A stretch of 64,000 bases of DNA from Anaerococcus porci (GTDB lineage Bacteria; Bacillota; Clostridia; Tissierellales; Peptoniphilaceae), in contig NZ_VULQ01000010.1 in the NCBI RefSeq assembly GCF_009696575.1, positions 1 to 64,000 of the forward strand, written 5' to 3'. Made by a program: the position numbers and the translations under genes. The notes beneath the pieces were generated by a model. That model saw nothing but the letters and a program-made list of their open reading frames with translations. It was not told the DNA's origin and did no database searches. Below are positions 1-64,000 of the stretch, piece by piece. Positions within the stretch are counted from its first letter, which is position 1, and each line of letters begins with the position of its first letter.

Positions 1-29
1 TGATTAATTGTAAAATGTAATTGGGTCAT
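1..29 (-). CDS. IS256-family transposase, N-terminal fragment (runs off window)
   Basis: The first nine codons, MTQLHFTIN, match the N-terminus reconstructed for the transposase of the second copy (MTQLHFTLN, ATG at 9334). An AGGAGG-like site lies just upstream on the minus strand. The rest of the gene is outside the window, so whether this copy is intact cannot be judged. Confidence 0.7.
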
Positions 30-127
30 TTGATACCTCCTAGTTTAGTTTTGGCTTGTTAAAAACATTGTACTAGTTTGGGTTTCAAATGACCTTTTTC
101 TTTTTACACAATTATACGGACTCTATC
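1..127 (-). mobile_element. IS256-family element, right-hand end (partial, cut by window start)
   Basis: This stretch is nearly identical to the right end of the more complete IS copy at 8190-9430. Shared parts are the start of the transposase (ATG read leftwards from 29), its ribosome binding site and the terminal inverted repeat at about 103-127, ending in CGGACTCTATC. The transposase reads MTQLHFTIN before running off the window edge. At least two copies of the same element therefore lie in this neighbourhood. Confidence 0.8.
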
Positions 128-213
128 CGCACAAAATAATTATAATAAATTTAAAATTATTATAATACTTGGTATGGTTGAAAAGAAAATGTATAAGAAG
201 GAGATTACATAAT

Positions 214-651
214 TTGAAAATTAGAAAAATTTTAAAATCAGACCTTAAAGATTTAGCAAAGTTAATGGTATCTATATACAATGCTCCACCATGGAATGAT
301 AAATGGACTGAAGAAACAGCTTTAGAATCATTATATACTATATTAGAATTTCCTAAGTTTTATGGAAATGTAATAGTTGATGGAGATAAAATAATTGGAG
401 CGATAATGGGTCATAATAGAAGATACGCTACTGAAACCACATATTATATCTATGAGTTTTTTGTTTCTGATAAATATAGGAGAAAAGGCGTAGCAACAAA
501 TTTATATAAGAATACTATCGATGAATTAAATGAACTTGGGATTAGTGGTGCTTTCTTTACGACTTTGAGGAATAGCTCAGCTTATAATTTTTATGTAAAA
601 CAAGGCGCTTTGGATTTGATAGATTCAGCGTGTTTTTACCATAAATTTTAA
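214..651 (+). CDS. GNAT family N-acetyltransferase
   Basis: A 145-residue protein of the GNAT fold, which transfers an acetyl group from acetyl-CoA to an amine. The acetyl-CoA motif is RRKGVATNLY about two-thirds along, after the beta strand YYIYEFFVSDKY, and the C-terminus NFYVKQGAL is typical of the family. I chose the TTG at 214 because AAGGAG lies at 198-203. A longer reading from TTG at 169 has no ribosome binding site. The substrate is unknown. It lies just beyond the end of an IS element and is probably transcribed alone. Confidence 0.8.
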   Translation: MKIRKILKSDLKDLAKLMVSIYNAPPWNDKWTEETALESLYTILEFPKFYGNVIVDGDKIIGAIMGHNRRYATETTYYIYEFFVSDKYRRKGVATNLYKNTIDELNELGISGAFFTTLRNSSAYNFYVKQGALDLIDSACFYHKF

Positions 652-770
652 AAGAATATTATTAAGTAAATCTATAAATAAGGTGACTAAACATTAACAC
701 TAGAATGAGTATAATACTTCCTTAGGTTAGTAATTAATTTGTGTATCAACCTAAATTCTGAAATGATATG

Positions 771-809
771 TACCTCTTTATTGGACAAACCATTAAAGAG
801 GTATTTTTA
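771..809 (+). terminator. Intrinsic-terminator-like hairpin with loop shared with 16404-16446
   Basis: TACCTCTTTA at 771-780 pairs perfectly with TAAAGAGGTA at 794-803 and is followed by TTTTTAT. The loop contains TTGGACAAAC. A related hairpin with the same GATATGTACC lead and GGACAA loop occurs at 16404. The pair may be remnants of an IS end that fold like terminators, or related terminators. Confidence 0.65.
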
Positions 810-1222
810 TGTATTGATAGATATACTAACTATAAAATAAAGTTTTATAGAGTTGACTAAATTATAATAATTAACTTGTGAGAGAATAGTTTTAGTATTT
901 CTTAAATTATTAGTTGTCAAAGCTCTAGACAATAGTATCAAATTTCTTGTCATAATTTTTAAATGGTTAATTTATATAACAATTTCACAAAATACCATAT
1001 CAAGTATGGCGAGGGTTTGCTCTTTAATTAAACCATAATATAATTTTATTTAAAACAAATTTATTTAAGCAAAAATCTATAATTGTTAAAATAATGAATA
1101 GATTTTTTATGCATATGAGTCTTTCGAAAAATTAAAATCTTATCCATGCTGATAAAAGCTATGAGAGTATATAAAATTAATGTAAAGAAAATAGAATAAT
1201 AGTTTTTAAAAATATTGAAACT

Positions 1223-1264
1223 AATAGCTTTTAGGATTTTTAATGAAATCTTAAAAGCTATTTT
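1223..1264 (+). terminator. Orphan 17-bp hairpin, terminator-like
   Basis: The 17-nt arm at 1223-1239 (AATAGCTTTTAGGATTT) pairs with 1246-1262 with only one G-U pair and a six-base loop, and is followed by a short T run. There is no gene upstream that would need it. It may be the end of a decayed gene or of a small RNA. Confidence 0.5.
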
Positions 1265-1370
1265 GAATTTTACTTACTTTATCTTAATCTCATTTTTTTA
1301 GTCTATATTAAGGTAAGATTGCTCAAAAAATTCTATTTTCCTAAATAATAAAGAATAAGAAATAAAAAAA

Positions 1371-1399
1371 TTGACTTATACTACGTAACACGATATACA
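1371..1399 (+). promoter_or_regulatory. Candidate promoter of padR-DUF2812
   Basis: TTGACT at 1371-1376 and TATACA at 1394-1399 are separated by 17 bases, just upstream of the PadR start. A second TATAAT occurs at 1400-1405. PadR proteins usually repress their own operon, so an operator may overlap, but I could not define one. Confidence 0.5.
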
Positions 1400-1429
1400 T
1401 ATAATATACTAGATAGCAGAGGTGGAAAG

Positions 1430-1761
1430 TTGAAAAATGATAAAAATATAATTGGTGAAATTCCACTTACAGAAACGGCATTTTTAATATTACTAGCAAT
1501 GGTAGAACCAAATCACGGATATGGGGTTATGCAAGATGTAGAAAAAATTACTGGTGGAAGAGTAATATTTGGTCCAGGAACCTTATATGGAGCAATAAAT
1601 AATTTAGAAAGAAAAGGATGGATTGAACTTGATTTTAATGATAAAAAGAATAGAAAAAAATTTATAAGACAACAAAGCTTGGTAAAGAGATTTTGTACTT
1701 AGAAATAGAAAGAATGGATAGATTAGTGAAAGAGAGTAATTGTTTATTGGAAGGAGAGTAA
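1430..1761 (+). pseudogene. PadR family transcriptional regulator, frameshifted in a poly-A run
   Basis: The N-terminal 75 residues form a PadR winged helix: LTETAFLILLAMVEPNHGYG, then the recognition region GPGTLYGAINNLERKGWI. Frame 1 then breaks at about 1652-1662 (seven A then TTT) and ends at 1702. With one added base the other frame continues as IYKTTKLGKEILYLEIER to a TAA at 1759-1761, giving the normal PadR length of about 110 residues. The start is TTG at 1430 with GAGGTGG upstream. The gene is directly upstream of a DUF2812 protein, a known PadR partner. It could be a real mutation, slippage-type switching or a sequencing error. Confidence 0.75.
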
Positions 1762-1762
1762 A

Positions 1763-2407
1763 ATGTATACTGTTTTCAAAATTTTTCTAAATCCTATTGA
1801 AGATAGGGAAAATTATTTAAATAAAATGGCAAAACAAGGATATGAATTGGTTTCAAGTGGAGGACTTATTCATAAATTTAAAAAGACTGACAAAAACAAA
1901 AGCTACATTGTGCAATATATTGGATATATGAGTAATAGAGAGCGAAGAGAATATATGAAATTTGTTGAAAATATGGATATGAAAGTACTATATTCACCTT
2001 TAAATTTAGGTAAAAGATCTTTTGGAAATATTAAATTTAGACTTTTTAATCCAATTAAAAGTAGTATAGCTACAAGTCATGGTATGATAAATAGAGAAAT
2101 TATGATTTTAGAAAATGATACTGATAAAAAAATAGAAGTATACTCTGATAAGAATAGTAAAATAGAAGACCTATCGAAAAGAAAGAATCCATATATTTGT
2201 CTATTAGTTCTATTAATGATACTTATTTCCATAGGACTAATGAAAACATTTGGAATTAGTACTTATTTATTTAATAAAACACTTTTAAGTTTTAGAACTT
2301 TAAACAATGTTATTGCTATATGGATTATATTAGGTATAGCTGTGATGATATACTCTATAATTAATTTATCTATAATAAACAACTTAATTAAGAAAATTGA
2401 TTCTTAA
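1763..2407 (+). CDS. DUF2812 domain membrane protein
   Basis: A 214-residue protein whose N-terminal half (FLNPIEDRENYLNKMAKQGYEL, then a Tyr/Arg-rich sheet region) matches the DUF2812 pattern. Two hydrophobic helices lie near residues 145-167 and 183-206. The ATG at 1763 follows GGAAGGAGAG and sits two bases after the corrected PadR stop, so the two are one operon. DUF2812 proteins are usually found beside PadR regulators. Their biochemical role is unknown, and a regulatory or envelope-stress role is only a guess. Confidence 0.75.
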   Translation: MYTVFKIFLNPIEDRENYLNKMAKQGYELVSSGGLIHKFKKTDKNKSYIVQYIGYMSNRERREYMKFVENMDMKVLYSPLNLGKRSFGNIKFRLFNPIKSSIATSHGMINREIMILENDTDKKIEVYSDKNSKIEDLSKRKNPYICLLVLLMILISIGLMKTFGISTYLFNKTLLSFRTLNNVIAIWIILGIAVMIYSIINLSIINNLIKKIDS

Positions 2408-2488
2408 AAAATCTAAAATATAACTTGATTTTAGATATTCAAATATTATTTAAATATGATTAAGAATTAAAATAATTGATAAATTCTA

Positions 2489-2637
2489 AGGGCTATTGCA
2501 AAATGAATTAATCGTTTCAAAATCATTAAATCTCTTATATGACAATTTTGCCTCCATGAGCTGTCAGTCCATTCTCAAATTGTCTATGAGTAACTTGTAA
2601 TGATGGAACGATACAAATTTATAATTTGCAACAGCCT
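2489..2637 (-). repeat. Palindromic ~150-bp repeat, copy 1
   Basis: Ends are AGGGCTATTGCAAAATGAATT and its near-complement AATTTATAATTTGCAACAGCCT, followed by a T run. Inner arms (AAAATCATTA and TTGTAATGAT; GACAATTTTG and CTCAAATTGTC) also pair. It lies 81 bases after the DUF2812 stop. The orientation is opposite to copies 4-8. Confidence 0.85.
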
Positions 2638-2767
2638 ATTTTTTATTGATAAATTATCATTTGTTAATATGCTAATCATTACACTATAGAATGAATATTT
2701 ATATTTGATCAATAGAATTATTAATTGACAAACAAATATAATTTAAAGCTTGATTGCCATAAAATAG

Positions 2768-2788
2768 ATAGAGTCCGTATAATTGTGA
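2768..2788 (+). repeat. Lone IS256-element terminal inverted repeat
   Basis: GATAGAGTCCGTATAATTGTG is the exact complement of the right end of the IS copies at 127 and 9430. No transposase follows, so this is a fossil end left by deletion, or the footprint of an incomplete copy. Confidence 0.75.
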
Positions 2789-3336
2789 GTATACTAATAA
2801 TAAAACATAACTAAATTTTAAAACAAGAAATTAATATATATATATTAATTATGTAGGAATATCTTAGATTAGAAAAGGTATAAAAATGCTAACATAAAAA
2901 TAATATTATTGAATTTCAATTATCTATTCAAGCGATTGTTTGAAGGATAGTTATTAATTTATATCCACTGCTCGATGGAATATTTTAAGGAGAAGTAGTC
3001 TGATTTATATAAACCTTTGTAGAATCAATTATTATTGTTGTAGGTATCTTCATGATGCTTGGAAAATTAAATAAGGTAAGCAAATAAAAAGCATAAGCGT
3101 AAAATTTTTTATTATTTAATCTAATCGGAGGTTGAAAAATTAGAATGCCTTAATTTATGTTAAATATTTAGCTATAAAGCAAAAGAACAAAAACTAAAAA
3201 AATCTATGTATTGAATTTAGATTGTAAATCATAGTAGAAATAGCTTTTTTAAAAATCCATATAAGTGTTTGTTTTTCTATATATTCATTTAAACAAATAA
3301 CATAAGTAAAGAAAAAACAGTTTTCTTTCATTTTAG

Positions 3337-3382
3337 AGGGCTTCTCATGCCTAAGTTCAGGAGTCCTTCTTTTTTGTCTAAA
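3337..3382 (+). terminator. Orphan intrinsic terminator
   Basis: AGGGCTTCT pairs with AGGAGTCCT using two G-U pairs, and a CTTCTTTTTT tail follows. No intact gene precedes it. It is probably the relic of a lost gene in this decayed stretch. Confidence 0.5.
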
Positions 3383-3584
3383 AACAAAGATAAAAAAATG
3401 GATGAAACTTAAATGTCAAAAGAATATTAGCTCTATGTAGGTGGATAAAAAATCAAGGTAAACAAATAGATAATAAAGTATACTGGCAAGAAAGAGAAGA
3501 TGTTAATTATTAAATAAAAATTTAAATTGTAAAGATCAAAACACGATATAATAAAATGATAAAGAATATCAATTGGAGGGGGCT

Positions 3585-4188
3585 ATGTTTAAAATTTTCT
3601 TTGAAAATGTTATAAAACCAAAAGATATTTTTGGCGGAAGATTAATGTTAAAAAGTATGAATAAGGTCATGAGAAATTAGCAATTTGAGGAAGAAATTTT
3701 TTGAAAATTGATAAAGAAGATATCATCTTAGATCTAGGATGTGGTGGTGCAATATAGAGTATTTTTTGACAAAAGTTCGTAAAGTATATGGAATAGATTA
3801 TTCAAAAACAAGTGTAGAGATAGCAAGCTTATTAAATAAAGATGCAAATAAAAAATGGAAGATGTCAAATTATAGAAGGAAATGCACAAAGAATTCCTTT
3901 TAAAGAAAAATCTATAGATATTGTTACTGCTTTTGAAACCATATACTTTTGGAATAATATAGAGGATTGCTTTAAAGAAGTTTATCGTGTATAAAAAAAT
4001 AATGGACAATTTTAATTTGCAACGAAGGTGCATTTAGAGAACAAAAAAATATCAAAAAATGGGCAGATATGTTAAATTTTAAAGTGTATTCTCCAACAGA
4101 TTTAACAAAAATGTTGTTTAATCTTGGCTTTATTTGTTAATATCATTTGGATAAGAAAAATCAATTGGCTTTTATATCCAAAAAATGA
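3585..4188 (+). pseudogene. Class I SAM-dependent methyltransferase, decayed
   Basis: Pieces of a methyltransferase appear in order but in shifting frames. The start is MFKIFFENVIKPKDIFGGRL (ATG 3585, behind GGAGGGGG). The SAM-binding region reads ILDLGCGG then VYGIDYSKTSVEIASLLNK. Next come DIVTAFETIYFWNNIEDCF and EVYRV, then CNEGAF, and the tail AFISKK ends in TGA at 4186-4188. At least four frameshifts or stops break it, so no functional protein is expected. It resembles small anaerobe methyltransferases of unknown substrate. Confidence 0.8.
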
Positions 4189-4313
4189 ATATTAGAATTT
4201 ATTAAGAGAAGGTGTTTTATTTTGTTAGCTTTAATAGGTGATAATATAAATATTTTAAATTAAAACTAGAAAGGTTTAATTGATTAAAGTGTTTGACTAT
4301 ATTTCACAAAAAT

Positions 4314-4344
4314 ACCTCCTTACTGTTTTATATAGTAAAGAGGT
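4314..4344 (-). terminator. Terminator of the DUF308 gene
   Basis: ACCTCCTTACT pairs with AGTAAAGAGGT. Read on the minus strand the hairpin is followed by ATTTTTGTG. It lies 24 bases beyond the stop of the minus-strand gene at 4368. Confidence 0.75.
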
Positions 4345-4367
4345 TAAAGCTAATATTAGCTAGTGGT

Positions 4368-4880
4368 CTATTTTTTAAGAAATTGTGATGATATCATTTG
4401 AATTCCATTTGTCATAATTGATATACCTATAAGTATATTAAGTGTAAACAGTGCTCTTATTGGTTCTATTGCTATAGAAAATCCGAAAAACACCAACAAT
4501 ATTCCTAATACTAGATTAAAATACTTCATTATATTGCTTTGATTTAAGGCGGAATATATTCCTGCAACTCCATCAATTATGAACCAAAGTGCAACCATAT
4601 AGAAGACAAGTGAACTTGTAAATGAAGGATTAGTTAAGAATATAATACCAAGAAGCAATAAAATTATTCCATATAATAATTCTACTTTATTAATGTCATT
4701 CTCTCTTTTATAATTTGCATATGAATCATATAGAAAGAAGCAGCCTCTTAGCAAAACAGCCCATGCCATAAGTGAAATAATAGCTAAAAGTGTTGATATG
4801 GGCTTGCTTAAAATAAACATACCAAATAGAGTGATACCCATACCTATCAATATTGATAGGATTTTATTTTCTTTTTTCAT
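4368..4880 (-). CDS. DUF308/HdeD-family membrane protein
   Basis: A 170-residue protein made almost entirely of six hydrophobic helices in three pairs (near residues 8-26, 30-50, 66-84, 88-108, 119-137 and 142-162). This is the arrangement of the HdeD/DUF308 family. In enterobacteria HdeD is linked to acid resistance, but in Firmicutes the role is not known. The start has AGGAGGAAC upstream and the gene ends before a good terminator, so it is a single-gene unit. Confidence 0.75.
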   Translation of the reverse strand: MKKENKILSILIGMGITLFGMFILSKPISTLLAIISLMAWAVLLRGCFFLYDSYANYKRENDINKVELLYGIILLLLGIIFLTNPSFTSSLVFYMVALWFIIDGVAGIYSALNQSNIMKYFNLVLGILLVFFGFSIAIEPIRALFTLNILIGISIMTNGIQMISSQFLKK

Positions 4881-5037
4881 AAAAGTTCCTCCTAATTCTT
4901 ACGGCTAGATTATAGCATATAATAATATATTCAACAATATTAAAGTAAGATTACCTTAAATACCAGGATATATCTTACACTTTAAAATATTTTAATGTTT
5001 TTAGATTTTATTTTGTAATTTATAAAAATATCTATTG

Positions 5038-5062
5038 AGATTTTAGTCCCAATAGATATTTT
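5038..5062 (-). terminator. Terminator of the M20 peptidase gene
   Basis: ATCTATTG and CAATAGAT form the core of a strong stem just after the stop at 5073, read on the minus strand. Confidence 0.65.
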
Positions 5063-5072
5063 AGTTTCTTCA

Positions 5073-6287
5073 TTACTTGATGTATTTTTTCAAAACTTCT
5101 TTATATAGATCTATAAATTTCAAATATCTATCTATATAAACAAATTCATCTACTTTGTGACTTACCTCTATACCACCAGGTCCATAAATTGCAAAGTCCA
5201 TTTTTTTATTTCTGTTAAAGAAATTTGCACCATCTGTTGTACCTCTTGAAAATGTTGCAGAAATTGGCATTTCTTTTTTTTCTTTGAGCTCATTTACGAA
5301 ATCTTCATTTAAGGTACTTGTGTTGCAAAGATTTTCTGCTTTATTAGGATCAGCACACTCTCTAATTATCTTTATTAATTTTGAATTAGGATTTGATTGT
5401 ACTGGCATTGAAGATTGAGTAACTTCGAATTTTAAATTTCTATTATCTCCATTAAATTCATTTACTAATTTTTCTATAAAGTCTTTCATCTTGTTGTTAT
5501 CAAATTCTGGTATAGTCCTTATATTGCCGCTAAAGCTTGCACTGTCAGGTATAGAATTGATTTGAGTGCCACCTTCTATTTGAGTGATGTTAAATATAGT
5601 ATGTCCGAAAATTTCATTTTCATAATTTTTGCAGATTTCTTCCATCTTATTTTTTAGAATATTTCTAAAATCAAGTAAATTGTCTATGGCGTTTACTCCC
5701 ATTTCTGGCATTGAAGAGTGTGAAGCAAGGCCTTTTGAAGAAATTTTATAGTTGAATGAACCCATATGTGCATAAGTTATTTGTGAAATATTTCCTAGAT
5801 AAGCAGGCTCTCCTACTATAAGAGCATCTAAATCATCTGCATATCCTCTATTACTTAAATCTTCAGAACCATATTGACCAATTTCTTCACCTACAGTAAA
5901 TAAAAGCCTAATCGTACCCTCAAAATTCTCCTCTGCTAGTTCCATAAAAGCGATAGTCATCGCCATAAGACCCGCCTTCATATCAGATGTGCCACGTCCA
6001 TATAGTTTGTTGCCAACTATTTCTGCACCATATGGATCGTGTTGCCAATCAGAACTCTTGCCCTCACTTACCACATCCATGTGACCTGTAAGTCCAATTT
6101 TTTTACCTCCATTGGAAAATTCTACTACAAGAGACGCACGATTCTTATCATATTGAATAAGCTCGGTTTTTATATTTTCACCCTTAAGCATATTCATCAA
6201 ATATTGTGCAACTAAAAGTTCATCACCATTTACTGATTTGATTTTTATAATATCCTTGAGGGCTTCAATTTTTTCTTCTCTATTCAT
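5073..6287 (-). CDS. ArgE/DapE-family M20 metallopeptidase (deacylase)
   Basis: A 404-residue zinc-dependent hydrolase of the M20A group, which cleaves N-acyl groups from amino acids or small peptides. Metal and catalytic residues are visible: His in TGHMDVVS, Asp in GRGTSDMKAG, the EE pair in VGEEIGQYG, Glu in VGEPAYLG and the C-terminal His in GGIEVSHKVDEF. The lid domain is marked by SKGLASHSSMPEMG. The start at 6287 is chosen because AAGGAG lies at 6295-6300; a longer reading adds 12 residues without a binding site. Family members include ArgE and DapE, and sequence alone does not settle the substrate. No arginine or lysine genes adjoin it. Confidence 0.8.
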   Translation of the reverse strand: MNREEKIEALKDIIKIKSVNGDELLVAQYLMNMLKGENIKTELIQYDKNRASLVVEFSNGGKKIGLTGHMDVVSEGKSSDWQHDPYGAEIVGNKLYGRGTSDMKAGLMAMTIAFMELAEENFEGTIRLLFTVGEEIGQYGSEDLSNRGYADDLDALIVGEPAYLGNISQITYAHMGSFNYKISSKGLASHSSMPEMGVNAIDNLLDFRNILKNKMEEICKNYENEIFGHTIFNITQIEGGTQINSIPDSASFSGNIRTIPEFDNNKMKDFIEKLVNEFNGDNRNLKFEVTQSSMPVQSNPNSKLIKIIRECADPNKAENLCNTSTLNEDFVNELKEKKEMPISATFSRGTTDGANFFNRNKKMDFAIYGPGGIEVSHKVDEFVYIDRYLKFIDLYKEVLKKYIK

Positions 6288-6594
6288 ATAATCACTCCTT
6301 AAATAATATAATATAAATTTCACAGCTTAAATAAGATAATAATTATCTATAAGCTTAGTTAGAATTATTAACAGATGAAATTTTATTCTAATTATTTATA
6401 CCCAAATTTAATGGTTGTTAAGAGGTTTTTAGTATATTTTTGTAGCTACAATAAAAATATCCGTATAATTATGAAAATAAGTAATTATTTGAAGCTTAAC
6501 TAGAACAATATTTTTAAAGACAAAAACTAAAGAAAATAAATATTATTAATTTTAATAGGGTATAAATCTAATGATATCATTAAAGGAGAAAATC

Positions 6595-7023
6595 ATGAAA
6601 GATAAAAATTGTGCTTATTGTATGAATAATGAATTAGTAGATGCATTTGGAATTAAGATTGGTGATTTAGAAAATAGTCAGCTATATCTTTTTAAAGAAC
6701 AAAGTCATCTAGGAAGAGTTATTGTAGCTTATAAGAAACACGTAAGTGAAATAGTAGATATTAGCGATGATGAAAGAGATGCTTACTTTTCTGATATAGC
6801 AAAAGTTGCTAAGGCAATCCACAAAATTTTTAAGCCAAAGAAAATTAACTATGGTGCTTATGGCGATACAGGTTGTCATCTTCATTTCCATTTAGTTCCA
6901 AAATATGAGGATGATGAATTTGAATGGGGAGGAGTCTTTGCCATGAATCCAGAAAGGATATATCTTGATGAAGATGAGTATAAAAAGATTATTGACTCAA
7001 TAAAAAAGGAATTGGATTTGTAA
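6595..7023 (+). CDS. HIT family nucleotide-binding hydrolase
   Basis: A 142-residue protein with the histidine triad HLHFHL at residues 95-100, the catalytic motif of nucleotidyl hydrolases and transferases. A CAYC pair near the N-terminus resembles the zinc site of some HIT proteins. The ATG at 6595 has AAAGGAGAA directly upstream; the reading from 6571 adds eight residues and lacks a site. It differs from the HINT-type protein at 54470, so the window holds two HIT branches. Confidence 0.85.
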   Translation: MKDKNCAYCMNNELVDAFGIKIGDLENSQLYLFKEQSHLGRVIVAYKKHVSEIVDISDDERDAYFSDIAKVAKAIHKIFKPKKINYGAYGDTGCHLHFHLVPKYEDDEFEWGGVFAMNPERIYLDEDEYKKIIDSIKKELDL

Positions 7024-7055
7024 TCTATAGTATAGTAAATTCTAAAAGCTAGAAT

Positions 7056-7213
7056 AAAGAAGCTGTTGCAAAATGAATTTATCGTTTTAAGTATCCACAT
7101 TTCTCTATTAAAATTTTATCTTGACAAGTATTCTATGAAAAGAATTCCTAAGAGAGTGAAGGATGATAGAAGAATAAAATTCATAAAAATTCATAGATTT
7201 GTGACAGTTCTTT
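7056..7213 (-). repeat. Palindromic repeat, copy 2 (diverged core)
   Basis: It starts AAAGAAGCTGTTGCAAAATG and ends TTTGTGACAGTTCTTT followed by a T run. The outer six bases AAAGAA and TTCTTT are complementary but differ from those of other copies. The middle does not match the other copies well yet keeps its own pairing (TATTCTATG region). It lies 32 bases after the HIT gene. Confidence 0.75.
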
Positions 7214-7456
7214 TTTTAATACAATATAATATTAGTCGATGATAAGAATTTTTACAAATCCTTTGTATATTAGGTGTTTTATTCTAATGTCTACAAAGGT
7301 ATGGAATTAGCTAAAAAGAAATGTAGTCTTGAAATAACATATAAAAAGGAGTATTTATATATTTATACTATAATTAAGCAAGTTTAACCATATATAGAAC
7401 TTTTTTAAAAGAGGTAGATTTGCTATAAAAATAAAGAATAATTAGGAGAAAGTATT

Positions 7457-8167
7457 ATGCTCAAAAAAAATAGTATTGTATTAGTTATTTATATGCTTTT
7501 TATGGCAATGGGACTTTATATTAGTTATAAAGTTTTAGGAGTTGATTATAATTCATCAAATTTCAGTAAGACATTTTTACCATTTACATTTTTATTAGCC
7601 TTGTTTGCACTATCCTATGGACTAAAGCATAGAAAAGAGCTTGCTTTAGACAATGAAGGAAAAAAGAATTATCTACCATTTGCTATTGCTTTTATTACAA
7701 TTGTAGCTTTTGGAATTTTTTTTCTGATAAATAATTTTGCTTTGAATATAGCTTTTTTTATTCTGTTAGTTGATACAGCCTTGACAGCTATTGCAGAGGA
7801 GACGATTTATAGGGGTATTGTATTGGGCGGATTAGTAAAAAAAATATCAACAATTTCAGCCTTGTTATGCAGTGCAGTTTTATTTTCCCTCTTGCATTTA
7901 TTAAATCTTTTAGCTGGTTTGTCAATTAATGAGGTTATAAACCAGATGGGTTCAACTTTTATAATGGGAATGTTTTTAGGGGCCCTATATTTAGAAAGTA
8001 AAAATATTTTTCTACCAATATTATTTCATTGGATGTGGAATTTTATTATATTGTCTAATGGTCTATCTACAATAGATTTTATGCCAATAGTACTATTATT
8101 AGTAATTGGAGGAGAGATTTTTGCTATCATATATTTTTTATTAAAGCAATTAAGAAGAAAAATATGA
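7457..8167 (+). CDS. CPBP family intramembrane glutamic endopeptidase
   Basis: A 236-residue integral membrane protein with about seven to eight helices and the CPBP (Abi/CAAX-like) motifs: EETIYRG near residues 114-120, the His in FSLLHLL near 147, and FHWMWNF near 194-200. These residues form the glutamate-based active site in this family. Members process prenylated proteins in eukaryotes. In Firmicutes many are linked to bacteriocin immunity, but no bacteriocin gene is seen nearby. The start has TAGGAGAAAG upstream. Confidence 0.8.
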   Translation: MLKKNSIVLVIYMLFMAMGLYISYKVLGVDYNSSNFSKTFLPFTFLLALFALSYGLKHRKELALDNEGKKNYLPFAIAFITIVAFGIFFLINNFALNIAFFILLVDTALTAIAEETIYRGIVLGGLVKKISTISALLCSAVLFSLLHLLNLLAGLSINEVINQMGSTFIMGMFLGALYLESKNIFLPILFHWMWNFIILSNGLSTIDFMPIVLLLVIGGEIFAIIYFLLKQLRRKI

Positions 8168-8189
8168 GACTATAAGTTTTAAAATAGTC

Positions 8190-9430
8190 AAGTCCATAAT
8201 ATTGTGTAAATTATCCTAGTCCAATATTTACTATTTCATTTTAATATACAATTTAGAAGATGTTATCCAATCCTCATTGATATCAATGAGGATTGCGCCT
8301 ATTAGTCTAATAGCTGAGTCTTCATTTGGAAATATTCTAACGACTTTCTCTCTCCTTCTAACTTCTTCGTTTAGTCTTTCTAAGCAATTGGTTGATTTAA
8401 GTCTACTATGAATTACTCCATTAGATAAATAGGAAAAAGCATCTTCAAAGCCTTCATCTAAGGTGTTTAAAGAGGTTTGATATTTCTTTTCTGTTTCATA
8501 TTTTGAGAAGATTTCTTCTTTCATTTTTCTTGCTAAGTTTATATCTTGGATTTTAAATAGGGCTTTGATGTCTGTTCTAAAGTCTTCAGTGTTTTTCTTT
8601 GGTGCTTTTGATAGGATATTTCTTAAGAAATGTACCTGACATCTTTGCCATATTACATTTAAGAATGTTTCTTTTATTGCTTTTACTAGAGCTTTGTGAG
8701 CATCTGATATTACCATTTTAAGTCCAGATAGTCCTCTAGCTTTTAAATATTCAAAGAAGTTTGACCATGAATATTCACTTTCACTAGAACTTAGGTCTAA
8801 GCCTATGATTTCTCTATTTCCTTTTTCAGTTATTCCTATTGCAATATGACAAGCTTTTGATACTACACGATTGTTTTCCCTTACTTTTATGTAGACCACA
8901 TCTACGATTAAATAAGGGTATTTCACTGAACTTAAGTCACTATTTCTCCATAGCTTTACTTCTTCGTCAAGCTCTTTAGTTAAAGATGATACAAAGGATT
9001 TAGAATATGTTTTGCCACATATATTTTCTATCACCTTGGATACTTTTCTTGTTGATACTCCTTGAACATACATTTCTAGCATGGTTGCAATAGGTACTCT
9101 TAAAGTTAATATTCCTATTTTGGTTGTATAGTCACGTTCATAGTATCCATTACGGTAGGTGATTCTGTTAGGATCTCTTTGATAGGCTGTATTTTCTAAA
9201 TATTCATCTATTTCTTTTTCCATAAGCTCGTTAAATATTTTACTTAGAATAGTTCTTGCCATATCATTTTTAACTTCTTAGTTAATTAAGTTTTGAATAT
9301 CTTCTATGTTTAATGTAAAATGTAATTGGGTCATTTGTTCCTCCTAGTTTAGTTTTGGTTTGTTAAAAACATTGTACTAGTTTGGGTTTTAAATGACCTT
9401 TTTCTTTTTACACAATTATACGGACTCTAT
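8190..9430 (-). mobile_element. IS256-family insertion sequence (full-length, transposase mutated)
   Basis: The element is bounded by imperfect inverted repeats. The left end AAGTCCATAATATTGTGTAAA at 8190-8210 matches the complement of the right end at 9407-9427 in 17 of 21 positions. It carries one transposase read leftwards. The right end is almost identical to the copy at 1-127. I could not define a target duplication with confidence. Confidence 0.8.
8231..9334 (-). pseudogene. IS256-family transposase with in-frame stop at codon 19
   Basis: The natural start is ATG at 9334, preceded by TAGGAGGAAC. It reads MTQLHFTLNIEDIQNLIN, then TAA at 9278-9280, then continues in the same frame to the normal C-terminus. 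A restart at ATG 9262 would give 343 residues. The MULE-type DDE core is intact: Asp in YLIVDVVYIKV, Asp in VISDAHKALV, the C-x2-H region CQVHF, and Glu in TNCLERLNEEVRRR. Complete members of the family are usually 370-410 residues. The stop is one base from CAA (Gln), so this copy may be inactive or poorly active. Confidence 0.85.
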
Positions 9431-9510
9431 CTTTTAATTTGATTGTTTCATTTGTTATTTTTTAATAGTAAATTGTGAAAATATTTTATTATTGAATTGA
9501 AAAAATTAAT

Positions 9511-9526
9511 AGACGAATATTTGTCT
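9511..9526. promoter_or_regulatory. Inverted repeat upstream of GST, candidate MarR operator
   Basis: AGACGAATATTTGTCT is a palindrome apart from one G-T pair, and flanking T and A extend it. It overlaps a possible -35 (TTGTCT at 9521-9526, 17 bases before TAAATA at 9544-9549). Its size and symmetry fit MarR-family operators, and a MarR gene lies 1.5 kb downstream. Binding is inferred. Confidence 0.45.
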
Positions 9527-9605
9527 AAATAATGGGTATAAAATAAATATAAGAATTTAGAACGAATTCTTATAAGTTATTTATAAATTATAAAAGGAGG
9601 ATTTT

Positions 9606-10232
9606 ATGAAACTTTACTACGCACCGGGTACATGTGCTGTATCCGTTTGGATTTCTCTTCAATGGGCGGGAGCAGATTTTGAGGTAGAAAGAGTTGAGTT
9701 AGGTTCTGATGAATATAAGAAGATCAATCCATCAGGAGCAGTTCCAGCTCTTGATACAAAAGATGGAAACATAAAAACTCAAGCAGGTGCAATATTATCA
9801 TATATTGCAAGTAAGTATAAAGAAAAAGATTTAGGGCCAGATGAAGGACTTGAAAATGAATTTTTGTTCAATCAGATTTCAGCATTTTTATCTGCAGATT
9901 ATCATCCAGCTTTTTGGCCAATGTTTGGTCCAGAAGATTATACATCAAGCAGAGATGAGAAAGATTTAGAGAAGGTTATTGAAGCTGCATATAAAAAGAT
10001 TAATAGTGTTGCGATGATTTTGGATAACATGCTTGAAGGAAAGACTCATATCTATAAGAATAAAAAGACAGTTCTTGATGCATATGCTTATATTTTAAGT
10101 CGTTGGCTTTCAAAGACTCCAAAGTCTTGGACAGAATATCCAAATTTAAAGAAGTTTATGGAAACTATGGAAAATGATGAGGAAGTTCAAAAGATTATAG
10201 AGCTTTCTACAAAAAAATTCAATAGATTTTAA
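9606..10232 (+). CDS. Glutathione S-transferase family protein
   Basis: A 208-residue protein with an N-terminal thioredoxin-like domain (MKLYYAPGTCAVS, NPSGAVPAL with the cis-proline, QAGAILSYIA) and an all-alpha C-terminal domain. This is the layout of proteobacterial GSTs, which conjugate glutathione to electrophiles. Such genes are uncommon in anaerobic Firmicutes, and no glutathione synthesis gene is seen here, so the thiol used is unclear. The start has AAAGGAGG. A terminator follows at 10252, so it is transcribed separately from the next gene. Its position beside MarR, pirin and isochorismatase-like genes suggests electrophile or redox defence. Confidence 0.8.
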   Translation: MKLYYAPGTCAVSVWISLQWAGADFEVERVELGSDEYKKINPSGAVPALDTKDGNIKTQAGAILSYIASKYKEKDLGPDEGLENEFLFNQISAFLSADYHPAFWPMFGPEDYTSSRDEKDLEKVIEAAYKKINSVAMILDNMLEGKTHIYKNKKTVLDAYAYILSRWLSKTPKSWTEYPNLKKFMETMENDEEVQKIIELSTKKFNRF

Positions 10233-10251
10233 GAGACCTTTAGAGTAGATT

Positions 10252-10298
10252 TAGCATGATTTTTGTAAAAATTAAACTTAAATTTATGCTATTTTTTT
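10252..10298 (+). terminator. Terminator after GST
   Basis: TAGCAT at 10252-10257 pairs with ATGCTA at 10286-10291 around an AT-rich inner stem, followed by seven T. Confidence 0.6.
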
Positions 10299-10304
10299 AA
10301 AAAG

Positions 10305-10330
10305 AAATTATATCTAATTAGATATAATTT
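10305..10330. promoter_or_regulatory. Perfect 26-bp palindrome before the isochorismatase-like gene
   Basis: The arm AAATTATATCTAA is followed at once by its exact complement TTAGATATAATTT, ending directly at the ribosome binding site AAGGAG. A perfect 13-bp half-site is beyond chance even in AT-rich DNA. It is a likely operator for the MarR protein at 11036, or an mRNA hairpin that controls access to the binding site. Confidence 0.6.
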
Positions 10331-10342
10331 AAGGAGAATATT

Positions 10343-10939
10343 ATGAATTCAAAAAAGATTAGAGATCAAAAATTCGATCATTTATTAACACCAGAAAACG
10401 CAGCATTTATAGCAATTGATTATCAACCTATTCAAGTTAGCTCCATAAAAAGTATGGATCAAAAAGAACTTGTAAATAATATAACAAAGACAGCAAAACT
10501 TGCAAAAATTTTTAAGCTTCCAACAGTTTTAAGCACAGTTAATGTAAAAAGTGGTGAAAATGAACCACAAATAAAAGAAATCGAAGAAATTTTTCCAAAT
10601 ATTGAACCAGTTGATAGAACTACAATAAATTCTTGGGAAGATGAGGAATTTTATGAGGCTGTAAAGAAAATTGGAAGAAAGAAGCTTATTATAACAGCAC
10701 TTTGGACTGAGGCATGTCTTAGTTTTCCAGCACTTGATGCTCTAAAGGAAGGATATGAGGTTTATGTTGTAGTAGATGCTGTTGGAGGTACAAGTAAATT
10801 AGCACACAAAGTTGCTCTTAGACGTATGGAACAAGCTGGAGCAAAACTTATTAGTTTTACACAACTTGCTTGTGAACTTCAAAGAGATTGGAACAGGGAA
10901 GAAACAAAAGAAGAATTTGCAAAAATTTTGTTTAGTTAA
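10343..10939 (+). CDS. Isochorismatase-like cysteine hydrolase
   Basis: A 198-residue protein of the cysteine hydrolase superfamily, closest in style to YcaC. The catalytic Asp is in AAFIAIDYQP and the nucleophile Cys in ALWTEACLSFPALDAL, with the cis-peptide region just before it. The true substrate is unknown; many members are misnamed isochorismatases. ATG at 10343 follows AAGGAG at 10331-10336. A perfect palindrome immediately upstream suggests repressor control. It is followed about 95 bases later by MarR. Confidence 0.8.
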   Translation: MNSKKIRDQKFDHLLTPENAAFIAIDYQPIQVSSIKSMDQKELVNNITKTAKLAKIFKLPTVLSTVNVKSGENEPQIKEIEEIFPNIEPVDRTTINSWEDEEFYEAVKKIGRKKLIITALWTEACLSFPALDALKEGYEVYVVVDAVGGTSKLAHKVALRRMEQAGAKLISFTQLACELQRDWNREETKEEFAKILFS

Positions 10940-11035
10940 TAGAGGCTAATTTAATAAGGATTACCTTGTAAGAATGGGTATTTATTTTAAATTATTTCGT
11001 TTTTCAATATAAGAGTTAGATCGTTGAGGGAATAT

Positions 11036-11440
11036 ATGAATATTTCATTAAAATTAATAATAGCACTTCATAGGAGCATCGATAAAATCGATAAAAGAAC
11101 AATGAAACTTGCTCAAGAAGAAGGTTTAACCTTTGGTCAGTTTGAAGTTTTAGAAGTTCTTTATAGCAAGGGAGATATGAGTATCGGGAATGTAATGAAG
11201 AAGATTTTGAGTAGCGTAGGAACTATTTCTGTTATTGTAAACAACTTGGTAAAACTTGGTTATATCGAAAAACTTTCTTGCAAAAATGATAAAAGAGTTT
11301 GTATTTTACACCTAAAGGATAAGGGAAGAGATATTATTGAAAGGGTTATTGTTAAAAATACAGAAATGCTAGAAGAATCTTTCTCGATGTTAACAGAAGA
11401 AGAAAAAGAAAATTTGTTAATAATTTTAAAGAAAATTTGA
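11036..11440 (+). CDS. MarR family transcriptional regulator
   Basis: A 134-residue winged-helix protein. Recognition helix region: SIGNVMKKILSSVGTISVIV; wing: SCKNDKRVCILHLKDKGRD. The two cysteines in the wing are unusual and could make it thiol-responsive, which would fit the electrophile-type neighbours, but this is inference. I start at ATG 11036 with GAGGG five bases upstream; a TTG at 11024 would add four residues. It lies seven bases before the pirin gene and probably controls it and the palindromes at 9511 and 10305. Confidence 0.85.
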   Translation: MNISLKLIIALHRSIDKIDKRTMKLAQEEGLTFGQFEVLEVLYSKGDMSIGNVMKKILSSVGTISVIVNNLVKLGYIEKLSCKNDKRVCILHLKDKGRDIIERVIVKNTEMLEESFSMLTEEEKENLLIILKKI

Positions 11441-11447
11441 GGTATTT

Positions 11448-12296
11448 ATGGATAGAGAAGTAATTAAAAAAGTACAAGGTTTTAGAACGAAAGATGGTGC
11501 TGGAGTAAGCTTGGTAAGAGTTTTAGGTAATCAAACTGTGGAGGATTTCGATCCGATTTTGATGCTTGACTCATTTGATAGTATAAATCCAGATGAATAT
11601 ACTGCAGGTTTTCCAATGCATCCACATAGAGGAATTGAAACAGTTAGCTATCTTTCTAAGGGAAAGATGGTTCATAAAGATACTCTTGGAAATGAAGATG
11701 GAATTAGCGATGGAGAGGTTCAATGGATGAACTCTGGATCTGGAATTGAACATGAGGAAATGGTTCCAGCAGCTGATAGACTTCTTGGTGTTCAACTTTG
11801 GTTAAATCTTCCACAAAAGGAAAAGATGAGTAAACCAACTTACACTAAAATTCATAAGGATGAGATAGAAGAAATTGATATTGAGGGCGGTAAGATTCGT
11901 TTGATTTCTGGAAGCTACAAGGATCATAATGGTTTTAAAGGAGAACACTTGCCACTTGATTATTATGATATTCATTTGGAGCCAAATAGAGAATTTACAA
12001 TTGAAACAGATAACGATAAATCCGTCATGATTTTTACACTAGTAGGAGATGTTTATGTTGGAGATGAGCATATTGAAGAAAAAACAGCTGCAAAGCTATC
12101 AGAAGGTGATAAACTAACAATTAAAAATGGAGACAATAATGCACAAGTATTATTTATCAGTTCCAACAAGCTTAATGAAGATGTTGCATGGGCAGGACCT
12201 ATTGTAATGAATACTTCGAAAGAAATCCGACAAGCTTATGAAGATCTTAGAAATGGAACATTTATAAAGGAAAAAATTGAATTTAATGCTGATTAA
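11448..12296 (+). CDS. Pirin family protein
   Basis: A 282-residue double-cupin protein. The metal-binding residues of the first cupin are visible in HPHRGIETVSY and, later, in SGIEHEEM (His and Glu). Bacterial pirins can act as quercetin dioxygenases or redox-sensing regulators; the function here is not known. The pirin N-terminal block includes MLDSFDS and the C-terminal block includes GPIVMNT and YEDLRNGTF. It directly follows MarR with a GAGG site, so it is probably co-transcribed and autoregulated with it. Confidence 0.9.
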   Translation: MDREVIKKVQGFRTKDGAGVSLVRVLGNQTVEDFDPILMLDSFDSINPDEYTAGFPMHPHRGIETVSYLSKGKMVHKDTLGNEDGISDGEVQWMNSGSGIEHEEMVPAADRLLGVQLWLNLPQKEKMSKPTYTKIHKDEIEEIDIEGGKIRLISGSYKDHNGFKGEHLPLDYYDIHLEPNREFTIETDNDKSVMIFTLVGDVYVGDEHIEEKTAAKLSEGDKLTIKNGDNNAQVLFISSNKLNEDVAWAGPIVMNTSKEIRQAYEDLRNGTFIKEKIEFNAD

Positions 12297-12371
12297 ATTA
12301 GAAAAGCGAATTTTTAAAATCACTTTTAAAAATTAAAGATGATTTTATTTTGTTAGAAAAAAGGAGAAATA

Positions 12372-12650
12372 ATGAGAGTAGAATTTAAAAAAGACAGAAA
12401 TAGAGTGGTACTTTACGATGAGAAAAATAAACTTGTTGGAGAGTCTACGTTTTCACTTTCCGATATGAAATGGATTATAGATCACACATATGTGGATGAA
12501 AGTTTAAGAGGTAAGGGATATGCTTCAAAACTTGTGGAAAAGATAATTGAAAGAGCGAGAGAAAAAAATATAAAGATTATTCCCTTATGCCCATATGCAA
12601 AAAGAGAGTTTGAAAAACATTCTGAATATGATGATGTGCTTTTTAAATAG
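12372..12650 (+). CDS. Small GNAT-like acetyltransferase (COG2388 type)
   Basis: A 92-residue protein with the shortened GNAT fold of COG2388. The core reads IIDHTYVDESLRGKGYASKL and the tail has PLCPYAKREFEKH, both typical of that group. It binds acetyl-CoA through RGKGYAS. The substrate is unknown. AAGGAG lies just upstream of ATG 12372. It is followed eight bases later by the beta-helix gene, so the two form a unit. Confidence 0.8.
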   Translation: MRVEFKKDRNRVVLYDEKNKLVGESTFSLSDMKWIIDHTYVDESLRGKGYASKLVEKIIERAREKNIKIIPLCPYAKREFEKHSEYDDVLFK

Positions 12651-12661
12651 GAGGTTGGATG

Positions 12662-13909
12662 ATGAAGGTAAAAAACTATATAGAATTACAAAAGGCTTTA
12701 AATTCAAATGACGATTTAATTGAAATTTATAATTCATTTACAATTCCAAATTCAATCACATTGAAAAAAGGAAAGAAACTTATTGGTAAAAATAAAAATG
12801 TGCTTATAAGTTTTATGAATGGTGGAGGAATTGGACTTGAAGGCGATAATGAGATTAAGAATCTTGCAATTCAAACATCACATAAAGAAAGGGCTATCTT
12901 TATAAATTCAGAACTAGAAGATTTAAAAGATATATACCTAAAAGATCTTACAGTTACAGGTGTAGTTCAAATTCTTACAAGAGGAAATAATAAATTTTTA
13001 AATTTAGACATTGAAAATCTTGATATTGTTTCTGCAGATGCAAGGGGATTTACGGAAAGGCCTATGAAATACGGCGTAATTGTATATCAAGGAGCGTTTA
13101 CAATTTATAACTTTAATCCATCTAAGGATAGCGAAATAATAGCAAATATTAAGGGATTAAAAATAGGAAGAGAACTTGCGCCTGTCCTTGGAAGTGGAGT
13201 ATTTGTATCAGGATTTAATGACGAAGGAGGAAAAGTTACAGTAAATGAACTTGAAACAAAAGACATCTACTCTAACGGAATGATTCCAACAGGTCAACCT
13301 AATTTAATTACAGGTGCTATATTTATTGTATATGGTGCTCATGCAAAGAAAATTGTTTCAAATGGAGTTGTTAAAACATATGGAAACAACGATATGGTTC
13401 TTGATGTTTGGGGAGTTGTCGATGATTGGACAACAAATGAAAAAGTAATTAGCTATGGCTCAAGTGGTATCGGATTTGTAAATTTTGGAACAGTTAAAAA
13501 ATTCCTTGCAAACAGTTCAATTGAAACTTATGGTAAAGGTGCCAGAGGATTCAACCAATACGACGGTACTATAAATGATGCCACATTTTATTCAATAAAA
13601 ACTCTTGGTGATGGATCTATTGGTATGCAATTTTCAAAACCAGTAGGGAAGATCACTATCACTAAATCAGTTGAAACCTTTGGTGGAGAAGGGGAAACAC
13701 TTGTAAAAGGTGTTATAAAAACTTTAAAAGCAGACGGCATAAGTGTGCTTGAAGGCGCAGTAATAGAAAATTTAGTTGTTGGAGAAAACATTGAAACAAA
13801 TGGCGATGGGGTTATAAGTTTTAATATTGATGGCGGCGAAGTTAAAGAATTTGAAATAAAGGGAGAAATTATTGCAAAGGGGAGAGGTTCAAAAGAAAGA
13901 AATGTGTAA
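12662..13909 (+). CDS. Uncharacterised cytoplasmic right-handed beta-helix-like protein
   Basis: A 415-residue protein with no signal peptide or membrane helix. It opens with MKVKNYIELQKALNSNDDLI and GKKLIGKNKNVLISF, a beginning seen in pectin-lyase-fold proteins, then runs through about a dozen degenerate turns rich in G, N, I and V (such as VKTYGNNDMVL, VISYGSSGIGF, IETYGKGARGF, VETFGGEGETL). The repeated I/V-x-T/S-Y/F-G element every 20-25 residues supports a beta-helix. ATG 12659 or 12662 follows GGAGG. I do not know its function. The last gene of the MarR-pirin cluster, it may bind or modify a sugar. Confidence 0.6.
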   Translation: MKVKNYIELQKALNSNDDLIEIYNSFTIPNSITLKKGKKLIGKNKNVLISFMNGGGIGLEGDNEIKNLAIQTSHKERAIFINSELEDLKDIYLKDLTVTGVVQILTRGNNKFLNLDIENLDIVSADARGFTERPMKYGVIVYQGAFTIYNFNPSKDSEIIANIKGLKIGRELAPVLGSGVFVSGFNDEGGKVTVNELETKDIYSNGMIPTGQPNLITGAIFIVYGAHAKKIVSNGVVKTYGNNDMVLDVWGVVDDWTTNEKVISYGSSGIGFVNFGTVKKFLANSSIETYGKGARGFNQYDGTINDATFYSIKTLGDGSIGMQFSKPVGKITITKSVETFGGEGETLVKGVIKTLKADGISVLEGAVIENLVVGENIETNGDGVISFNIDGGEVKEFEIKGEIIAKGRGSKERNV

Positions 13910-14322
13910 GTCAATAATTGGTCTATGAGAGTCCATAAATAATTTTGTGTCAATCATTATTCTTTATTATGATTTGGGTTTATGCATAAAATTTTAAAAG
14001 TCGCATATGTATTTAGATATGGAATGACTTTATAATATTTTAATCGGAATGTATCATATATATTATAGAATATGTTCCGTTTAATTTTGTCTTAATCAAA
14101 CTATTTAATATGTCAGTTTATTTCATTTATTATCTCTTTATAGTTTTAGCTTTAGAATCCCAAGGTAATTTATCATTTTTAAATTACTAAAATAATCATA
14201 TTTTATGAAATACTTTAAATTATATTGTATAACATTAATGGGATTGGATTTTTCTTTCTATATATGTGAATCAAATTTTGTATAATATAATAATATTAAG
14301 TGAAGTTTTAGATATAAAAATA
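13910..14322. other. Intergenic region
   Basis: AT-rich and stop-rich in all frames. A weak hairpin (AAAGTC/GACTTT with inner CATAT/ATATG) lies near 13998-14033 and might end the upstream operon. No gene is seen. Confidence 0.4.
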
Positions 14323-15210
14323 GTAAAAATTTTAATCTTTTCTTAATTGATGGAGAAGTTACTGGAAGAATAAAATGTACTATGGGCAATTGGACTGGTT
14401 TAGCTTATAAAATTCCAAGATCTTATTTAGATAAGTGTAAAGACAGGTCAGATTTAAAGCAGAGTGGTATATATTTTCTCTATGGAAAAAAAGAAAATGA
14501 TGAAGATGAGGTTTACATTGGTCAAGCAGGAATAAGGAAAAATGGAGAAGGAGTTTTATATAGAATAGGTTAACATTTAAAGGACAAATTCTATTTTTCT
14601 GAGGTTTTCATGCTCACAACTCAGAATAATTCTTTTGGACAAACAGAGATTTCACATTTAGAAAATAATTTCACTAATATGGCTATGGAAATAGATAGGT
14701 ACAAAGTAAGAAATGGAAATGATTCTAATCCAGGAAATGTGACTGAAGAAAAGGAATCTGAATTTTTTGATTTTTTAGAATATTCTAAGATAGTTCTTGG
14801 TGTATTAGGGTATAAACTTTTTGTTCCTATATTAGATAAAAGGATAAGCCTAGTATAGTAGAAAGCTTTAAAGAAGATGAAGTTTTATATTTATCAAGGA
14901 CTAGCAGAAAATCTAATAAGATTATAGAAGCAAAGTGCAAGAGAACTAGTGAGGGATTTGTAGTTTTATCAGGAAGTTAAATTGAAGAAAAAGACTCTAA
15001 AGCAATACCAAAATCAATAGCAGACTTAAGAAGAAAATATAAATTAAATGAAGAATAATAAATGGGACAATATCTAAAGATTATCTATTTAATAGTCCTT
15101 CATATGCATCAGCTTTCTTACTTGGGATGAATACTAATGGAAAAACGGACTGGAAAATTAAAGAAGGCATAACTTTGAAAGAGTTGGAAGAAAGTGAAAT
15201 ACAAGAATAG
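14323..15210 (+). pseudogene. GIY-YIG nuclease with DUF4357 domain, decayed
   Basis: Segments in order across three frames show a single former gene: NLFLIDGEVTGRIKC, MGNWTGLAYKIPRSYLDKC, the GIY motif in QSGIYFLYG, the YIG motif in EVYIGQAG, then LTTQNNSFGQTEISHLENNF, then EAKCKRTSEGFVVLSGS, and the DUF4357 C-terminus SPSYASAFLLGMNTNGKTDW. Frameshifts occur near 14572, 14840 and 15055, and a TAA interrupts after SGS. Intact relatives are about 290-300 residues and are thought to act on DNA, often in accessory or defence regions. No start codon can be assigned reliably. Confidence 0.8.
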
Positions 15211-15662
15211 GTAATCTTAGATAAGTTTCTTTAAGCATAACTTATTTAAAGCTAATGTTTTTATAAATATAAAATAAAAAATCATAAATGGTAAAATTTG
15301 ATTAAAAAATCTCGTATATAGATATTAGAAATAAATTATTGAGATAAAAATTAAACTCTAAGAGGTGTTATTTTAACTAGGTACTTAATATTTTAATAAT
15401 TGAATATTTTTTAATTAAAAATAATAGATGAAAATTTTTATAAAAATTAGGATAGGTAATATAAAGAAATAGTATTATTCTATAGTTTCAAACTTTGTAT
15501 TGTCTAGTAAAGATAGATGTTATTATATCATGCTAATTTATATACAACAAAATATTTTATTTTATAATAAATTGATTTTATATTATGGGAATGATTGATA
15601 TTTATAATAGTGAATTATATTCAGAAGGATAAATTATCTGAAATTTAAGAAGGGAAGATATT
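15211..15662. other. Intergenic region
   Basis: About 450 bases of AT-rich DNA with stops in every frame. I see no gene, repeat copy or clear terminator here. Confidence 0.4.
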
Positions 15663-16115
15663 ATGGAATTTATAGAATACAAAGATAGCAAAGATAAAGA
15701 AAAATTATTACAATTTTTAGAAAACGCAGAGTGGAAACCAGGTCCTTTAACTGCTAAGAAGATTAAAGATGGAAAGAATGAAGAAAAATTTGGCAAAGAT
15801 GGTGGTCTTTTCTTTTATTTAGAAAATGACAAGCCTCTAGCTTTTGGTTCTCTAGTAAAAGAAGATTATATAAGAAAACCAGGACTTAAACCTTGGATTG
15901 CCATGATTTATATTGATCCTAAAGCTCGAGGAAAAAGATTATCAGAAAAAATGACTTTATTTTTGGAGGATAAGGCTAAAGAGTTAGGATATGATAAGGC
16001 TTATATCATGACACAACATAAGGACCTTTATGAAAAATATGGCTATAAACTTCAAGAAGTAATCTATGGAGATAAGCATGGTAAAGATTACTTTTATAAG
16101 AAATCTCTAAAATAA
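15663..16115 (+). CDS. GNAT family N-acetyltransferase
   Basis: A 150-residue GNAT protein. The acetyl-CoA motif is PKARGKRLSEKM at about residues 91-102, after the strand PWIAMIYID, and the C-terminus DLYEKYGYKLQEV is typical. ATG 15663 follows AGAAGGGAAG. The substrate is unknown. It is flanked by long gene-free stretches and appears to be a single-gene unit. Confidence 0.8.
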   Translation: MEFIEYKDSKDKEKLLQFLENAEWKPGPLTAKKIKDGKNEEKFGKDGGLFFYLENDKPLAFGSLVKEDYIRKPGLKPWIAMIYIDPKARGKRLSEKMTLFLEDKAKELGYDKAYIMTQHKDLYEKYGYKLQEVIYGDKHGKDYFYKKSLK

Positions 16116-16539
16116 GATTATTAATAATTGGTGTATTTTGATATGAAATTAAGATTTATTTCTATATTAGAGAATGAATCATTATGATAATGTAAATAAA
16201 TGTTAATATTTTTCATATAAAGTATTTTATATAAATTATCATAATAAAAAATATAGATTAACAAATAAGTTATACTAGGAGATTAAGATAATAAAGTATA
16301 AATTAGGGAATATAAGTTAAGTTATTGATGAGTTATCATATGCTTAGGTAAGATTAAATGTAATTTTCATTGAAATATATAATTAATCTTGTTCTAATCT
16401 GATATGTACCCTCTTTTCTGGACAAGCAATAAGGATGGTATTTTTTAAGATATAGTCATAAGTTTGAAAATAAATTTTAAAAATAATTTCAATTATGATA
16501 TAATTTCTATAAAGAAATTATATTCGGGGGAGTTAAGTT
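16116..16539. other. Intergenic region with hairpin related to 771-809
   Basis: No gene is seen in about 420 bases. The only notable structure is the hairpin at 16404-16446. Confidence 0.45.
16404..16446 (+). terminator. Terminator-like hairpin, second member of a pair
   Basis: TACCCTCTTT and AAGGATGGTA pair with one mismatch and are followed by TTTTTT. The lead GATATGTACC and the loop core GGACAA match the hairpin at 771-809, while the stem bases differ. These may be related terminators or remnants of the same IS end. Confidence 0.5.
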
Positions 16540-16968
16540 ATGGATTTAAAGAAAGCGCTTATAGATTTACAATGTGAGATGGTTGCTGAGAGAAACCTTG
16601 TAAACCCAAAAGATATTACATGGTTACAATATGATATCTTGTATCAAGTGAATAAAGAAGGAGAATCTCTGCCTTCAGATTTAAGTATTATTCTTGGTGT
16701 TTCACGTACTAAGTTGTCAAAGGCTCTTAAAGGTCTAAAATCTATGGGGTATATAGAGCAGTTTCCCAACAAATCCGATGGAAGAGAGTTATACACAAGT
16801 TTAACTGATGAAGGCAAGTCTCTTTTAGAGAGTATATCAGAAAAGCATCATTCACTTTATAAAATAGCTTTAGAATTTTTTACAGAAGAAGAGCAGAAAG
16901 AGTTTGTTCGTTTATCCGAAATATTATCAAATAACTTGAGAAAGGAAAGGATAGATAAGGATGAATGA
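16540..16968 (+). CDS. MarR family transcriptional regulator
   Basis: A 142-residue winged-helix regulator: LPSDLSIILGVSRTKLSKAL is the helix-turn-helix and NKSDGRELYTSLTDEGK the wing. It overlaps the next gene, a UvrA-like ATPase, by eight bases, so the two are translationally coupled. It most likely represses the pair and responds to a drug-like ligand, as in other MarR-transporter or MarR-resistance pairs. ATG 16540 has GGGGGAG upstream. Confidence 0.85.
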   Translation: MDLKKALIDLQCEMVAERNLVNPKDITWLQYDILYQVNKEGESLPSDLSIILGVSRTKLSKALKGLKSMGYIEQFPNKSDGRELYTSLTDEGKSLLESISEKHHSLYKIALEFFTEEEQKEFVRLSEILSNNLRKERIDKDE

Positions 16969-19222
16969 TGATATAGTTGTAAAAAATGCTAGAACGAATA
17001 ATTTAAAAAATATATCAGTAAAAATTCCAAAACATAAGATTATTGCGGTGACAGGAGTTTCTGGCTCCGGGAAATCATCCTTTGTCTTTGATACGATTGC
17101 AAGTGAATCTCAAAGGCTATTAAAGGAAACTTACTCTTCATACATCCAAAACCTGCTTCCTAAATATAAGAAATCATTAGTAGATTCTATTTCAAATCTC
17201 TTGGTTTCTTTGGTGATAAATCAAAAAAGAATTCATGGAAATTCCAGATCAACGGTTAGTACAATTACAGATATATATTCGGATCTAAGACTATTATATT
17301 CAAGAATAGCTAAACCATTTATTGGTTATTCTATGAAATATTCTTTTAATAATCCGGAAGGAATGTGTAAAAGGTGTCAAGGGTTAGGAGAAATTAAATT
17401 AATTGATATTGATAAATTAATTGATTTTGATAAATCTTTAAATGATAATGCAATCAATTTTCCAACATTTCAAAACGGAGGATGGAGACTTAGCCGATAC
17501 ACGGAATCCGGATATTTTAATAATGACAAAAAAATATCTGGTTATAGTAAGGATGAGTTCGATTTACTCTTGTACTCACCTAAAATCAAACCAACCAATC
17601 CAAGCTCAAAGTGGCATAAGACGGCCAAATATTTTGGCGTAATTCCACGAATTATGGAAAGTTTTGTTAATGTAGAGAACCCTCAATACAAAAAGGACTT
17701 AGATAAAATCTTAATAACAGAAACTTGCCCGTCTTGTCATGGAACAAGGCTTAATGAAGAAGTTTTAAGTGCAAAAATAAAAAACAAGTCGATAGCAGAT
17801 TTGACAGATATGGAGGTAAATGATTTATATGATTTTATAGATGCGATTAAAGATGAGTCTGTTCAAGCCATTACTCATGAAATAAAAATGAAATTAAAAA
17901 GTCTTTTTCTTGTCGGATTGGACTATTTGAAACTGAATCAAGGAACCAACACTTTGTCAGGGGGAGAATCCCAAAGAATTAAGATGGTTAAATATTTAAA
18001 CAGCTCTTTGTCAGACATTCTTTATATCTTTGATGAGCCTAGTGTAGGATTACACCCACAGGATATTAGAGGAATAACAAATATTTTTAAAGGACTTAAA
18101 AATAAGGGGAACTCTGTACTATTTGTAGATCATGATCCGGACATGATGAAAGAATGCGATCAGATTATAAATTTTGGAGAAGGTGCAGGTACTTGTGGTG
18201 GCAATATAACTTTCCAAGGAAGCTACCCGGAGTTATTAAAATCAAATACTATAACAGCCAAGGCTTTATTAAAAGAACATTATATAAATGAAAATAAAAA
18301 AGAATTTTCAAGTTATTACGAATTAAATAATGTTTCAAAGCATAATATAAAAAATCTGTCGATAAAAATTCCTAAGAATGCCATCACTCTCATAACAGGA
18401 GTAGCAGGATCGGGCAAAAGCACATTAGTAAGAGGAATTTTTAAAAGCAAATATCCGGAATCTACAATATTGGATCAAAGGTTACCGCAAGCAAGCTGTC
18501 GTTCGAGTATTGTAACCTACTTGGGAATATATGATGAGATCAGAAAAATCTTCAGTAAAGAAAACGGTGTAGATAAAACTTTCTTTTCCGTCACAGGAAA
18601 AGGAGCTTGCCCTGAATGCAAGGGGAAAGGAACTATAAAACTTGACTTAGCATATTTAGGAGATACGGAATACACTTGTGAAAAATGTCAGGGCAAAAGA
18701 TTTAATGATAAGGCTCTCTCATATTTGTATAGAAACAAAAATATTAGTGAAATTTTTAATTTAACTGTTATAGAGGCAGGGAAAATTTTTTATGACAACC
18801 CTAAGATAAACCGAACCATAGAATCATTAATAAAAGCAAACTTATCATATATTAAACTCGGTCAGACATTAGATACCTACTCGGGAGGAGAACTTCAACG
18901 ATTGAAAATAGCTCAAATGTTGCTAAATAAGACATCGGAAATTATAATCTTGGACGAACCTACCACAGGACTTCATGAATCAGACATAAATAATTTAATG
19001 AAACTTATCCATGAATTGGTAAAAGAAGGAAATACATTAATAATCATAGAACATAACTTATCTGTAATAAATCTCGCTGATTGGATTATTGATCTTGGAC
19101 CTAAGGGTGGAAAACTAGGAGGAAAGCTAATATTTCAAGGATATCCTCTTGATTTTATAAATTGTAATAAGTCTTATACAGCAAAGCATTTAAGGAGATT
19201 TGTTAATATTGATTGTAGTTAA
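16961..19222 (+). CDS. UvrA-like ABC ATPase (UvrA2/DrrC type, drug tolerance)
   Basis: A 753-residue protein with two UvrA-type ABC modules: Walker A GVSGSGKSSFVFDT, zinc finger CKRCQGLGEI, second cysteine pair CPSCHGTRL, signature TLSGGESQRIKM, Walker B LYIFDEPSVGLHP; then GVAGSGKSTLVRG, CPECKGKGTIKL with CEKCQGKRF, TYSGGELQRLKI and ILDEPTTGLHE. Housekeeping UvrA is about 940 residues, so this is a short paralogue lacking part of the UvrB-binding region. Such UvrA2 proteins protect against DNA-binding antibiotics. The MarR partner supports inducible resistance. Codon use (more CCG, CGA and GGG) differs from neighbours, suggesting transfer. Confidence 0.85.
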   Translation: MNDDIVVKNARTNNLKNISVKIPKHKIIAVTGVSGSGKSSFVFDTIASESQRLLKETYSSYIQNLLPKYKKSLVDSISNLLVSLVINQKRIHGNSRSTVSTITDIYSDLRLLYSRIAKPFIGYSMKYSFNNPEGMCKRCQGLGEIKLIDIDKLIDFDKSLNDNAINFPTFQNGGWRLSRYTESGYFNNDKKISGYSKDEFDLLLYSPKIKPTNPSSKWHKTAKYFGVIPRIMESFVNVENPQYKKDLDKILITETCPSCHGTRLNEEVLSAKIKNKSIADLTDMEVNDLYDFIDAIKDESVQAITHEIKMKLKSLFLVGLDYLKLNQGTNTLSGGESQRIKMVKYLNSSLSDILYIFDEPSVGLHPQDIRGITNIFKGLKNKGNSVLFVDHDPDMMKECDQIINFGEGAGTCGGNITFQGSYPELLKSNTITAKALLKEHYINENKKEFSSYYELNNVSKHNIKNLSIKIPKNAITLITGVAGSGKSTLVRGIFKSKYPESTILDQRLPQASCRSSIVTYLGIYDEIRKIFSKENGVDKTFFSVTGKGACPECKGKGTIKLDLAYLGDTEYTCEKCQGKRFNDKALSYLYRNKNISEIFNLTVIEAGKIFYDNPKINRTIESLIKANLSYIKLGQTLDTYSGGELQRLKIAQMLLNKTSEIIILDEPTTGLHESDINNLMKLIHELVKEGNTLIIIEHNLSVINLADWIIDLGPKGGKLGGKLIFQGYPLDFINCNKSYTAKHLRRFVNIDCS

Positions 19223-19552
19223 TATTCCAGTAATATCGAAATTACCTTAATAAAGGTTGGATAATATTAGTAAATAAAATTTATTAAAATCAAACAAAGA
19301 TGTGAGAGTATATTATTGAAATCTTTGCATGTATAGGTAAGAAGATGAAATTTGATAAGACATGATTTCACTTTAATAAAAAATTATTTATACCTTTTAA
19401 AGTTAATTAAGCATTATAAAGAATTGAGACAATATATCAGGTAAATTTTAAGTATTTTCATAAATATCTTCTTCTAATTGAATTAATTGAAACTTCAAGT
19501 ATATATTATAATATAAGGTAATTATTTATCTTTACTAAGGAGGTAATGAATA
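19223..19552. other. Intergenic region before the LDCC gene
   Basis: About 330 bases without a gene. A weak ACCTT/AAGGT hairpin follows the UvrA-like gene near 19241-19254. TTGAAA at 19487-19492 and TATAAT at 19507-19512 lie before the LDCC gene but are only 14 bases apart, so the promoter is uncertain. Confidence 0.4.
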
Positions 19553-19681
19553 ATGAAATTATTTAATAACTTAAGGAAGAAATGGGAAAATTATTTAAAA
19601 AAATTAGCAAAGGAGAACAAAAAGTCTTTTGGAAATGAAAGGCTAGATTGTTGTTCTATGAATAAAAAAGATAATAAATAG
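19553..19681 (+). CDS. LDCC-motif putative metal-binding mini-protein
   Basis: A 42-residue basic protein beginning MKLFNNLRKKWENYLKKL and ending with the conserved ERLDCCSMNKKD block. A helical Lys-rich N-terminus followed by LDCC matches the LDCC-motif family of Clostridia and relatives. The vicinal cysteines suggest metal binding, but no function is established. ATG 19553 follows a strong AAGGAGG. Its stop is ten bases before repeat copy 3. Confidence 0.75.
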   Translation: MKLFNNLRKKWENYLKKLAKENKKSFGNERLDCCSMNKKDNK

Positions 19682-19690
19682 TATTATTAT

Positions 19691-19846
19691 AAGGGGACTG
19701 TCGCATAATGAATTAATCGTTCAAAATCATTACAAGATCTTTCATGACAAGTTGGCCTCCTCAAGTGGTAGGCTATTCTCAAATGTCTATGAGTAACTTG
19801 TAATGATGAAACGATTGAAATTCATAATTTTGTAACAGCTCCTTTT
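19691..19846 (-). repeat. Palindromic repeat, copy 3
   Basis: It begins AAGGGGACTGTCGCATAATG and ends TTTTGTAACAGCTCCTTTT. Inner arms TCATTACAAG and CTTGTAATGA are perfect complements. It follows the LDCC gene by ten bases, with the T run downstream of that gene. Confidence 0.85.
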
Positions 19847-20221
19847 ATTTATATATATTAATTTTAATAGTATATAATAAGTTTTGTTTGATTATTGAAA
19901 ATTTTATAAAATTAAAATTTTTATCTTAGTTTTTGGATAACTTTATGTAATGAAAAATCATTGATATTTATAAAGATTAGGCAAATATATATTATCAGGA
20001 TAGTGTTTAATTAATACCAAAAATATAGAGCTATAAAAAATCAATATAATAAAAGTATATTATGATAAATATATGAAGTATTAAGTTAGAATTAGCTACC
20101 AATATTTGCTATTATTCTCATCTAATATGGATAAAACAATATAAATTTAATAAGAAAATACTTGAAAAAGCTTTAAATAAGATTAAGAAATTTATAAATA
20201 AATAATATAAAGGGAGGATTT
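19847..20221. other. Intergenic region
   Basis: About 370 bases, very AT-rich, no gene seen. The strong AGGGAGG at 20211-20217 belongs to the next gene. Confidence 0.4.
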
Positions 20222-21457
20222 TTGAAAAATATAAGTAGAGAAATAATACAAAAGTTTAAAGTTAGTTTTGTGATACTAGGTTCAGATGAAAATGCCTATG
20301 GTATTGCTCGTATTCTCAATGATAATTATGGGTTGATATCAACTTTATTTTGTCAAGAGCCTTTAGAAGCGACGAATAATTCTAAGATTTTAGATAGAAA
20401 GATAATTAATGATTTTTCTAATGAAGATATATTTGTCAAATCTTTAATAGAATATGCAAAAAAGAATAAAGATAAGAGTCTTTTTCTTATAGCATGTGGA
20501 GATGAGTATTCTAAGTTATTATCAAATAATAAAAATGTCCTAATTAAATATTATAAATTTAATACCCCATCAACATATTTAAATGAAAAACTTGAAAATA
20601 AGTTGGATTTTTATAAAACTTGTGAAAAAATGGGAATACCATATCCAAATTATAAGATAATCAATGCTAGTAATAATTTAGATAAGCTTGATATGAAGTT
20701 TCCACTTATTTTAAAGCCTAATAATTCCATATCTTATGTCAAATTATCTTTTCCAAACAAATATAAGGTATATACTATAAATAATTTAAGTGATTTAAAA
20801 GAGACAGTAAAGATAATCTATGATAATGGTTATGACAACGACATGATAGTTCAAGAGTATATTCCAGGAGATAATTCACAACAGGCATCCTTAAATGCGT
20901 ATTGCGACAAAAATGGAAAGGTCAGAGTGATGGTTTATGGTCAAATTTTAATATCAGATCCTTTGCCATTAAGAATTGGTAATAATGATGCTATATATAC
21001 TAAAGAATCTAATGAATTATATAAATTTTATAAGAAAATATTAGAAGAACTTTCTTATACTGGATTTGTAAATATTGATCTTAAGTATGATAGTAGGGAT
21101 AATTTATATAAAGCTTTCGAAATGAATTTAAGATTACCACAAAGTCATTACTTTATGGAAGCAGGTGGTGTAAATGTTCTTGATTTCTACATAAGAGATT
21201 TACTTGATTTAGGATTTGAGGAAGATGTTTACTATCACAAAGATACAAATAAAATTTGGTTAAATGCTCATCCTAGTTTACTTAAGAAATATACTGACAA
21301 GAAATATAGAAAAACAATAAATAAGCTACTAAAAAATGGTTATGAATTTACTTTAGATAATAAATATGATTTTTCAATTAAAAGAAAGCTTATTTATCTG
21401 AGAAAAAAATATGCTAGCATAAAACATTATAAAGAATATTTTAGGGTTGATAAGTAG
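20222..21457 (+). CDS. ATP-grasp carboxylate-amine ligase
   Basis: A 411-residue ATP-grasp protein. An N-terminal Rossmann-like part (FVILGSDENAYGIARIL) is followed by the ATP-grasp core: FPLILKPNN with the ATP-binding Lys, MIVQEYIPGDN, and the metal-binding end FVNIDLKYD then FEMNLRLPQSHY (Glu and Asn ligands). The layout resembles D-aspartate ligases that build peptidoglycan side chains. Some anaerobic cocci have D-amino acids in their cross-bridges, so a wall role is plausible but not shown. The start is TTG 20222 behind AGGGAGG. Confidence 0.75.
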   Translation: MKNISREIIQKFKVSFVILGSDENAYGIARILNDNYGLISTLFCQEPLEATNNSKILDRKIINDFSNEDIFVKSLIEYAKKNKDKSLFLIACGDEYSKLLSNNKNVLIKYYKFNTPSTYLNEKLENKLDFYKTCEKMGIPYPNYKIINASNNLDKLDMKFPLILKPNNSISYVKLSFPNKYKVYTINNLSDLKETVKIIYDNGYDNDMIVQEYIPGDNSQQASLNAYCDKNGKVRVMVYGQILISDPLPLRIGNNDAIYTKESNELYKFYKKILEELSYTGFVNIDLKYDSRDNLYKAFEMNLRLPQSHYFMEAGGVNVLDFYIRDLLDLGFEEDVYYHKDTNKIWLNAHPSLLKKYTDKKYRKTINKLLKNGYEFTLDNKYDFSIKRKLIYLRKKYASIKHYKEYFRVDK

Positions 21458-21518
21458 TTTGTCATCCCTAATTTTTTGGGTAATAATATAAAAAATAGAA
21501 ATCAAAAGGAGAAATATT

Positions 21519-21998
21519 ATGAGTGGTGAATTAGTTGCTATACAAGATACTTATGGGGAACGATTTCAATATTGTTGGGGATGTGGTAGTAAAAATGAAA
21601 AAGGATTGCATATAAAATCTTATCCTAAAGATGAGGGAAATATTTGCTATACTAGGATAAAACCTGATGAAAAATATACAGGAGGAGTTCCACAAAATTT
21701 ATTTGGTGGAATGATTGCTATGATTTTTGACTGTCATGGAACTGCCTCAGCAGCTTTTTTTAACCATAAGAACAAGGGATTAAGCTTAACTAAAGATACA
21801 GTAATAGAAAGATACATTACTGCAAGACTTGAAATAGATTATAAAAAACCAACACCAATGAATGAAGAAATAGAAGTTATATCAAGGCTTGAAGAATTAG
21901 GCGATAGAAAGGCAATAGTAAGTATGGAACTTAAAGCAAAGGATGAGATAAGAGCAAAAGCTAAGATTATTGCTGTAAAAGTTAAGGATAATATGTAA
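21519..21998 (+). CDS. PaaI-like hotdog-fold thioesterase
   Basis: A 159-residue protein with the hotdog signature region QNLFGGMIAMIFDCHGTASA, where the family has its long central helix, followed by ARLEIDYKKPTPM. An N-terminal CWGCG pair is typical of a PaaI-like subgroup. It probably hydrolyses an acyl-CoA or similar thioester; the acyl group is unknown. It lies 61 bases after the ATP-grasp gene with its own AAAGGAGAA site, so it may be co-transcribed. Repeat copy 4 follows the stop. Confidence 0.75.
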   Translation: MSGELVAIQDTYGERFQYCWGCGSKNEKGLHIKSYPKDEGNICYTRIKPDEKYTGGVPQNLFGGMIAMIFDCHGTASAAFFNHKNKGLSLTKDTVIERYITARLEIDYKKPTPMNEEIEVISRLEELGDRKAIVSMELKAKDEIRAKAKIIAVKVKDNM

Positions 21999-22039
21999 AA
22001 TTTTCAACTTAAAACAATCAATATTGGGACTATATTTTT

Positions 22040-22189
22040 ATGGGGTGTTGAAAAATTATGAATTTCTAACGTTGTATTATTATAAGTTCTTCATAGACAA
22101 GTTGAATAAGCTTCCAATTAAGGAGTTCAAATTGTCGTGAAGGAGCTTGTAATGAGTTTGGAACGATAATTCATTCTGCAACATCCCAT
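22040..22189 (+). repeat. Palindromic repeat, copy 4
   Basis: The outer stem ATGGGGTGTTG pairs with CAACATCCCAT through one G-T pair; these end bases differ from other copies but still match each other. T run at 22189-22193. Inner CGTTGTATTATTATAAG and CTTGTAATGAG are partly complementary. It follows the thioesterase gene by 41 bases. Confidence 0.85.
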
Positions 22190-22388
22190 TTTTAAATTAA
22201 TTATTTATATTAAAAATTTTGATTATTTTATAACATATTTATGCACTTACAAATAATTATACATTTATCAATATGAATTTGATTTATGACTTTATATTAA
22301 TTAATATTAATTCTAAACCTTAATATACCTATACAATAAGTATCTAATTTATATTATTACATAAAAATAAATAAATAAAGAAAAATAA

Positions 22389-22417
22389 TTGACAAGCGAA
22401 TTTTGGAGTGATATAAT
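22389..22417 (+). promoter_or_regulatory. Consensus sigma-A promoter of the permease-amidohydrolase pair
   Basis: TTGACA at 22389-22394 and TATAAT at 22412-22417 are separated by exactly 17 bases. This is a full consensus housekeeping promoter and suggests strong transcription of the two genes that follow. Confidence 0.85.
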
Positions 22418-22467
22418 TTTGAATAAATATTTTATAATATTTAATTTTACATATTGGAGGATAAGTT

Positions 22468-23679
22468 ATGGATGCTTTATATGCATTATTGTTTATACTT
22501 ATAGTATATACAATAGGAGATATAGTGGCTGTTAAAACTATCAGTATAGTTCCGTCGCTATTTGTATGTTCGGTTATATTTTTGGTAGGATTTTGGATAG
22601 GAGTCCCTGAAACGTTATTTCAAGATTCCTTACTATATTCATTAGGTTCATTTTTAATTACATCACTTCTTGTACATATGGGCTCAATGTTAAATATAAA
22701 TCAGCTAAAGGCACAGTGGAAGACTGTTCTAATATCAGTTGGAGCAATAATAGGTATAGTTGTTCTTTTGCTTATAATAGCTTCACCGATTGTTGGAAAA
22801 GAAACAGCTATTGTAGCAGCACCACCAATTTCTGGAGGTTTAATTGCAGGTTTACAAATGGGCGAAAAAGCTGAAGCAATAGGAAGGATGGACCTTAAGT
22901 TAATGGCTACCTTACTAGTAGTATTGCAAGGTTTCATTGGATATCCTTTAGCATCATTTTGTTTAAGAAAAGAAGCAAAGTCAATTTTAAAGAAAAAATC
23001 AGAGGGTGTAGTTTTTGTAGAAGAAGAAAAGGAAAAAGAAATATCAGAAAAACCTTCTATATTTAAATTAGATGATAAGTATAGATCTGCTAATTACTAC
23101 TTAGCAAAAACAGTATTTGTAGCTTTTATAGCAACACTTCTCTCAAATTTATTAAAAAATATAAATACAGGTATTTTTACATTAGATGCTCTTTTAAGAA
23201 TAGATAAGAATGTTATGGCACTTCTATTTGGAATTATAACAGCGGAGACTGGATTCTTAGAAAGAGAACCTTTAGATAAAGCTAATGCATCTGGGCTTGT
23301 TATGGCAGCTCTTATGGCTGTAATTTACGGAGGTCTTGCTGGAGCAAAACCTCAAGATATTATAAATATACTTATACCTATAGCAATATGTTTATTTATA
23401 GGAACAATAGGAATAGGTATAATGTCAGTAGTTATAGCAAAAGTTTTAAAAGTTGGACCTTGGATGGCATTTGCTATAGGTTCTACAGCTTTATTTGGCT
23501 TTCCTGGAACGTTTATTGTTTCAAACGAAGTTGCGGAAGCTATGTCAAATACAAAAGAAGAAAAAGAGTTTATACTTAATCAAGTGTTACCAAAGATGTT
23601 AGTAGCTGGTTTTATAACTGTATCTATAGGTTCAGTAATACTTGCAGGCATATTAGGACCAATGCTTACATCAGCATAA
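22468..23679 (+). CDS. Uncharacterised multi-pass permease
   Basis: A 403-residue integral membrane protein with roughly ten to twelve helices, built as two similar halves around a charged loop near residues 175-200. Conserved-looking re-entrant-type segments are AAPPISGGLIAGLQMG and FGFPGTFIVSNEVA, reminiscent of sodium-dependent anion carriers of the GltS/ESS style, but I cannot assign it firmly to a named family. It is co-transcribed, with a 13-base gap, with an M20D amidohydrolase. It may therefore import the N-acyl or conjugated amino acid that the enzyme cleaves. ATG 22468 follows TTGGAGG. Confidence 0.65.
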   Translation: MDALYALLFILIVYTIGDIVAVKTISIVPSLFVCSVIFLVGFWIGVPETLFQDSLLYSLGSFLITSLLVHMGSMLNINQLKAQWKTVLISVGAIIGIVVLLLIIASPIVGKETAIVAAPPISGGLIAGLQMGEKAEAIGRMDLKLMATLLVVLQGFIGYPLASFCLRKEAKSILKKKSEGVVFVEEEKEKEISEKPSIFKLDDKYRSANYYLAKTVFVAFIATLLSNLLKNINTGIFTLDALLRIDKNVMALLFGIITAETGFLEREPLDKANASGLVMAALMAVIYGGLAGAKPQDIINILIPIAICLFIGTIGIGIMSVVIAKVLKVGPWMAFAIGSTALFGFPGTFIVSNEVAEAMSNTKEEKEFILNQVLPKMLVAGFITVSIGSVILAGILGPMLTSA

Positions 23680-23692
23680 TAAGGAGAATAAA

Positions 23693-24874
23693 ATGGATAT
23701 AAGAAAATTAATAAATAAAAACAAAGATTATATAGTAGAGATGAGAAGGTATTTTCATAAAAATCCAGAGTTGTCATTTGAAGAGCATGAGACTACAAAA
23801 AAAATAGCTAATGAACTTGAAAAAATGGGGATTTCTTATGAAATACCTAATGAAGAACCGAAAACTGGGGTTATTGGATTAATAGAAGGTGGTAAACCTG
23901 GTAAGACAGTAGCTTTAAGGGCAGATATAGACGCATTAAATGTTTGTGAAAAAAATGAAATAGATTATAAGTCTCAAAATGAAGGTAAAATGCATGCTTG
24001 TGGTCATGATACACATATTTCTATGCTTTTAGGTGCTGCAAAAATATTAAGTGAAATAAAAGATGAAATTTGTGGTAGAGTATATTTAATATTTCAACCA
24101 GCAGAAGAACTTGGACTTGGTGCAAAATACATGATAAGGCAAGGAACATGGTTTGACGAAATTGATTCTATTTATGGATCACATATATGGGTTGGACTTG
24201 ATGCTGGGAAGATTTCAGTAGAAGCTGGAGATAGGATGGCAGCTGCTGATAAATTCAAAATCAAAATCAAAGGTAAGTCAGGTCATGGCTCATTACCTAA
24301 TGAAACAGTAGATGCTGTATTAGTTGGTTCAGCTGTAGTACAAAACCTTCAACAACTTGTATCAAGGAATTATTCACCTCTGGATTCTGTAACGGTAACA
24401 ATAGGCTCATTTCATAGCGGTAATAGATTCAATATTATTGCAGGCGAAGCAGAAATGGAAGGGACAAATAGGTATTTTTCTAAAGAAATTGGGAAAAATA
24501 TTGAAAATGATATGAACAGGGTAATAAAAGGAATTTGTGATGCTTATGGTGCAGATTATGAGCTTAAATATGATTATATCCTAGGTCCTACAATAAATGA
24601 TGAAATATCTTCAAGGATTGCTGAAAGAGCGTTAAAGAAAGTGGTAGGAGAAGAGGCAAATCAAAAAATGCAAAAGACAACAGGTGGAGAAGATTTTTGT
24701 TTTTACCTCCAAGATAAACCAGGTTGTTTTGGATTTATAGGATGTAGAAATCCTGAAATAGGAGCAGATTATCCACACCATAATGAGAGATTTAATGTAG
24801 ATGAAAATGTTCTAGCTAATGGAGCAGGAATGTATGCTCAATATGCTATCGAATTTTTAAATGAGAATAATTAA
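23693..24874 (+). CDS. M20D family amidohydrolase (N-acyl amino acid hydrolase type)
   Basis: A 393-residue metal-dependent amidohydrolase of the hippurate hydrolase/IAA-amino acid hydrolase group. Metal ligands are seen in HACGHDTH, PAEELGLG (Glu pair), GSHIWVG (His) and the C-terminal PHHNERF. The lid domain contains KSGHGSLPNETVDAV. It releases an amino acid from an N-acyl conjugate. ATG follows AAGGAGAA, 13 bases after the permease gene. An intrinsic terminator follows. Confidence 0.85.
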   Translation: MDIRKLINKNKDYIVEMRRYFHKNPELSFEEHETTKKIANELEKMGISYEIPNEEPKTGVIGLIEGGKPGKTVALRADIDALNVCEKNEIDYKSQNEGKMHACGHDTHISMLLGAAKILSEIKDEICGRVYLIFQPAEELGLGAKYMIRQGTWFDEIDSIYGSHIWVGLDAGKISVEAGDRMAAADKFKIKIKGKSGHGSLPNETVDAVLVGSAVVQNLQQLVSRNYSPLDSVTVTIGSFHSGNRFNIIAGEAEMEGTNRYFSKEIGKNIENDMNRVIKGICDAYGADYELKYDYILGPTINDEISSRIAERALKKVVGEEANQKMQKTTGGEDFCFYLQDKPGCFGFIGCRNPEIGADYPHHNERFNVDENVLANGAGMYAQYAIEFLNENN

Positions 24875-24879
24875 TTTAT

Positions 24880-24913
24880 AAAACTCAATTAAGCTAGTCT
24901 TAGTTGAGTTTTA
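24880..24913 (+). terminator. Terminator after the amidohydrolase
   Basis: AAAACTCAATTAAG pairs with CTTAGTTGAGTTTT with one bulge around a short loop. Confidence 0.75.
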
Positions 24914-24965
24914 AATTGATATATTGATTTATCTAGATAATATAATAAAATAAATAAAAATATAT

Positions 24966-24994
24966 TTGACAAAGATAAAATAATAAGCTAAAAT
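24966..24994 (+). promoter_or_regulatory. Promoter of the NhaC gene
   Basis: TTGACA at 24966-24971, a 17-base spacer and TAAAAT at 24989-24994. Confidence 0.7.
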
Positions 24995-25044
24995 TAAAAA
25001 CATCATATTAATTTATTACTTTATTAAGATAAAAGGAGAAATAA

Positions 25045-26601
25045 ATGGAAAATATTAAAACGAATGAAAAAAGATTACCAAATTTTTTTGAAGCACTATT
25101 ACCTATCATAACAATGGTAGGACTTATGATTTATGTTTTTGTTTTTGCTAAAGAGAATGTAGATGGAGATTTAAAGCAAATTTATGATGGTGCTCATATG
25201 CCTCTAATATGTGGAATTATAGTTGCTTGTTTTGTGGGCATATTTTGTGGTAATTCATTTAAAGATATGCTTTCAGGAATGATTGCAAGAATTAACACTA
25301 CTCTTGATGCTATATTGATTTTACTTACAGTAGGTTTATTGATTTCATCATTTATGATATCAGGAACTATACCAGCCCTTATTTATTATGGACTTGAGCT
25401 TTTAAATCCTGTATTGTTTTTACCTATAGGTTGTATTATTACAGCTATTGTAAGTTTATGTTGTGGATCTTCATGGACAGCTACAGCAACTATTGGTATA
25501 GCCTTTATGACTATAGGAAGGGGACTTGGAATAAATCCTGCTATAACAGCTGGAATGGTTATATCAGGTGCTTATATCGGAGATAAATTCTCTCCTTTAT
25601 CAGATACTACAAATCTTGCTGCTGGAGTAAGTAAGACAGGCTTGTTTGATCATGTTAGTGCAATGGTGTCAACAACAGGTCCTGTATTCGTTATATCCCT
25701 TATTCTTTATACTTTCTTAGGATTTAACGCTAATTTAGAAAATTATGATCCTAGTATAGCTGATGGTATAAAGATATCACTTCAAAATAATTTTAATTTA
25801 AATCCTTTAGTTTTATTACCGATTCTTATAATTATTTTAGTATGTGTGTTAAGAATAGAAGGACTTGCAGGGGTTATGATTACAGTTTTTGTGGGACTTG
25901 TATTTGCTCAGATTTTTCAACAACAAAGATCTTTAGCAGAAATATTTGCTATACTCCACTATGGTCCTGATATTGCTACAGGTAATGAATATGTTGATGC
26001 AGCTCTTTCAAAAGGTGGAATGGATAATCAAATGTGGACTATAAACTTAATTTTACTAGCAGTATCATTTGGTGGAGCTTTAGAAAAGGCAGGAATAATT
26101 GAAAAATTATTTGCTCACTTAAAAGAGAAGATAAATTCTGTAGCAGGTCTTGTATTTACTACTATGGCAACATCAATATTTTGTGATGCTACAATGTGTG
26201 ATCAATTTTTAGGAATAGGAATACCTGCACCACTTTATGAAGACAAATATGACGAGCTAGGACTAGGAAGGAATATGATGTCTAGAACTCTTGAAGATGC
26301 TGGTACCTTATGGGCTGTAATGTTTCCTTGGACTGCATGTGGAGCTTATCAAATGAAAACACTAGGAATTAATCCAATATACTTTTTCCCATTTGCCTTT
26401 GTAAATCTTCTATCACCAATATATGCATTATTAACAGCTTATTTTAAAAGAAATATATTTTGGGCTGATGGATCTTATACTAATATATTTGGAAAGACTA
26501 AGATGAAAAAGAAGGCACAAGCTCCAAAAGAAGTAGAAGAATATGCAATAAGTCAATTAAATAAACAAAGAAGTGAAGGCAAGGTGCCACAAATATCTTA
26601 A
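25045..26601 (+). CDS. Na+/H+ antiporter, NhaC family
   Basis: A 518-residue membrane protein with about twelve helices. NhaC-type blocks are visible: GSSWTATATIGIAFMTIGRG, GAYIGDKFSPLSDTTNLAAG and, in the second half, MATSIFCDATMCDQFLGIGI and LEDAGTLWAVMFPWTACGAY. The family exchanges sodium, or sometimes malate/lactate or amino-acid-derived ions, for protons. It has its own promoter and terminator but follows the permease-amidohydrolase pair, so a link to that pathway is possible. ATG 25045 follows AAAAGGAG. Confidence 0.85.
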   Translation: MENIKTNEKRLPNFFEALLPIITMVGLMIYVFVFAKENVDGDLKQIYDGAHMPLICGIIVACFVGIFCGNSFKDMLSGMIARINTTLDAILILLTVGLLISSFMISGTIPALIYYGLELLNPVLFLPIGCIITAIVSLCCGSSWTATATIGIAFMTIGRGLGINPAITAGMVISGAYIGDKFSPLSDTTNLAAGVSKTGLFDHVSAMVSTTGPVFVISLILYTFLGFNANLENYDPSIADGIKISLQNNFNLNPLVLLPILIIILVCVLRIEGLAGVMITVFVGLVFAQIFQQQRSLAEIFAILHYGPDIATGNEYVDAALSKGGMDNQMWTINLILLAVSFGGALEKAGIIEKLFAHLKEKINSVAGLVFTTMATSIFCDATMCDQFLGIGIPAPLYEDKYDELGLGRNMMSRTLEDAGTLWAVMFPWTACGAYQMKTLGINPIYFFPFAFVNLLSPIYALLTAYFKRNIFWADGSYTNIFGKTKMKKKAQAPKEVEEYAISQLNKQRSEGKVPQIS

Positions 26602-26634
26602 AAAAGATATAAAAAGAATACTAGATTATAAACG

Positions 26635-26687
26635 AACTGACCATAGAAGTTGGACTTAAAAATCAAACTAATAAGGTCAGTTTTTTA
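26635..26687 (+). terminator. Terminator after NhaC
   Basis: AACTGACC pairs with GGTCAGTT, followed by a T run. Confidence 0.75.
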
Positions 26688-26756
26688 ATATTTAAAAAGA
26701 GTAGTAAATTTAAAAAAGAGAGTATATCCTAGGATTATTTTTACTATAAGCAAAAC

Positions 26757-26805
26757 GGACAATAGTAGCAAAGATAGTAATAAACTAAGTCTGCTATTAT
26801 TGTCC
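26757..26805 (-). terminator. Terminator of the ABC exporter operon
   Basis: GGACAATAGTAGCA and TGCTATTATTGTCC form a 14-bp stem with one mismatch, and the minus strand continues GTTTTGC. It lies 23 bases beyond the stop of the second ABC gene. Confidence 0.7.
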
Positions 26806-26827
26806 ATTAAAAATTTGACAGCTTTTT

Positions 26828-28588
26828 CTATTTATATAAATCAGCTTGAGTTTTAAACATTTTTTCATAAAGACCCTTGTTATTAATAAGATCTTTATGG
26901 CTTCCACTTTCAACTATTTTTTTATCATCACATACTATTATTCTATCAGCATACTTGGTTGAAGATAGCCTATGAGATATAAAAAGTGAAGTTTGACCCT
27001 TTGATATTTGAAGCATTTTTTTAAAAATTTCCTCTTCGCTTCTTGGATCTAAGGCACTCGTTGGCTCATCCATTATAAAAAATTTTCCTTCATGAACCAT
27101 TGACCTAGATAAAGCAAGTTTTTGTCCTATACCTCCAGATGGTTCCACTGACTTATCTGAAAAAAGGTAGGTAAGGTAGGTGTCTGAACCTTCAACTTGT
27201 TTATCTATCCACTTATCAATATTTATTAATTTAAAAGATTTATCCATCTTAGCTCTTTCGTTTTTGTCAATATTATCTAAGAGTTTAGAGTTTATATTTT
27301 CACTAATCCTAAAAGGAAATAGCCTAAAATCTTGAAATGTAGGGGATAATATCTTATAGTAGGTTTGTGTATCTATATCCTTAATATTGATATCATTTAG
27401 GTATATAGCACCATCTGTGGGTTCATAAAACTTACATAGAAGTTTTACAATGGTAGACTTACCTGCTCCATTTTTTCCAACTAAGGCAACAGTCTCACCA
27501 TTATCAATTTCAAACGATGTATGTCTTAGAACATAATTTTCACTTTTTGGATATTTGAAAGAAACATCATCAAAGCTTATTTTGACTTGAGATAAGTCTA
27601 TATCTTTAACATCTCCCTTATCAAGGAGTCCTTCTTCTAAGTCTAAAAAATCAAAGTAAGTTTTAAGTTGGCTATTTAAAGATATAATTTTAGCATATTT
27701 TTGTAATATTAAGTTGACTGCATTTATCATTTGAACAAGAGAGTTGAAATAAAGGGTGAAATTAGCAAGACTAATAGCATCTGATACTAATTTATAAGTC
27801 ATATAAATTAAAGTAGATACTATAGAAAGGTTAGAGAAGATATTCATAATCCCTGTATATATACCATTTTTATTAAAGTATTCAGTTGATGTTCTTACCA
27901 TTCCATCTTGGAATTTACCTGCTTTTTTCAAAACTAATTCTTGTGCTTCGTATGTTTCTACATCTTTAAAGTACCTATGATCAGATGAAAAATTTAGAAA
28001 AAATCTATATGCTCTTATTTGAGGAGCGTTATTTTCTTGATATTTCAATTCATTTGCCTTTATTTTTTCTACTATATTTTTATTAATAAAATACAAAAAT
28101 ACAATTATTAAAGCTACAAATGGATTTAGGCTTAGCAAAACAAATAAAGAAAATATACCAGTTATAGTAGTAGATAAGATTATTACTAAAAAGTCATAAA
28201 ATTCATACATCTCAAATATAGCATAGTGAGCCTTCTCCATCATGTCTTGAACATTTTTAGAATCGGACTTTTCTATAGGTAGTCTAAGTGACTTTTCACT
28301 TAACTTAAATAGCAATACATCAATAGTACCTTCAAAAATTAGTGAGACTGTATTTGTTAATATCCTTGATATAATTTGTTTAAAAAAGTCAGATACTAAG
28401 ACTAGTCCACCTATAAAGAGTATATAGGATAATCTTTTATTTCCCATTAATTCTTCTATAATAAGTTTTGGTGCGATAATATATAAGAGTGGGATTAAAC
28501 CCAAAATTATATTCAGTAACATAATCCTTAAGCTAAAATGAGGATATATCTTATCTATTTCTTTAAATAATTTTATAATATTTTTCAT
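26828..28588 (-). CDS. ABC exporter half-transporter, subunit 2 (variant signature motif)
   Basis: A 586-residue half-transporter: six membrane helices in the first ~310 residues, then an ATPase domain with Walker A GKNGAGKST, Q-loop SPTFQDF, Walker B FFIMDEPTSALD and H-loop ISHRLSST. The signature reads EPSGGIGQ instead of LSGGQ, so one ATP site of the dimer is likely non-consensus, as in heterodimeric exporters. Its ATG overlaps the upstream stop (TAATG), so translation is coupled. Together with the 28588-30327 product it forms a heterodimeric exporter of drugs, lipids or peptides; the substrate is unknown. Confidence 0.85.
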   Translation of the reverse strand: MKNIIKLFKEIDKIYPHFSLRIMLLNIILGLIPLLYIIAPKLIIEELMGNKRLSYILFIGGLVLVSDFFKQIISRILTNTVSLIFEGTIDVLLFKLSEKSLRLPIEKSDSKNVQDMMEKAHYAIFEMYEFYDFLVIILSTTITGIFSLFVLLSLNPFVALIIVFLYFINKNIVEKIKANELKYQENNAPQIRAYRFFLNFSSDHRYFKDVETYEAQELVLKKAGKFQDGMVRTSTEYFNKNGIYTGIMNIFSNLSIVSTLIYMTYKLVSDAISLANFTLYFNSLVQMINAVNLILQKYAKIISLNSQLKTYFDFLDLEEGLLDKGDVKDIDLSQVKISFDDVSFKYPKSENYVLRHTSFEIDNGETVALVGKNGAGKSTIVKLLCKFYEPTDGAIYLNDINIKDIDTQTYYKILSPTFQDFRLFPFRISENINSKLLDNIDKNERAKMDKSFKLINIDKWIDKQVEGSDTYLTYLFSDKSVEPSGGIGQKLALSRSMVHEGKFFIMDEPTSALDPRSEEEIFKKMLQISKGQTSLFISHRLSSTKYADRIIVCDDKKIVESGSHKDLINNKGLYEKMFKTQADLYK

Positions 28589-30327
28589 TATAAGACCTCC
28601 TTATAATTTTTTGCTTGAAGATTATATAAATCTCTATATTCGTCATTTTTTTGCATAAGTTCTTCATGACTTCCACTTGCAAGTATTTCTCCATCTTTCA
28701 TATAGATTATTCTGTCACAAAACTTTGTAGAAGCTAGTCTATGAGATATAAAAATAGAAGATTTATTTTTTACTAAAGTATGGTAGAGCTGATACAATTC
28801 TCTTTCATTTAAGGCATCAAGTTGGGCTGTAGGTTCATCTAATATTAAGATTTTTGTTTTCTCCTTTGCTATAGCTCTTGCCAGAAACAATCTTTGCTTT
28901 TGACCACCAGATAAATCTACTCCATTGTCATCTAGTATTCTTAAAAGTGTTTGATTTTCTCCTTGCTTATAAGTATCAATGATTTCATCTAGATGAGTCA
29001 TTTTATAAATTGCATCTAGATTTTTATTTGAATCTTTGAGTAAAATATTTTCTCTTATGGAAAAAGGAAAAAGACTAGAGTCTTGAAAAACTGATGATAT
29101 TAGTTTGTTATAGTTAATATCAAGATCTTGCAAATTTTTACCATTAAATAAAATTCTACCTTTACTTGGTTTATAAAATCCTGCCAAAAGCATAGCAAGA
29201 GTTGATTTTCCAGCGCCATTTTCTCCTACAAGAGCTATGGATTCATTGTTTTTTATTGTAAGATTTAAATTTTTAAGTATGTAATCATCAGATTCGGGAT
29301 ACTTAAAATATACACTATCAAATCTTATCTCTAATTTTTCTGGGTAAAATTCTTCTCCCTTTTCCTTCTCAACCTTTATTATTTCAAAGAATGGTTTAAA
29401 GATACTATAGCTATAAGAAAGATCTGAGAAAATCCACATAGACATTGTGTTAAAATTTATAAAGGCAAATACTGCTGTAAAATATACATAGAAATCACCT
29501 ATATCAATTGTTCCCTTAATTAAACTTGTAGAAAGCCAATATATGATAATAGCATCTCTAATAAGGTTTATAAATTTAGCTAAAGAAAAAACTGTTGTAG
29601 CCTTTTTATTGGTTCGTGCATAATCATCTATCCTATTATAGTGTGTATTCATATAATATGAGCTAAATAATTTTGTAATATCAAAAATTAATATATCCTG
29701 TTTAGATAGGGGAGATCTCATCTCATTATTAACTTTTGCAAATCTGTTCCAATTTGCTGAATTAGAAGTCCAATATGAGTCATATATTTTTGGAACCTTA
29801 CTTAGGATAAAACTTGTAATAATGGTCAAGATTAAAGTTGTCATTACAACTAAAAAATCCATTCTTAGAAATATCCATATAAAACCTGTCAAAGAAATCA
29901 TTTGAGCTAAGAACTCAGGAAGGGTCATCATAAGGCCACCAGCACCATTAAATGGACTTTCTACAGCCTTTGTAGCGTTATTTATTTTTTCAGATTCTTC
30001 TTTATCTTTTTTTAAAGCATAAGGCAGGTATAGGGAATATTCAGTAACCATGTTCATTAACTTATAGCGAACATTATTCATTTTCATACGGTAGTTACCC
30101 ATAACAAATGAATCAAAAAATGAAACTAAAGTTGAAATAAAAATTAAACCTATAAAGAAAATTGCTAAAAACTTTGGATTAGACTTGTAATTTTTTATTA
30201 TATAGGCAGGTGAAATAATCCATAAGAAAGGTTTTAGACCTATAAATATGGCATAAATTAATGTTAAAACAAACATAGATGGCTCAAACTGGGCCATTTT
30301 TTTAAATAAATACTTAATCTCTTTCAT
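28588..30327 (-). CDS. ABC exporter half-transporter, subunit 1
   Basis: A 579-residue half-transporter with six N-terminal helices and a canonical ATPase domain: Walker A GENGAGKST, Q-loop SSVFQDS, signature DLSGGQKQR, Walker B ILILDEPTAQLD, H-loop ISHRLAST. Its normal signature complements the altered one in its partner. The strong AAGGAGG lies about 20 bases before ATG 30327. The stretch between contains GCCA-GTTAT-TGGC, which could fold and bring the site close. Upstream lie a leader peptide and a hairpin, suggesting inducible expression. Confidence 0.85.
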   Translation of the reverse strand: MKEIKYLFKKMAQFEPSMFVLTLIYAIFIGLKPFLWIISPAYIIKNYKSNPKFLAIFFIGLIFISTLVSFFDSFVMGNYRMKMNNVRYKLMNMVTEYSLYLPYALKKDKEESEKINNATKAVESPFNGAGGLMMTLPEFLAQMISLTGFIWIFLRMDFLVVMTTLILTIITSFILSKVPKIYDSYWTSNSANWNRFAKVNNEMRSPLSKQDILIFDITKLFSSYYMNTHYNRIDDYARTNKKATTVFSLAKFINLIRDAIIIYWLSTSLIKGTIDIGDFYVYFTAVFAFINFNTMSMWIFSDLSYSYSIFKPFFEIIKVEKEKGEEFYPEKLEIRFDSVYFKYPESDDYILKNLNLTIKNNESIALVGENGAGKSTLAMLLAGFYKPSKGRILFNGKNLQDLDINYNKLISSVFQDSSLFPFSIRENILLKDSNKNLDAIYKMTHLDEIIDTYKQGENQTLLRILDDNGVDLSGGQKQRLFLARAIAKEKTKILILDEPTAQLDALNERELYQLYHTLVKNKSSIFISHRLASTKFCDRIIYMKDGEILASGSHEELMQKNDEYRDLYNLQAKNYKEVL

Positions 30328-30360
30328 ATAAAGCCAATAACTGGCATCCTCCTTGTATTA

Positions 30361-30388
30361 GTAAGTCAAGGAGATTTTCCTTACTTAC
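30361..30388 (-). promoter_or_regulatory. Hairpin between leader peptide and ABC exporter gene
   Basis: On the minus strand GTAAGTAAGGA pairs with TCCTTGACTTAC with one bulged base. The stem begins at the stop codon of the leader peptide, so a ribosome on the leader would disturb it. The CTCCTT in the 3' arm can also pair with the exporter's AAGGAGG just downstream. This would allow switching, but which state is active cannot be read from sequence alone. Confidence 0.55.
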
Positions 30389-30435
30389 ATTTTTTTAGTA
30401 GCAAACCTCAATCTGTGTGTATTATAATAATTCAT
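30385..30435 (-). CDS. 16-residue leader peptide of the ABC exporter operon
   Basis: MNYYNTHRLRFATKKM is read from ATG 30435 with an AAAGGAG site six bases upstream, much stronger than expected by chance, and stops just at the hairpin before the exporter genes. In Bacillus subtilis the heterodimeric exporter BmrCD is controlled by ribosome stalling on the leader BmrB. The same layout here suggests attenuation induced by ribosome-targeting drugs. The peptide sequence itself is not one I recognise. Confidence 0.65.
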   Translation of the reverse strand: MNYYNTHRLRFATKKM

Positions 30436-30466
30436 TTTTTTCTCCTTTCATTGTTTGTTAATTATA

Positions 30467-30495
30467 ATAATATCAATTTAATTGTATTTGGTCAA
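30467..30495 (-). promoter_or_regulatory. Promoter of leader peptide and ABC exporter
   Basis: On the minus strand TTGACC (30495-30490), a 17-base spacer and TATTAT (30472-30467). It lies between repeat copy 5 and the leader peptide, giving a leader transcript of roughly 130 bases. Confidence 0.6.
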
Positions 30496-30500
30496 TTAAA

Positions 30501-30656
30501 AAAGGTAATGTTACAAAATTGTGAATTTCTAATGCTCTATAATTACAAGTTACTTATTTACAAATTGAGAATAGCCTGCTGCTTTGGGATGTCAAATTGT
30601 CGTGGAGGAACTTGTAATTATTTTTCAATTATTAATCTATTTGCAACAGTACCTTT
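30501..30656 (+). repeat. Palindromic repeat, copy 5
   Basis: The outer stem AAAGGTA pairs perfectly with TACCTTT; these bases occur in no other copy. It ends three bases from the stop of the minus-strand oxidoreductase gene. On the minus strand the T run TTTTTTAATT follows, as expected if it ends that gene. It also sits just upstream of the ABC promoter. Confidence 0.85.
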
Positions 30657-30659
30657 AAA

Positions 30660-32204
30660 TCAATCCTCAAGTATTGCTATAGCACACTTAAGTCCATCAA
30701 GAGCAGATGATATTATCCCACCAGCATATCCTGCTCCTTCTCCAATTGGTCTTAAATTATTATATTTTAAAGTTCTGTAGTCGTTTTTTCTTTCTATTCT
30801 TATAGGAGATGAAGTTCTTGTTTCAACCCCAGTAAGAATTGCATCAGCTTGGGAAAAGGCATCAATCTTTTTAGAAAAGTTTTTTAAGGCAAGTTTTATA
30901 GAATCATTTATTTTTTTAGGGTAGATTTTATTTAGGTCAGAAAACTTGAAACTTGGACTATAAGATGGTTTGATTTTTCCTATTTTACTAGTAACTTTTC
31001 CATTGAGATAATCATCTACTCTTTGAACTGGAGCAGAATAATTTCCTCCACCAAGCCTATATGCTTTCTCTTCAATTTCTCTTTGAAATTTAATTCCAGA
31101 AAGATTACCATTACCCAAAATATCTTCTCCTATAGTACAAACTATGGCAGAATTTGCATTTGAATTACTTCTATCATGATAGCTCATTCCATTTACACAA
31201 AGTTTATTTTCCTCACTAGATGCGGCTACTACGAAACCTCCTGGGCACATACAAAATGTATAGACAGATATATTATTTTTTTTATCGAAAAATTTTAGTG
31301 CATAGGATGCTTGAGGAAGTCTTTTATCCTTAATTTTATATTGACTAAGATTTATATCCTCTTGTAAGTGCTCTATTCTGAAACCTACAGCAAAGTTTTT
31401 TTGACTTATATCTATATACTTATCCAGCATTATGAAAGTATCTCTTGATGAGTTTCCTAGAGCAAGTATATATTCATCTGCCTTATATTCATTTTTATCA
31501 GTAAGTAAAGATTTTATTTTTTTATTATGAATATTTAAGTCAACGAATTTTTCATTAAAATGAAACTCTCCACCCATCTCTATTATTTTTTTTCTAATAT
31601 TAATTATAACTTTCCTTAAAAGATCTGTTCCAATATGGGGCATTTGTGTATAGATGATATCTTCGGGTGCTCCATTTTCTACCAAAATTCTAAAAATTTC
31701 AACAGATCTCTTATCTTTAGACCTTGATGTAAGTTTACCATCAGAAAAAGTTCCGGCTCCACCTTCTCCAAATTGAATATTTGATTCTGGATTAAGAGTT
31801 TGTGTTTTTATAAACTTATCTATTGATTTAACCCTATCTTCTATTTTTTCTCCTCTTTCAATTAAATGAACCTTTACTCCATGTTTGGCTAAAGTATAGG
31901 AACAAAACAAGCCTGCAGGTCCCGACCCGACAACTACAGCATTCTTAACTTTATTTTTATTTTCTATATTAAGTTCTTCCTCACTAAATTCTGCAATATC
32001 ATTTCTTAATCTTTTTATAGTTTTTTTATCTATTACTGTATCAATTAAAACTTGATACACATAAAAAATACCACGTCTAGCATCAATAGATTTTTTATAT
32101 ATTTTATAAGAATTAATTTTTCTATCAATCTTATTTTCTATAGCATTTTTCAAATCTAATTCATTGCCATCATATGGAATTTTTATATTTCTTAAAATAT
32201 ACAT
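30660..32204 (-). CDS. FAD-dependent oxidoreductase, COG2509 family
   Basis: A 514-residue flavoprotein. An N-terminal extension of about 85 residues precedes the dinucleotide-binding fold VVVGSGPAGLFCSYTLAKHG (GSGPAG near 93-98). Later blocks SNIQFGEGGAGTFSDGKL, FCMCPGGFVVAASS, and the C-terminal GEGAGYAGGIISSALDG are typical of COG2509. Physiological substrate unknown. I start at ATG 32204 with AAAGGA upstream; the open frame extends 51 residues further, but that part is hydrophobic low-complexity sequence without a binding site. Repeat copy 5 probably provides the terminator. Confidence 0.85.
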   Translation of the reverse strand: MYILRNIKIPYDGNELDLKNAIENKIDRKINSYKIYKKSIDARRGIFYVYQVLIDTVIDKKTIKRLRNDIAEFSEEELNIENKNKVKNAVVVGSGPAGLFCSYTLAKHGVKVHLIERGEKIEDRVKSIDKFIKTQTLNPESNIQFGEGGAGTFSDGKLTSRSKDKRSVEIFRILVENGAPEDIIYTQMPHIGTDLLRKVIINIRKKIIEMGGEFHFNEKFVDLNIHNKKIKSLLTDKNEYKADEYILALGNSSRDTFIMLDKYIDISQKNFAVGFRIEHLQEDINLSQYKIKDKRLPQASYALKFFDKKNNISVYTFCMCPGGFVVAASSEENKLCVNGMSYHDRSNSNANSAIVCTIGEDILGNGNLSGIKFQREIEEKAYRLGGGNYSAPVQRVDDYLNGKVTSKIGKIKPSYSPSFKFSDLNKIYPKKINDSIKLALKNFSKKIDAFSQADAILTGVETRTSSPIRIERKNDYRTLKYNNLRPIGEGAGYAGGIISSALDGLKCAIAILED

Positions 32205-32340
32205 AGTCCATCCTTTCCATATTAATTTTATCAGAAAAAAATAATATACGAAATAGAGTGGATTTACTAATATAAATTTTATTAAAGTATTGAAATATAT
32301 GATAAAAATATAATATATAAAAAAATCAATTAATTTTATC

Positions 32341-32369
32341 TTGACAAAAATTTTCATACTTGGTAGAAT
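32341..32369 (+). promoter_or_regulatory. Promoter of T-box-argGH
   Basis: TTGACA at 32341-32346, 17 bases, TAGAAT at 32364-32369. Transcription would start near 32376, at the beginning of the T-box leader. Confidence 0.75.
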
Positions 32370-32375
32370 ACATTA

Positions 32376-32588
32376 AAATAAAGGCTATGAAAAGTGAGTA
32401 TACTTATCTGATACTTTAAGAGAGTCTTCGTGTGGTGTAAGAAGACAGGGAGGATAGGTAGAAAAGGAACTTGGAGCTTACATTTCGATATTTAGATTTG
32501 TACGGTTATGCGTTATAGTAAGAGGTATAGAAATATATGAATTTGGGTGGTACCACGGCTTTCGTCCCTTTTAGGGACGATTTTTTTA
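32376..32588 (+). ncRNA. T-box riboswitch upstream of argG
   Basis: Tandem signs of a T-box: AGTA at 32397-32400, a Stem I with TACTTATC/GATAGGTA, the distal stem GTCTTC/GAAGAC, and the T-box sequence GGGTGGTACCACG at 32545-32557. It ends in the terminator TCGTCCCT/AGGGACGA plus seven T. It senses an uncharged tRNA and then permits read-through. The specifier codon after GAA (32461-32463) aligns as AAG (Lys), but Arg codons AGA or AGG overlap it by shifting one or two bases, so the tRNA is unresolved. Confidence 0.9.
32562..32588 (+). terminator. T-box regulated terminator
   Basis: TCGTCCCT and AGGGACGA pair around TTT and are followed by TTTTTTT. The ACGG...CCACG part of the T-box would form the competing antiterminator. 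Confidence 0.85.
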
Positions 32589-32631
32589 TTTATTTTTAAA
32601 CCTAAGTAATATATTAAAAAAGGAGATAAAG

Positions 32632-33852
32632 ATGAAAAATAATAAATTTAAGAAAGTAGCTCTTGCTTATTCAGGTGGTCTAGATACATCTATAATTATT
32701 CCTTGGCTTAAGGAAAATTATGGCTGTGAAGTTATAGCGGTTGTTGGAAATGTTGGACAAACTAAAGAACTTGAAGGTTTAAAGGAAAAAGCAATAAAGA
32801 CAGGAGCATCTAAGATATATATCGAGGATTTAGTAGATGAATATGTGGAAGATTTCGTATTTCCAACTCTTAAAGCTGGTGCAAAATATGAAAAAAATTA
32901 TCTTCTAGGTACTGCTACTGCTAGACCTTTAATTGCTAAAGCTTTGGTTGATATTGCAATAAAAGAAAATTGTGATGCAATTTGTCATGGTTGCACTGGT
33001 AAGGGCAATGATCAAATAAGATTTGAAATGGCCATTAAACATTTTGCACCATATATGCCAATTATAGCACCTTGGAGGATATGGGATATTGAATCTAGGG
33101 AAGAAGAAATAGATTATGCAGAAAGTCATAATATTCCACTAAAAATAAGTAGGGAAACAAATTACTCAAAAGACTTAAATATCATGCATTTATCACATGA
33201 AGGACTTGACTTAGAAGATCCTCAAAATATGCCAGACTATGATAAAATTTTAGAACTATCTGTTTCACCTTTTAAGGCAAAAGATGAAAAAATCGAGATA
33301 GAAATTGATTTTGAAAAAGCTAAAGCAATTGCTATTAATGGTAAAAAAATGAAGGCAAGCGAGATTCTTTCATACCTTAATAAGATTGGTGGACAAGCAG
33401 GAATAGGAATTGATGATATAGTCGAAAATCGTCTAGTTGGGATGAAAAGTCGTGGAGTTTATGAAAATGCAGGTGGAGCAATTTTATATAAGGCTTTAGA
33501 AATCCTAGAGTCAATTACTATGGATAAGGACTCATCACATCTAAAAGAACATTTGGCAATAAAATTTGGTGAGTTAGTTTATGATGGCAAGTGGTATTCA
33601 AATTCTTTACAAGCACTTCTTAAATTTATGGATAAGATTACAGAAAATGTAAGTGGTAAGGTTAAATTATTGCTTTATAAGGGAAATATAATTCCAGCAG
33701 GTGTAAGTTCAAATAATTCTTTATATAGTAAAAAACTCGCTTCATTTGGTGATGAAGGAAAAGACCTATATTCACATAAAGATGCAGAAGGTTTTATTAA
33801 GTTATATTCCTTATCAACCCTTGTAGAAGCAAAAGTAAAAGAAGGAGATTAG
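32632..33852 (+). CDS. argG: Argininosuccinate synthase
   Basis: A 406-residue enzyme joining citrulline and aspartate with ATP to form argininosuccinate. The ATP pyrophosphatase motif AYSGGLDTS is at residues 12-20, followed by GNVGQ and the signature [15 protein letters not shown]. Length and motifs are normal. ATG 32632 follows AAAGGAG. It is separated from argH by one base, and both are controlled by the T-box. No other arginine biosynthesis genes occur here, so citrulline must come from elsewhere, for example the medium or an arginine deiminase pathway run in reverse. Confidence 0.97.
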
Positions 33853-33853
33853 T

Positions 33854-35227
33854 ATGTATTTATGGGGAGGTCACTTAGGAGGATTATCTGAATTTACACA
33901 TGAGTTTAATAAGTCAATAGACTTTGATAAGGTTCTTTTTCAAGAAGATATAAGAGGTTCTATAGCACATGTTAATATGTTGGCCAAGGTCAATATCTTA
34001 AGTGAAGAGGAAGGAAAGATTATAAGAGAGAACCTTAGACAAATACTTTTAGATATAAAGGATAAAAAATTAGATATAGATTTAAATGAAGAAGACATCC
34101 ATTCTTTTATAGAAAATGAACTTACAAAAAGGATAGGAAAACTTGGAAAAAAACTTCATACAGCAAGGTCAAGAAATGACCAGTGTGCTCTAGATTTAAG
34201 GCTTTATTCTAAAAAATCCTTAAATCAAATAAAAGATAAATTATTAGATTTAATTAAAGCTATAATAGAAATTTCTGAAGATAATCTAGATGTATTAATG
34301 CCTGGCTTTACCCATATGCAACATGCCCAAGTTACTACTTTTTCTCACTATATAATGGCATATGGTCAAATGTTTTATAGGGACTTATTAAGATTGGAAT
34401 CTACTTTTGAAAGACTTAATGAAAATCCATTAGGTTCTTGTGCACTTGCTACAACAAGTTTTAATATTGATAGATTCATGACAAGTCAAGAATTAGGATT
34501 TTCAAAGCCTACAGAAAATTCTATGGATTCAGTATCAGATAGAGATTATGTATTAGAAATATTATTTAATAATTCTTTAATTATGATGCATTTGTCAAGA
34601 CTTTGTGAGGAGCTTATTTATTATTCGAGTAGTGAATACTCTTATGTGAAGTTTTCTGACAAATTCTCAACTGGTTCAAGTATAATGCCACAAAAGAAAA
34701 ATCCGGATATGGCAGAGCTAATAAGAGGAAAAACTGGTAGGGTTTATGGAGATTTAAACACCTTACTCGTAATTATGAAAGCATCACCACTTTCATATAA
34801 TAAGGACTTTCAAGAAGACAAAGAGCCATTATTTGATTCTATTAATACGGTATATAATTGTTTGAAGATTATGAAACCAATGTTATTAAGTTTAAAAATC
34901 AATAAAAAAAATATGTTGAAATCTGCCCATAAGGGATATTTGAACGCAACAGATCTTGCAGATTACCTTGTCAATAAAAATATTCCTTTTAGGGAAGCTT
35001 ATAAGATAGTAGGAGATGTTGTAAATTACGCAATAAAAGTGGACAAAGCTTTAGATGAGCTAGACTTAGAAATCTATAAGAAGTTTTCTGATATTTTTGA
35101 TGATAGCTTATATGACTTTATAGACCTCGAAAATTCTCTTAATAAGAGAGATGTATATGGAGGACCAGCTAAAAAGGCTGTAAAAGTTCAAATAAAAAAT
35201 TTAAAGGATAAAATAAAAAATTTATAA
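33854..35227 (+). CDS. argH: Argininosuccinate lyase
   Basis: A 457-residue member of the fumarase/aspartase superfamily that splits argininosuccinate into arginine and fumarate. Motifs: HTARSRNDQ near residues 105-113, the His-containing PGFTHMQHAQ, and the signature GSSIMPQKKNPD. It starts one base after the argG stop (GGAG inside argG), so it is co-translated with argG. The length is as expected. Confidence 0.97.
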   Translation: MYLWGGHLGGLSEFTHEFNKSIDFDKVLFQEDIRGSIAHVNMLAKVNILSEEEGKIIRENLRQILLDIKDKKLDIDLNEEDIHSFIENELTKRIGKLGKKLHTARSRNDQCALDLRLYSKKSLNQIKDKLLDLIKAIIEISEDNLDVLMPGFTHMQHAQVTTFSHYIMAYGQMFYRDLLRLESTFERLNENPLGSCALATTSFNIDRFMTSQELGFSKPTENSMDSVSDRDYVLEILFNNSLIMMHLSRLCEELIYYSSSEYSYVKFSDKFSTGSSIMPQKKNPDMAELIRGKTGRVYGDLNTLLVIMKASPLSYNKDFQEDKEPLFDSINTVYNCLKIMKPMLLSLKINKKNMLKSAHKGYLNATDLADYLVNKNIPFREAYKIVGDVVNYAIKVDKALDELDLEIYKKFSDIFDDSLYDFIDLENSLNKRDVYGGPAKKAVKVQIKNLKDKIKNL

Positions 35228-35498
35228 ATTATTATATAATATTGATTGTAGATAAAGTTTATATTCAATAGTCAGAAGCTTTGTTATAAAAATCATGATT
35301 AAAATAAAAATGTTAACTAAATATAGTATGGTGTTTTAAAGTGGCAAAAATATTTATTAATATATATTTACATACTAGAATTCATACACTTAATTAACGA
35401 TTAAGTTTTATTGTATATAATCTTTATGATATAATTTTAATGTATAGCTAAACATTATTATGGTTTAGTATTAAAGTGATGAATTAGAAGGAGTAAAT

Positions 35499-36914
35499 AT
35501 GTTTGAAAAATTAACAGAATTTTTAGAGTCTATTAATACTGTATTATATTATCCCTTGCTAATAATTTTATTATTATGTATAGGCTTATATTTTACATTT
35601 AAGACTAAATTTATACAAATAAGATTTCTTAAAGAATCTATATCAGTAGTTTTAGAAAAACCTCAAGAAGAAGGTGCAGTTTCATCATTTGAAGCATTAA
35701 TGGTTTCAACTGCTTCAAGAGTAGGCTCTGGTAATATAGTTGGTATTTCTACGGCTATATGTCTTGGAGGTTATGGTGCAGTTTTTTGGATGTGGATTGT
35801 AGCTATTATAGGCGGAGCATCTGCATTTATTGAGTCAACTTTAGCTCAAATATATAAGAAAAAAGATAAAGATGGAACTTCCTATGGTGGTCCCGCTTAC
35901 TACATTGAAGAAGGTTTAAAGTCTAGAAAGCTTGGTGTAATCTTTGCTGTTAGCTTAATTTTAACTTATGCTATAGGTTTTAATATGCTTGCATCTTTCA
36001 ACCTCCAAACAAGCTTTATGACTTATGATTTCTATAACCCTAAAAAAACACCATTTATTATTGGATTAACTTTAGCTTTAGTTACTTCTATTTGTATATT
36101 TGGTGGTGGTAAAAGAATAATAAAGTTTACATCAACTCTTGTGCCTTTTATGGGGGTAATTTATATAATAGTAGCCTTAATAATGATAGTTGTAAATATT
36201 TCTTATATACCAACTGTATTTAAAAACATTTTTGAAGATGCATTTAATTTTAGAGCAATATTTGGAGCTTTAGCATCATCATCAATGATGTATGGAATAA
36301 AAAGGGGACTTTATTCAAATGAAGCAGGTATCGGATCTGCACCAAATGCTGCAGCAAGTGCTAATATTTCTCATCCTGTTAAACAAGGTTTAGTTCAAAT
36401 GCTTTCAGTATTTATTGATACTCTCATCATTTGTACTGCAACTGCCTTTATGTGTCTTTCATCAGGAATAGAACCTACAGAAGCTTTAAGTGGTGCACCT
36501 TATGTCCAAGAATCTTTATCTACATTTTTTGGTTCTTTTGGAAATTATTTTATTTCACTTTCCTTGGTTTTATTTACTTTTACTACACTTATAGGTAACT
36601 TATTTTATGTAGATAGTAATCTTTTCTATATAAATAATAAAAAGAAACCATCAGATAAATTTATGTTAATTTTTAGGATTTTTGCAGTTTTTGTAATATT
36701 ACTTGGAGCTATGAGTGAGGTAAAACTTGCATGGGATATATCAGATTTACTTATGGGAATAATGGCTCTTATAAACTTGCCTTCTATATTATTTTTATCA
36801 AAGAAAGCCATAGCTTGCTTAAAAGACTATGAAAAACAAAAAACGGAAGGAAAAGATCCTAAGTTTAAATCTAAAAATATAGGGATGACAGAAAATTTAG
36901 ACTATTGGAATTAG
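35499..36914 (+). CDS. Alanine/glycine:cation symporter (AGCS family)
   Basis: A 471-residue membrane protein with about eleven helices. AGCS blocks include STASRVGSGNIVGISTAI near residue 70, GGPAYYIEEGL, and RGLYSNEAGIGSAPNAAA, the family signature. It imports alanine or glycine with sodium. It has a moderate AAGGAG site and its own terminator. It follows argH by 271 bases without a visible functional tie. Confidence 0.9.
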   Translation: MFEKLTEFLESINTVLYYPLLIILLLCIGLYFTFKTKFIQIRFLKESISVVLEKPQEEGAVSSFEALMVSTASRVGSGNIVGISTAICLGGYGAVFWMWIVAIIGGASAFIESTLAQIYKKKDKDGTSYGGPAYYIEEGLKSRKLGVIFAVSLILTYAIGFNMLASFNLQTSFMTYDFYNPKKTPFIIGLTLALVTSICIFGGGKRIIKFTSTLVPFMGVIYIIVALIMIVVNISYIPTVFKNIFEDAFNFRAIFGALASSSMMYGIKRGLYSNEAGIGSAPNAAASANISHPVKQGLVQMLSVFIDTLIICTATAFMCLSSGIEPTEALSGAPYVQESLSTFFGSFGNYFISLSLVLFTFTTLIGNLFYVDSNLFYINNKKKPSDKFMLIFRIFAVFVILLGAMSEVKLAWDISDLLMGIMALINLPSILFLSKKAIACLKDYEKQKTEGKDPKFKSKNIGMTENLDYWN

Positions 36915-36933
36915 AATATATATAGTGCTTTTT

Positions 36934-36977
36934 AGCGTCGACTAATCACCAATTATTGGTATTATCGATGCTTTTTT
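36934..36977 (+). terminator. Terminator after the AGCS symporter
   Basis: AGCGTCGA pairs with TCGATGCT via one G-T pair, with inner TAATCACCAA/TTGGTATTA pairing, followed by six T. Confidence 0.75.
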
Positions 36978-37282
36978 ATTAGGAAGCTATATTTCTTATT
37001 GTAAATATAAATTCTATAAAAATCTAAAATAAAGTAAATGATATTTCTCATATCTATAATTTTTATCTAGTAAGTTTTTGTTCTATAACTGATATTTTAA
37101 AAGAAATATTAAAGTAAAATTAGATTACAATACAAAGAAATATAATTAGAGAAGAACAGCAAGTTCTTTTTATGAAAAAGTAAAAATTAATGTAAGAAGA
37201 GATAGATGGAAGTATTTAAATTACAAGAAATATAGTGATATATTACAAGGATTTACATATAAATAAACAATAATTTCAATAA
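36978..37282. other. Intergenic region
   Basis: About 300 bases between two converging units. No gene or repeat copy is seen. Confidence 0.4.
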
Positions 37283-37288
37283 TAAAAA

Positions 37289-37320
37289 TATCAGCTCAAC
37301 CTAATTCAGTAGAGCTGATA
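37289..37320 (-). terminator. Terminator of the cytosine deaminase-like gene
   Basis: TATCAGCT pairs with AGCTGATA, and the minus strand continues TTTTTATT. It lies 46 bases after the gene's stop. Confidence 0.75.
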
Positions 37321-37366
37321 TACAAAATATTTAGCTTTAAAATAATGATATTAACTAAAATCATTT

Positions 37367-38596
37367 TTATAAATCAAGTTTTATATCATATTTTGTTTCT
37401 CTTTTAAATAGATATTCACCATTTCTAATTGAAGCAATTACATTTACTCTTTTTCTTATTGCATCAAAAACATTATTCTCATCTAATACTATAAAGTTTG
37501 CAGGGTTACCAATCTTAAATCCATATTGGTCTAGCATCATGCATTTTGCTCCATTATAAGTTATTAAATCAAAGTCATTTTCAATTTCATTAGGACTCAT
37601 TATTTGTGCAAGGTGTATTCCATTATCCAAAATATTCATCATATTCCCATTACCTAAAGGATACCATGGATCATTTATTGAGTCTTGAGCAAAGGCAATA
37701 TTTATGCCTTCTTCTAAAAATTCTTTAACCCTAGTAAGTCCACGTCTTTTAGGATATGAATCTTGTCTTCCTTGAAGATATATATTTTCAGTAGGGCATG
37801 ATATAAAATTCATTTTAGATCTTTTAAATAAATCGAACATCCTATAAGCATAAGAATTATCAGCTGAACCAAAAGAGCAGGTGTGAGAAGCAGTAGTCAT
37901 CTCTCCTATACCTTCCATAAGAACAAGAGCATTTAGAAGTTCTAAAAATCTTGAATTGGGATCATCTGTCTCGTCACAGTGTACATCAATGAGCTTATTA
38001 TATTTAATGGAAAGATTTACTATATCGTGTATAGATTTTTCTCCAAATTCTCTTGCTAGTTCAAAATGAGGAATACCTCCAACTACATCAGCACCCATTT
38101 TTAATGCTTCTTCTACTAAATCGCGTCCACCCTTATATGTATACATTCCTTCTTGAGGAAAGGCTATTATTTGAATATCAAGTTTATCCTTTAACTCTTC
38201 TTTTAAGTCGAGCATAACCTTAAGAGCAGTAAAGTTTGGGTCTGTCACATCAATGTGAGTTCTAATATATTGAACACCTTGACTTACTTCATCATAAATA
38301 CCTTTTATAGCTCTTTCTCTTACTTCGCTAGCTTTTAGATTCTTCTTAAACTTTGGCCAAAGAGCTATGGCTTCAAACAATGTTCCAGTTTTTGCTCCCA
38401 ATCCTTCTGATAGGGAATAGACATAGTCAAGATGAAGATGAGGATCTACATATGGTGGAAGTACTAATTTGTTTTTCAAGTCTATAGTATTATCACAAAC
38501 TCTTAGATTGTTTCCTATTTCTAGAAATTTTCCATCAGCAACAATTATTTCTTTTGCATTACTTTTATAGATGTTTGCATTAATAAATTTTTTCAT
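37367..38596 (-). CDS. codA: Cytosine deaminase-like amidohydrolase
   Basis: A 409-residue metal-dependent hydrolase closely resembling E. coli cytosine deaminase. Metal site DPHLHLD near residue 51, catalytic VHCDETDD, then TASHTCS, YLQGRQDSYPKRRGLTRVKE and NDPWYPLGNGNM. Cytosine deaminase normally has HD in the fourth metal motif (GHDD); here it is AQDSI, keeping the Asp but replacing His with Gln, so the substrate may differ. ATG 38596 follows AAGGAGG. It is 15 bases downstream of a broken HAD nucleotidase-like gene, suggesting a pyrimidine salvage unit. Confidence 0.8.
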   Translation of the reverse strand: MKKFINANIYKSNAKEIIVADGKFLEIGNNLRVCDNTIDLKNKLVLPPYVDPHLHLDYVYSLSEGLGAKTGTLFEAIALWPKFKKNLKASEVRERAIKGIYDEVSQGVQYIRTHIDVTDPNFTALKVMLDLKEELKDKLDIQIIAFPQEGMYTYKGGRDLVEEALKMGADVVGGIPHFELAREFGEKSIHDIVNLSIKYNKLIDVHCDETDDPNSRFLELLNALVLMEGIGEMTTASHTCSFGSADNSYAYRMFDLFKRSKMNFISCPTENIYLQGRQDSYPKRRGLTRVKEFLEEGINIAFAQDSINDPWYPLGNGNMMNILDNGIHLAQIMSPNEIENDFDLITYNGAKCMMLDQYGFKIGNPANFIVLDENNVFDAIRKRVNVIASIRNGEYLFKRETKYDIKLDL

Positions 38597-38611
38597 TTAT
38601 CCTCCTTGTAA

Positions 38612-39280
38612 TTATAATATATTAAAAATATCATTTAGTTTATTAACTTCAAAAGTGAAAAATTTTTTGTTTGTCTTTAGATTGTTTTTGTTAAAGTAAA
38701 TTGAATCAATTCCAAAATTAAAAGCACCTTTTATGTCAGATTGTAGGCTGTCTCCTAGCATAATTATATCTTGTTTATTAAGATTTAAATCATTTAAGAT
38801 GTAGGTAAAAAATCTCTGATTAGGCTTTTCATAACCTATTTTATCTGATATGTAGAAACGAAAAAAAAATTCATCTAGTTTTGCAATTTTAAGTCTATTT
38901 TTTGTATAGAAAAGATTCCATTACTTGTAGCACAAAGTAAATATTTTTGACTTAAATATTTTATAAGATTTCTAGCTCCATTAATTTCTATAGCAGTTTT
39001 TCCAAAATTATTCGAGAAATAATTCATAAAAATTTCTGGAGATTGATTTAAATTTAAGTGTTTTGTAATAAGTTCAGATCTTTTATATAAAACACTTTCT
39101 ACATCTAAAAGCCCTTCTTTTTGAAGTTTCCGCAATTTATTATCTATACATAAAATACTCATAAAGAGATTTTTCAAACTTTACATTTAAGTCAATTAAA
39201 GAATTAGAAAATGCTTCAAATGAGCATCTTGAAAAATCAAAAATAGTATCATCTATATCAATTAGTATTACCATTTTCAT
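38612..39280 (-). pseudogene. HAD hydrolase (YjjG-like), two frameshifts
   Basis: The reading starts at ATG 39280 with MVILIDIDDTIFDFSRCSFE (HAD motif I), breaks near 39148, continues as LRKLQKEGLLDVE to LLCATSNG (motif II), then breaks in a poly-A run near 38891. It resumes as FRFYISDKIGYEKPN and IIMLGDSLQSDIKGA (motif IV) to a TAA at 38612. Joined together it is about 220 residues, normal for YjjG-type nucleotidases that remove phosphate from non-standard pyrimidine nucleotides. The rest is well conserved, so the damage is recent or due to sequencing. Confidence 0.75.
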
Positions 39281-39653
39281 ATATTACCTTTCTATTTAAT
39301 ATAAATTATAAGAACTTTAACAAATACTGTCAAATAGTATGTATTTCTTTAGAAATTTAAGATTATACAAGAAGTAAGTTTAGTATAAGAAAAACAAAAC
39401 TTTATTATAAATATAAAAATAAAACTTTTAAATTATTAATTAATCATTTTGTAGTTACTTTTCAAAAAGAATAATATATAGATAAATTGAGTGTAAAAAT
39501 TAGAAACAATAGATTTTATTACATATGAAACTTATTATAGTATTGAGAAATTAAGAAAAAAGTATTATATATGTGTTTTAGCATTGTATCATTTCAAATT
39601 ATTTTTAAATAACTTGAAATGATACAATGCCTAATTAATTCTAAACAACTACT
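39281..39653. other. Intergenic region with a 17-bp perfect hairpin
   Basis: No gene is seen. The region holds only the long hairpin at 39581-39630. Confidence 0.5.
39581..39630. repeat. Perfect 17-bp inverted repeat without T-tract
   Basis: GCATTGTATCATTTCAA and its exact complement TTGAAATGATACAATGC flank a 16-base loop. It follows the metal ATPase gene (minus strand) by 23 bases, but no T run follows on either strand, so it is not a normal intrinsic terminator. It may protect the mRNA end or bind a protein. Confidence 0.6.
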
Positions 39654-41561
39654 TTATATATAATCTTTTGGATTTTCATGTTTCATATACATACATCTTA
39701 TAGCATTTAATATCGCTATAATTGTAACACCTACATCAGCAAATATTGCGGCCCACATTGATGCAAAACCAAAAACACCAAGAATTAAGACTAGAACTTT
39801 AACACCAATCGAGAAATATATATTTTCTTTTACTATTCTTAAACATTTTTTTGATAAGCTAATAGCAGTTGATATCTTGAATGGATCGTCATCCATTAAT
39901 ATTACATCTGCTGCTTCTATGGCTGCATCTGATCCCATAGCACCCATAGCTATTCCAATATCAGAACGAGTAAGAACTGGTGCATCATTTATGCCATCTC
40001 CTACAAAAGCAATTTTTTTATTTTCATTTTTATTATTATTTAAAATCTCTTCAAGTTTACTTACCTTATCTTGTGGTAAAAGTTCTGCGTAATATTCATC
40101 TAAGTTAAGTTTTCTAGCTACATCTTGAGCAACTTCTTTGCTATCACCTGTAAGCATTATTGTCTTACTTATCTTATTTTTTTTAAGTGATTTTATGCTC
40201 GCTTTAGAATTTTCCTTTAAACTATCGCTTATTACAATATGTCCCTCATAAACTCCGTTAATAGCTATGTGAACAGTTGTCCCCACTTTTTCACATTCCT
40301 TCCATTTTATATTGAACTTATCCATCATTTTGGTATTTCCAACATATACTAAGTTACCATTAACTAAGGCCTTTATTCCACAGCCTGGAATTTCTGTAAT
40401 ATCTTTCACTTCACAGCCATCATTTTCATCAGGATAAGCCTTTCTCAATGAATCTGCTATAGGGTGATTTGAATATCTTTCAACATGACTTGCTATATGA
40501 AGAAGTTCTGTTTCACTTTTATATTCAGGATGGACACAACTTACATCAAAAGATCCTTGTGTTAGGGTTCCAGTTTTATCAAATACTACTTGGTCTGTTT
40601 TAGATAAAACTTCCATAAAGTTTGAACCTTTGATAAGTATACCCTCTTTACTAGCACCACCAATTCCTGCAAAAAAAGATAGAGGAATTGAAATAACTAA
40701 AGCGCAAGGGCAGGATATTATAAGAAAAGTTAGTGATCTATATATCCACTGTGACCATAAGGGATTATTACCTATTATAATTGAAAAAATAGGTGGTATG
40801 ATTGCTAAGGCTAGAGCAAGATAAACTACTATAGGTGTATAAACCCTTGCAAATTTTGAAATAAAGTTTTCTGACTTAGACTTTCTACTTGAAGCTTCCT
40901 CAATAAGTTCTAAGACCTTAGTTGCAGTAGATTCTCCAAACTCCTTTTTAGTTTTTACTTTTATAAGACCTTGAAGATTAATAGAACCTGAAAATACCTT
41001 ACTATTTACACCTATATCTATTGGCAGAGATTCCCCTGTTAAAGCCTTAGTATCTAATGATGAGTTTCCTTCAATAACCACTCCATCTATAGGGATTTTC
41101 TCTCCTGCTTTTACTATAATAGTTTTACCTATTTCAACATCATCCGGATCAACTTTTATAAGATTTCCATTTTCATCTTCAATATTTGCATATTCTGGTG
41201 CTATATCCATTAACTCAGCAATTGATTTTCTACTTTTATCAACTGCATATGATTGGAAAAATTCACCTATCTGATAAAATAGCATAACAGCAATGGCTTC
41301 AATATAATCGTAAGAGCCGCTATATATGGCAAGAATTATTGCTCCTATTGTAGCTATTGTCATGAGTAATGATTCGTCAAAGGCTTGTTTATTTTTAATT
41401 CCATTAAAGGCTTTGATTAATATGTCATATCCGACTATAAGATAAATTATCATATAGAGAGTAAACTTCAAAATTCCTTCCACAGGTATAAAATGAAGAA
41501 TAATAAGAAGTAGGGCAGATATTATTATTCTTGTCAAAATTTTTCTTTGTTTACTATTCAT
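39654..41561 (-). CDS. Heavy-metal translocating P1B-type ATPase (Zn/Cd/Co type)
   Basis: A 635-residue metal efflux pump. Motifs: TGES at 175-178, the metal-binding CPC at 284-286 in IISCPCALVI, the phosphorylated Asp in DKTGTLT at 328, the HP dipeptide in SNHPIADSL, and GDGINDAPVL. The membrane ends look like ZntA/CadA types. The usual N-terminal HMA domain is absent and is encoded as a separate gene 12 bases upstream. ArsR and an operator lie beyond, so the unit is metal-induced. Zinc or cadmium is most likely; the exact metal is not fixed by sequence. Confidence 0.9.
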   Translation of the reverse strand: MNSKQRKILTRIIISALLLIILHFIPVEGILKFTLYMIIYLIVGYDILIKAFNGIKNKQAFDESLLMTIATIGAIILAIYSGSYDYIEAIAVMLFYQIGEFFQSYAVDKSRKSIAELMDIAPEYANIEDENGNLIKVDPDDVEIGKTIIVKAGEKIPIDGVVIEGNSSLDTKALTGESLPIDIGVNSKVFSGSINLQGLIKVKTKKEFGESTATKVLELIEEASSRKSKSENFISKFARVYTPIVVYLALALAIIPPIFSIIIGNNPLWSQWIYRSLTFLIISCPCALVISIPLSFFAGIGGASKEGILIKGSNFMEVLSKTDQVVFDKTGTLTQGSFDVSCVHPEYKSETELLHIASHVERYSNHPIADSLRKAYPDENDGCEVKDITEIPGCGIKALVNGNLVYVGNTKMMDKFNIKWKECEKVGTTVHIAINGVYEGHIVISDSLKENSKASIKSLKKNKISKTIMLTGDSKEVAQDVARKLNLDEYYAELLPQDKVSKLEEILNNNKNENKKIAFVGDGINDAPVLTRSDIGIAMGAMGSDAAIEAADVILMDDDPFKISTAISLSKKCLRIVKENIYFSIGVKVLVLILGVFGFASMWAAIFADVGVTIIAILNAIRCMYMKHENPKDYI

Positions 41562-41573
41562 AATTGCCTCTTA

Positions 41574-41792
41574 TTATATGTATATCTCACAATCATTTTC
41601 TACCTTTTTGCAATTTTTAAGGACTTCTTTCATGACTTCATCCTTATCAACTCCATCTTCAAATTCAATTTTCATTTTAAGCATCATAAAGTTAATATTG
41701 CAGTCTTTTACACCTTCTGTTTTTTTACAAGCTTCTTCCATTTTATTTGCACATGCAGCACAGTCTACTTTAATTTTATATGTTTTTTTCAT
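41574..41792 (-). CDS. Stand-alone heavy-metal-associated (HMA) domain protein
   Basis: A 72-residue ferredoxin-like metal-binding domain with the motif DCAACANKMEE, the CxxC pair that carries metal ions. It precedes the P-type ATPase that lacks this domain, so it probably delivers metal to the pump or senses it. Its start has AAAGGAGAA. The C-terminal tail CKKVENDCEIYI adds two more cysteines. Confidence 0.85.
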   Translation of the reverse strand: MKKTYKIKVDCAACANKMEEACKKTEGVKDCNINFMMLKMKIEFEDGVDKDEVMKEVLKNCKKVENDCEIYI

Positions 41793-41844
41793 AATTTTCT
41801 CCTTTAAACTTGTTAAATAATATTTATTTTGTCTTTATAGGTTT

Positions 41845-41873
41845 ATAGTACACTATTTATTTTACTTTGTCAA
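41845..41873 (-). promoter_or_regulatory. Promoter of the HMA-ATPase operon
   Basis: On the minus strand TTGACA (41873-41868), 17 bases, TACTAT (41850-41845). The -35 touches the palindrome at 41872-41897, so a bound repressor would block it. Confidence 0.7.
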
Positions 41874-41897
41874 CAATTAAACATATATTTAATTGTT
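41872..41897. promoter_or_regulatory. ArsR/SmtB-type operator palindrome
   Basis: AACAATTAAA and its exact complement TTTAATTGTT flank CATATA. The site lies between the divergent ArsR gene and the metal pump operon and overlaps the pump's -35. Size and position fit an ArsR/SmtB operator. Binding is inferred. Confidence 0.6.
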
Positions 41898-41940
41898 TTT
41901 TTAAAAATTAAGGTAAAATTAATAAAAAAGGAGATATTAA

Positions 41941-42273
41941 ATGAAATTACCACATGAACATGGATCATATAAAAATAAAGTTGACTTATTGGATGAAAAT
42001 CAAGCAGAAAAAATATCCAAAGCTATGAAGCAGTTAGGAGATCCCAAAAGACTTCAAATATTTTGGTTTTTATGTCATAGAGAGGAATGTGTATTAAATA
42101 TTGCAGCTATTATGGATATGTCATCTCCTGCTGTAAGTCATCATTTAAGAATTTTAAAACTTGCAAATCTTATTGAGTCTAAAAGAATGGGTAAGGAGAT
42201 GTTTTATAAGGCTAAGGATAATAAATTAAGTAAATTTCTGCTAGAAACAACTAAGAATGCTATAAATTTATAA
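41941..42273 (+). CDS. ArsR/SmtB family metal-responsive repressor
   Basis: A 110-residue winged-helix repressor. The helix-turn-helix is LNIAAIMDMSSPAVSHHLRI; a CADC-like cysteine is in HREECVLNI and there is an N-terminal His-rich KLPHEHGSY. In this family metal binding releases DNA. It is divergent from the HMA-ATPase operon with a palindrome between them, so it most likely represses the pump and itself. ATG 41941 follows AAAGGAG. Confidence 0.9.
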   Translation: MKLPHEHGSYKNKVDLLDENQAEKISKAMKQLGDPKRLQIFWFLCHREECVLNIAAIMDMSSPAVSHHLRILKLANLIESKRMGKEMFYKAKDNKLSKFLLETTKNAINL

Positions 42274-42919
42274 AACTGAATAAGTGAGAACCTTATTTTT
42301 AACTAAGGTTTAATATCTATATTTAAAATTATCAAAGATATTGAGAAATGTTTTATACTTAATATTTAGTCCAATCAAATAGGATATTTTTCCTTAATTA
42401 ACAACAAGAAATTATTTTTAGAATTAGGTATGGGTTTAAACAAAATAATCATAATACAGCTTTACCTAGATATGATTGTAATTAAAATAATATTTTAAAA
42501 ATTCTTGTTCTGGACTCTAGCTTTGTGATAAAATAACAAAATTTTATTATAAAAAATATTTTTATTGAACTATTATAAGTTGATTTTGTTTTTCGAAAAA
42601 TATTGAAGAATAATCAAATTTTGCTTAATTAAAATTTTTATTCTTCATATCCTATTATAGGTATTATTTTTATGTCTAATATCATCTTGTCTTTAATTTG
42701 TTTTTATACCATAAATTAGCAAAGAGTCTTAAAAAGAGAGTAATATAATTATTAAAATTAAGATAAATAATCATCATAAAAAAGATTTAGATTATTTCAT
42801 ATAAGATTTTAGAAAAATTTTCCTAAATTTATATATTTTTACTTAAAGAATATTAAAAGTGGAATTTATTCCTAATATTTGATAAAATCTAAGTAAAATA
42901 AGATTAAAAAGGAGATTTA
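42274..42919. other. Intergenic region
   Basis: About 645 bases without a gene. A weak AACCTTA/TAAGGTT hairpin lies just after the ArsR gene near 42289-42310. Many stops occur in all frames, and I see no repeat copy or decayed gene. Confidence 0.4.
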
Positions 42920-43762
42920 ATGAAATTTATTTCGTGGAATATAGATTCACTTAATGCAGCCTTAATAAGTGATTCAAATAGGGCTATCTTGAGTAGGGAT
43001 GTTTTAAAAAAAATTGCAAATGAAGAAGCAGATATAATTGCTATTCAAGAAACTAAGTTACCCAGAATAGGTCCAAGTAAAAAACATAAAGAATTATTAG
43101 AAAAATATTTTCCGGATTATAAATATGCATATATTACAAGCCAAGAACCAGCAAGAAAATCATATGCTGGCGTCTTAACTTTTTATAAAAATAATTATGA
43201 ACCTATAGTTTCATATCCTAAACTGGAAGCACCAGATACTATGGATTTTGAAGCTAGAATTATTACATTAGAATTTGAAGACTTTTATATAACACAAGTT
43301 TATACTCCAAATGCTGGAAATAACCTAAATAGACTTGATCTAAGAGAAGTTTGGGATATAAAATATGCAAATTATTTAGAGCGTTTAGATAAAGAAAAAC
43401 CTGTCATAGCTTGTGGAGATTTTAATGTAGCTCATAAAGAAATAGACCTAAAACATCCTGAAAATAATCATAAGTCTGCAGGTTTTACAGATGAAGAAAG
43501 AAATGGTTTTACAAATATATTAAATAAAGGGTTTGTAGATACATTTAGGTATATACATGGAGATGTAGAGGGGAAATATACATGGTGGGCTCAAAGAGTT
43601 AAGACAAGTAAAATAAATAATTCAGGTTGGAGAATAGATTATTTCTTAGTTTCAGAAAGGATAAAAGATTTGGTAGTAGAGTCGGATATGATAGATTCTG
43701 GAGATAGGCAAGATCATACACCTATATACCTTATTTTAGACACAAAAAATGGAAAAGTTTGA
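42920..43762 (+). CDS. xth: Exodeoxyribonuclease III / AP endonuclease family 1
   Basis: A 280-residue metal-dependent nuclease for base-excision repair. Catalytic blocks: SWNIDSLNA at the N-terminus, IIAIQETKL with Glu, VYTPNAG, CGDFNVAH with Asp and Asn, SGWRIDYFLVS and DHTPIYL with the terminal Asp-His pair. Its length matches the ExoA/XthA group. ATG 42920 follows AAAAAGGAG. The 3' end overlaps the next gene by 14 bases. Confidence 0.9.
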   Translation: MKFISWNIDSLNAALISDSNRAILSRDVLKKIANEEADIIAIQETKLPRIGPSKKHKELLEKYFPDYKYAYITSQEPARKSYAGVLTFYKNNYEPIVSYPKLEAPDTMDFEARIITLEFEDFYITQVYTPNAGNNLNRLDLREVWDIKYANYLERLDKEKPVIACGDFNVAHKEIDLKHPENNHKSAGFTDEERNGFTNILNKGFVDTFRYIHGDVEGKYTWWAQRVKTSKINNSGWRIDYFLVSERIKDLVVESDMIDSGDRQDHTPIYLILDTKNGKV

Positions 43763-44132
43763 ATTAAAAAATTTATGCGATAAGATTATAGAGAACATTG
43801 ATTTTATGCTTAAAGAATATAAATCTTCTAAAAACTGGGGTATTTTTGATATGATCGGAGGAGGACTTATTGCATCTTTAGTTAAGCACAATAAAATTAA
43901 TAAGGCTAATAGTATGTTTTCTAAACTAAATGAAGATTTGAAGCTCTTAAAAAGTGAAATAAAATATCTAGAGGATTTTAAGTTAGATGAAATTTCAAAC
44001 TTGGATAAATTTTTGGATATAGGTTTTGATAATATTTTCTCTGATATATATATCCAGAACAAGATTAAATCTTCTATAGATAAATTAGAAGAGTTAAGGT
44101 GTACAATAGAGGAATTAAAAAATAATATTTAG
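43749..44132 (+). CDS. Conserved hypothetical coiled-coil protein
   Basis: A 127-residue, mostly helical soluble protein without signal or membrane segment. A recognisable central block is NWGIFDMIGGGLIASLVKHN, followed by heptad-like Leu/Ile spacing. I do not recognise a named family. It overlaps the exonuclease gene by 14 bases, so it is co-translated, and ends before a strong terminator. A link to DNA repair is only suggested by position. Confidence 0.55.
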   Translation: MEKFELKNLCDKIIENIDFMLKEYKSSKNWGIFDMIGGGLIASLVKHNKINKANSMFSKLNEDLKLLKSEIKYLEDFKLDEISNLDKFLDIGFDNIFSDIYIQNKIKSSIDKLEELRCTIEELKNNI

Positions 44133-44135
44133 GAT

Positions 44136-44173
44136 AAACTGTTAAAGGAAATATTTTCTTTAACAGTTTTTTT
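44136..44173 (+). terminator. Terminator after the hypothetical gene
   Basis: AAACTGTTAAAG and CTTTAACAGTTT form a perfect 12-bp stem around GAAATATTTT, followed by a T run. Confidence 0.85.
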
Positions 44174-44223
44174 ATTTAAAAATCTATATTTGGGTATATT
44201 TAATTACAAAGAAGGAGGATTAT

Positions 44224-46320
44224 ATGAGCCAACCAAAACTAATAACAAAAGTCAAAAATATTATCAAAGAAGAAGGTCTAGAGTTTAAGGACCTAAATGA
44301 CAATGGTAGACTTGATCCCTATGAAGATTGGAGACTAAGTCCAGAAGAAAGAGCAAAAGATTTAGTTAAGAGAATGACACTTGAAGAGAAGTGTGGAAAT
44401 ATGATGATTAAATCTCAAAAAATGGGCCTAAGTCAAGAAGATAAATCAAAAACAAGTCATGATGGTATCTTAGATGAAGAGGTTTTTTATGACCAAACTA
44501 TATTTATAGGTCAAAAAAACTATGGTACAACAGGACACATTAAAGACCTTCATCTAAGACATTTTATACTTAGAGATAATTTCAATGAAGTTGAAATAGC
44601 TAAATGGGTCAATACAATTAATGAAGTATGTGAATCAACAAGATTAGGTATTCCTGCAATAATAGCATCAAACTCAAGAAATGAAAATGCTGAGAGAACA
44701 TTTGGTATGAATGATGCAGTAGGTGTATTTACGACATATCCTTCAACTCTGGGTCTTGCTGCTATTGCTTTAGGAGATAAGGCAAACGGAGGAGATTATT
44801 CTATATTTTCTGAATTTGGAGAAATTGCTAGGGATGAATGGAGATACTCTGGTCTTAGAAAAGGTTATATGTATATGATTGATACTGCAACTGATCCAAG
44901 ATGGCAAAGATTTTATGGTACATTTGGAGAAGATACAGACCTTATATCAAATGCTTGCAAGAGACTTTTAAATTCATTCCAAGGTGAAGATTTAGGAAAA
45001 GATAGCGTAGCTTTAACCATGAAACATTTCCCAGGAGGTGGGGCAAGAGAAAACGGTTTTGATCCTCACTATGAAGAGGGTAAATTCAATGTTTATAAAA
45101 CAAAGGGTTCTTTAGAAAAATATCATCTTCCACCATTTAAGGTTGCATGTGAAGAAAAAGCATCATCAATAATGCCTTATTATTCTATACCTAGTCACGA
45201 AAAAAGTGCAGTTCAATATTTTGAAGGAAAAAGAATACCTTTTGAACCTGTCGGATTTGCTTTTAACGAATATTTTATTCAAAATATCTTAAGAGATAAG
45301 TTAGGATTCAAGGGATATATAAATTCTGATTCTGGTATTTTAGACAATATGGCTTGGGGAGTTCTTCATCTTCCAAAAGAAGAAAGAGCGGCCTTTGCCA
45401 TAAATAACGGAGTAGATTTAATCTCTGATACTAACGAAGTTAAATGGATAATAAAAGCTTGTGAAGAAGGATTAATAAAAGAAGAAAGAATCAACGAGGC
45501 TAATGAAAGACTACTTACAGAAATGTTTAAACTGGGCTTATTTGATGATAAAACATATGTAGATGAAAATAAGGCAAAAGAAATTGTAGAAAACGAAGAA
45601 AACAAGAAAAAGGCCTATAGAGCTCATCAAAAATCTTTGGTATTACTTAAGAATTCTGAAAAAACACTTCCTATTAAGAGTGGTTCAAAAGTTTATATAG
45701 AATACCTACACAAGGAGCTTGATAAGGCAGAGGAATACAAAAAAGAGGCTATAGAAGATGCAAAAGGATTTGAAGAAATTAGCATAGTAGATAATCCTAA
45801 TGAAGCAGATTATGCAATTTGTTTTATAACTCCTAAATCAGGTAATTATTTTTCTGCAACTCCAGGGCTTCTAGAACTTTCTTTATGTGAAGACAAAATA
45901 AATAAGTCTATGGATAATACTGAATATAAGGAAACTACAGTAGCAAACATCAAGAGAGTAAAAGAGCTTAGAGATATAATGAATAAGAATAATAAGAAAT
46001 TGATAGTTAGTGTTAATTCAACTATGCCATGGTTGCTTGATTCTGTAGAGCCTTTATCTGATGCATTATTATCACATTTTGAAACTTTTATAAAAGCACA
46101 ATTAGATGTTTTAGTAGGAAGGGTAGAACCTTGTGGAAAACTTCCATTTACATTTCCTAAGTCAGAAGATGTTATAGCTGTTGATGAAAATGGAAGATGC
46201 ATATCACCAAATGATGTACCAGGTTATGACAAGGACAAGTATATGCCTGATGGGCTAACTTATGCTTATGAAGATAGTGATGGAAATATATATAAACTAG
46301 GACATGGTTTAAGATATTAA
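44224..46320 (+). CDS. Glycoside hydrolase family 3 protein
   Basis: A 698-residue intracellular GH3 enzyme, probably a beta-glucosidase or beta-xylosidase type; no signal peptide. It has an N-terminal EF-hand-like loop DLNDNGRLDPYEDW, the barrel with MKHFPGGGARENG, and the catalytic Asp in GYINSDSGILDNM. The second domain runs from KSLVLLKNSEKTLPI onwards and ends in LTYAYEDSDGNIYKLGHGLRY. It has AGAAGGAGG upstream. No sugar transporter lies next to it. Repeat copy 6 follows five bases after the stop. Confidence 0.85.
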   Translation: MSQPKLITKVKNIIKEEGLEFKDLNDNGRLDPYEDWRLSPEERAKDLVKRMTLEEKCGNMMIKSQKMGLSQEDKSKTSHDGILDEEVFYDQTIFIGQKNYGTTGHIKDLHLRHFILRDNFNEVEIAKWVNTINEVCESTRLGIPAIIASNSRNENAERTFGMNDAVGVFTTYPSTLGLAAIALGDKANGGDYSIFSEFGEIARDEWRYSGLRKGYMYMIDTATDPRWQRFYGTFGEDTDLISNACKRLLNSFQGEDLGKDSVALTMKHFPGGGARENGFDPHYEEGKFNVYKTKGSLEKYHLPPFKVACEEKASSIMPYYSIPSHEKSAVQYFEGKRIPFEPVGFAFNEYFIQNILRDKLGFKGYINSDSGILDNMAWGVLHLPKEERAAFAINNGVDLISDTNEVKWIIKACEEGLIKEERINEANERLLTEMFKLGLFDDKTYVDENKAKEIVENEENKKKAYRAHQKSLVLLKNSEKTLPIKSGSKVYIEYLHKELDKAEEYKKEAIEDAKGFEEISIVDNPNEADYAICFITPKSGNYFSATPGLLELSLCEDKINKSMDNTEYKETTVANIKRVKELRDIMNKNNKKLIVSVNSTMPWLLDSVEPLSDALLSHFETFIKAQLDVLVGRVEPCGKLPFTFPKSEDVIAVDENGRCISPNDVPGYDKDKYMPDGLTYAYEDSDGNIYKLGHGLRY

Positions 46321-46324
46321 TTAT

Positions 46325-46486
46325 AAAAGGGCGCTGTTGCAAAATTATGAATTTCCAAAGTTCAATCATTACAATTTACTCATAGACAATTTGAAAACAG
46401 CCTGCTGGCTTATGAAGGATAAATTGTCTTGAGGAGCTTGTAATGATTTTTGAACGATTAATTCATTCTGCAACAGCTCCTTTTTT
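46325..46486 (+). repeat. Palindromic repeat, copy 6
   Basis: Outer AAAAGGGCGCTGTTGCA pairs with TGCAACAGCTCCTTTT. Inner ATCATTACAA/TTGTAATGAT and AGACAATTTGA/TAAATTGTCTT also pair. It begins five bases after the GH3 stop and ends in six T, so it can act as the terminator of that gene. Confidence 0.9.
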
Positions 46487-46504
46487 AAATTCAAGGAGAA
46501 GAAT

Positions 46505-47407
46505 ATGAAAAAATGCTTATTAATTGAAAATCCTAATTCTGGTAAGCAAAATAATAATCAATATATTGATAGGATAATAGAAAAATTAGAAGAAGGATTT
46601 GATGAAGTTATCCATAAAAGGACAGAAAAAGAAGATGATGCTAAAAAATTTGTCATTAATGCATGTGAAAATAAATATGATTCTATATTTGTTGTTGGTG
46701 GTGATGGTACATTTAATGAGGCCGTTAATGGTATATCTATGATGGAATACAGACCAAAATTAGGACTTCTTCCAGGAGGAACTAACAATACCTATATGCA
46801 ATTAATTGGAGGTTCGAATGAGCTAGATAAAGCAATTGAACAAGTTTCTTTCGAAAAAACTAAAAAAGTTGATATTGGAAAGTGTAATGATAAGTATTTT
46901 TCATATTATGTTTGCTTTGGAAAACTTATAGATGCCACTACCTCAACAAGTTCTGAAGAGAAAGAAAAATTAGGAAGTTTTGCTTACGTTAAAAATGTAT
47001 TAAAAACCATACCAAATGATGAAAGTGTAAATATTGAAATAAAATCAGATTTTAAAACTTTTAAAACAAAGGCATCTTTACTTTATGTTATGACAATTAA
47101 TAAAATTGGAAACTTAGAATTTTCTAAAGAAAACAGTGACATAAACGATGGACTTCTTATAGTTTTTATAATGACTGAAGAAGGATTATTATCAAAAATT
47201 GATGCTGCAAAGGATATGTTATTTGGAAAGTTAGATGAAAATGATAATATAGAATCTTTTACTTGTAAAAAATTATCAATTAAAGAACTTGACGGCAAAG
47301 AAGTTGAACTTGATATGGATGGAGATATAAATGGTAAACTTCCATGTGATATTGAAATTTTAGAAAAACATATAGAAATATATCTGCCAAATACAAGTAT
47401 TCAATAA
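46505..47407 (+). CDS. Diacylglycerol kinase family lipid kinase
   Basis: A 300-residue lipid kinase of the DagK/YegS group. Nucleotide site GGDGTFNEAVNGI near residues 65-77 and GGTNNTYMQ near 95. The second domain has the usual beta-sandwich ending in VELDMDGDINGKLPCDIEI. It probably phosphorylates diacylglycerol or a related lipid. ATG 46505 follows CAAGGAGAA, directly after repeat copy 6. Confidence 0.85.
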   Translation: MKKCLLIENPNSGKQNNNQYIDRIIEKLEEGFDEVIHKRTEKEDDAKKFVINACENKYDSIFVVGGDGTFNEAVNGISMMEYRPKLGLLPGGTNNTYMQLIGGSNELDKAIEQVSFEKTKKVDIGKCNDKYFSYYVCFGKLIDATTSTSSEEKEKLGSFAYVKNVLKTIPNDESVNIEIKSDFKTFKTKASLLYVMTINKIGNLEFSKENSDINDGLLIVFIMTEEGLLSKIDAAKDMLFGKLDENDNIESFTCKKLSIKELDGKEVELDMDGDINGKLPCDIEILEKHIEIYLPNTSIQ

Positions 47408-47505
47408 TATTAATATAAGATATATATCTTGAAATATTTAATTATATCAAGTATAACAAATTTTGTACTTTAAATTTGAGCAAATTAAAAATGTTAGGAG
47501 GTAAT

Positions 47506-48702
47506 TTGTCAGAAAAAATAAGAGTTAGAGAATTAACAAAAATTTTTGGACAAAATCCCAAAAAAGCAATTCCTTTGCTAAAAGATGGTTTGTCTAAAAA
47601 AGAAATGTTAGATAAGACAGGACTTACTGTAGGTGTAAATAGGTGTTCTTTTGATGTAGAAGATGGGGAACTATTTGTAATAATGGGTCTTTCAGGTTCT
47701 GGAAAGTCAACACTTATTAGACTGATAAATAGAATGATTGAACCTACTTATGGTGATATATTTATAGATAATGAAAATATATCAGAACTTGATGAAGTTG
47801 GCTTAAGAAAAGCAAGGCGTGAAAAAATGAGCATGGTTTTTCAAAACTTTGCCCTATTTCCTCACTATACAATCTTAGAAAATGCAGCATATGGTCTTTC
47901 TATAAAAAATGGAAAAAACAAGAATGTTAATAAAAAGGCCAAGGAAGCGTTAAAGCTTGTTGGTCTTGAAGGATATGAAAACCAATATCCTGACCAATTA
48001 TCAGGGGGTATGCAACAAAGAGTTGGACTTGCAAGGGCACTAGCAACAGATACAGATATTCTTATTATGGATGAAGCTTTCTCAGCACTTGACCCTCTTA
48101 TAAGAAAAGAAATGCAAGATGAACTTGTTTATCTACAAAGTGAGATGAAAAAAACAGTCTTATTTATAACTCATGACTTAAATGAGGCTTTAAAAATAGG
48201 CGATAAAATTGCTGTAATGAAGGATGGTTCAATACTTCAAATCGATAGTCCTGAACAACTTCTATCAAATCCTAAAAATGATTTTATTAGAGAGTTTGTT
48301 CAAGATGTTGATAGAACAAAAGTTCTTACTGCATCAAATATTATGATTAGACCAGATACTATTAATATTAACAGACATGGGCCAAAAGCAGCTCTTTCAA
48401 AAATGCTAAGAAGTGGAAATTCAAGTATTTTTGTTGTAAATAATAAAAGAGAACTTCTAGGTTATGTACTTGCAGAAGATGCATCAAATGCTTATGCAAA
48501 TGGTCAAAAAAGTCTTGATTGTATAATAAAAAAAGACATGATGACTATTGACATGGATTACCCATTAGAAGATATAGTAGCAGATATCCAAGATGCTAAG
48601 ATACCAATATCTGTTATAGATGGGAAAGTTCTTAAAGGAATTATAATTAAAGGGACAGTACTTGCGGCTTTATCAAAAGATGAGGTGGGAAATGATGAAT
48701 AA
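47506..48702 (+). CDS. opuAA: Glycine betaine/proline ABC transporter, ATPase subunit with CBS domains
   Basis: A 398-residue ATPase of the OpuAA/ProV type: Walker A GLSGSGKST, Q-loop MVFQNFALFP, signature LSGGMQQR, Walker B ILIMDEAFSALDPL, then two CBS domains in the last 110 residues that sense ionic strength in relatives. I start at TTG 47506, where AGGAGG lies a few bases upstream; the open frame extends ten residues further without a site. The first of three overlapping or adjacent genes for osmoprotectant uptake. Confidence 0.85.
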   Translation: MSEKIRVRELTKIFGQNPKKAIPLLKDGLSKKEMLDKTGLTVGVNRCSFDVEDGELFVIMGLSGSGKSTLIRLINRMIEPTYGDIFIDNENISELDEVGLRKARREKMSMVFQNFALFPHYTILENAAYGLSIKNGKNKNVNKKAKEALKLVGLEGYENQYPDQLSGGMQQRVGLARALATDTDILIMDEAFSALDPLIRKEMQDELVYLQSEMKKTVLFITHDLNEALKIGDKIAVMKDGSILQIDSPEQLLSNPKNDFIREFVQDVDRTKVLTASNIMIRPDTININRHGPKAALSKMLRSGNSSIFVVNNKRELLGYVLAEDASNAYANGQKSLDCIIKKDMMTIDMDYPLEDIVADIQDAKIPISVIDGKVLKGIIIKGTVLAALSKDEVGNDE

Positions 48703-49543
48703 TATACCAACATTACCCTTAGTTGATTGGATAGATAATCTTGTTAATTGGTTAAGAATTAATGTTTCTTTTGTTTTCAATCCAATTAGAGATTTTATAA
48801 ATTTTATTGTCGAACTTTTTATTAGGGTATTTAACATATTTCCACCACTAGTATTTATTTTATTAATTATTGTATTAGCCTTTTTTTTAACTAAGAAGGT
48901 TAAAGGAGTTACTATCTTTGCACCTATTTCACTTACCCTAATATGGAATTTGGGATATTGGGAAGATATGATAATTACATTATCTATTGTAATAACATCA
49001 GCCTTAATTGCAATAATAATAGGTATACCTTTAGGTATTCTTGTATCAAAGTCAAAAGTTGCAGAAAAAATTATTATGCCACTTCTTGATTTTATGCAGA
49101 CAATGCCAGCTTTTGTATACCTTATACCAGCTGTATCATTTTTTGGTATAGGCATGGCTCCTGGAGTTATATCTTCAGTAATTTTTGCTATGCCTCCAGC
49201 TGTTAGGATGACTAATTTAGGTATTAGAGAAGTGCCAAATGATTTGGTAGAGGCAGCTGATTCTTTTGGATCAACTCCTAGGCAAAAATTATTTGAGTTA
49301 GAATTACCAATGGCAAAGCCATCAATTATGGCTGGAATTAATCAAACACTTATGCTAACCTTATCTATGGTAGTAGTTGCATCAATGATAGGCGCACCAG
49401 GACTTGGAAATGTAATTTATACTTCGGTTTCAAGAAATGATGTTGGTGTAGGTTTCGCATCAGGTATAGCTGTAGTAATACTTGCTGTAATACTTGATAG
49501 ACTTACTCAAGCTTTTAGTAAAAAGAATAATAGGTTAAAGTAG
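48692..49543 (+). CDS. opuAB: Glycine betaine/proline ABC transporter, permease
   Basis: A 283-residue permease with about six to seven helices. The ABC permease coupling motif lies in EAADSFGSTPRQKLFELELP; the region VASMIGAPGLGNVIY is typical of ProW/OpuAB. ATG 48692 (or 48695) follows GAGGTGGGA and overlaps the ATPase gene by 11 bases. It moves betaine or a similar osmoprotectant through the membrane. Confidence 0.9.
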   Translation: MMNNIPTLPLVDWIDNLVNWLRINVSFVFNPIRDFINFIVELFIRVFNIFPPLVFILLIIVLAFFLTKKVKGVTIFAPISLTLIWNLGYWEDMIITLSIVITSALIAIIIGIPLGILVSKSKVAEKIIMPLLDFMQTMPAFVYLIPAVSFFGIGMAPGVISSVIFAMPPAVRMTNLGIREVPNDLVEAADSFGSTPRQKLFELELPMAKPSIMAGINQTLMLTLSMVVVASMIGAPGLGNVIYTSVSRNDVGVGFASGIAVVILAVILDRLTQAFSKKNNRLK

Positions 49544-49551
49544 GTTATAAT

Positions 49552-50430
49552 ATGCACATTAAAAAAATATTTTCAACCTTAGCTATTATAATTATTCTTA
49601 CAGGATGCAGTGATACTAATAAAGATGGTGAAAAAGTAAATTTTGATTATGCACCTAATGAATATATTATCGGCATAGAACCTGGTTCAGGTACTATGCA
49701 AGCAGCAAAAAGAGCCATGGATGATTATGGACTCCATCAAACACTTACTACGGGTTCATCTGCTGTAATGACTCAAATGTTAGGAGATGCCATAAGAAAA
49801 AAAGCTCCTATTGTAGTTACCGGATGGACTCCTCACTGGAAATTTGCAAAATATGACCTAAAATTTCTTAATGATCCAAAGGAATCATTTGGCAAGCCAG
49901 AAGAAATTCATACACTTGCAAGAAAAGATTTAAAAAAAGATAAGCCAAATGCCTATAAACTTCTTGATAATTTTGAATGGACTGTAGATGATATGCAAGA
50001 AGTTTTAATAGATTTAAATGATGGCATGGATATAAAAGAGGCATCTAGAAAATGGGTAAATAATAACCATGATAGGGTCCAAAAGATGTATGAAGGAGTA
50101 AAGGTATCTAATGGAGAGCTTATAAATCTTGCTCATGCAACATGGGATAGTGAACTTGCGTCTGCAAATGTATTAAAGTATATACTTGAAGATTATGGTT
50201 TTGAGGTAAGAATGATGGCTGTTGAGATAGGACCTTTATTTGCGGCGATTGCTTATGGGTCTGCAGATGTTACACCTTCAGCTTGGCTTCCACAAACACA
50301 TAAAAATTATATGGATAAGTATGGAGATTTGATAGATGATTTAGGATCAAATTTAGTGAATGCTAGGATTGGTTTTGTAGTACCAGCTTATATTGATATA
50401 GATTCAATAGAAGAGTTAAAAGATTTTTAA
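49552..50430 (+). CDS. opuAC: Glycine betaine-binding lipoprotein
   Basis: A 292-residue substrate-binding protein. The N-terminus ends in a lipobox (IILTGC at about residues 15-20). The binding lobe begins EYIIGIEPGSGTMQ, and aromatic residues in VTGWTPHWKFAKY and SAWLPQTHKNYM would form the betaine cage. It completes the opuA operon eight bases after the permease. Repeat copy 7 follows the stop by six bases. Confidence 0.9.
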   Translation: MHIKKIFSTLAIIIILTGCSDTNKDGEKVNFDYAPNEYIIGIEPGSGTMQAAKRAMDDYGLHQTLTTGSSAVMTQMLGDAIRKKAPIVVTGWTPHWKFAKYDLKFLNDPKESFGKPEEIHTLARKDLKKDKPNAYKLLDNFEWTVDDMQEVLIDLNDGMDIKEASRKWVNNNHDRVQKMYEGVKVSNGELINLAHATWDSELASANVLKYILEDYGFEVRMMAVEIGPLFAAIAYGSADVTPSAWLPQTHKNYMDKYGDLIDDLGSNLVNARIGFVVPAYIDIDSIEELKDF

Positions 50431-50436
50431 TGTTTT

Positions 50437-50595
50437 AAAGGGGTTGTTGCAAAATTATGAATTTCTAATGTTTTATCATTACAAGTTACTCATAGATAAT
50501 TTGAGAATATCCTGCTGACTTATGGAAGCCAAATTGTTGTGGAGGAACTTGTAATGATTTTGGAACAATTAATTCATTTTGCAACAACCCTTTTT
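50437..50595 (+). repeat. Palindromic repeat, copy 7
   Basis: Outer AAAGGGGTTGTTGCAAAA pairs with TTTTGCAACAACCCTTT. Where copy 6 has GCTGTT/AACAGC, this copy has GTTGTT/AACAAC, so both sides changed together. Inner ATCATTACAAGTTACT/CTTGTAATGAT pairs. It lies just after the opuAC stop and ends in TTTTT. Confidence 0.9.
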
Positions 50596-50633
50596 ATATC
50601 TTTTTTCTATGATATAATAGTTTTGGTGATTAT

Positions 50634-51461
50634 ATGAAAACAAAATTTAATTTATTGATAATAATATTTTTATTTATCTTTTCATCCTGTTCATTTAAAA
50701 GTGATGATTCAAATATAAGCATCTTTGAAAAAGTTACTTATTTTTTTGAAGATATGGAATCTATCTTTAGGAAAAAGAAGACTGATGATAGAGATATCTT
50801 ATATAAAAATATAGAGAAAAACAAAGATAAGAATGATAAAATAAACTGGATTTATAATAACTTTGATAATCTTAGTGAAACAGATATAAATCTAGTTGGG
50901 AATGACTTGGACTTAAGTGAATTTGTGTATAATTATAACAACGGAATATATGATTTTGAAAATCATGATGGTGAATCTGTATCATTTAATAGGTTAACCC
51001 CATATTATATACAGTGGGACAATAGATGGGCATATAATAGGCTAGGTTCTAGTGTAATAGGTTATGCTGGTTGTGGTCCAACATCTATATCCATGATTTT
51101 GAATAGGCTAAATCCGAATTTAGATTTAAATCCAGCCATATTATCTTCAGATGCAGAAAATTATATGACAGATAATGGTATAGACTGGTCATTTTTTACT
51201 TTTGCCGCTAATAAATATGGTTTTAATATAAAAACTATAGATCTTGATGAAGATAAGATGATTGAAATATTAAAGCAATATCCACTTTTAATATCAGTAA
51301 ATAAGGGTTATTTTACTTTAAGTGGTCATATATTAGTCATTGATTCTTATAAAAATGGTAAGTTTATAGTAAATGATCCAAATTCCATAAAAAATTCTGA
51401 AAAAACTTGGACTTTTAATCAGTTAAAAGATGAAATTGCAAATATATGGTTATTATATTAG
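50634..51461 (+). CDS. C39-like cysteine peptidase lipoprotein
   Basis: A 275-residue exported lipoprotein: signal with lipobox FSSC at about residues 16-19, a variable linker, then a papain-like C39 domain. The catalytic Cys is in YAGCGPTSISMILNR, the His in SGHILVIDSY and the Asn/Asp in VNDPNS. It is probably anchored on the outer face and cuts peptides or wall material; the substrate is unknown. It overlaps closely with the ClC gene, which starts nine bases after its stop. Confidence 0.8.
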   Translation: MKTKFNLLIIIFLFIFSSCSFKSDDSNISIFEKVTYFFEDMESIFRKKKTDDRDILYKNIEKNKDKNDKINWIYNNFDNLSETDINLVGNDLDLSEFVYNYNNGIYDFENHDGESVSFNRLTPYYIQWDNRWAYNRLGSSVIGYAGCGPTSISMILNRLNPNLDLNPAILSSDAENYMTDNGIDWSFFTFAANKYGFNIKTIDLDEDKMIEILKQYPLLISVNKGYFTLSGHILVIDSYKNGKFIVNDPNSIKNSEKTWTFNQLKDEIANIWLLY

Positions 51462-51469
51462 GAGAAATG

Positions 51470-52747
51470 ATGGAAGAAAAAATATCGTACAAATTAATAT
51501 TTATATCAATTATTATAGGGTTTATTTCAGGTCTAGTAGTGTCTTTATTTAGAATAGTTATCCCAAAACTAATTTATTTGATTGCCATACTTATAGAATT
51601 TGGACAAAAAGGTTTATTAGAATCTTTAATCTTTATAGCTATGTTTTTGTTAATTGGCTATATAGTGGCAATATGTGTTGATAAGGAACCTATGATAGGA
51701 GGCTCTGGTATTCCACAAATATCTGGAAAGCTTAATAAGAAATTATCTTATAATCCCCTAACTTGTTTAATATATAAATTAATTGGTGGAACATTATCAA
51801 TTGGTTCAGGTTTAAGTCTTGGAAGAGAAGGTCCATCTGTTCAAATAGCAGGTTCTATCGGTGAAATAATTTCCGATATATTTAAACTTTCTCAAAATGA
51901 TAAGGATATAATGATTGTAGCATCATCGTCTTCAGGAATTACATCTGCATTTACTGCACCCATATCAGCCATTGCTTTTTCCATAGAAGAACTTATGAAA
52001 AAAAGTAAAAGAATAGGCTTTATATATATTACTTTGACTGTGATTTCAGCAAGTCTTGTTACTAGTTTTCTTATTGGCAATAGTCCAGTAATAAAAATAA
52101 ATAATTCATTGGATTTATCAAGTAAGTATTGGTCATATCTTTTATTTTTAGCTATTCTTGTAGGCTTATCATCTTTGATATTTAATAAGGGAATATTATA
52201 TGGAAAATATCTATATAATAAATTAGCCATTAGTCAAAAAATAAAATATATAATTCCTTTTTTTATTACATCTATAGTCTTACTTTTAGATAAGAGAATG
52301 CTAGGCTCAGGAGAAAATTTTATTGGACTTGCTCAAAATGGAAATGAAGATATAAAAGTACTGATATATTTTTATGTAGGTAAGCTTTTATTATTATTTG
52401 TAGCTTTTTGTTCTGGTATACCAGGAGGGATTTTTTTTCCACTCTTAGCATTGGGAGCTTTAGTTGGAAATATTTATGGTTCTATACTTTTTAAAATGGG
52501 GTTTGTAGGAGAAAATGAAATAATTATATTTTCAATGCTCTCTATGGCTGCACACTTTGGCTCTATTGTTAGGGCACCTTTAACAGGAATCTTTCTCATA
52601 TTGGAGATGACGGGTGGTAAGATAGATTTTCTATTACCTATAGTTATAGTTACCCTTATGGCATATATAGTTTCAGAACTTACAAAAAATGAACCTATAT
52701 ATGAATCACTATTAGATATAATAATAAAAAGAAAGATGCTTAGTTGA
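51470..52747 (+). CDS. ClC family chloride channel or H+/Cl- exchanger
   Basis: A 425-residue membrane protein. ClC selectivity motifs are clear: GGSGIPQISGK, GREGPSVQIAGS with the gating Glu, and GIPGGIFFPLLALGALVG. No C-terminal CBS domains are present. ATG 51470 is chosen because AGGAG lies five bases upstream; the open frame begins earlier inside the C39 gene. The presence of the gating Glu allows exchange activity. A terminator overlaps the stop. Confidence 0.9.
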   Translation: MEEKISYKLIFISIIIGFISGLVVSLFRIVIPKLIYLIAILIEFGQKGLLESLIFIAMFLLIGYIVAICVDKEPMIGGSGIPQISGKLNKKLSYNPLTCLIYKLIGGTLSIGSGLSLGREGPSVQIAGSIGEIISDIFKLSQNDKDIMIVASSSSGITSAFTAPISAIAFSIEELMKKSKRIGFIYITLTVISASLVTSFLIGNSPVIKINNSLDLSSKYWSYLLFLAILVGLSSLIFNKGILYGKYLYNKLAISQKIKYIIPFFITSIVLLLDKRMLGSGENFIGLAQNGNEDIKVLIYFYVGKLLLLFVAFCSGIPGGIFFPLLALGALVGNIYGSILFKMGFVGENEIIIFSMLSMAAHFGSIVRAPLTGIFLILEMTGGKIDFLLPIVIVTLMAYIVSELTKNEPIYESLLDIIIKRKMLS

Positions 52748-52766
52748 AATTATTAGGCATCTTTTC
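52732..52766 (+). terminator. Terminator after ClC
   Basis: AAAGATGC pairs with GCATCTTT, overlapping the ClC stop codon, followed by T-rich sequence. Confidence 0.7.
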
Positions 52767-53039
52767 TATTTGAATGACATATAATGATATATCAAAATTT
52801 AAGTTTAAATCAACAATAATCTTTAAGTTTGTCTTTTATTAAGTAAAATTAAAATTTATTGATAGTTAAACTACCTTTTTATATCTATAAAAATATGCAA
52901 AATAATTATAAGTTCTTATAAAAGCTATTTACTAAAATCACCTTTAATAAAACTTTATAATATGTTATAATTTTAATATTGAATATATATGTATAATTTT
53001 CATAACAATTATATAAATATAAATATTTAGAGGAGTATA

Positions 53040-54404
53040 ATGAAAAAGAAATTAAATTTTAGCCAAACTCTCTTGATTGGATCTTTACTTTTTGGTCTAT
53101 ATTTTGGAGCAGGAAATCTTATATTTCCTATCGAGATAGGACAAAATTCGGGTTCTAACTTATATTTAGTTACACTTGGATTTATAATAAGCGGTGTTGG
53201 AATTCCTTTGTTAGGAGTTGTTGCTAGCGCCATATCAAAAAGTGATTCTTTATTTGAAATGGGGCAAACTGCGGGTAATAAATTTGCCTATGTTTTTACA
53301 TCAGCTCTTTATTTAACTATAGGTCCATTTTTTGCAATTCCTAGAACTTCAACAGTAGCTTTTGAAGTTGGTATAGCATCATCTGTAGCTAAAGAAAAAA
53401 TAAGAATGTATTTACTCATATTTTCATTAATATTTTTTACAATAGTACTTATTTTTTCTTTAAAACCTGGAAAGGTTATGGATAATATAGGAAAAATATT
53501 AACACCAGCTTTTTTGGTATTACTTTCTATATTGGTTATATTTGCTATAGTTAAGCCTATGGGTGAATTAGGAACAAACAAGCCAATTGATACATATCAA
53601 GATAATCCTTTATTAAAAGGAATATTAGATGGATATAATACAATGGATGCATTAGCATCATTAGCTTTTGCCATAATAATTATATCTAGCATTAGAAAAT
53701 TGGGAGTTAATAATCCTAATAGAATTGCTATTGAAACTCTTAAAAGTGGTGTGATTTGCTTGATAGCCATGAGCTTGGTCTATGTATCACTTTCATTTAT
53801 GGCATCTTCATCAGTTGGCATAATGGATTTAGGAAATAATGGTGGAAGAATTTTATCGAAAATTTCAAAACATTATTTAGGAGATCTTGGAAAGTATCTG
53901 CTAGCAGCCATGGTAATTATAGCTTGTATAAAAACTGCTATAGGTTTAATAATATCATGTTCTGAGATGTTTGTAGAAATGTATCCAAATTCTCTGTCTT
54001 ATAAAACTTATGCAATATTATTTACAGTAGTATCATTTTTAATAGCAAATTTAGGACTTGCAAATATAATTAGTTTATCCATACCAGTTTTAATGTACCT
54101 ATATCCTTTGGCTATAGTACTTATTGTATTATCGTTGATGACTCCAATCATAGGTAAAAATAAAAAAATATTTAAAACTACAATACTTTTTACAGCTGTT
54201 TTTTCTATATTTGACTTTTTAAAGGCTCTTCCAAAGCCAATATCAGGTTCAAATATAGTTATAAACATTTTATCTTTTATTTATGGAATCTTACCTGGAT
54301 TTAGTATAGGATTTGGTTGGCTAGTACCTGCTATTATTGGATTTATTGTAGGAATTATTTTACTAAGATTAAATAGAGAAAATATTAGAAGTAATAATAT
54401 GTAG
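53040..54404 (+). CDS. brnQ: Branched-chain amino acid:cation symporter
   Basis: A 454-residue membrane protein with about twelve helices. The N-terminus FGLYFGAGNLIFPIEIGQNS and the later PFFAIPRTSTVAFEVGI are hallmarks of BrnQ/LivJ carriers that take up leucine, isoleucine and valine with sodium. It has a GAGGAG site and no close neighbour upstream. Confidence 0.92.
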   Translation: MKKKLNFSQTLLIGSLLFGLYFGAGNLIFPIEIGQNSGSNLYLVTLGFIISGVGIPLLGVVASAISKSDSLFEMGQTAGNKFAYVFTSALYLTIGPFFAIPRTSTVAFEVGIASSVAKEKIRMYLLIFSLIFFTIVLIFSLKPGKVMDNIGKILTPAFLVLLSILVIFAIVKPMGELGTNKPIDTYQDNPLLKGILDGYNTMDALASLAFAIIIISSIRKLGVNNPNRIAIETLKSGVICLIAMSLVYVSLSFMASSSVGIMDLGNNGGRILSKISKHYLGDLGKYLLAAMVIIACIKTAIGLIISCSEMFVEMYPNSLSYKTYAILFTVVSFLIANLGLANIISLSIPVLMYLYPLAIVLIVLSLMTPIIGKNKKIFKTTILFTAVFSIFDFLKALPKPISGSNIVINILSFIYGILPGFSIGFGWLVPAIIGFIVGIILLRLNRENIRSNNM

Positions 54405-54469
54405 AAATTATAAAAAAATTTTACCTTTTAATAAAAATATGATATTATATTTATTAATGGGGGTGAAGT

Positions 54470-54811
54470 ATGGACTGTGTATTTTGTAAGATTGCTGATG
54501 GTCAAATTCCATCAGATATAATCTACGAGGATGAAAAAGTAATTGCATTTAATGATCAAGATCCACAGGCACCTATCCATTTTCTTGTTATACCAAAAAA
54601 ACACATTGAAAGTTTGGCTAAGCTTGAATACGAAGATAAAGATTTGATATCATATATCTTCATGGTTATAAAAAAAATAACTGAAGATTTAAACTTAGCA
54701 GAAGATGGCTATAGAATAGTCAATAACACAGGAGTTGATGGGGGACAAACAGTTAAACACATGCATTTTCATGTACTAGCTCAAAGATCCCTACAATGGC
54801 CACCAGGTTGA
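54470..54811 (+). CDS. Histidine triad (HINT-type) protein
   Basis: A 113-residue HINT protein starting [15 protein letters not shown], with the histidine triad HMHFHVLAQ near residues 99-107. It hydrolyses adenosine phosphoramidates in relatives. ATG 54470 follows GGGGGTGAA. It lies 35 bases upstream of rpsU, a pairing often seen in Firmicutes. Confidence 0.9.
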
Positions 54812-54846
54812 TAATTAAAATGTGTTCTACGAGAGGGGGGATAGAG

Positions 54847-55026
54847 ATGACAGAGATCAGAGTTGGAGAAAATGAATCAATTGACAGTGCAATTAAAAGA
54901 TTCAAAAGACAATGCGCAAGATCCGGTGTTCTTACAGAATATAGAAAAAGAGAACACTACGAAAAGCCAAGCCTCAAGAGAAAAAAGAAATCTGAGGCTG
55001 CAAAAAGAAAAAAAAGAAAAAAATAG
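54847..55026 (+). CDS. rpsU: 30S ribosomal protein S21
   Basis: A 59-residue basic ribosomal protein: [20 protein letters not shown] then [20 protein letters not shown] and a Lys/Arg-rich tail. I start at ATG 54847 with GAGGGGGG upstream; the open frame begins earlier inside the HINT gene end, without support. An intrinsic terminator follows. Confidence 0.95.
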
Positions 55027-55033
55027 TAATTTA

Positions 55034-55057
55034 AGGCCCATATGGGTCTTTTTTTAT
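55034..55057 (+). terminator. Terminator after rpsU
   Basis: AGGCCCAT and ATGGGTCT pair (one G-T) and are followed by seven T. Confidence 0.8.
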
Positions 55058-55079
55058 TATTAATTAAGAAATATAAAAA

Positions 55080-55236
55080 ATGGAGCTATTACAGAAAATT
55101 ATGAATTTCTAACGTTGAATCATTACAAGTAATTCATAGACAATTTGAGAATAGCCTGCCTTTCAGGGAGGCTAAATTGTTGAGGATGAGCTTGTAATGA
55201 TTTTGGAACGATTAATTCATTCTGCAATAGCCCCAT
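55080..55236 (+). repeat. Palindromic repeat, copy 8
   Basis: Outer ATGGAGCTATT pairs with AATAGCCCCAT apart from one mismatch, with GCTATT/AATAGC changed together relative to copy 6. Inner AATCATTACAAGT/CTTGTAATGATT pairs. It lies between the rpsU terminator and the stop of the convergent FemAB gene (five bases away). T runs occur on both sides, so it could end the minus-strand gene. Confidence 0.9.
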
Positions 55237-55240
55237 ATTT

Positions 55241-56260
55241 TTAGTTATTAAGTCTTGGATCGAAATTAGTTTTTTCTTTGCCTTCTATAAATTTGTTATA
55301 ACAATTCTTGTCTATAATACAGTCAATATTGCCAATCCATTTTACTATATTATTGTTAGTTAGTTTTCTTTTGAAGTTATATAAACCATCACTTATATCT
55401 AGAGATTTTACTCCACCTAAATCATAATATCTTATATTATTTTCACAGCAGTATCTAATTTCTTCAGCATCTAGAAAATATGATTGACCAAGATCTTCTT
55501 TTAAATTATCAGCTCCATATAGTGCTATCGAATAATTTCTAAAAGTAATAAGGAAAGAACATGATAAGAATTCACCTTTATATTTTACGAAACTTATTCT
55601 AGAATTATCTTTAAATGCATCATAGAGCTTATAATAATAATCTTTTGGTCTATGATTTATTCCCTTTCTTTCACTCATTTCCTTTGTAATATTATAAAAT
55701 ATTTCTATATCTTCTCTATTTCCAATATAAAGTTCAAAACCTTGTCTATAAGATTTTCTAACCTGTTTTCTTCCGTTTTTTGAATAAGATTGAATAACAT
55801 CTTCAAAGTTTCTTCCATCTATATCAAGCATCATAGAATAAGGAAATTGTATATAAGTATACATTTCATAAGAAAATTTTATTCCATTGTCTTCATATTT
55901 TTCGACAAGTTCCTTACTAAATTCATAGTTAGGATCAAACTTTACTAAAAAACCATCATTATTACTTGCAAAATCTCTTATTTCATCAATAATTTCTTTT
56001 GTTGTATTAATATCATTTAGGTCACAAACAGGACCTCTAGGACAGTAAAACAATTTCTTATTTGCTTTATTATTATAAATAGATAATACTTGAGCTGCAG
56101 CTTTGATTTCACCGTTTTTTTCTATATAGAAACAATTACTATCCCAAGAATCTTTAACATCAGCCCAAGCAAAGTCTTGGAAGATGCTGGTTCTAGGATG
56201 TTTATATAGAAATTTTTTATATTTTTTTACTTGTTTATCATTGTTTAAATCGAGCTTCAT
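55241..56260 (-). CDS. FemAB-family peptidoglycan bridge aminoacyltransferase
   Basis: A 339-residue protein with the double-GNAT fold of FemABX enzymes, which add amino acids from aminoacyl-tRNA to the peptidoglycan precursor. Typical blocks are SIFQDFAWADVKDSW at the N-terminus, SYSKNGRKQVRKSYRQG, ALYGAD, YYDLGGV and YNFKRKL. It has the family length minus the coiled-coil arm of FemA, so it is FemX-like. AGGAGG-like GGAGG precedes ATG 56260. The added amino acid is unknown; the ATP-grasp ligase at 20222 may be part of the same wall pathway. Confidence 0.85.
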   Translation of the reverse strand: MKLDLNNDKQVKKYKKFLYKHPRTSIFQDFAWADVKDSWDSNCFYIEKNGEIKAAAQVLSIYNNKANKKLFYCPRGPVCDLNDINTTKEIIDEIRDFASNNDGFLVKFDPNYEFSKELVEKYEDNGIKFSYEMYTYIQFPYSMMLDIDGRNFEDVIQSYSKNGRKQVRKSYRQGFELYIGNREDIEIFYNITKEMSERKGINHRPKDYYYKLYDAFKDNSRISFVKYKGEFLSCSFLITFRNYSIALYGADNLKEDLGQSYFLDAEEIRYCCENNIRYYDLGGVKSLDISDGLYNFKRKLTNNNIVKWIGNIDCIIDKNCYNKFIEGKEKTNFDPRLNN

Positions 56261-56397
56261 AAGTCCTCCGATTAATTATATTCTTTAATATCATATCAAA
56301 TGTTCAATTAAATTTCAATTTTGTTCTATGGATATGAAAAAATATACTATATCATATATATGCTCAGAATCAAAACTTTATAGTTTTTATGATAACG

Positions 56398-56425
56398 TTG
56401 ACAAGTTATAAAAATGTATTATAAT
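56398..56425 (+). promoter_or_regulatory. Promoter of the rib operon
   Basis: TTGACA at 56398-56403, 16 bases, TATAAT at 56420-56425, about 25 bases before the FMN riboswitch. Confidence 0.8.
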
Positions 56426-56451
56426 AGAGGTGTAAATAAAATAACACAATT

Positions 56452-56560
56452 CTTCAGGGCGGGGTGTAAGTCCCCACCGGCGGTAAAGTCCGCGAGCTTT
56501 TTGCTGAATAGGTGAAATTCCTATACCGACAGTTATAGTCTGGATGGTAGAAGATTACAA
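56452..56560 (+). ncRNA. FMN riboswitch (RFN element)
   Basis: The conserved core is plain: CTTCAGGGCGGGGTGTAAG, CCCACCGGCGGTAAAG, the variable arm, then CCTATACCGACAG and ATAGTCTGGATGG. It binds FMN and turns off the riboflavin genes that follow. A terminator hairpin lies downstream at 56589-56614. Confidence 0.97.
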
Positions 56561-56588
56561 TATGTTTTTATTTTGAAATCTAATTTTA

Positions 56589-56614
56589 AGGTCCCTGAAA
56601 AGGGATCTTTTTTA
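56589..56614 (+). terminator. Riboswitch-controlled terminator
   Basis: AGGTCCCT and AGGGATCT pair (one G-T) followed by six T. It lies between the FMN aptamer and ribD, so FMN binding would favour termination here. Confidence 0.85.
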
Positions 56615-56640
56615 TTGCCTAGAATTGTGGAGGAGGCAAA

Positions 56641-57720
56641 ATGAATGATAAATATTATATGAAAAAATGTTTTGATTTAGCTTTAAAAGCAAAAGGAAGA
56701 GTATTGAGAAATCCATTAGTAGGAGCGGTTTTAATTAAAGATGGAAAAATCATATCAGAAGGCTACCATCATGGCTACGGTATGATACATGCTGAGATAG
56801 ATTGTTTTAACAATTTAAAAGAAGATCCTAAAGGTGCAAGTCTTTATGTAAATCTTGAACCATGTTCTCACTATGGAAAGCAAGGACCATGTACAAAAGA
56901 GATTATAAAAAGAGGTATAAAAAAAGTTGTTATTTCAAACCTTGATACAAATCCTAAGGTTTCAGGAATAAAAGAACTTCTAGATAATGGTATAGATGTT
57001 GTAACTGGAATTTTAGAAGATGAGGGTCTTAAATTAAATGAAAAGTTTTTCTTTAATATTAAATATAATAGACCTCTTATAGCTTTAAAATATGCTCAAA
57101 CTCTTGATGGAAAGATCTCATCAAACACAGGAGATTCTAAATGGATTAGCAATAAGTTTTCAAGAGAATATGTCCACAAACTTAGAAATGATTATGATGC
57201 AATTATTGTAGGTAAGGAAACTATTTTAAAAGATAATCCTTCGCTTAATTCAAGAATTGACGGAGGAATTGATCCTGTAAGAGTTATTCTTGATTCTAAT
57301 TTAAGTATTGAAAAAAAAATCAAAGATTTTAAAATATTTGATTTAGAAAGTGATAAAAAAACATTTATAGCAACTTGTAAATATTCTACAAATAAGAATT
57401 TAAATATTATTAGGTGTGAATCAAAAAATAATAGGATAGATTTAAACGATCTTGTTAATAAATTATATGCGATGAATTTAGGATCAATTTTGGTAGAGGG
57501 AGGTTCTACTATAAATTATAGTTTCTTAAAAGAAAATCTTGTAGATAGGATTTATGAATTTATTTCTCCAATAATTATTGCAGGAGACAGATCTAAATCT
57601 GCTTTTAGTGGTAGGGGAGTAGATAATATTAAGTATGGATATAAGTTTGAGATTGAAGATATTAAAAGATTTGATACGGATATAATGATTGGGGCAAAAA
57701 ATGTTTACTGGAATATCTGA
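56641..57720 (+). CDS. ribD: Bifunctional riboflavin deaminase/reductase
   Basis: A 359-residue enzyme for the second and third steps of riboflavin synthesis. The zinc site of the deaminase is HAE in MIHAEIDCF and the cysteines of EPCSHYGKQGPC; the reductase domain starts around residue 145 with ALKYAQTLDGKI and TGDSKWISN. Length is normal. It follows GGAGGAGG and overlaps ribE by 20 bases. Confidence 0.97.
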   Translation: MNDKYYMKKCFDLALKAKGRVLRNPLVGAVLIKDGKIISEGYHHGYGMIHAEIDCFNNLKEDPKGASLYVNLEPCSHYGKQGPCTKEIIKRGIKKVVISNLDTNPKVSGIKELLDNGIDVVTGILEDEGLKLNEKFFFNIKYNRPLIALKYAQTLDGKISSNTGDSKWISNKFSREYVHKLRNDYDAIIVGKETILKDNPSLNSRIDGGIDPVRVILDSNLSIEKKIKDFKIFDLESDKKTFIATCKYSTNKNLNIIRCESKNNRIDLNDLVNKLYAMNLGSILVEGGSTINYSFLKENLVDRIYEFISPIIIAGDRSKSAFSGRGVDNIKYGYKFEIEDIKRFDTDIMIGAKNVYWNI

Positions 57721-58318
57721 AGAATTAGGTAAGGTAATATCTTTTAAAAACATGGGAAGACATGTTGAAATCGAAATAGAATGTGAAAAAGTTTTAGAGA
57801 ATACAAAAATTGGTGATTCTATAATGACTGATGGTGTGTGTCTTACAGTTAAAGAAATTAACGATAACTCCTATAAAGCTGACATAATGGAGGAAAGTTT
57901 AAAAATGACAAAGTTTGATATCTCAATTCTAAACAAAAAAGTTAATTTAGAAAGGGCTATGAGACTTTCAGATAGGCTGGATGGCCATATAGTCCAAGGT
58001 CATGTAGATGGAGTAGGAAAAATCAAAAAAATTGTAGAGAATGTATTTACTATAGAATGTAATGATTATATCCAAAATCTTGTAGTAAAAAAAGGTTCGA
58101 TTTCTCTTGATGGAATATCCTTAACAGTATCTGGCGATAATTTCAATAATTTTTCAGTATCATTAATACCTGAAACTTTTTATAAGACCAATTTTAAATA
58201 TAAGAAAGTTGGAGACAAAATTAATATAGAAACTGACATAATTCAAAGATTTATACAAAAATCTATTACAAAAAAAGAAAGGTTGGATAAAAACTTTTTA
58301 TTAGAAAATGGTTTTTAA
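57701..58318 (+). CDS. ribE: Riboflavin synthase, alpha chain
   Basis: A 205-residue protein with two lumazine-binding repeats: MFTGISEELGKV with DGVCLTVKE, and HIVQGHVDGVGKI with DGISLTVSG. It joins two lumazine molecules to form riboflavin. The start at 57701 gives the conserved MFTGI; the open frame extends four codons earlier. It is coupled to ribD by a 20-base overlap. Confidence 0.96.
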   Translation: MFTGISEELGKVISFKNMGRHVEIEIECEKVLENTKIGDSIMTDGVCLTVKEINDNSYKADIMEESLKMTKFDISILNKKVNLERAMRLSDRLDGHIVQGHVDGVGKIKKIVENVFTIECNDYIQNLVVKKGSISLDGISLTVSGDNFNNFSVSLIPETFYKTNFKYKKVGDKINIETDIIQRFIQKSITKKERLDKNFLLENGF

Positions 58319-58323
58319 AGAAG

Positions 58324-59553
58324 ATGGAAGAAATAATTAAAGCATTAAAAAATAATGAAATAATAATAGTAACGGATGATGAAGACAGGGAAAATGAAGC
58401 TGATATGATTTGTGCAGGCGAAAATGTCACAGGAGAGATGGTAAATATTATGGCAAAGTATGCAAGAGGATTAATTTGTACTCCCATATCATCATCAATT
58501 GCTAAAAAACTAAACTTAAATGTGATGGTAGAAAATAATACTGATAATCATGAAACTGCCTTTACAGTATCAGTTGATCATGTAGATACTACTACAGGTA
58601 TATCAGCTTTTGAAAGAGCGTATACAATTAGAGCCTTGGCAGATAAAGAGTCAAAAACAGGTGATTTTAGAAGACCAGGCCATGTATTTCCGCTAATTGC
58701 AAGAGATGGTGGAGTCTTAGTTAGGGATGGCCATACAGAAGCTACAGTAGACTTAATGAAGATTGCAAATCTTAGAGAAATTGGTTTATGTTGTGAAATA
58801 ATGGCAGAGGATGGGCATATGTTAAAGGGTAAGCATGTAGTAAAGCTTGCCGAAAAATTAAATATTAGGATGACAAGTGTTGAAGCTATAAAAAATTATA
58901 TAAAAGAAAATGAGATTGATTTAAGGAAAAAAGAAGAATTTCCTTTAGAAAAAACTAAGATTATAAGTCTTCCAACAGAATATGGAGATTTTAAGGCTAT
59001 ATCTTTTCTAGATAAAGGTGAGAATAAAGAACATTTAGCCTTAATTAAAGGAGACATAAGTACAAATAATGTCCTAACTAGAATCCATTCAGAATGTCTT
59101 ACAGGAGATGTTTTTGCTTCAAATAGATGTGATTGTGGAAAACAACTTCATAAGGCTATGGAAATGATAGATAAAAATAAGAGCGGAATAATCATATATC
59201 TTAGACAAGAAGGCAGAGGCATTGGTTTATTTAACAAAATTAAGGCTTACCATTTGCAAGAAAATGGATTTGATACAGTAGATGCTAATGTAGAGTTAGG
59301 TTTTTCGCCAGATTTAAGAGACTATAAAATAGCAAGTCGAATTTTAAATGAGTTGGGTGTAAAATCTATAAACTTATTGACTAATAATCCAGATAAGATT
59401 AAGCAAGTTGAAAAGTATGGAATAAGAGTTAATAAAAGAATTCCTATTGAAATTCTTTCAAATCATGTAGATAGAGCATATTTAAAAACAAAAGTTGTAA
59501 GAATGGGACATGAATTATTAGAATTTAAAGGAGAAGTAAATGAAAGAGTTTAG
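58324..59553 (+). CDS. ribBA: Bifunctional DHBP synthase/GTP cyclohydrolase II
   Basis: A 409-residue fusion. The first half makes dihydroxybutanone phosphate ([28 protein letters not shown]). The second is GTP cyclohydrolase II with the zinc cysteines in [15 protein letters not shown] and RQEGRGIGL. Both halves look complete. It lies five bases after ribE and overlaps ribH by 14 bases. Confidence 0.97.
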
Positions 59554-59998
59554 TGCAAATTTAATATCAAGTGGAAAAAAATATGCAATTATAGTAGCAA
59601 GATTTAATCACTTTATTACTGATAGGCTTGTAGAAGGATGCGTTGATAGTCTTAAAAGACATGATGTAAAAGATGAGGAAGTTGAACTTATAAAGGTTCC
59701 AGGCGCATTTGAAATTCCTCTTGTTGCAAAACTTCTGACAAAAAAAGATTATGATGCTATCATATGTTTAGCAGCAGTGATAAGAGGAGAAACACCACAC
59801 TTTGATTATGTATGTAGTGAAGTTTCTAAGGGAATTGCAAATGTATCCTTAGAATCTAGTAAGCCAGTTATATTTGGTATAGTTACTGCAGATACTATAG
59901 AGCAAGCTATTCAAAGAGCAGGAGTTAAGGCTGGAAACAAGGGAAGTGAAGCTGCAATATCTGCAATAGAGATGGCAAATTTAGTAAGTCTTATATGA
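59540..59998 (+). CDS. ribH: 6,7-dimethyl-8-ribityllumazine synthase
   Basis: A 152-residue enzyme that forms the lumazine from the two pathway branches. Motifs: [29 protein letters not shown] and NKGSEAA. AAAGGAG precedes ATG 59540. Its stop overlaps the start of a HAD gene (ATGA), so that gene is translationally coupled to the rib operon. Confidence 0.97.
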
Positions 59999-60602
59999 TT
60001 TTAGTATTTGACTTTGATGGAACCCTTCATCAAAGTGATGAGATTTACAAAAGAGCTTTTTATAAGACTTTAAATGATAACAATATAAAAAGTCCTTCTT
60101 TAAATCCGTTATTATATTTAGGTGATCCTCCACGAAAAATATGGGATGAATTTTTAGATAATTCTTATGATAAAGAAAAGCTTATGAAAGAAACTGGAAA
60201 TAATAGATTAGCTTAATGCCTAAGTATGGTAAGCTTTTTGAAAATACAGAAGATGTTTTAAAAATCCTAAACAAAAAATATAGTATCTTTATATGTTCTT
60301 CTTGTACTAAAGCTTATATCAATATTGCCAGGGAGATCTATAATTTGGATAGATACATTGAAAGCTATCTAGTAGGAGAAGATTTCTCTTATAAGGAAAA
60401 GTACCAAATTTTATATGAAAGTATTAATGATGATTTTATTATGATAGGAGACAGGCTATCAGATATAATGGTTGGCTTTAAAAACAATCAAATATCCATT
60501 TTTGCAAATTACGGCTATTCCAAAGAAAATGAAGGAGAGCTTTCAGATTATAAAATAGAAAAAATTGAAGATATATTAAAAATAAAAGTCCTTAGCTTAT
60601 AG
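59995..60602 (+). pseudogene. HAD phosphatase coupled to ribH, split by a frameshift
   Basis: The first part, from ATG 59995, has HAD motif I in FDFDGTLHQSDE and runs to TAA at 60214-60216. The second, from 60216 in the next frame, holds motif II (FICSSCTKAYIN), the Lys in SYKEKYQIL and motif IV (MIGDRLSDIMVG). Joined, the protein would be about 200 residues, a normal HAD phosphatase. The pathway needs a phosphatase for the ribitylamino-uracil phosphate step, often a HAD enzyme, so this gene is a good candidate. The TAATG overlap at the break could also allow two chains to be made. Confidence 0.7.
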
Positions 60603-60615
60603 CTTAGGACTTTTG
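60584..60615 (+). terminator. Terminator at the end of the rib operon
   Basis: AAAAGTCC pairs with GGACTTTT with further pairing inside (AGCT/AGCT) over the HAD stop codon. Confidence 0.7.
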
Positions 60616-60664
60616 ACTTTGGGGAATAAATTGTTGCAAGACTTATAATTTTTAGTAAGAATTG

Positions 60665-61210
60665 TTAAGATATGCATAAAGTTCTTATATCCTTATATCG
60701 ATTAAAAAGAATTTTATAAGATTTTTTGATTTTGTTGTAATTATTAAAGATTTTTAGTTTTTGCTCTTTCTTTTCGTAAACTTTCCAATAGCCATTAGCT
60801 AAAAATTTACTACCTTTATTGTTGATAAAGCCTGTTACATCTTCATAAGGATATCCTAAAAAGATACCAATTTCATGTGGAAAATCAATTTTCTTAATTC
60901 TAACTTTTAGGTATTCTATACATAAGTTCATATCACTTGTATTATATCCCAAGCGATTAAGGAGAGTTCTTGTTTTTGATTCATTTAATACGTATTTAAG
61001 CTTTGAAGGTCTATATGTATAGATTTGAGCAGAGGAACTAGATTTTTTGAGTATTTCCACATACACGTTCTTTTCATTAAGTACCTTGTTCCATTCAACT
61101 ACCATTTCTTCTATATCTAAGTTTTTGGTATTCTTAAAGGTGAACAAGTTTGCTATTTTCTTATTAGCAAGAGTAGGTGATGCATAATTAATTAACAATT
61201 CTTCATTCAT
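60665..61210 (-). CDS. DUF3793 family protein
   Basis: A 181-residue protein with the family block FPHEIGIFLGYPYEDVTGFI near residues 111-130, followed by NGYWKVY. Function unknown. DUF3793 genes are commonly found beside a flavodoxin in clostridial genomes, and here one lies ten bases downstream of the flavodoxin in the same direction. The pair is controlled from a promoter with a Fur-box-like sequence, so a role under iron limitation is likely but not shown. Confidence 0.85.
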   Translation of the reverse strand: MNEELLINYASPTLANKKIANLFTFKNTKNLDIEEMVVEWNKVLNEKNVYVEILKKSSSSAQIYTYRPSKLKYVLNESKTRTLLNRLGYNTSDMNLCIEYLKVRIKKIDFPHEIGIFLGYPYEDVTGFINNKGSKFLANGYWKVYEKKEQKLKIFNNYNKIKKSYKILFNRYKDIRTLCIS

Positions 61211-61219
61211 TTATAGCCC

Positions 61220-61651
61220 CTAGATAGACTCCGCTAATTTATCAGCAGCTTGCCTACATTCTTCTAATGCATCATCATCTGGATAATCATAAGCAATAAG
61301 TCCGTCTCTTACAAGATTTACATTTAAAGCTTCACATCTTTCTTGCCATGTTTGCATCCATTCACCATCAGCCCATTGATATGAACCAAATAAAAGCACA
61401 GGCTTATTTGAAAGTGAACTTTCAATATCAGCAAACATTGGTTCAAATTCAGTTTCTTCTAATTCTTCACTTCCCATAGCAGGGCATCCGAAAGCAATTC
61501 CATTGTACTTTTCAATATCATCTTTAGTAAATGAACTTGGTCCAAGTAATTCTACTTCAATATCTTTTGATTTTAATTCATTTGATATTTCTTCGGCCAT
61601 AGCTTCTGTATTACCAGTTCCTGACCAATAAACTACTGCAACTTTTTTCAT
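61220..61651 (-). CDS. Flavodoxin
   Basis: A 143-residue short-chain flavodoxin. The FMN phosphate loop is YWSGTGNTEAMA; the flavin-flanking segments are GCPAMGSEELEE and GSYQWADGEW. The protein is strongly acidic, as usual. It carries electrons in place of ferredoxin when iron is scarce. CAAGGAG precedes ATG 61651. Promoter and operator lie at 61682-61742. Confidence 0.95.
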   Translation of the reverse strand: MKKVAVVYWSGTGNTEAMAEEISNELKSKDIEVELLGPSSFTKDDIEKYNGIAFGCPAMGSEELEETEFEPMFADIESSLSNKPVLLFGSYQWADGEWMQTWQERCEALNVNLVRDGLIAYDYPDDDALEECRQAADKLAESI

Positions 61652-61681
61652 TGTGTACTCCTTGAGTGTTATTAATTATTT

Positions 61682-61706
61682 GATACTGATAACCTATATC
61701 AATATC
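61682..61706 (-). promoter_or_regulatory. Fur-box-like operator of flavodoxin
   Basis: On the minus strand GATATTGATAT, AGG, TTATCAGTATC: an inverted repeat matching in nine of eleven positions and following the GATA-TGATA pattern of Fur boxes. It begins at the expected transcription start just downstream of the -10, ideal for repression. Iron control is inferred. Confidence 0.65.
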
Positions 61707-61713
61707 TAGCTCT

Positions 61714-61742
61714 ATAATACACGCCAATTTTATATTTGTCAA
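61714..61742 (-). promoter_or_regulatory. Promoter of flavodoxin-DUF3793
   Basis: On the minus strand TTGACA (61742-61737), 17 bases, TATTAT (61719-61714). Confidence 0.75.
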
Positions 61743-61869
61743 GAAGTTTTTTAAATATTATAATAAAATATATAAAGTTTACTGATAATTATCGTATAAA
61801 AATATTAGAAATAGGCACTTAAATAAAAAAATATATATAAAATTATATCTAAAGTCTTAGAATATTAAA

Positions 61870-62181
61870 TTATTTGAGAACGTTTACTTCGTTTGCCACA
61901 TATAATTTTTTAAAATTTAAGAATCCTATAATTTTTATTAGAATTTCGTCATCATCTTTAAAGTAAAACTCAAGGCTTGGTTCATAATAAATTTCCAAAT
62001 CATTTTTATTAATATGCTTAAAATTTTTAACCTTATGCTTAGAATTTATAAAAACTTCAAAATCAATGGATCCAAGTCCACAACATGCTTGTTTAGAATT
62101 TCTATCAACTTGAATTACAATATTTTTTATTTTATTTTTCTTAATATATTTTTTGGATTTTTCATCAAATTTTATCTTCAT
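61870..62181 (-). CDS. HesB/IscA-like iron-sulphur biosynthesis family protein
   Basis: A 103-residue protein with vicinal cysteines in KQACCGLGSIDFEV, the pattern of a HesB-like subgroup of anaerobes in which a related position can be selenocysteine. The later LEIYYEPSLEFYF follows the family fold. The classical IscA C-terminal CGCG is absent. Its exact role is unknown. It is divergent from dhaK and close to the flavodoxin unit. Confidence 0.6.
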   Translation of the reverse strand: MKIKFDEKSKKYIKKNKIKNIVIQVDRNSKQACCGLGSIDFEVFINSKHKVKNFKHINKNDLEIYYEPSLEFYFKDDDEILIKIIGFLNFKKLYVANEVNVLK

Positions 62182-62255
62182 AATATCACTCTTATTTATT
62201 ATACACCTTTTATCTAATCTTTTTTTGGGTATAGAAATAATAGAAAGGATTAGAT

Positions 62256-63242
62256 ATGAAAAAAATTATTAATAACCCAAATTTAATTATTGATCAAATG
62301 TTACAAGGTTTAGTAAAGGCTAATCCAAATAAGGTTGAGTTAATTGAAGATAGTCATGTTATATGTAGAAAAGACTTGCCTATAAAAGGAAAAGTAGGAC
62401 TCATCTCAGGAGGTGGAAGTGGTCATGAACCAGCTCATGCTGGATATGTAGGAGATGGGATGCTTGATTGTGCTGTCTGTGGCGATATTTTTACTTCACC
62501 AACACCAGACCAAATATTAAAGGCTATTAAGAAAGCCGACTCTGGAGAAGGAGTTTTTATGGTTGTAAAAAATTATACTGGTGATGTAATGAATTTTGAG
62601 ATGGCAAAAGATATGGCAGAGATGGAAGGGATAGATGTTGATTATATAATTGTAGATGATGATGTTGCTGTAGAAGATTCTAGTTTTACTACTGGTAGAA
62701 GAGGTATAGCAGGTACAATTTTTGTTCATAAGGTACTAGGTGCTATGGCTAAAAATGGTAAAAATCTTAAAGATATAAAATCTATGGCAGATAAAATAGT
62801 AAATAATATAAAATCTATGGGTATGGGCATAAAAGCTTGTATAAATCCAATGTCTGGAAATGAGAGTTTTAATCTTTCTGACGAAGAAATGGAGATAGGA
62901 ATAGGAATCCATGGTGAGCCTGGCATTAGAAAAGAAAAGATTAAAAGTGCTGATGAAATTACTAAAGAATTGATTGATACCATATTAAGGGATTATGACA
63001 ATATAGATGGTGATTTTGTAGTAATGGTTAATGGTATGGGACAAACTACTGAAATGGAACTATTTATAGTAAATAATTACTTGTCAGATTATTTGAAAGA
63101 AAAAAATATCAAAGTATTAAGAACTTATGTAGGAAACTATATGACTAGTATGGATATGGCAGGATTTTCTATCAGTCTATTTAAAGTTGATGACGAAATT
63201 TTAAGTCTACTAGATGAAGATGTTGATGTAGTTAGGAGTTAA
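62256..63242 (+). CDS. dhaK: Dihydroxyacetone kinase, DhaK subunit
   Basis: A 328-residue subunit that binds dihydroxyacetone covalently through His in GIGIHGEPGIR (near residue 215). The N-terminal substrate site is GGGSGHEPAHAGYVG. It receives phosphate via DhaL and DhaM from the PTS, not ATP. AGAAAGGA precedes ATG 62256. The operon continues with dhaL (one-base gap) and dhaM. Confidence 0.95.
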   Translation: MKKIINNPNLIIDQMLQGLVKANPNKVELIEDSHVICRKDLPIKGKVGLISGGGSGHEPAHAGYVGDGMLDCAVCGDIFTSPTPDQILKAIKKADSGEGVFMVVKNYTGDVMNFEMAKDMAEMEGIDVDYIIVDDDVAVEDSSFTTGRRGIAGTIFVHKVLGAMAKNGKNLKDIKSMADKIVNNIKSMGMGIKACINPMSGNESFNLSDEEMEIGIGIHGEPGIRKEKIKSADEITKELIDTILRDYDNIDGDFVVMVNGMGQTTEMELFIVNNYLSDYLKEKNIKVLRTYVGNYMTSMDMAGFSISLFKVDDEILSLLDEDVDVVRS

Positions 63243-63243
63243 T

Positions 63244-63843
63244 ATGGATATAGAAAATATAAAGAAGAAAATATCTGATATTTCAGATACTATAATTGAA
63301 AATAAAGAATATTTAACAGAGCTTGATAGACAAATAGGGGATGCAGATCATGGTTATAACATGGCAAAGGGGTTTACAGCTGTAAAAATCATCTTAGAGG
63401 ATGACTTTAAAAGTGTGAAAGAGTTAATAAATAAAATTGCTATGACTCTTATATCAAATGTAGGTGGTGCAAGTGGTCCTCTATATGGAAGTTTTTTTAT
63501 GAAATTTGCTCAAGGATTAGATGATAGTGACAACATTAATAAAAAACAATTTGCAGATGCTTTTAGCAAAGGGTTAGACGGAGTTATCATGAGGGGAAAA
63601 GCACAAATTAATGATAAAACTATGGTTGATGTACTAGAGCCTGTTTCAAAAGCTTTATATGAAGATAAGCCATATAGCGAAATAGTAAAATTAGCTAAGG
63701 AGAAAATGGAAGATACAAAGGAGATGAAAGCACGAAAGGGCAGAGCATCTTATCTTGGAGATAGGTCTATAGGCCATATAGATCCAGGAGCATGTTCATC
63801 TTACTTAATGATTGAAACTTTGATGGGAGACTTAGATGGTTAA
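63244..63843 (+). CDS. dhaL: Dihydroxyacetone kinase, DhaL (ADP-binding) subunit
   Basis: A 199-residue all-helical subunit. The magnesium-binding motif is DRQIGDADHGYNMAKG (GDAD in place of the usual GDGD), and SNVGGASGPLYGSFF and GRASYLGDRSIGHIDPGA are typical. It holds ADP as a cofactor and passes phosphate from DhaM to dihydroxyacetone. It overlaps dhaM by eight bases. Confidence 0.95.
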   Translation: MDIENIKKKISDISDTIIENKEYLTELDRQIGDADHGYNMAKGFTAVKIILEDDFKSVKELINKIAMTLISNVGGASGPLYGSFFMKFAQGLDDSDNINKKQFADAFSKGLDGVIMRGKAQINDKTMVDVLEPVSKALYEDKPYSEIVKLAKEKMEDTKEMKARKGRASYLGDRSIGHIDPGACSSYLMIETLMGDLDG

Positions 63844-64000
63844 TATATTGCTTACAAGTCATAGTAGAAAATTAGTTGAGGGACTAAAAGATATATTAAA
63901 GCAAATGACATCAGATGTTAATATAGTAATAAGTGGAGGAGATAAGGAGGGAAATATTGGATCGAATTTCGATGAGATTTATAAGCTCATGAATGAAAAT
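63836..64000 (+). CDS. dhaM: PTS-dependent dihydroxyacetone kinase phosphotransferase DhaM (cut by window end)
   Basis: The first 55 codons, MVNILLTSHSRKLVEGLKDI then VNIVISGGDKEGNIGSN, match the EIIA-mannose-like domain of DhaM, with the phosphorylated His in SHS near residue 9. ATG 63836 overlaps the end of dhaL. The remainder is outside the window, so whether HPr or EI-like domains follow cannot be seen. Confidence 0.85.
   Translation, partial: MVNILLTSHSRKLVEGLKDILKQMTSDVNIVISGGDKEGNIGSNFDEIYKLMNEN

Follow-up and report, generated by a model that had tools for sequence, protein, structure and literature searches.

Copy 6 of a palindromic repeat lies between two plus-strand genes of the window, by which we mean the whole 64,000-nucleotide stretch of Anaerococcus porci DNA that was analysed. 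Its hairpin starts 8 nt past the stop codon of a GH3-type gene, and the gene downstream (46505-47407, plus strand) carries a diacylglycerol-kinase domain. An earlier note, drawn from the letters of the window, had described eight such repeats of ~155 bp. Matches to a covariance model and to sequence patterns in the window confirmed that all eight are real and lie at about the places noted (Table 1), and the ends and inner arms quoted for them are present in the sequence. The copies at 2489, 7056 and 19691 are oriented opposite to the other five. As had also been claimed, a stop codon precedes each of the eight copies; that before the copy at 19691 closes a 42-aa open reading frame (19553-19681, plus strand) encoding an LDCC-motif putative metal-binding protein (NCBIfam, 60 bits compared to a cut-off of 30). 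We folded L014, which is among the youngest copies in the genome, and obtained -83.4 kcal/mol compared to -34.4 +/- 3.9 for shuffled sequences (z -12.7), indicating that the hairpin of the repeat is not a product of chance.

Table 1. Copies of the repeat in the window and outer stem of copy 6
Feature	Position	Strand	Context
Copy 1	2483..2645	-	~80 nt past stop codon of DUF2812 gene (1763-2407 +)
Copy 2, diverged	7059..7210	-	3' of HIT-domain gene 6571-7023 +; ends placed by eye
Copy 3	19688..19849	-	3' of 42-aa LDCC-motif gene 19553-19681 +
Copy 4	22034..22194	+	3' of thioesterase-superfamily gene 21519-21998 +
Copy 5	30497..30659	+	End adjoins stop codon of minus-strand FAD-dependent protein gene 30660-32357
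Copy 6	46323..46486	+	3' of GH3-type gene 44224-46320 +; covariance-model match including flank starts at 46323
Copy 6, outer stem, 5' arm	46329..46341	+	AAAA (46325-46328) just before
Copy 6, outer stem, 3' arm	46469..46480	+	Then TTTTTT (46481-46486); terminator-like base and T-tract
Copy 7	50433..50597	+	Immediately 3' of stop codon of OpuAC-type gene 49552-50430 +
Copy 8	55075..55240	+	Convergent gene pair; adjoins stop codon of minus-strand gene 55241-56260

At the Rfam gathering threshold no family was matched by the copies, and the matches in the window were limited to an FMN riboswitch (56446-56559) and a T-box leader (32378-32572). The window also holds a further long palindrome at 39556-39655 (49-nt arms, 73% complementary, 2-nt gap), which stands directly 3' of a minus-strand gene (39654-41561). 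The inner letters of this palindrome are similar to the inner arms found in one subfamily of the repeat, and it may be a distant relative. Another sequence is present as two 92-nt copies (36-127 and 9340-9431) that are 98% identical.

Abundance of the repeat and its placement behind genes

The source genome (G000) is a draft of 2.23 Mb in 37 contigs that is 99.79% complete. BLAST with copy 6 returned 45 matches, corresponding to 41 distinct places after removal of four opposite-strand duplicates. At least three additional long copies were found with the covariance model and one (at 7056) by pattern search, giving at least 45 long copies, or about one per 50 kb. The genome also holds at least 10 short copies (about 28-60 bp) that consist of the same terminal stem only, namely nine single-end pattern matches and the hairpin at the end of recA, bringing the total to at least 55. 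The expectation of many genomic copies was therefore borne out. The argument on which it had rested, a density of one per 8 kb, was nevertheless too strong, since the window is a local cluster enriched in copies relative to the genome.

With the covariance model, copies were detected in 16 of 18 further Anaerococcus genomes, the exceptions being G009 and G017, while no match came from 12 genomes representing the order's other families. Likewise, 25 of 29 stretches matching the end sequences were Anaerococcus records. A scan of 206 sequences (728 kb, partly overlapping) for the terminal arm pair returned six distinct matches, of which four were short copies (L080, L127, L133 and L161), one was an IS-type end (L093) and one was a chance match within a gene (L019); the same scan run with six control arm pairs found nothing. 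One longer member (L075, G011:C1:1477400-1478700) measures 263 bp between its ends and contains additional inner palindromic letters. Outside Anaerococcus, short hairpins were seen in an Oscillospiraceae MAG (L112, L113 and L123) and a Eubacterium MAG (L114) that end in TTATTCATT, A or T, TGCAACAG, C or T, CCC and then a T-tract. Despite the similar end we rejected these as members of the 155-bp family, since they are short hairpins; they are possibly similar elements in other Clostridia.

Placement was counted relative to long open reading frames called by script, with elements masked with stop codons, rather than to an annotation. A stop codon lay within 100 bp of 36 of the 40 copies that could be placed (40 of at least 45), and 27 of 29 copies between tandem genes were closer to the stop than to the next start. 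Convergent placement was found for 11 of 40 copies and divergent placement for none, compared to 28 tandem, 6 convergent and 5 divergent gaps of at least 20 bp in the window. For nine of 10 short copies, a frame of at least 90 codons has its stop no more than 100 bp away, and the tenth (L209) was near the stop of a 45-codon frame only. The arrangement expected of an intrinsic terminator, a stem followed by a T-tract at the 3' end of a gene, was found as well, with a strong T-tract (6 or more T among the 8 nt past the 3' arm) in 22 of 37 copies; such a tract was found at 3.3% of positions in the window and at 4.1% of control places that lie 40-60 nt from copies. An A-tract (6 or more A among the 8 nt that precede the 5' arm) was present in 16 of 37, compared to 5.0%. 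A second terminator was detected past 3 of 37 copies and past 6 of 32 control genes, using a search too insensitive for these counts to be informative.

Ends shared with IS1182-family elements

In A. octavius (G015) and Anaerococcus sp. Marseille-P3915 (G011) we found a 1804-1809-bp element encoding an IS1182-family transposase (NF033551, 293 bits compared to a cut-off of 270), with six intact copies in each genome; these names, like those of A. vaginalis (G003), A. tetradius (G005) and A. nagyae (G012), are as inferred. A broken copy with 1826 bp between its ends is present in G016, and six further genomes of the genus gave partial or weak matches. The left end of the IS starts with GGGGCTGTTGCAAAA, as does that of the repeat, with 15 nt identical; its right end reads inwards TGTTGCAGAAT, three letters and TAAATC, and the right end of the relatives' repeats does likewise. 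Since the IS and the repeat have only about 15 nt in common at the left and 11 nt at the right, a different IS1182 element may be the true parent. The A. porci draft itself gave no IS1182 transposase match at E 0.001, and its single-end pattern matches included no pair 1-2.5 kb apart that would mark a parent with the same ends. A stop codon lay within 50 nt of 11 of 13 IS copies. One IS copy (L067) has no stop codon nearby, and another (L069, G011:C1:689800-694800) is flanked by the two halves of an open frame and so lies within a gene.

The repeats thus combine two ends that match those of an IS1182-family IS with a length of ~155 bp, the absence of a transposase gene and a high copy number, and by sequence they are a MITE family with IS1182-type ends. 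This supports the earlier description of them as MITE-like and supplies the related autonomous element. They would be mobilised in trans by an IS1182 transposase.

Exchange of hairpin for hairpin at gene ends

We searched six MITE loci of G006 in relatives after removing the MITE from the pair of flanks. G004 gave a one-piece match at five of the six, and a hairpin of 19-36 nt was present at the junction in all five. Four of these sites showed a clean single gap (19, 24, 25 and 36 nt), and at the fifth (L189) the hairpin was present and the alignment split; the match to the sixth locus was split over two contigs. The sole one-piece match in G005 (L191) was too diverged to read, and a hairpin lay further downstream. 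At the G006/G004 sites the A-rich and T-rich flanks were kept and no target was duplicated, so that the two features of the IS1272 mode, deletion of a target hairpin and absence of a target duplication, were found at five of five readable loci among the six. Inspection by eye of the flanks of the youngest A. porci copies and of the IS copies likewise revealed no target duplications.

Five loci of A. porci itself (those of pyruvate:ferredoxin oxidoreductase, malic enzyme, hydroxylamine reductase, a lysS/metG-type gene and ahpF) were compared by eye with 20 sequences from relatives. Seventeen had an ordinary hairpin and T-tract, and at the oxidoreductase locus conservation of the left flank extended to the hairpin base in six of six sequences. 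The other three had a diverged MITE, in each case 3' of ahpF (G001, G007 and G008), in which one outer pair was G-C, A-U and an A-C mismatch, respectively. Five IS loci gave a similar picture: 17 of 20 relatives' sequences had a hairpin, which was weak at msrB in G016 and at a YcaC-like gene in G012; one had a short copy and two had a MITE. The latter were at recA and rodA in G012, that at rodA about 50 nt further out. Both IS flanks could be matched at two of the five loci, recA (G015) and a rodA-type gene (G011 compared to G016), and at both of these a full-length IS replaces a hairpin. Thus, the IS of G011 stands in place of the hairpin kept by G016, and the 3' end of recA bears an IS in G015 (L062), a MITE in G012 (L160), a short hairpin in G000 (L161) and ordinary hairpins in six others.

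Taken together, these comparisons demonstrate that hairpin is exchanged for hairpin at gene ends. They also demonstrate past movement of the MITE family, which is evident from empty sites in relatives and from three near-identical copies with different flanks, L006, L007 and L014, which lie at different places in the genome.

We next consider base pairing within the copies, for which pair counts were based on the L014 fold, as an RNAalifold consensus of 37 copies recovered only part of the hairpin. Arms were exchanged among 35 of the 37 copies, two of three near-identical rows having been dropped. The six outermost pairs were standard in 86.2% of cases within copies compared to 75.9% after exchange (z 7.5, 0 of 2000), and columns 9-13, which judged by the youngest copies lie inside the element, gave 86.9 compared to 77.0% (0 of 2000). 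The next six pairs gave z 1.4 (286 of 2000). All 49 inner pairs exceeded the exchanged arms (86.6 compared to 85.2%, z 3.8, 0 of 2000), as did 38 of them picked by hand (91.9 compared to 90.8%, 10 of 2000), indicating that the interior is also kept paired, by a smaller margin. Cells changed on both sides numbered 26 compared to 10.6 in shuffles that ignore relatedness (0 of 500; 37 rows, 18 pairs). Two stricter counts were not clearly above shuffles, namely pairs with a double change (8 compared to 6.1, with 79 of 500 reaching 8) and further pair types (25 compared to 22.4, 59 of 500). Single inner pairs above shuffles were 41/141, 45/137, 52/127 and 85/102, while the outer pairs 7/169, 14/162 and 15/161 were not above them. 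Since part of the target stem survives in some outer pairs, the excess at the outer pairs is not all due to selection, and it mixes inheritance of the target stem with possible selection.

Proposed mechanism, alternatives and known systems

We consider it highly probable that this MITE family, which most of the searched Anaerococcus genomes carry, is moved in trans by IS1182 transposases and both replaces and rebuilds terminators. The transposase would recognise the hairpin (cruciform) of a terminator and join the element at the hairpin base, with the old hairpin being removed. Insertion between the retained A- and T-tracts would then rebuild a (bidirectional) terminator, as the element folds into a hairpin of its own and the host tracts remain in place, so that the gene would retain its 3' end and the insertion would be almost harmless. 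Old copies would diverge, with pairing kept most clearly in the outer stem beside the T-tract, and some would probably lose their middle and become ordinary-looking terminators of about 28-60 bp; we infer that the short forms arose in this manner rather than as independent elements. The element probably spreads by becoming the very stop signal that it removed, and the copies would terminate transcription in the cell. We more tentatively raise the view, which we regard as possible but somewhat short of likely, that Anaerococcus terminators are a transposon habitat in continual turnover, in which hairpin-replacing MITEs turn the terminators of the host into further MITE copies, these copies are kept by selection as the terminator of their gene and shrink through loss of the middle, and that a noticeable share of 'normal' terminators in the genus is transposon-derived.

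MITEs are generally intergenic, and the copies might accordingly be neutral, standing behind genes because insertions elsewhere were selected out, and neither targeting terminators nor acting as one. The two stricter covariation counts would suit such an explanation. It is decidedly improbable, however, given the hairpin replaced at every readable G006/G004 locus, the bias to the stop side with no divergent placement among 40 copies, and the T- and A-tracts at the copies. The earlier note had instead offered a retained structured RNA, i.e. a 3'-UTR regulator or small RNA that was duplicated and whose hairpin is kept for regulation. Consistent with this idea, the long hairpin is very stable and is retained in 20 copies from relatives, and the inner pairs are slightly and consistently above exchanged arms. 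We nevertheless consider it very unlikely, as the copies match no Rfam family at the gathering threshold, their ends equal IS ends, and short forms lacking the interior occupy the same kind of place. Nor do the two descriptions form alternatives, because the repeat is mobile DNA whose RNA form resembles an intrinsic terminator.

The copies are also extragenic, palindromic and multi-copy, as would be expected of REP/RAYT-type palindromes or of a MITE belonging to another IS family. REP/RAYT systems comprise palindromes with an associated RAYT gene, and REP palindromes measure 20-40 bp compared to 155 bp for the long copies described here. Since both ends match the IS1182 ends of the genus and IS1272-type hairpin replacement was seen, an origin of this kind is extremely doubtful. 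If replacement and rebuilding of terminators by an IS1182-mobilised MITE is correct, then Anaerococcus harbors a mobile element with almost no cost of insertion, because it supplies what it destroys, and a route exists for the exchange of intrinsic terminators. Hairpin replacement as known from staphylococci is also extended to Anaerococcus and to elements that are non-autonomous, and the many natural before/after pairs would be useful for studying recognition by the transposase.

Like the copies, intrinsic (Rho-independent) terminators consist of a stem at the 3' end of a gene with a T-tract behind it and, in many cases, an A-tract ahead of it. Their arms are roughly 6-12 bp, whereas those of the Anaerococcus MITE are about 70 bp, and the MITE is mobile. 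The closest published counterpart in entry is TnSha1/IS1272, of the IS1182 family in staphylococci, which targets hairpins and causes a blunt deletion of the stem-loop without duplication (Furi et al. 2016, PMC4923244); five of seven targets were RNA-seq-confirmed terminators (PMC4923244). Wan et al. (2017, PMC5678879) named the IS1272 mode inverted-repeat-replacing transposition. IS1272/TnSha1 and the Anaerococcus elements have in common IS1182-family ends, a target hairpin that is deleted wholly or partly, the lack of a duplication and some targets that are hit repeatedly. In contrast to IS1272/TnSha1, which carry a transposase, the Anaerococcus elements are mostly non-autonomous hairpins (about 28-263 bp) that rebuild a terminator-like hairpin, and the word 'MITE' is absent from the text of PMC4923244 and PMC5678879.

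Small elements with IS1182-type ends and without a transposase gene are likewise on record. Methanosarcina acetivorans has two ISMac2-related MITEs, one of 160 bp in 14 copies and one of 169 bp in 7 copies; one of the two has 4-bp repeats and the other none (PMC3852290). MITEPye1 of Paracoccus yeei is an IS1182-type MITE with direct repeats and 1-3 chromosomal copies that, like the Anaerococcus MITE, folds into a long stem-loop (PMC11578231). The string 'terminat' is absent from the text on MITEPye1 (PMC11578231). The Anaerococcus MITE differs from these other IS1182-type MITEs in that no direct repeats were seen, in its replacement of a hairpin and in its high copy number. The statement that no named family matches therefore stands with respect to Rfam at the gathering score, but not with respect to the hairpin-replacing IS1182 elements and IS1182-type MITEs in these publications (PMC4923244, PMC5678879, PMC3852290, PMC11578231). 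Among the matches listed from open-licence papers we found no MITE that removes a terminator and rebuilds one. Since replacement of hairpins by IS1272/TnSha1 has been published (PMC4923244, PMC5678879), the way of entry by hairpin-replacing transposition is already known, and what is new is a non-autonomous version that is self-restoring and also occurs in short forms.
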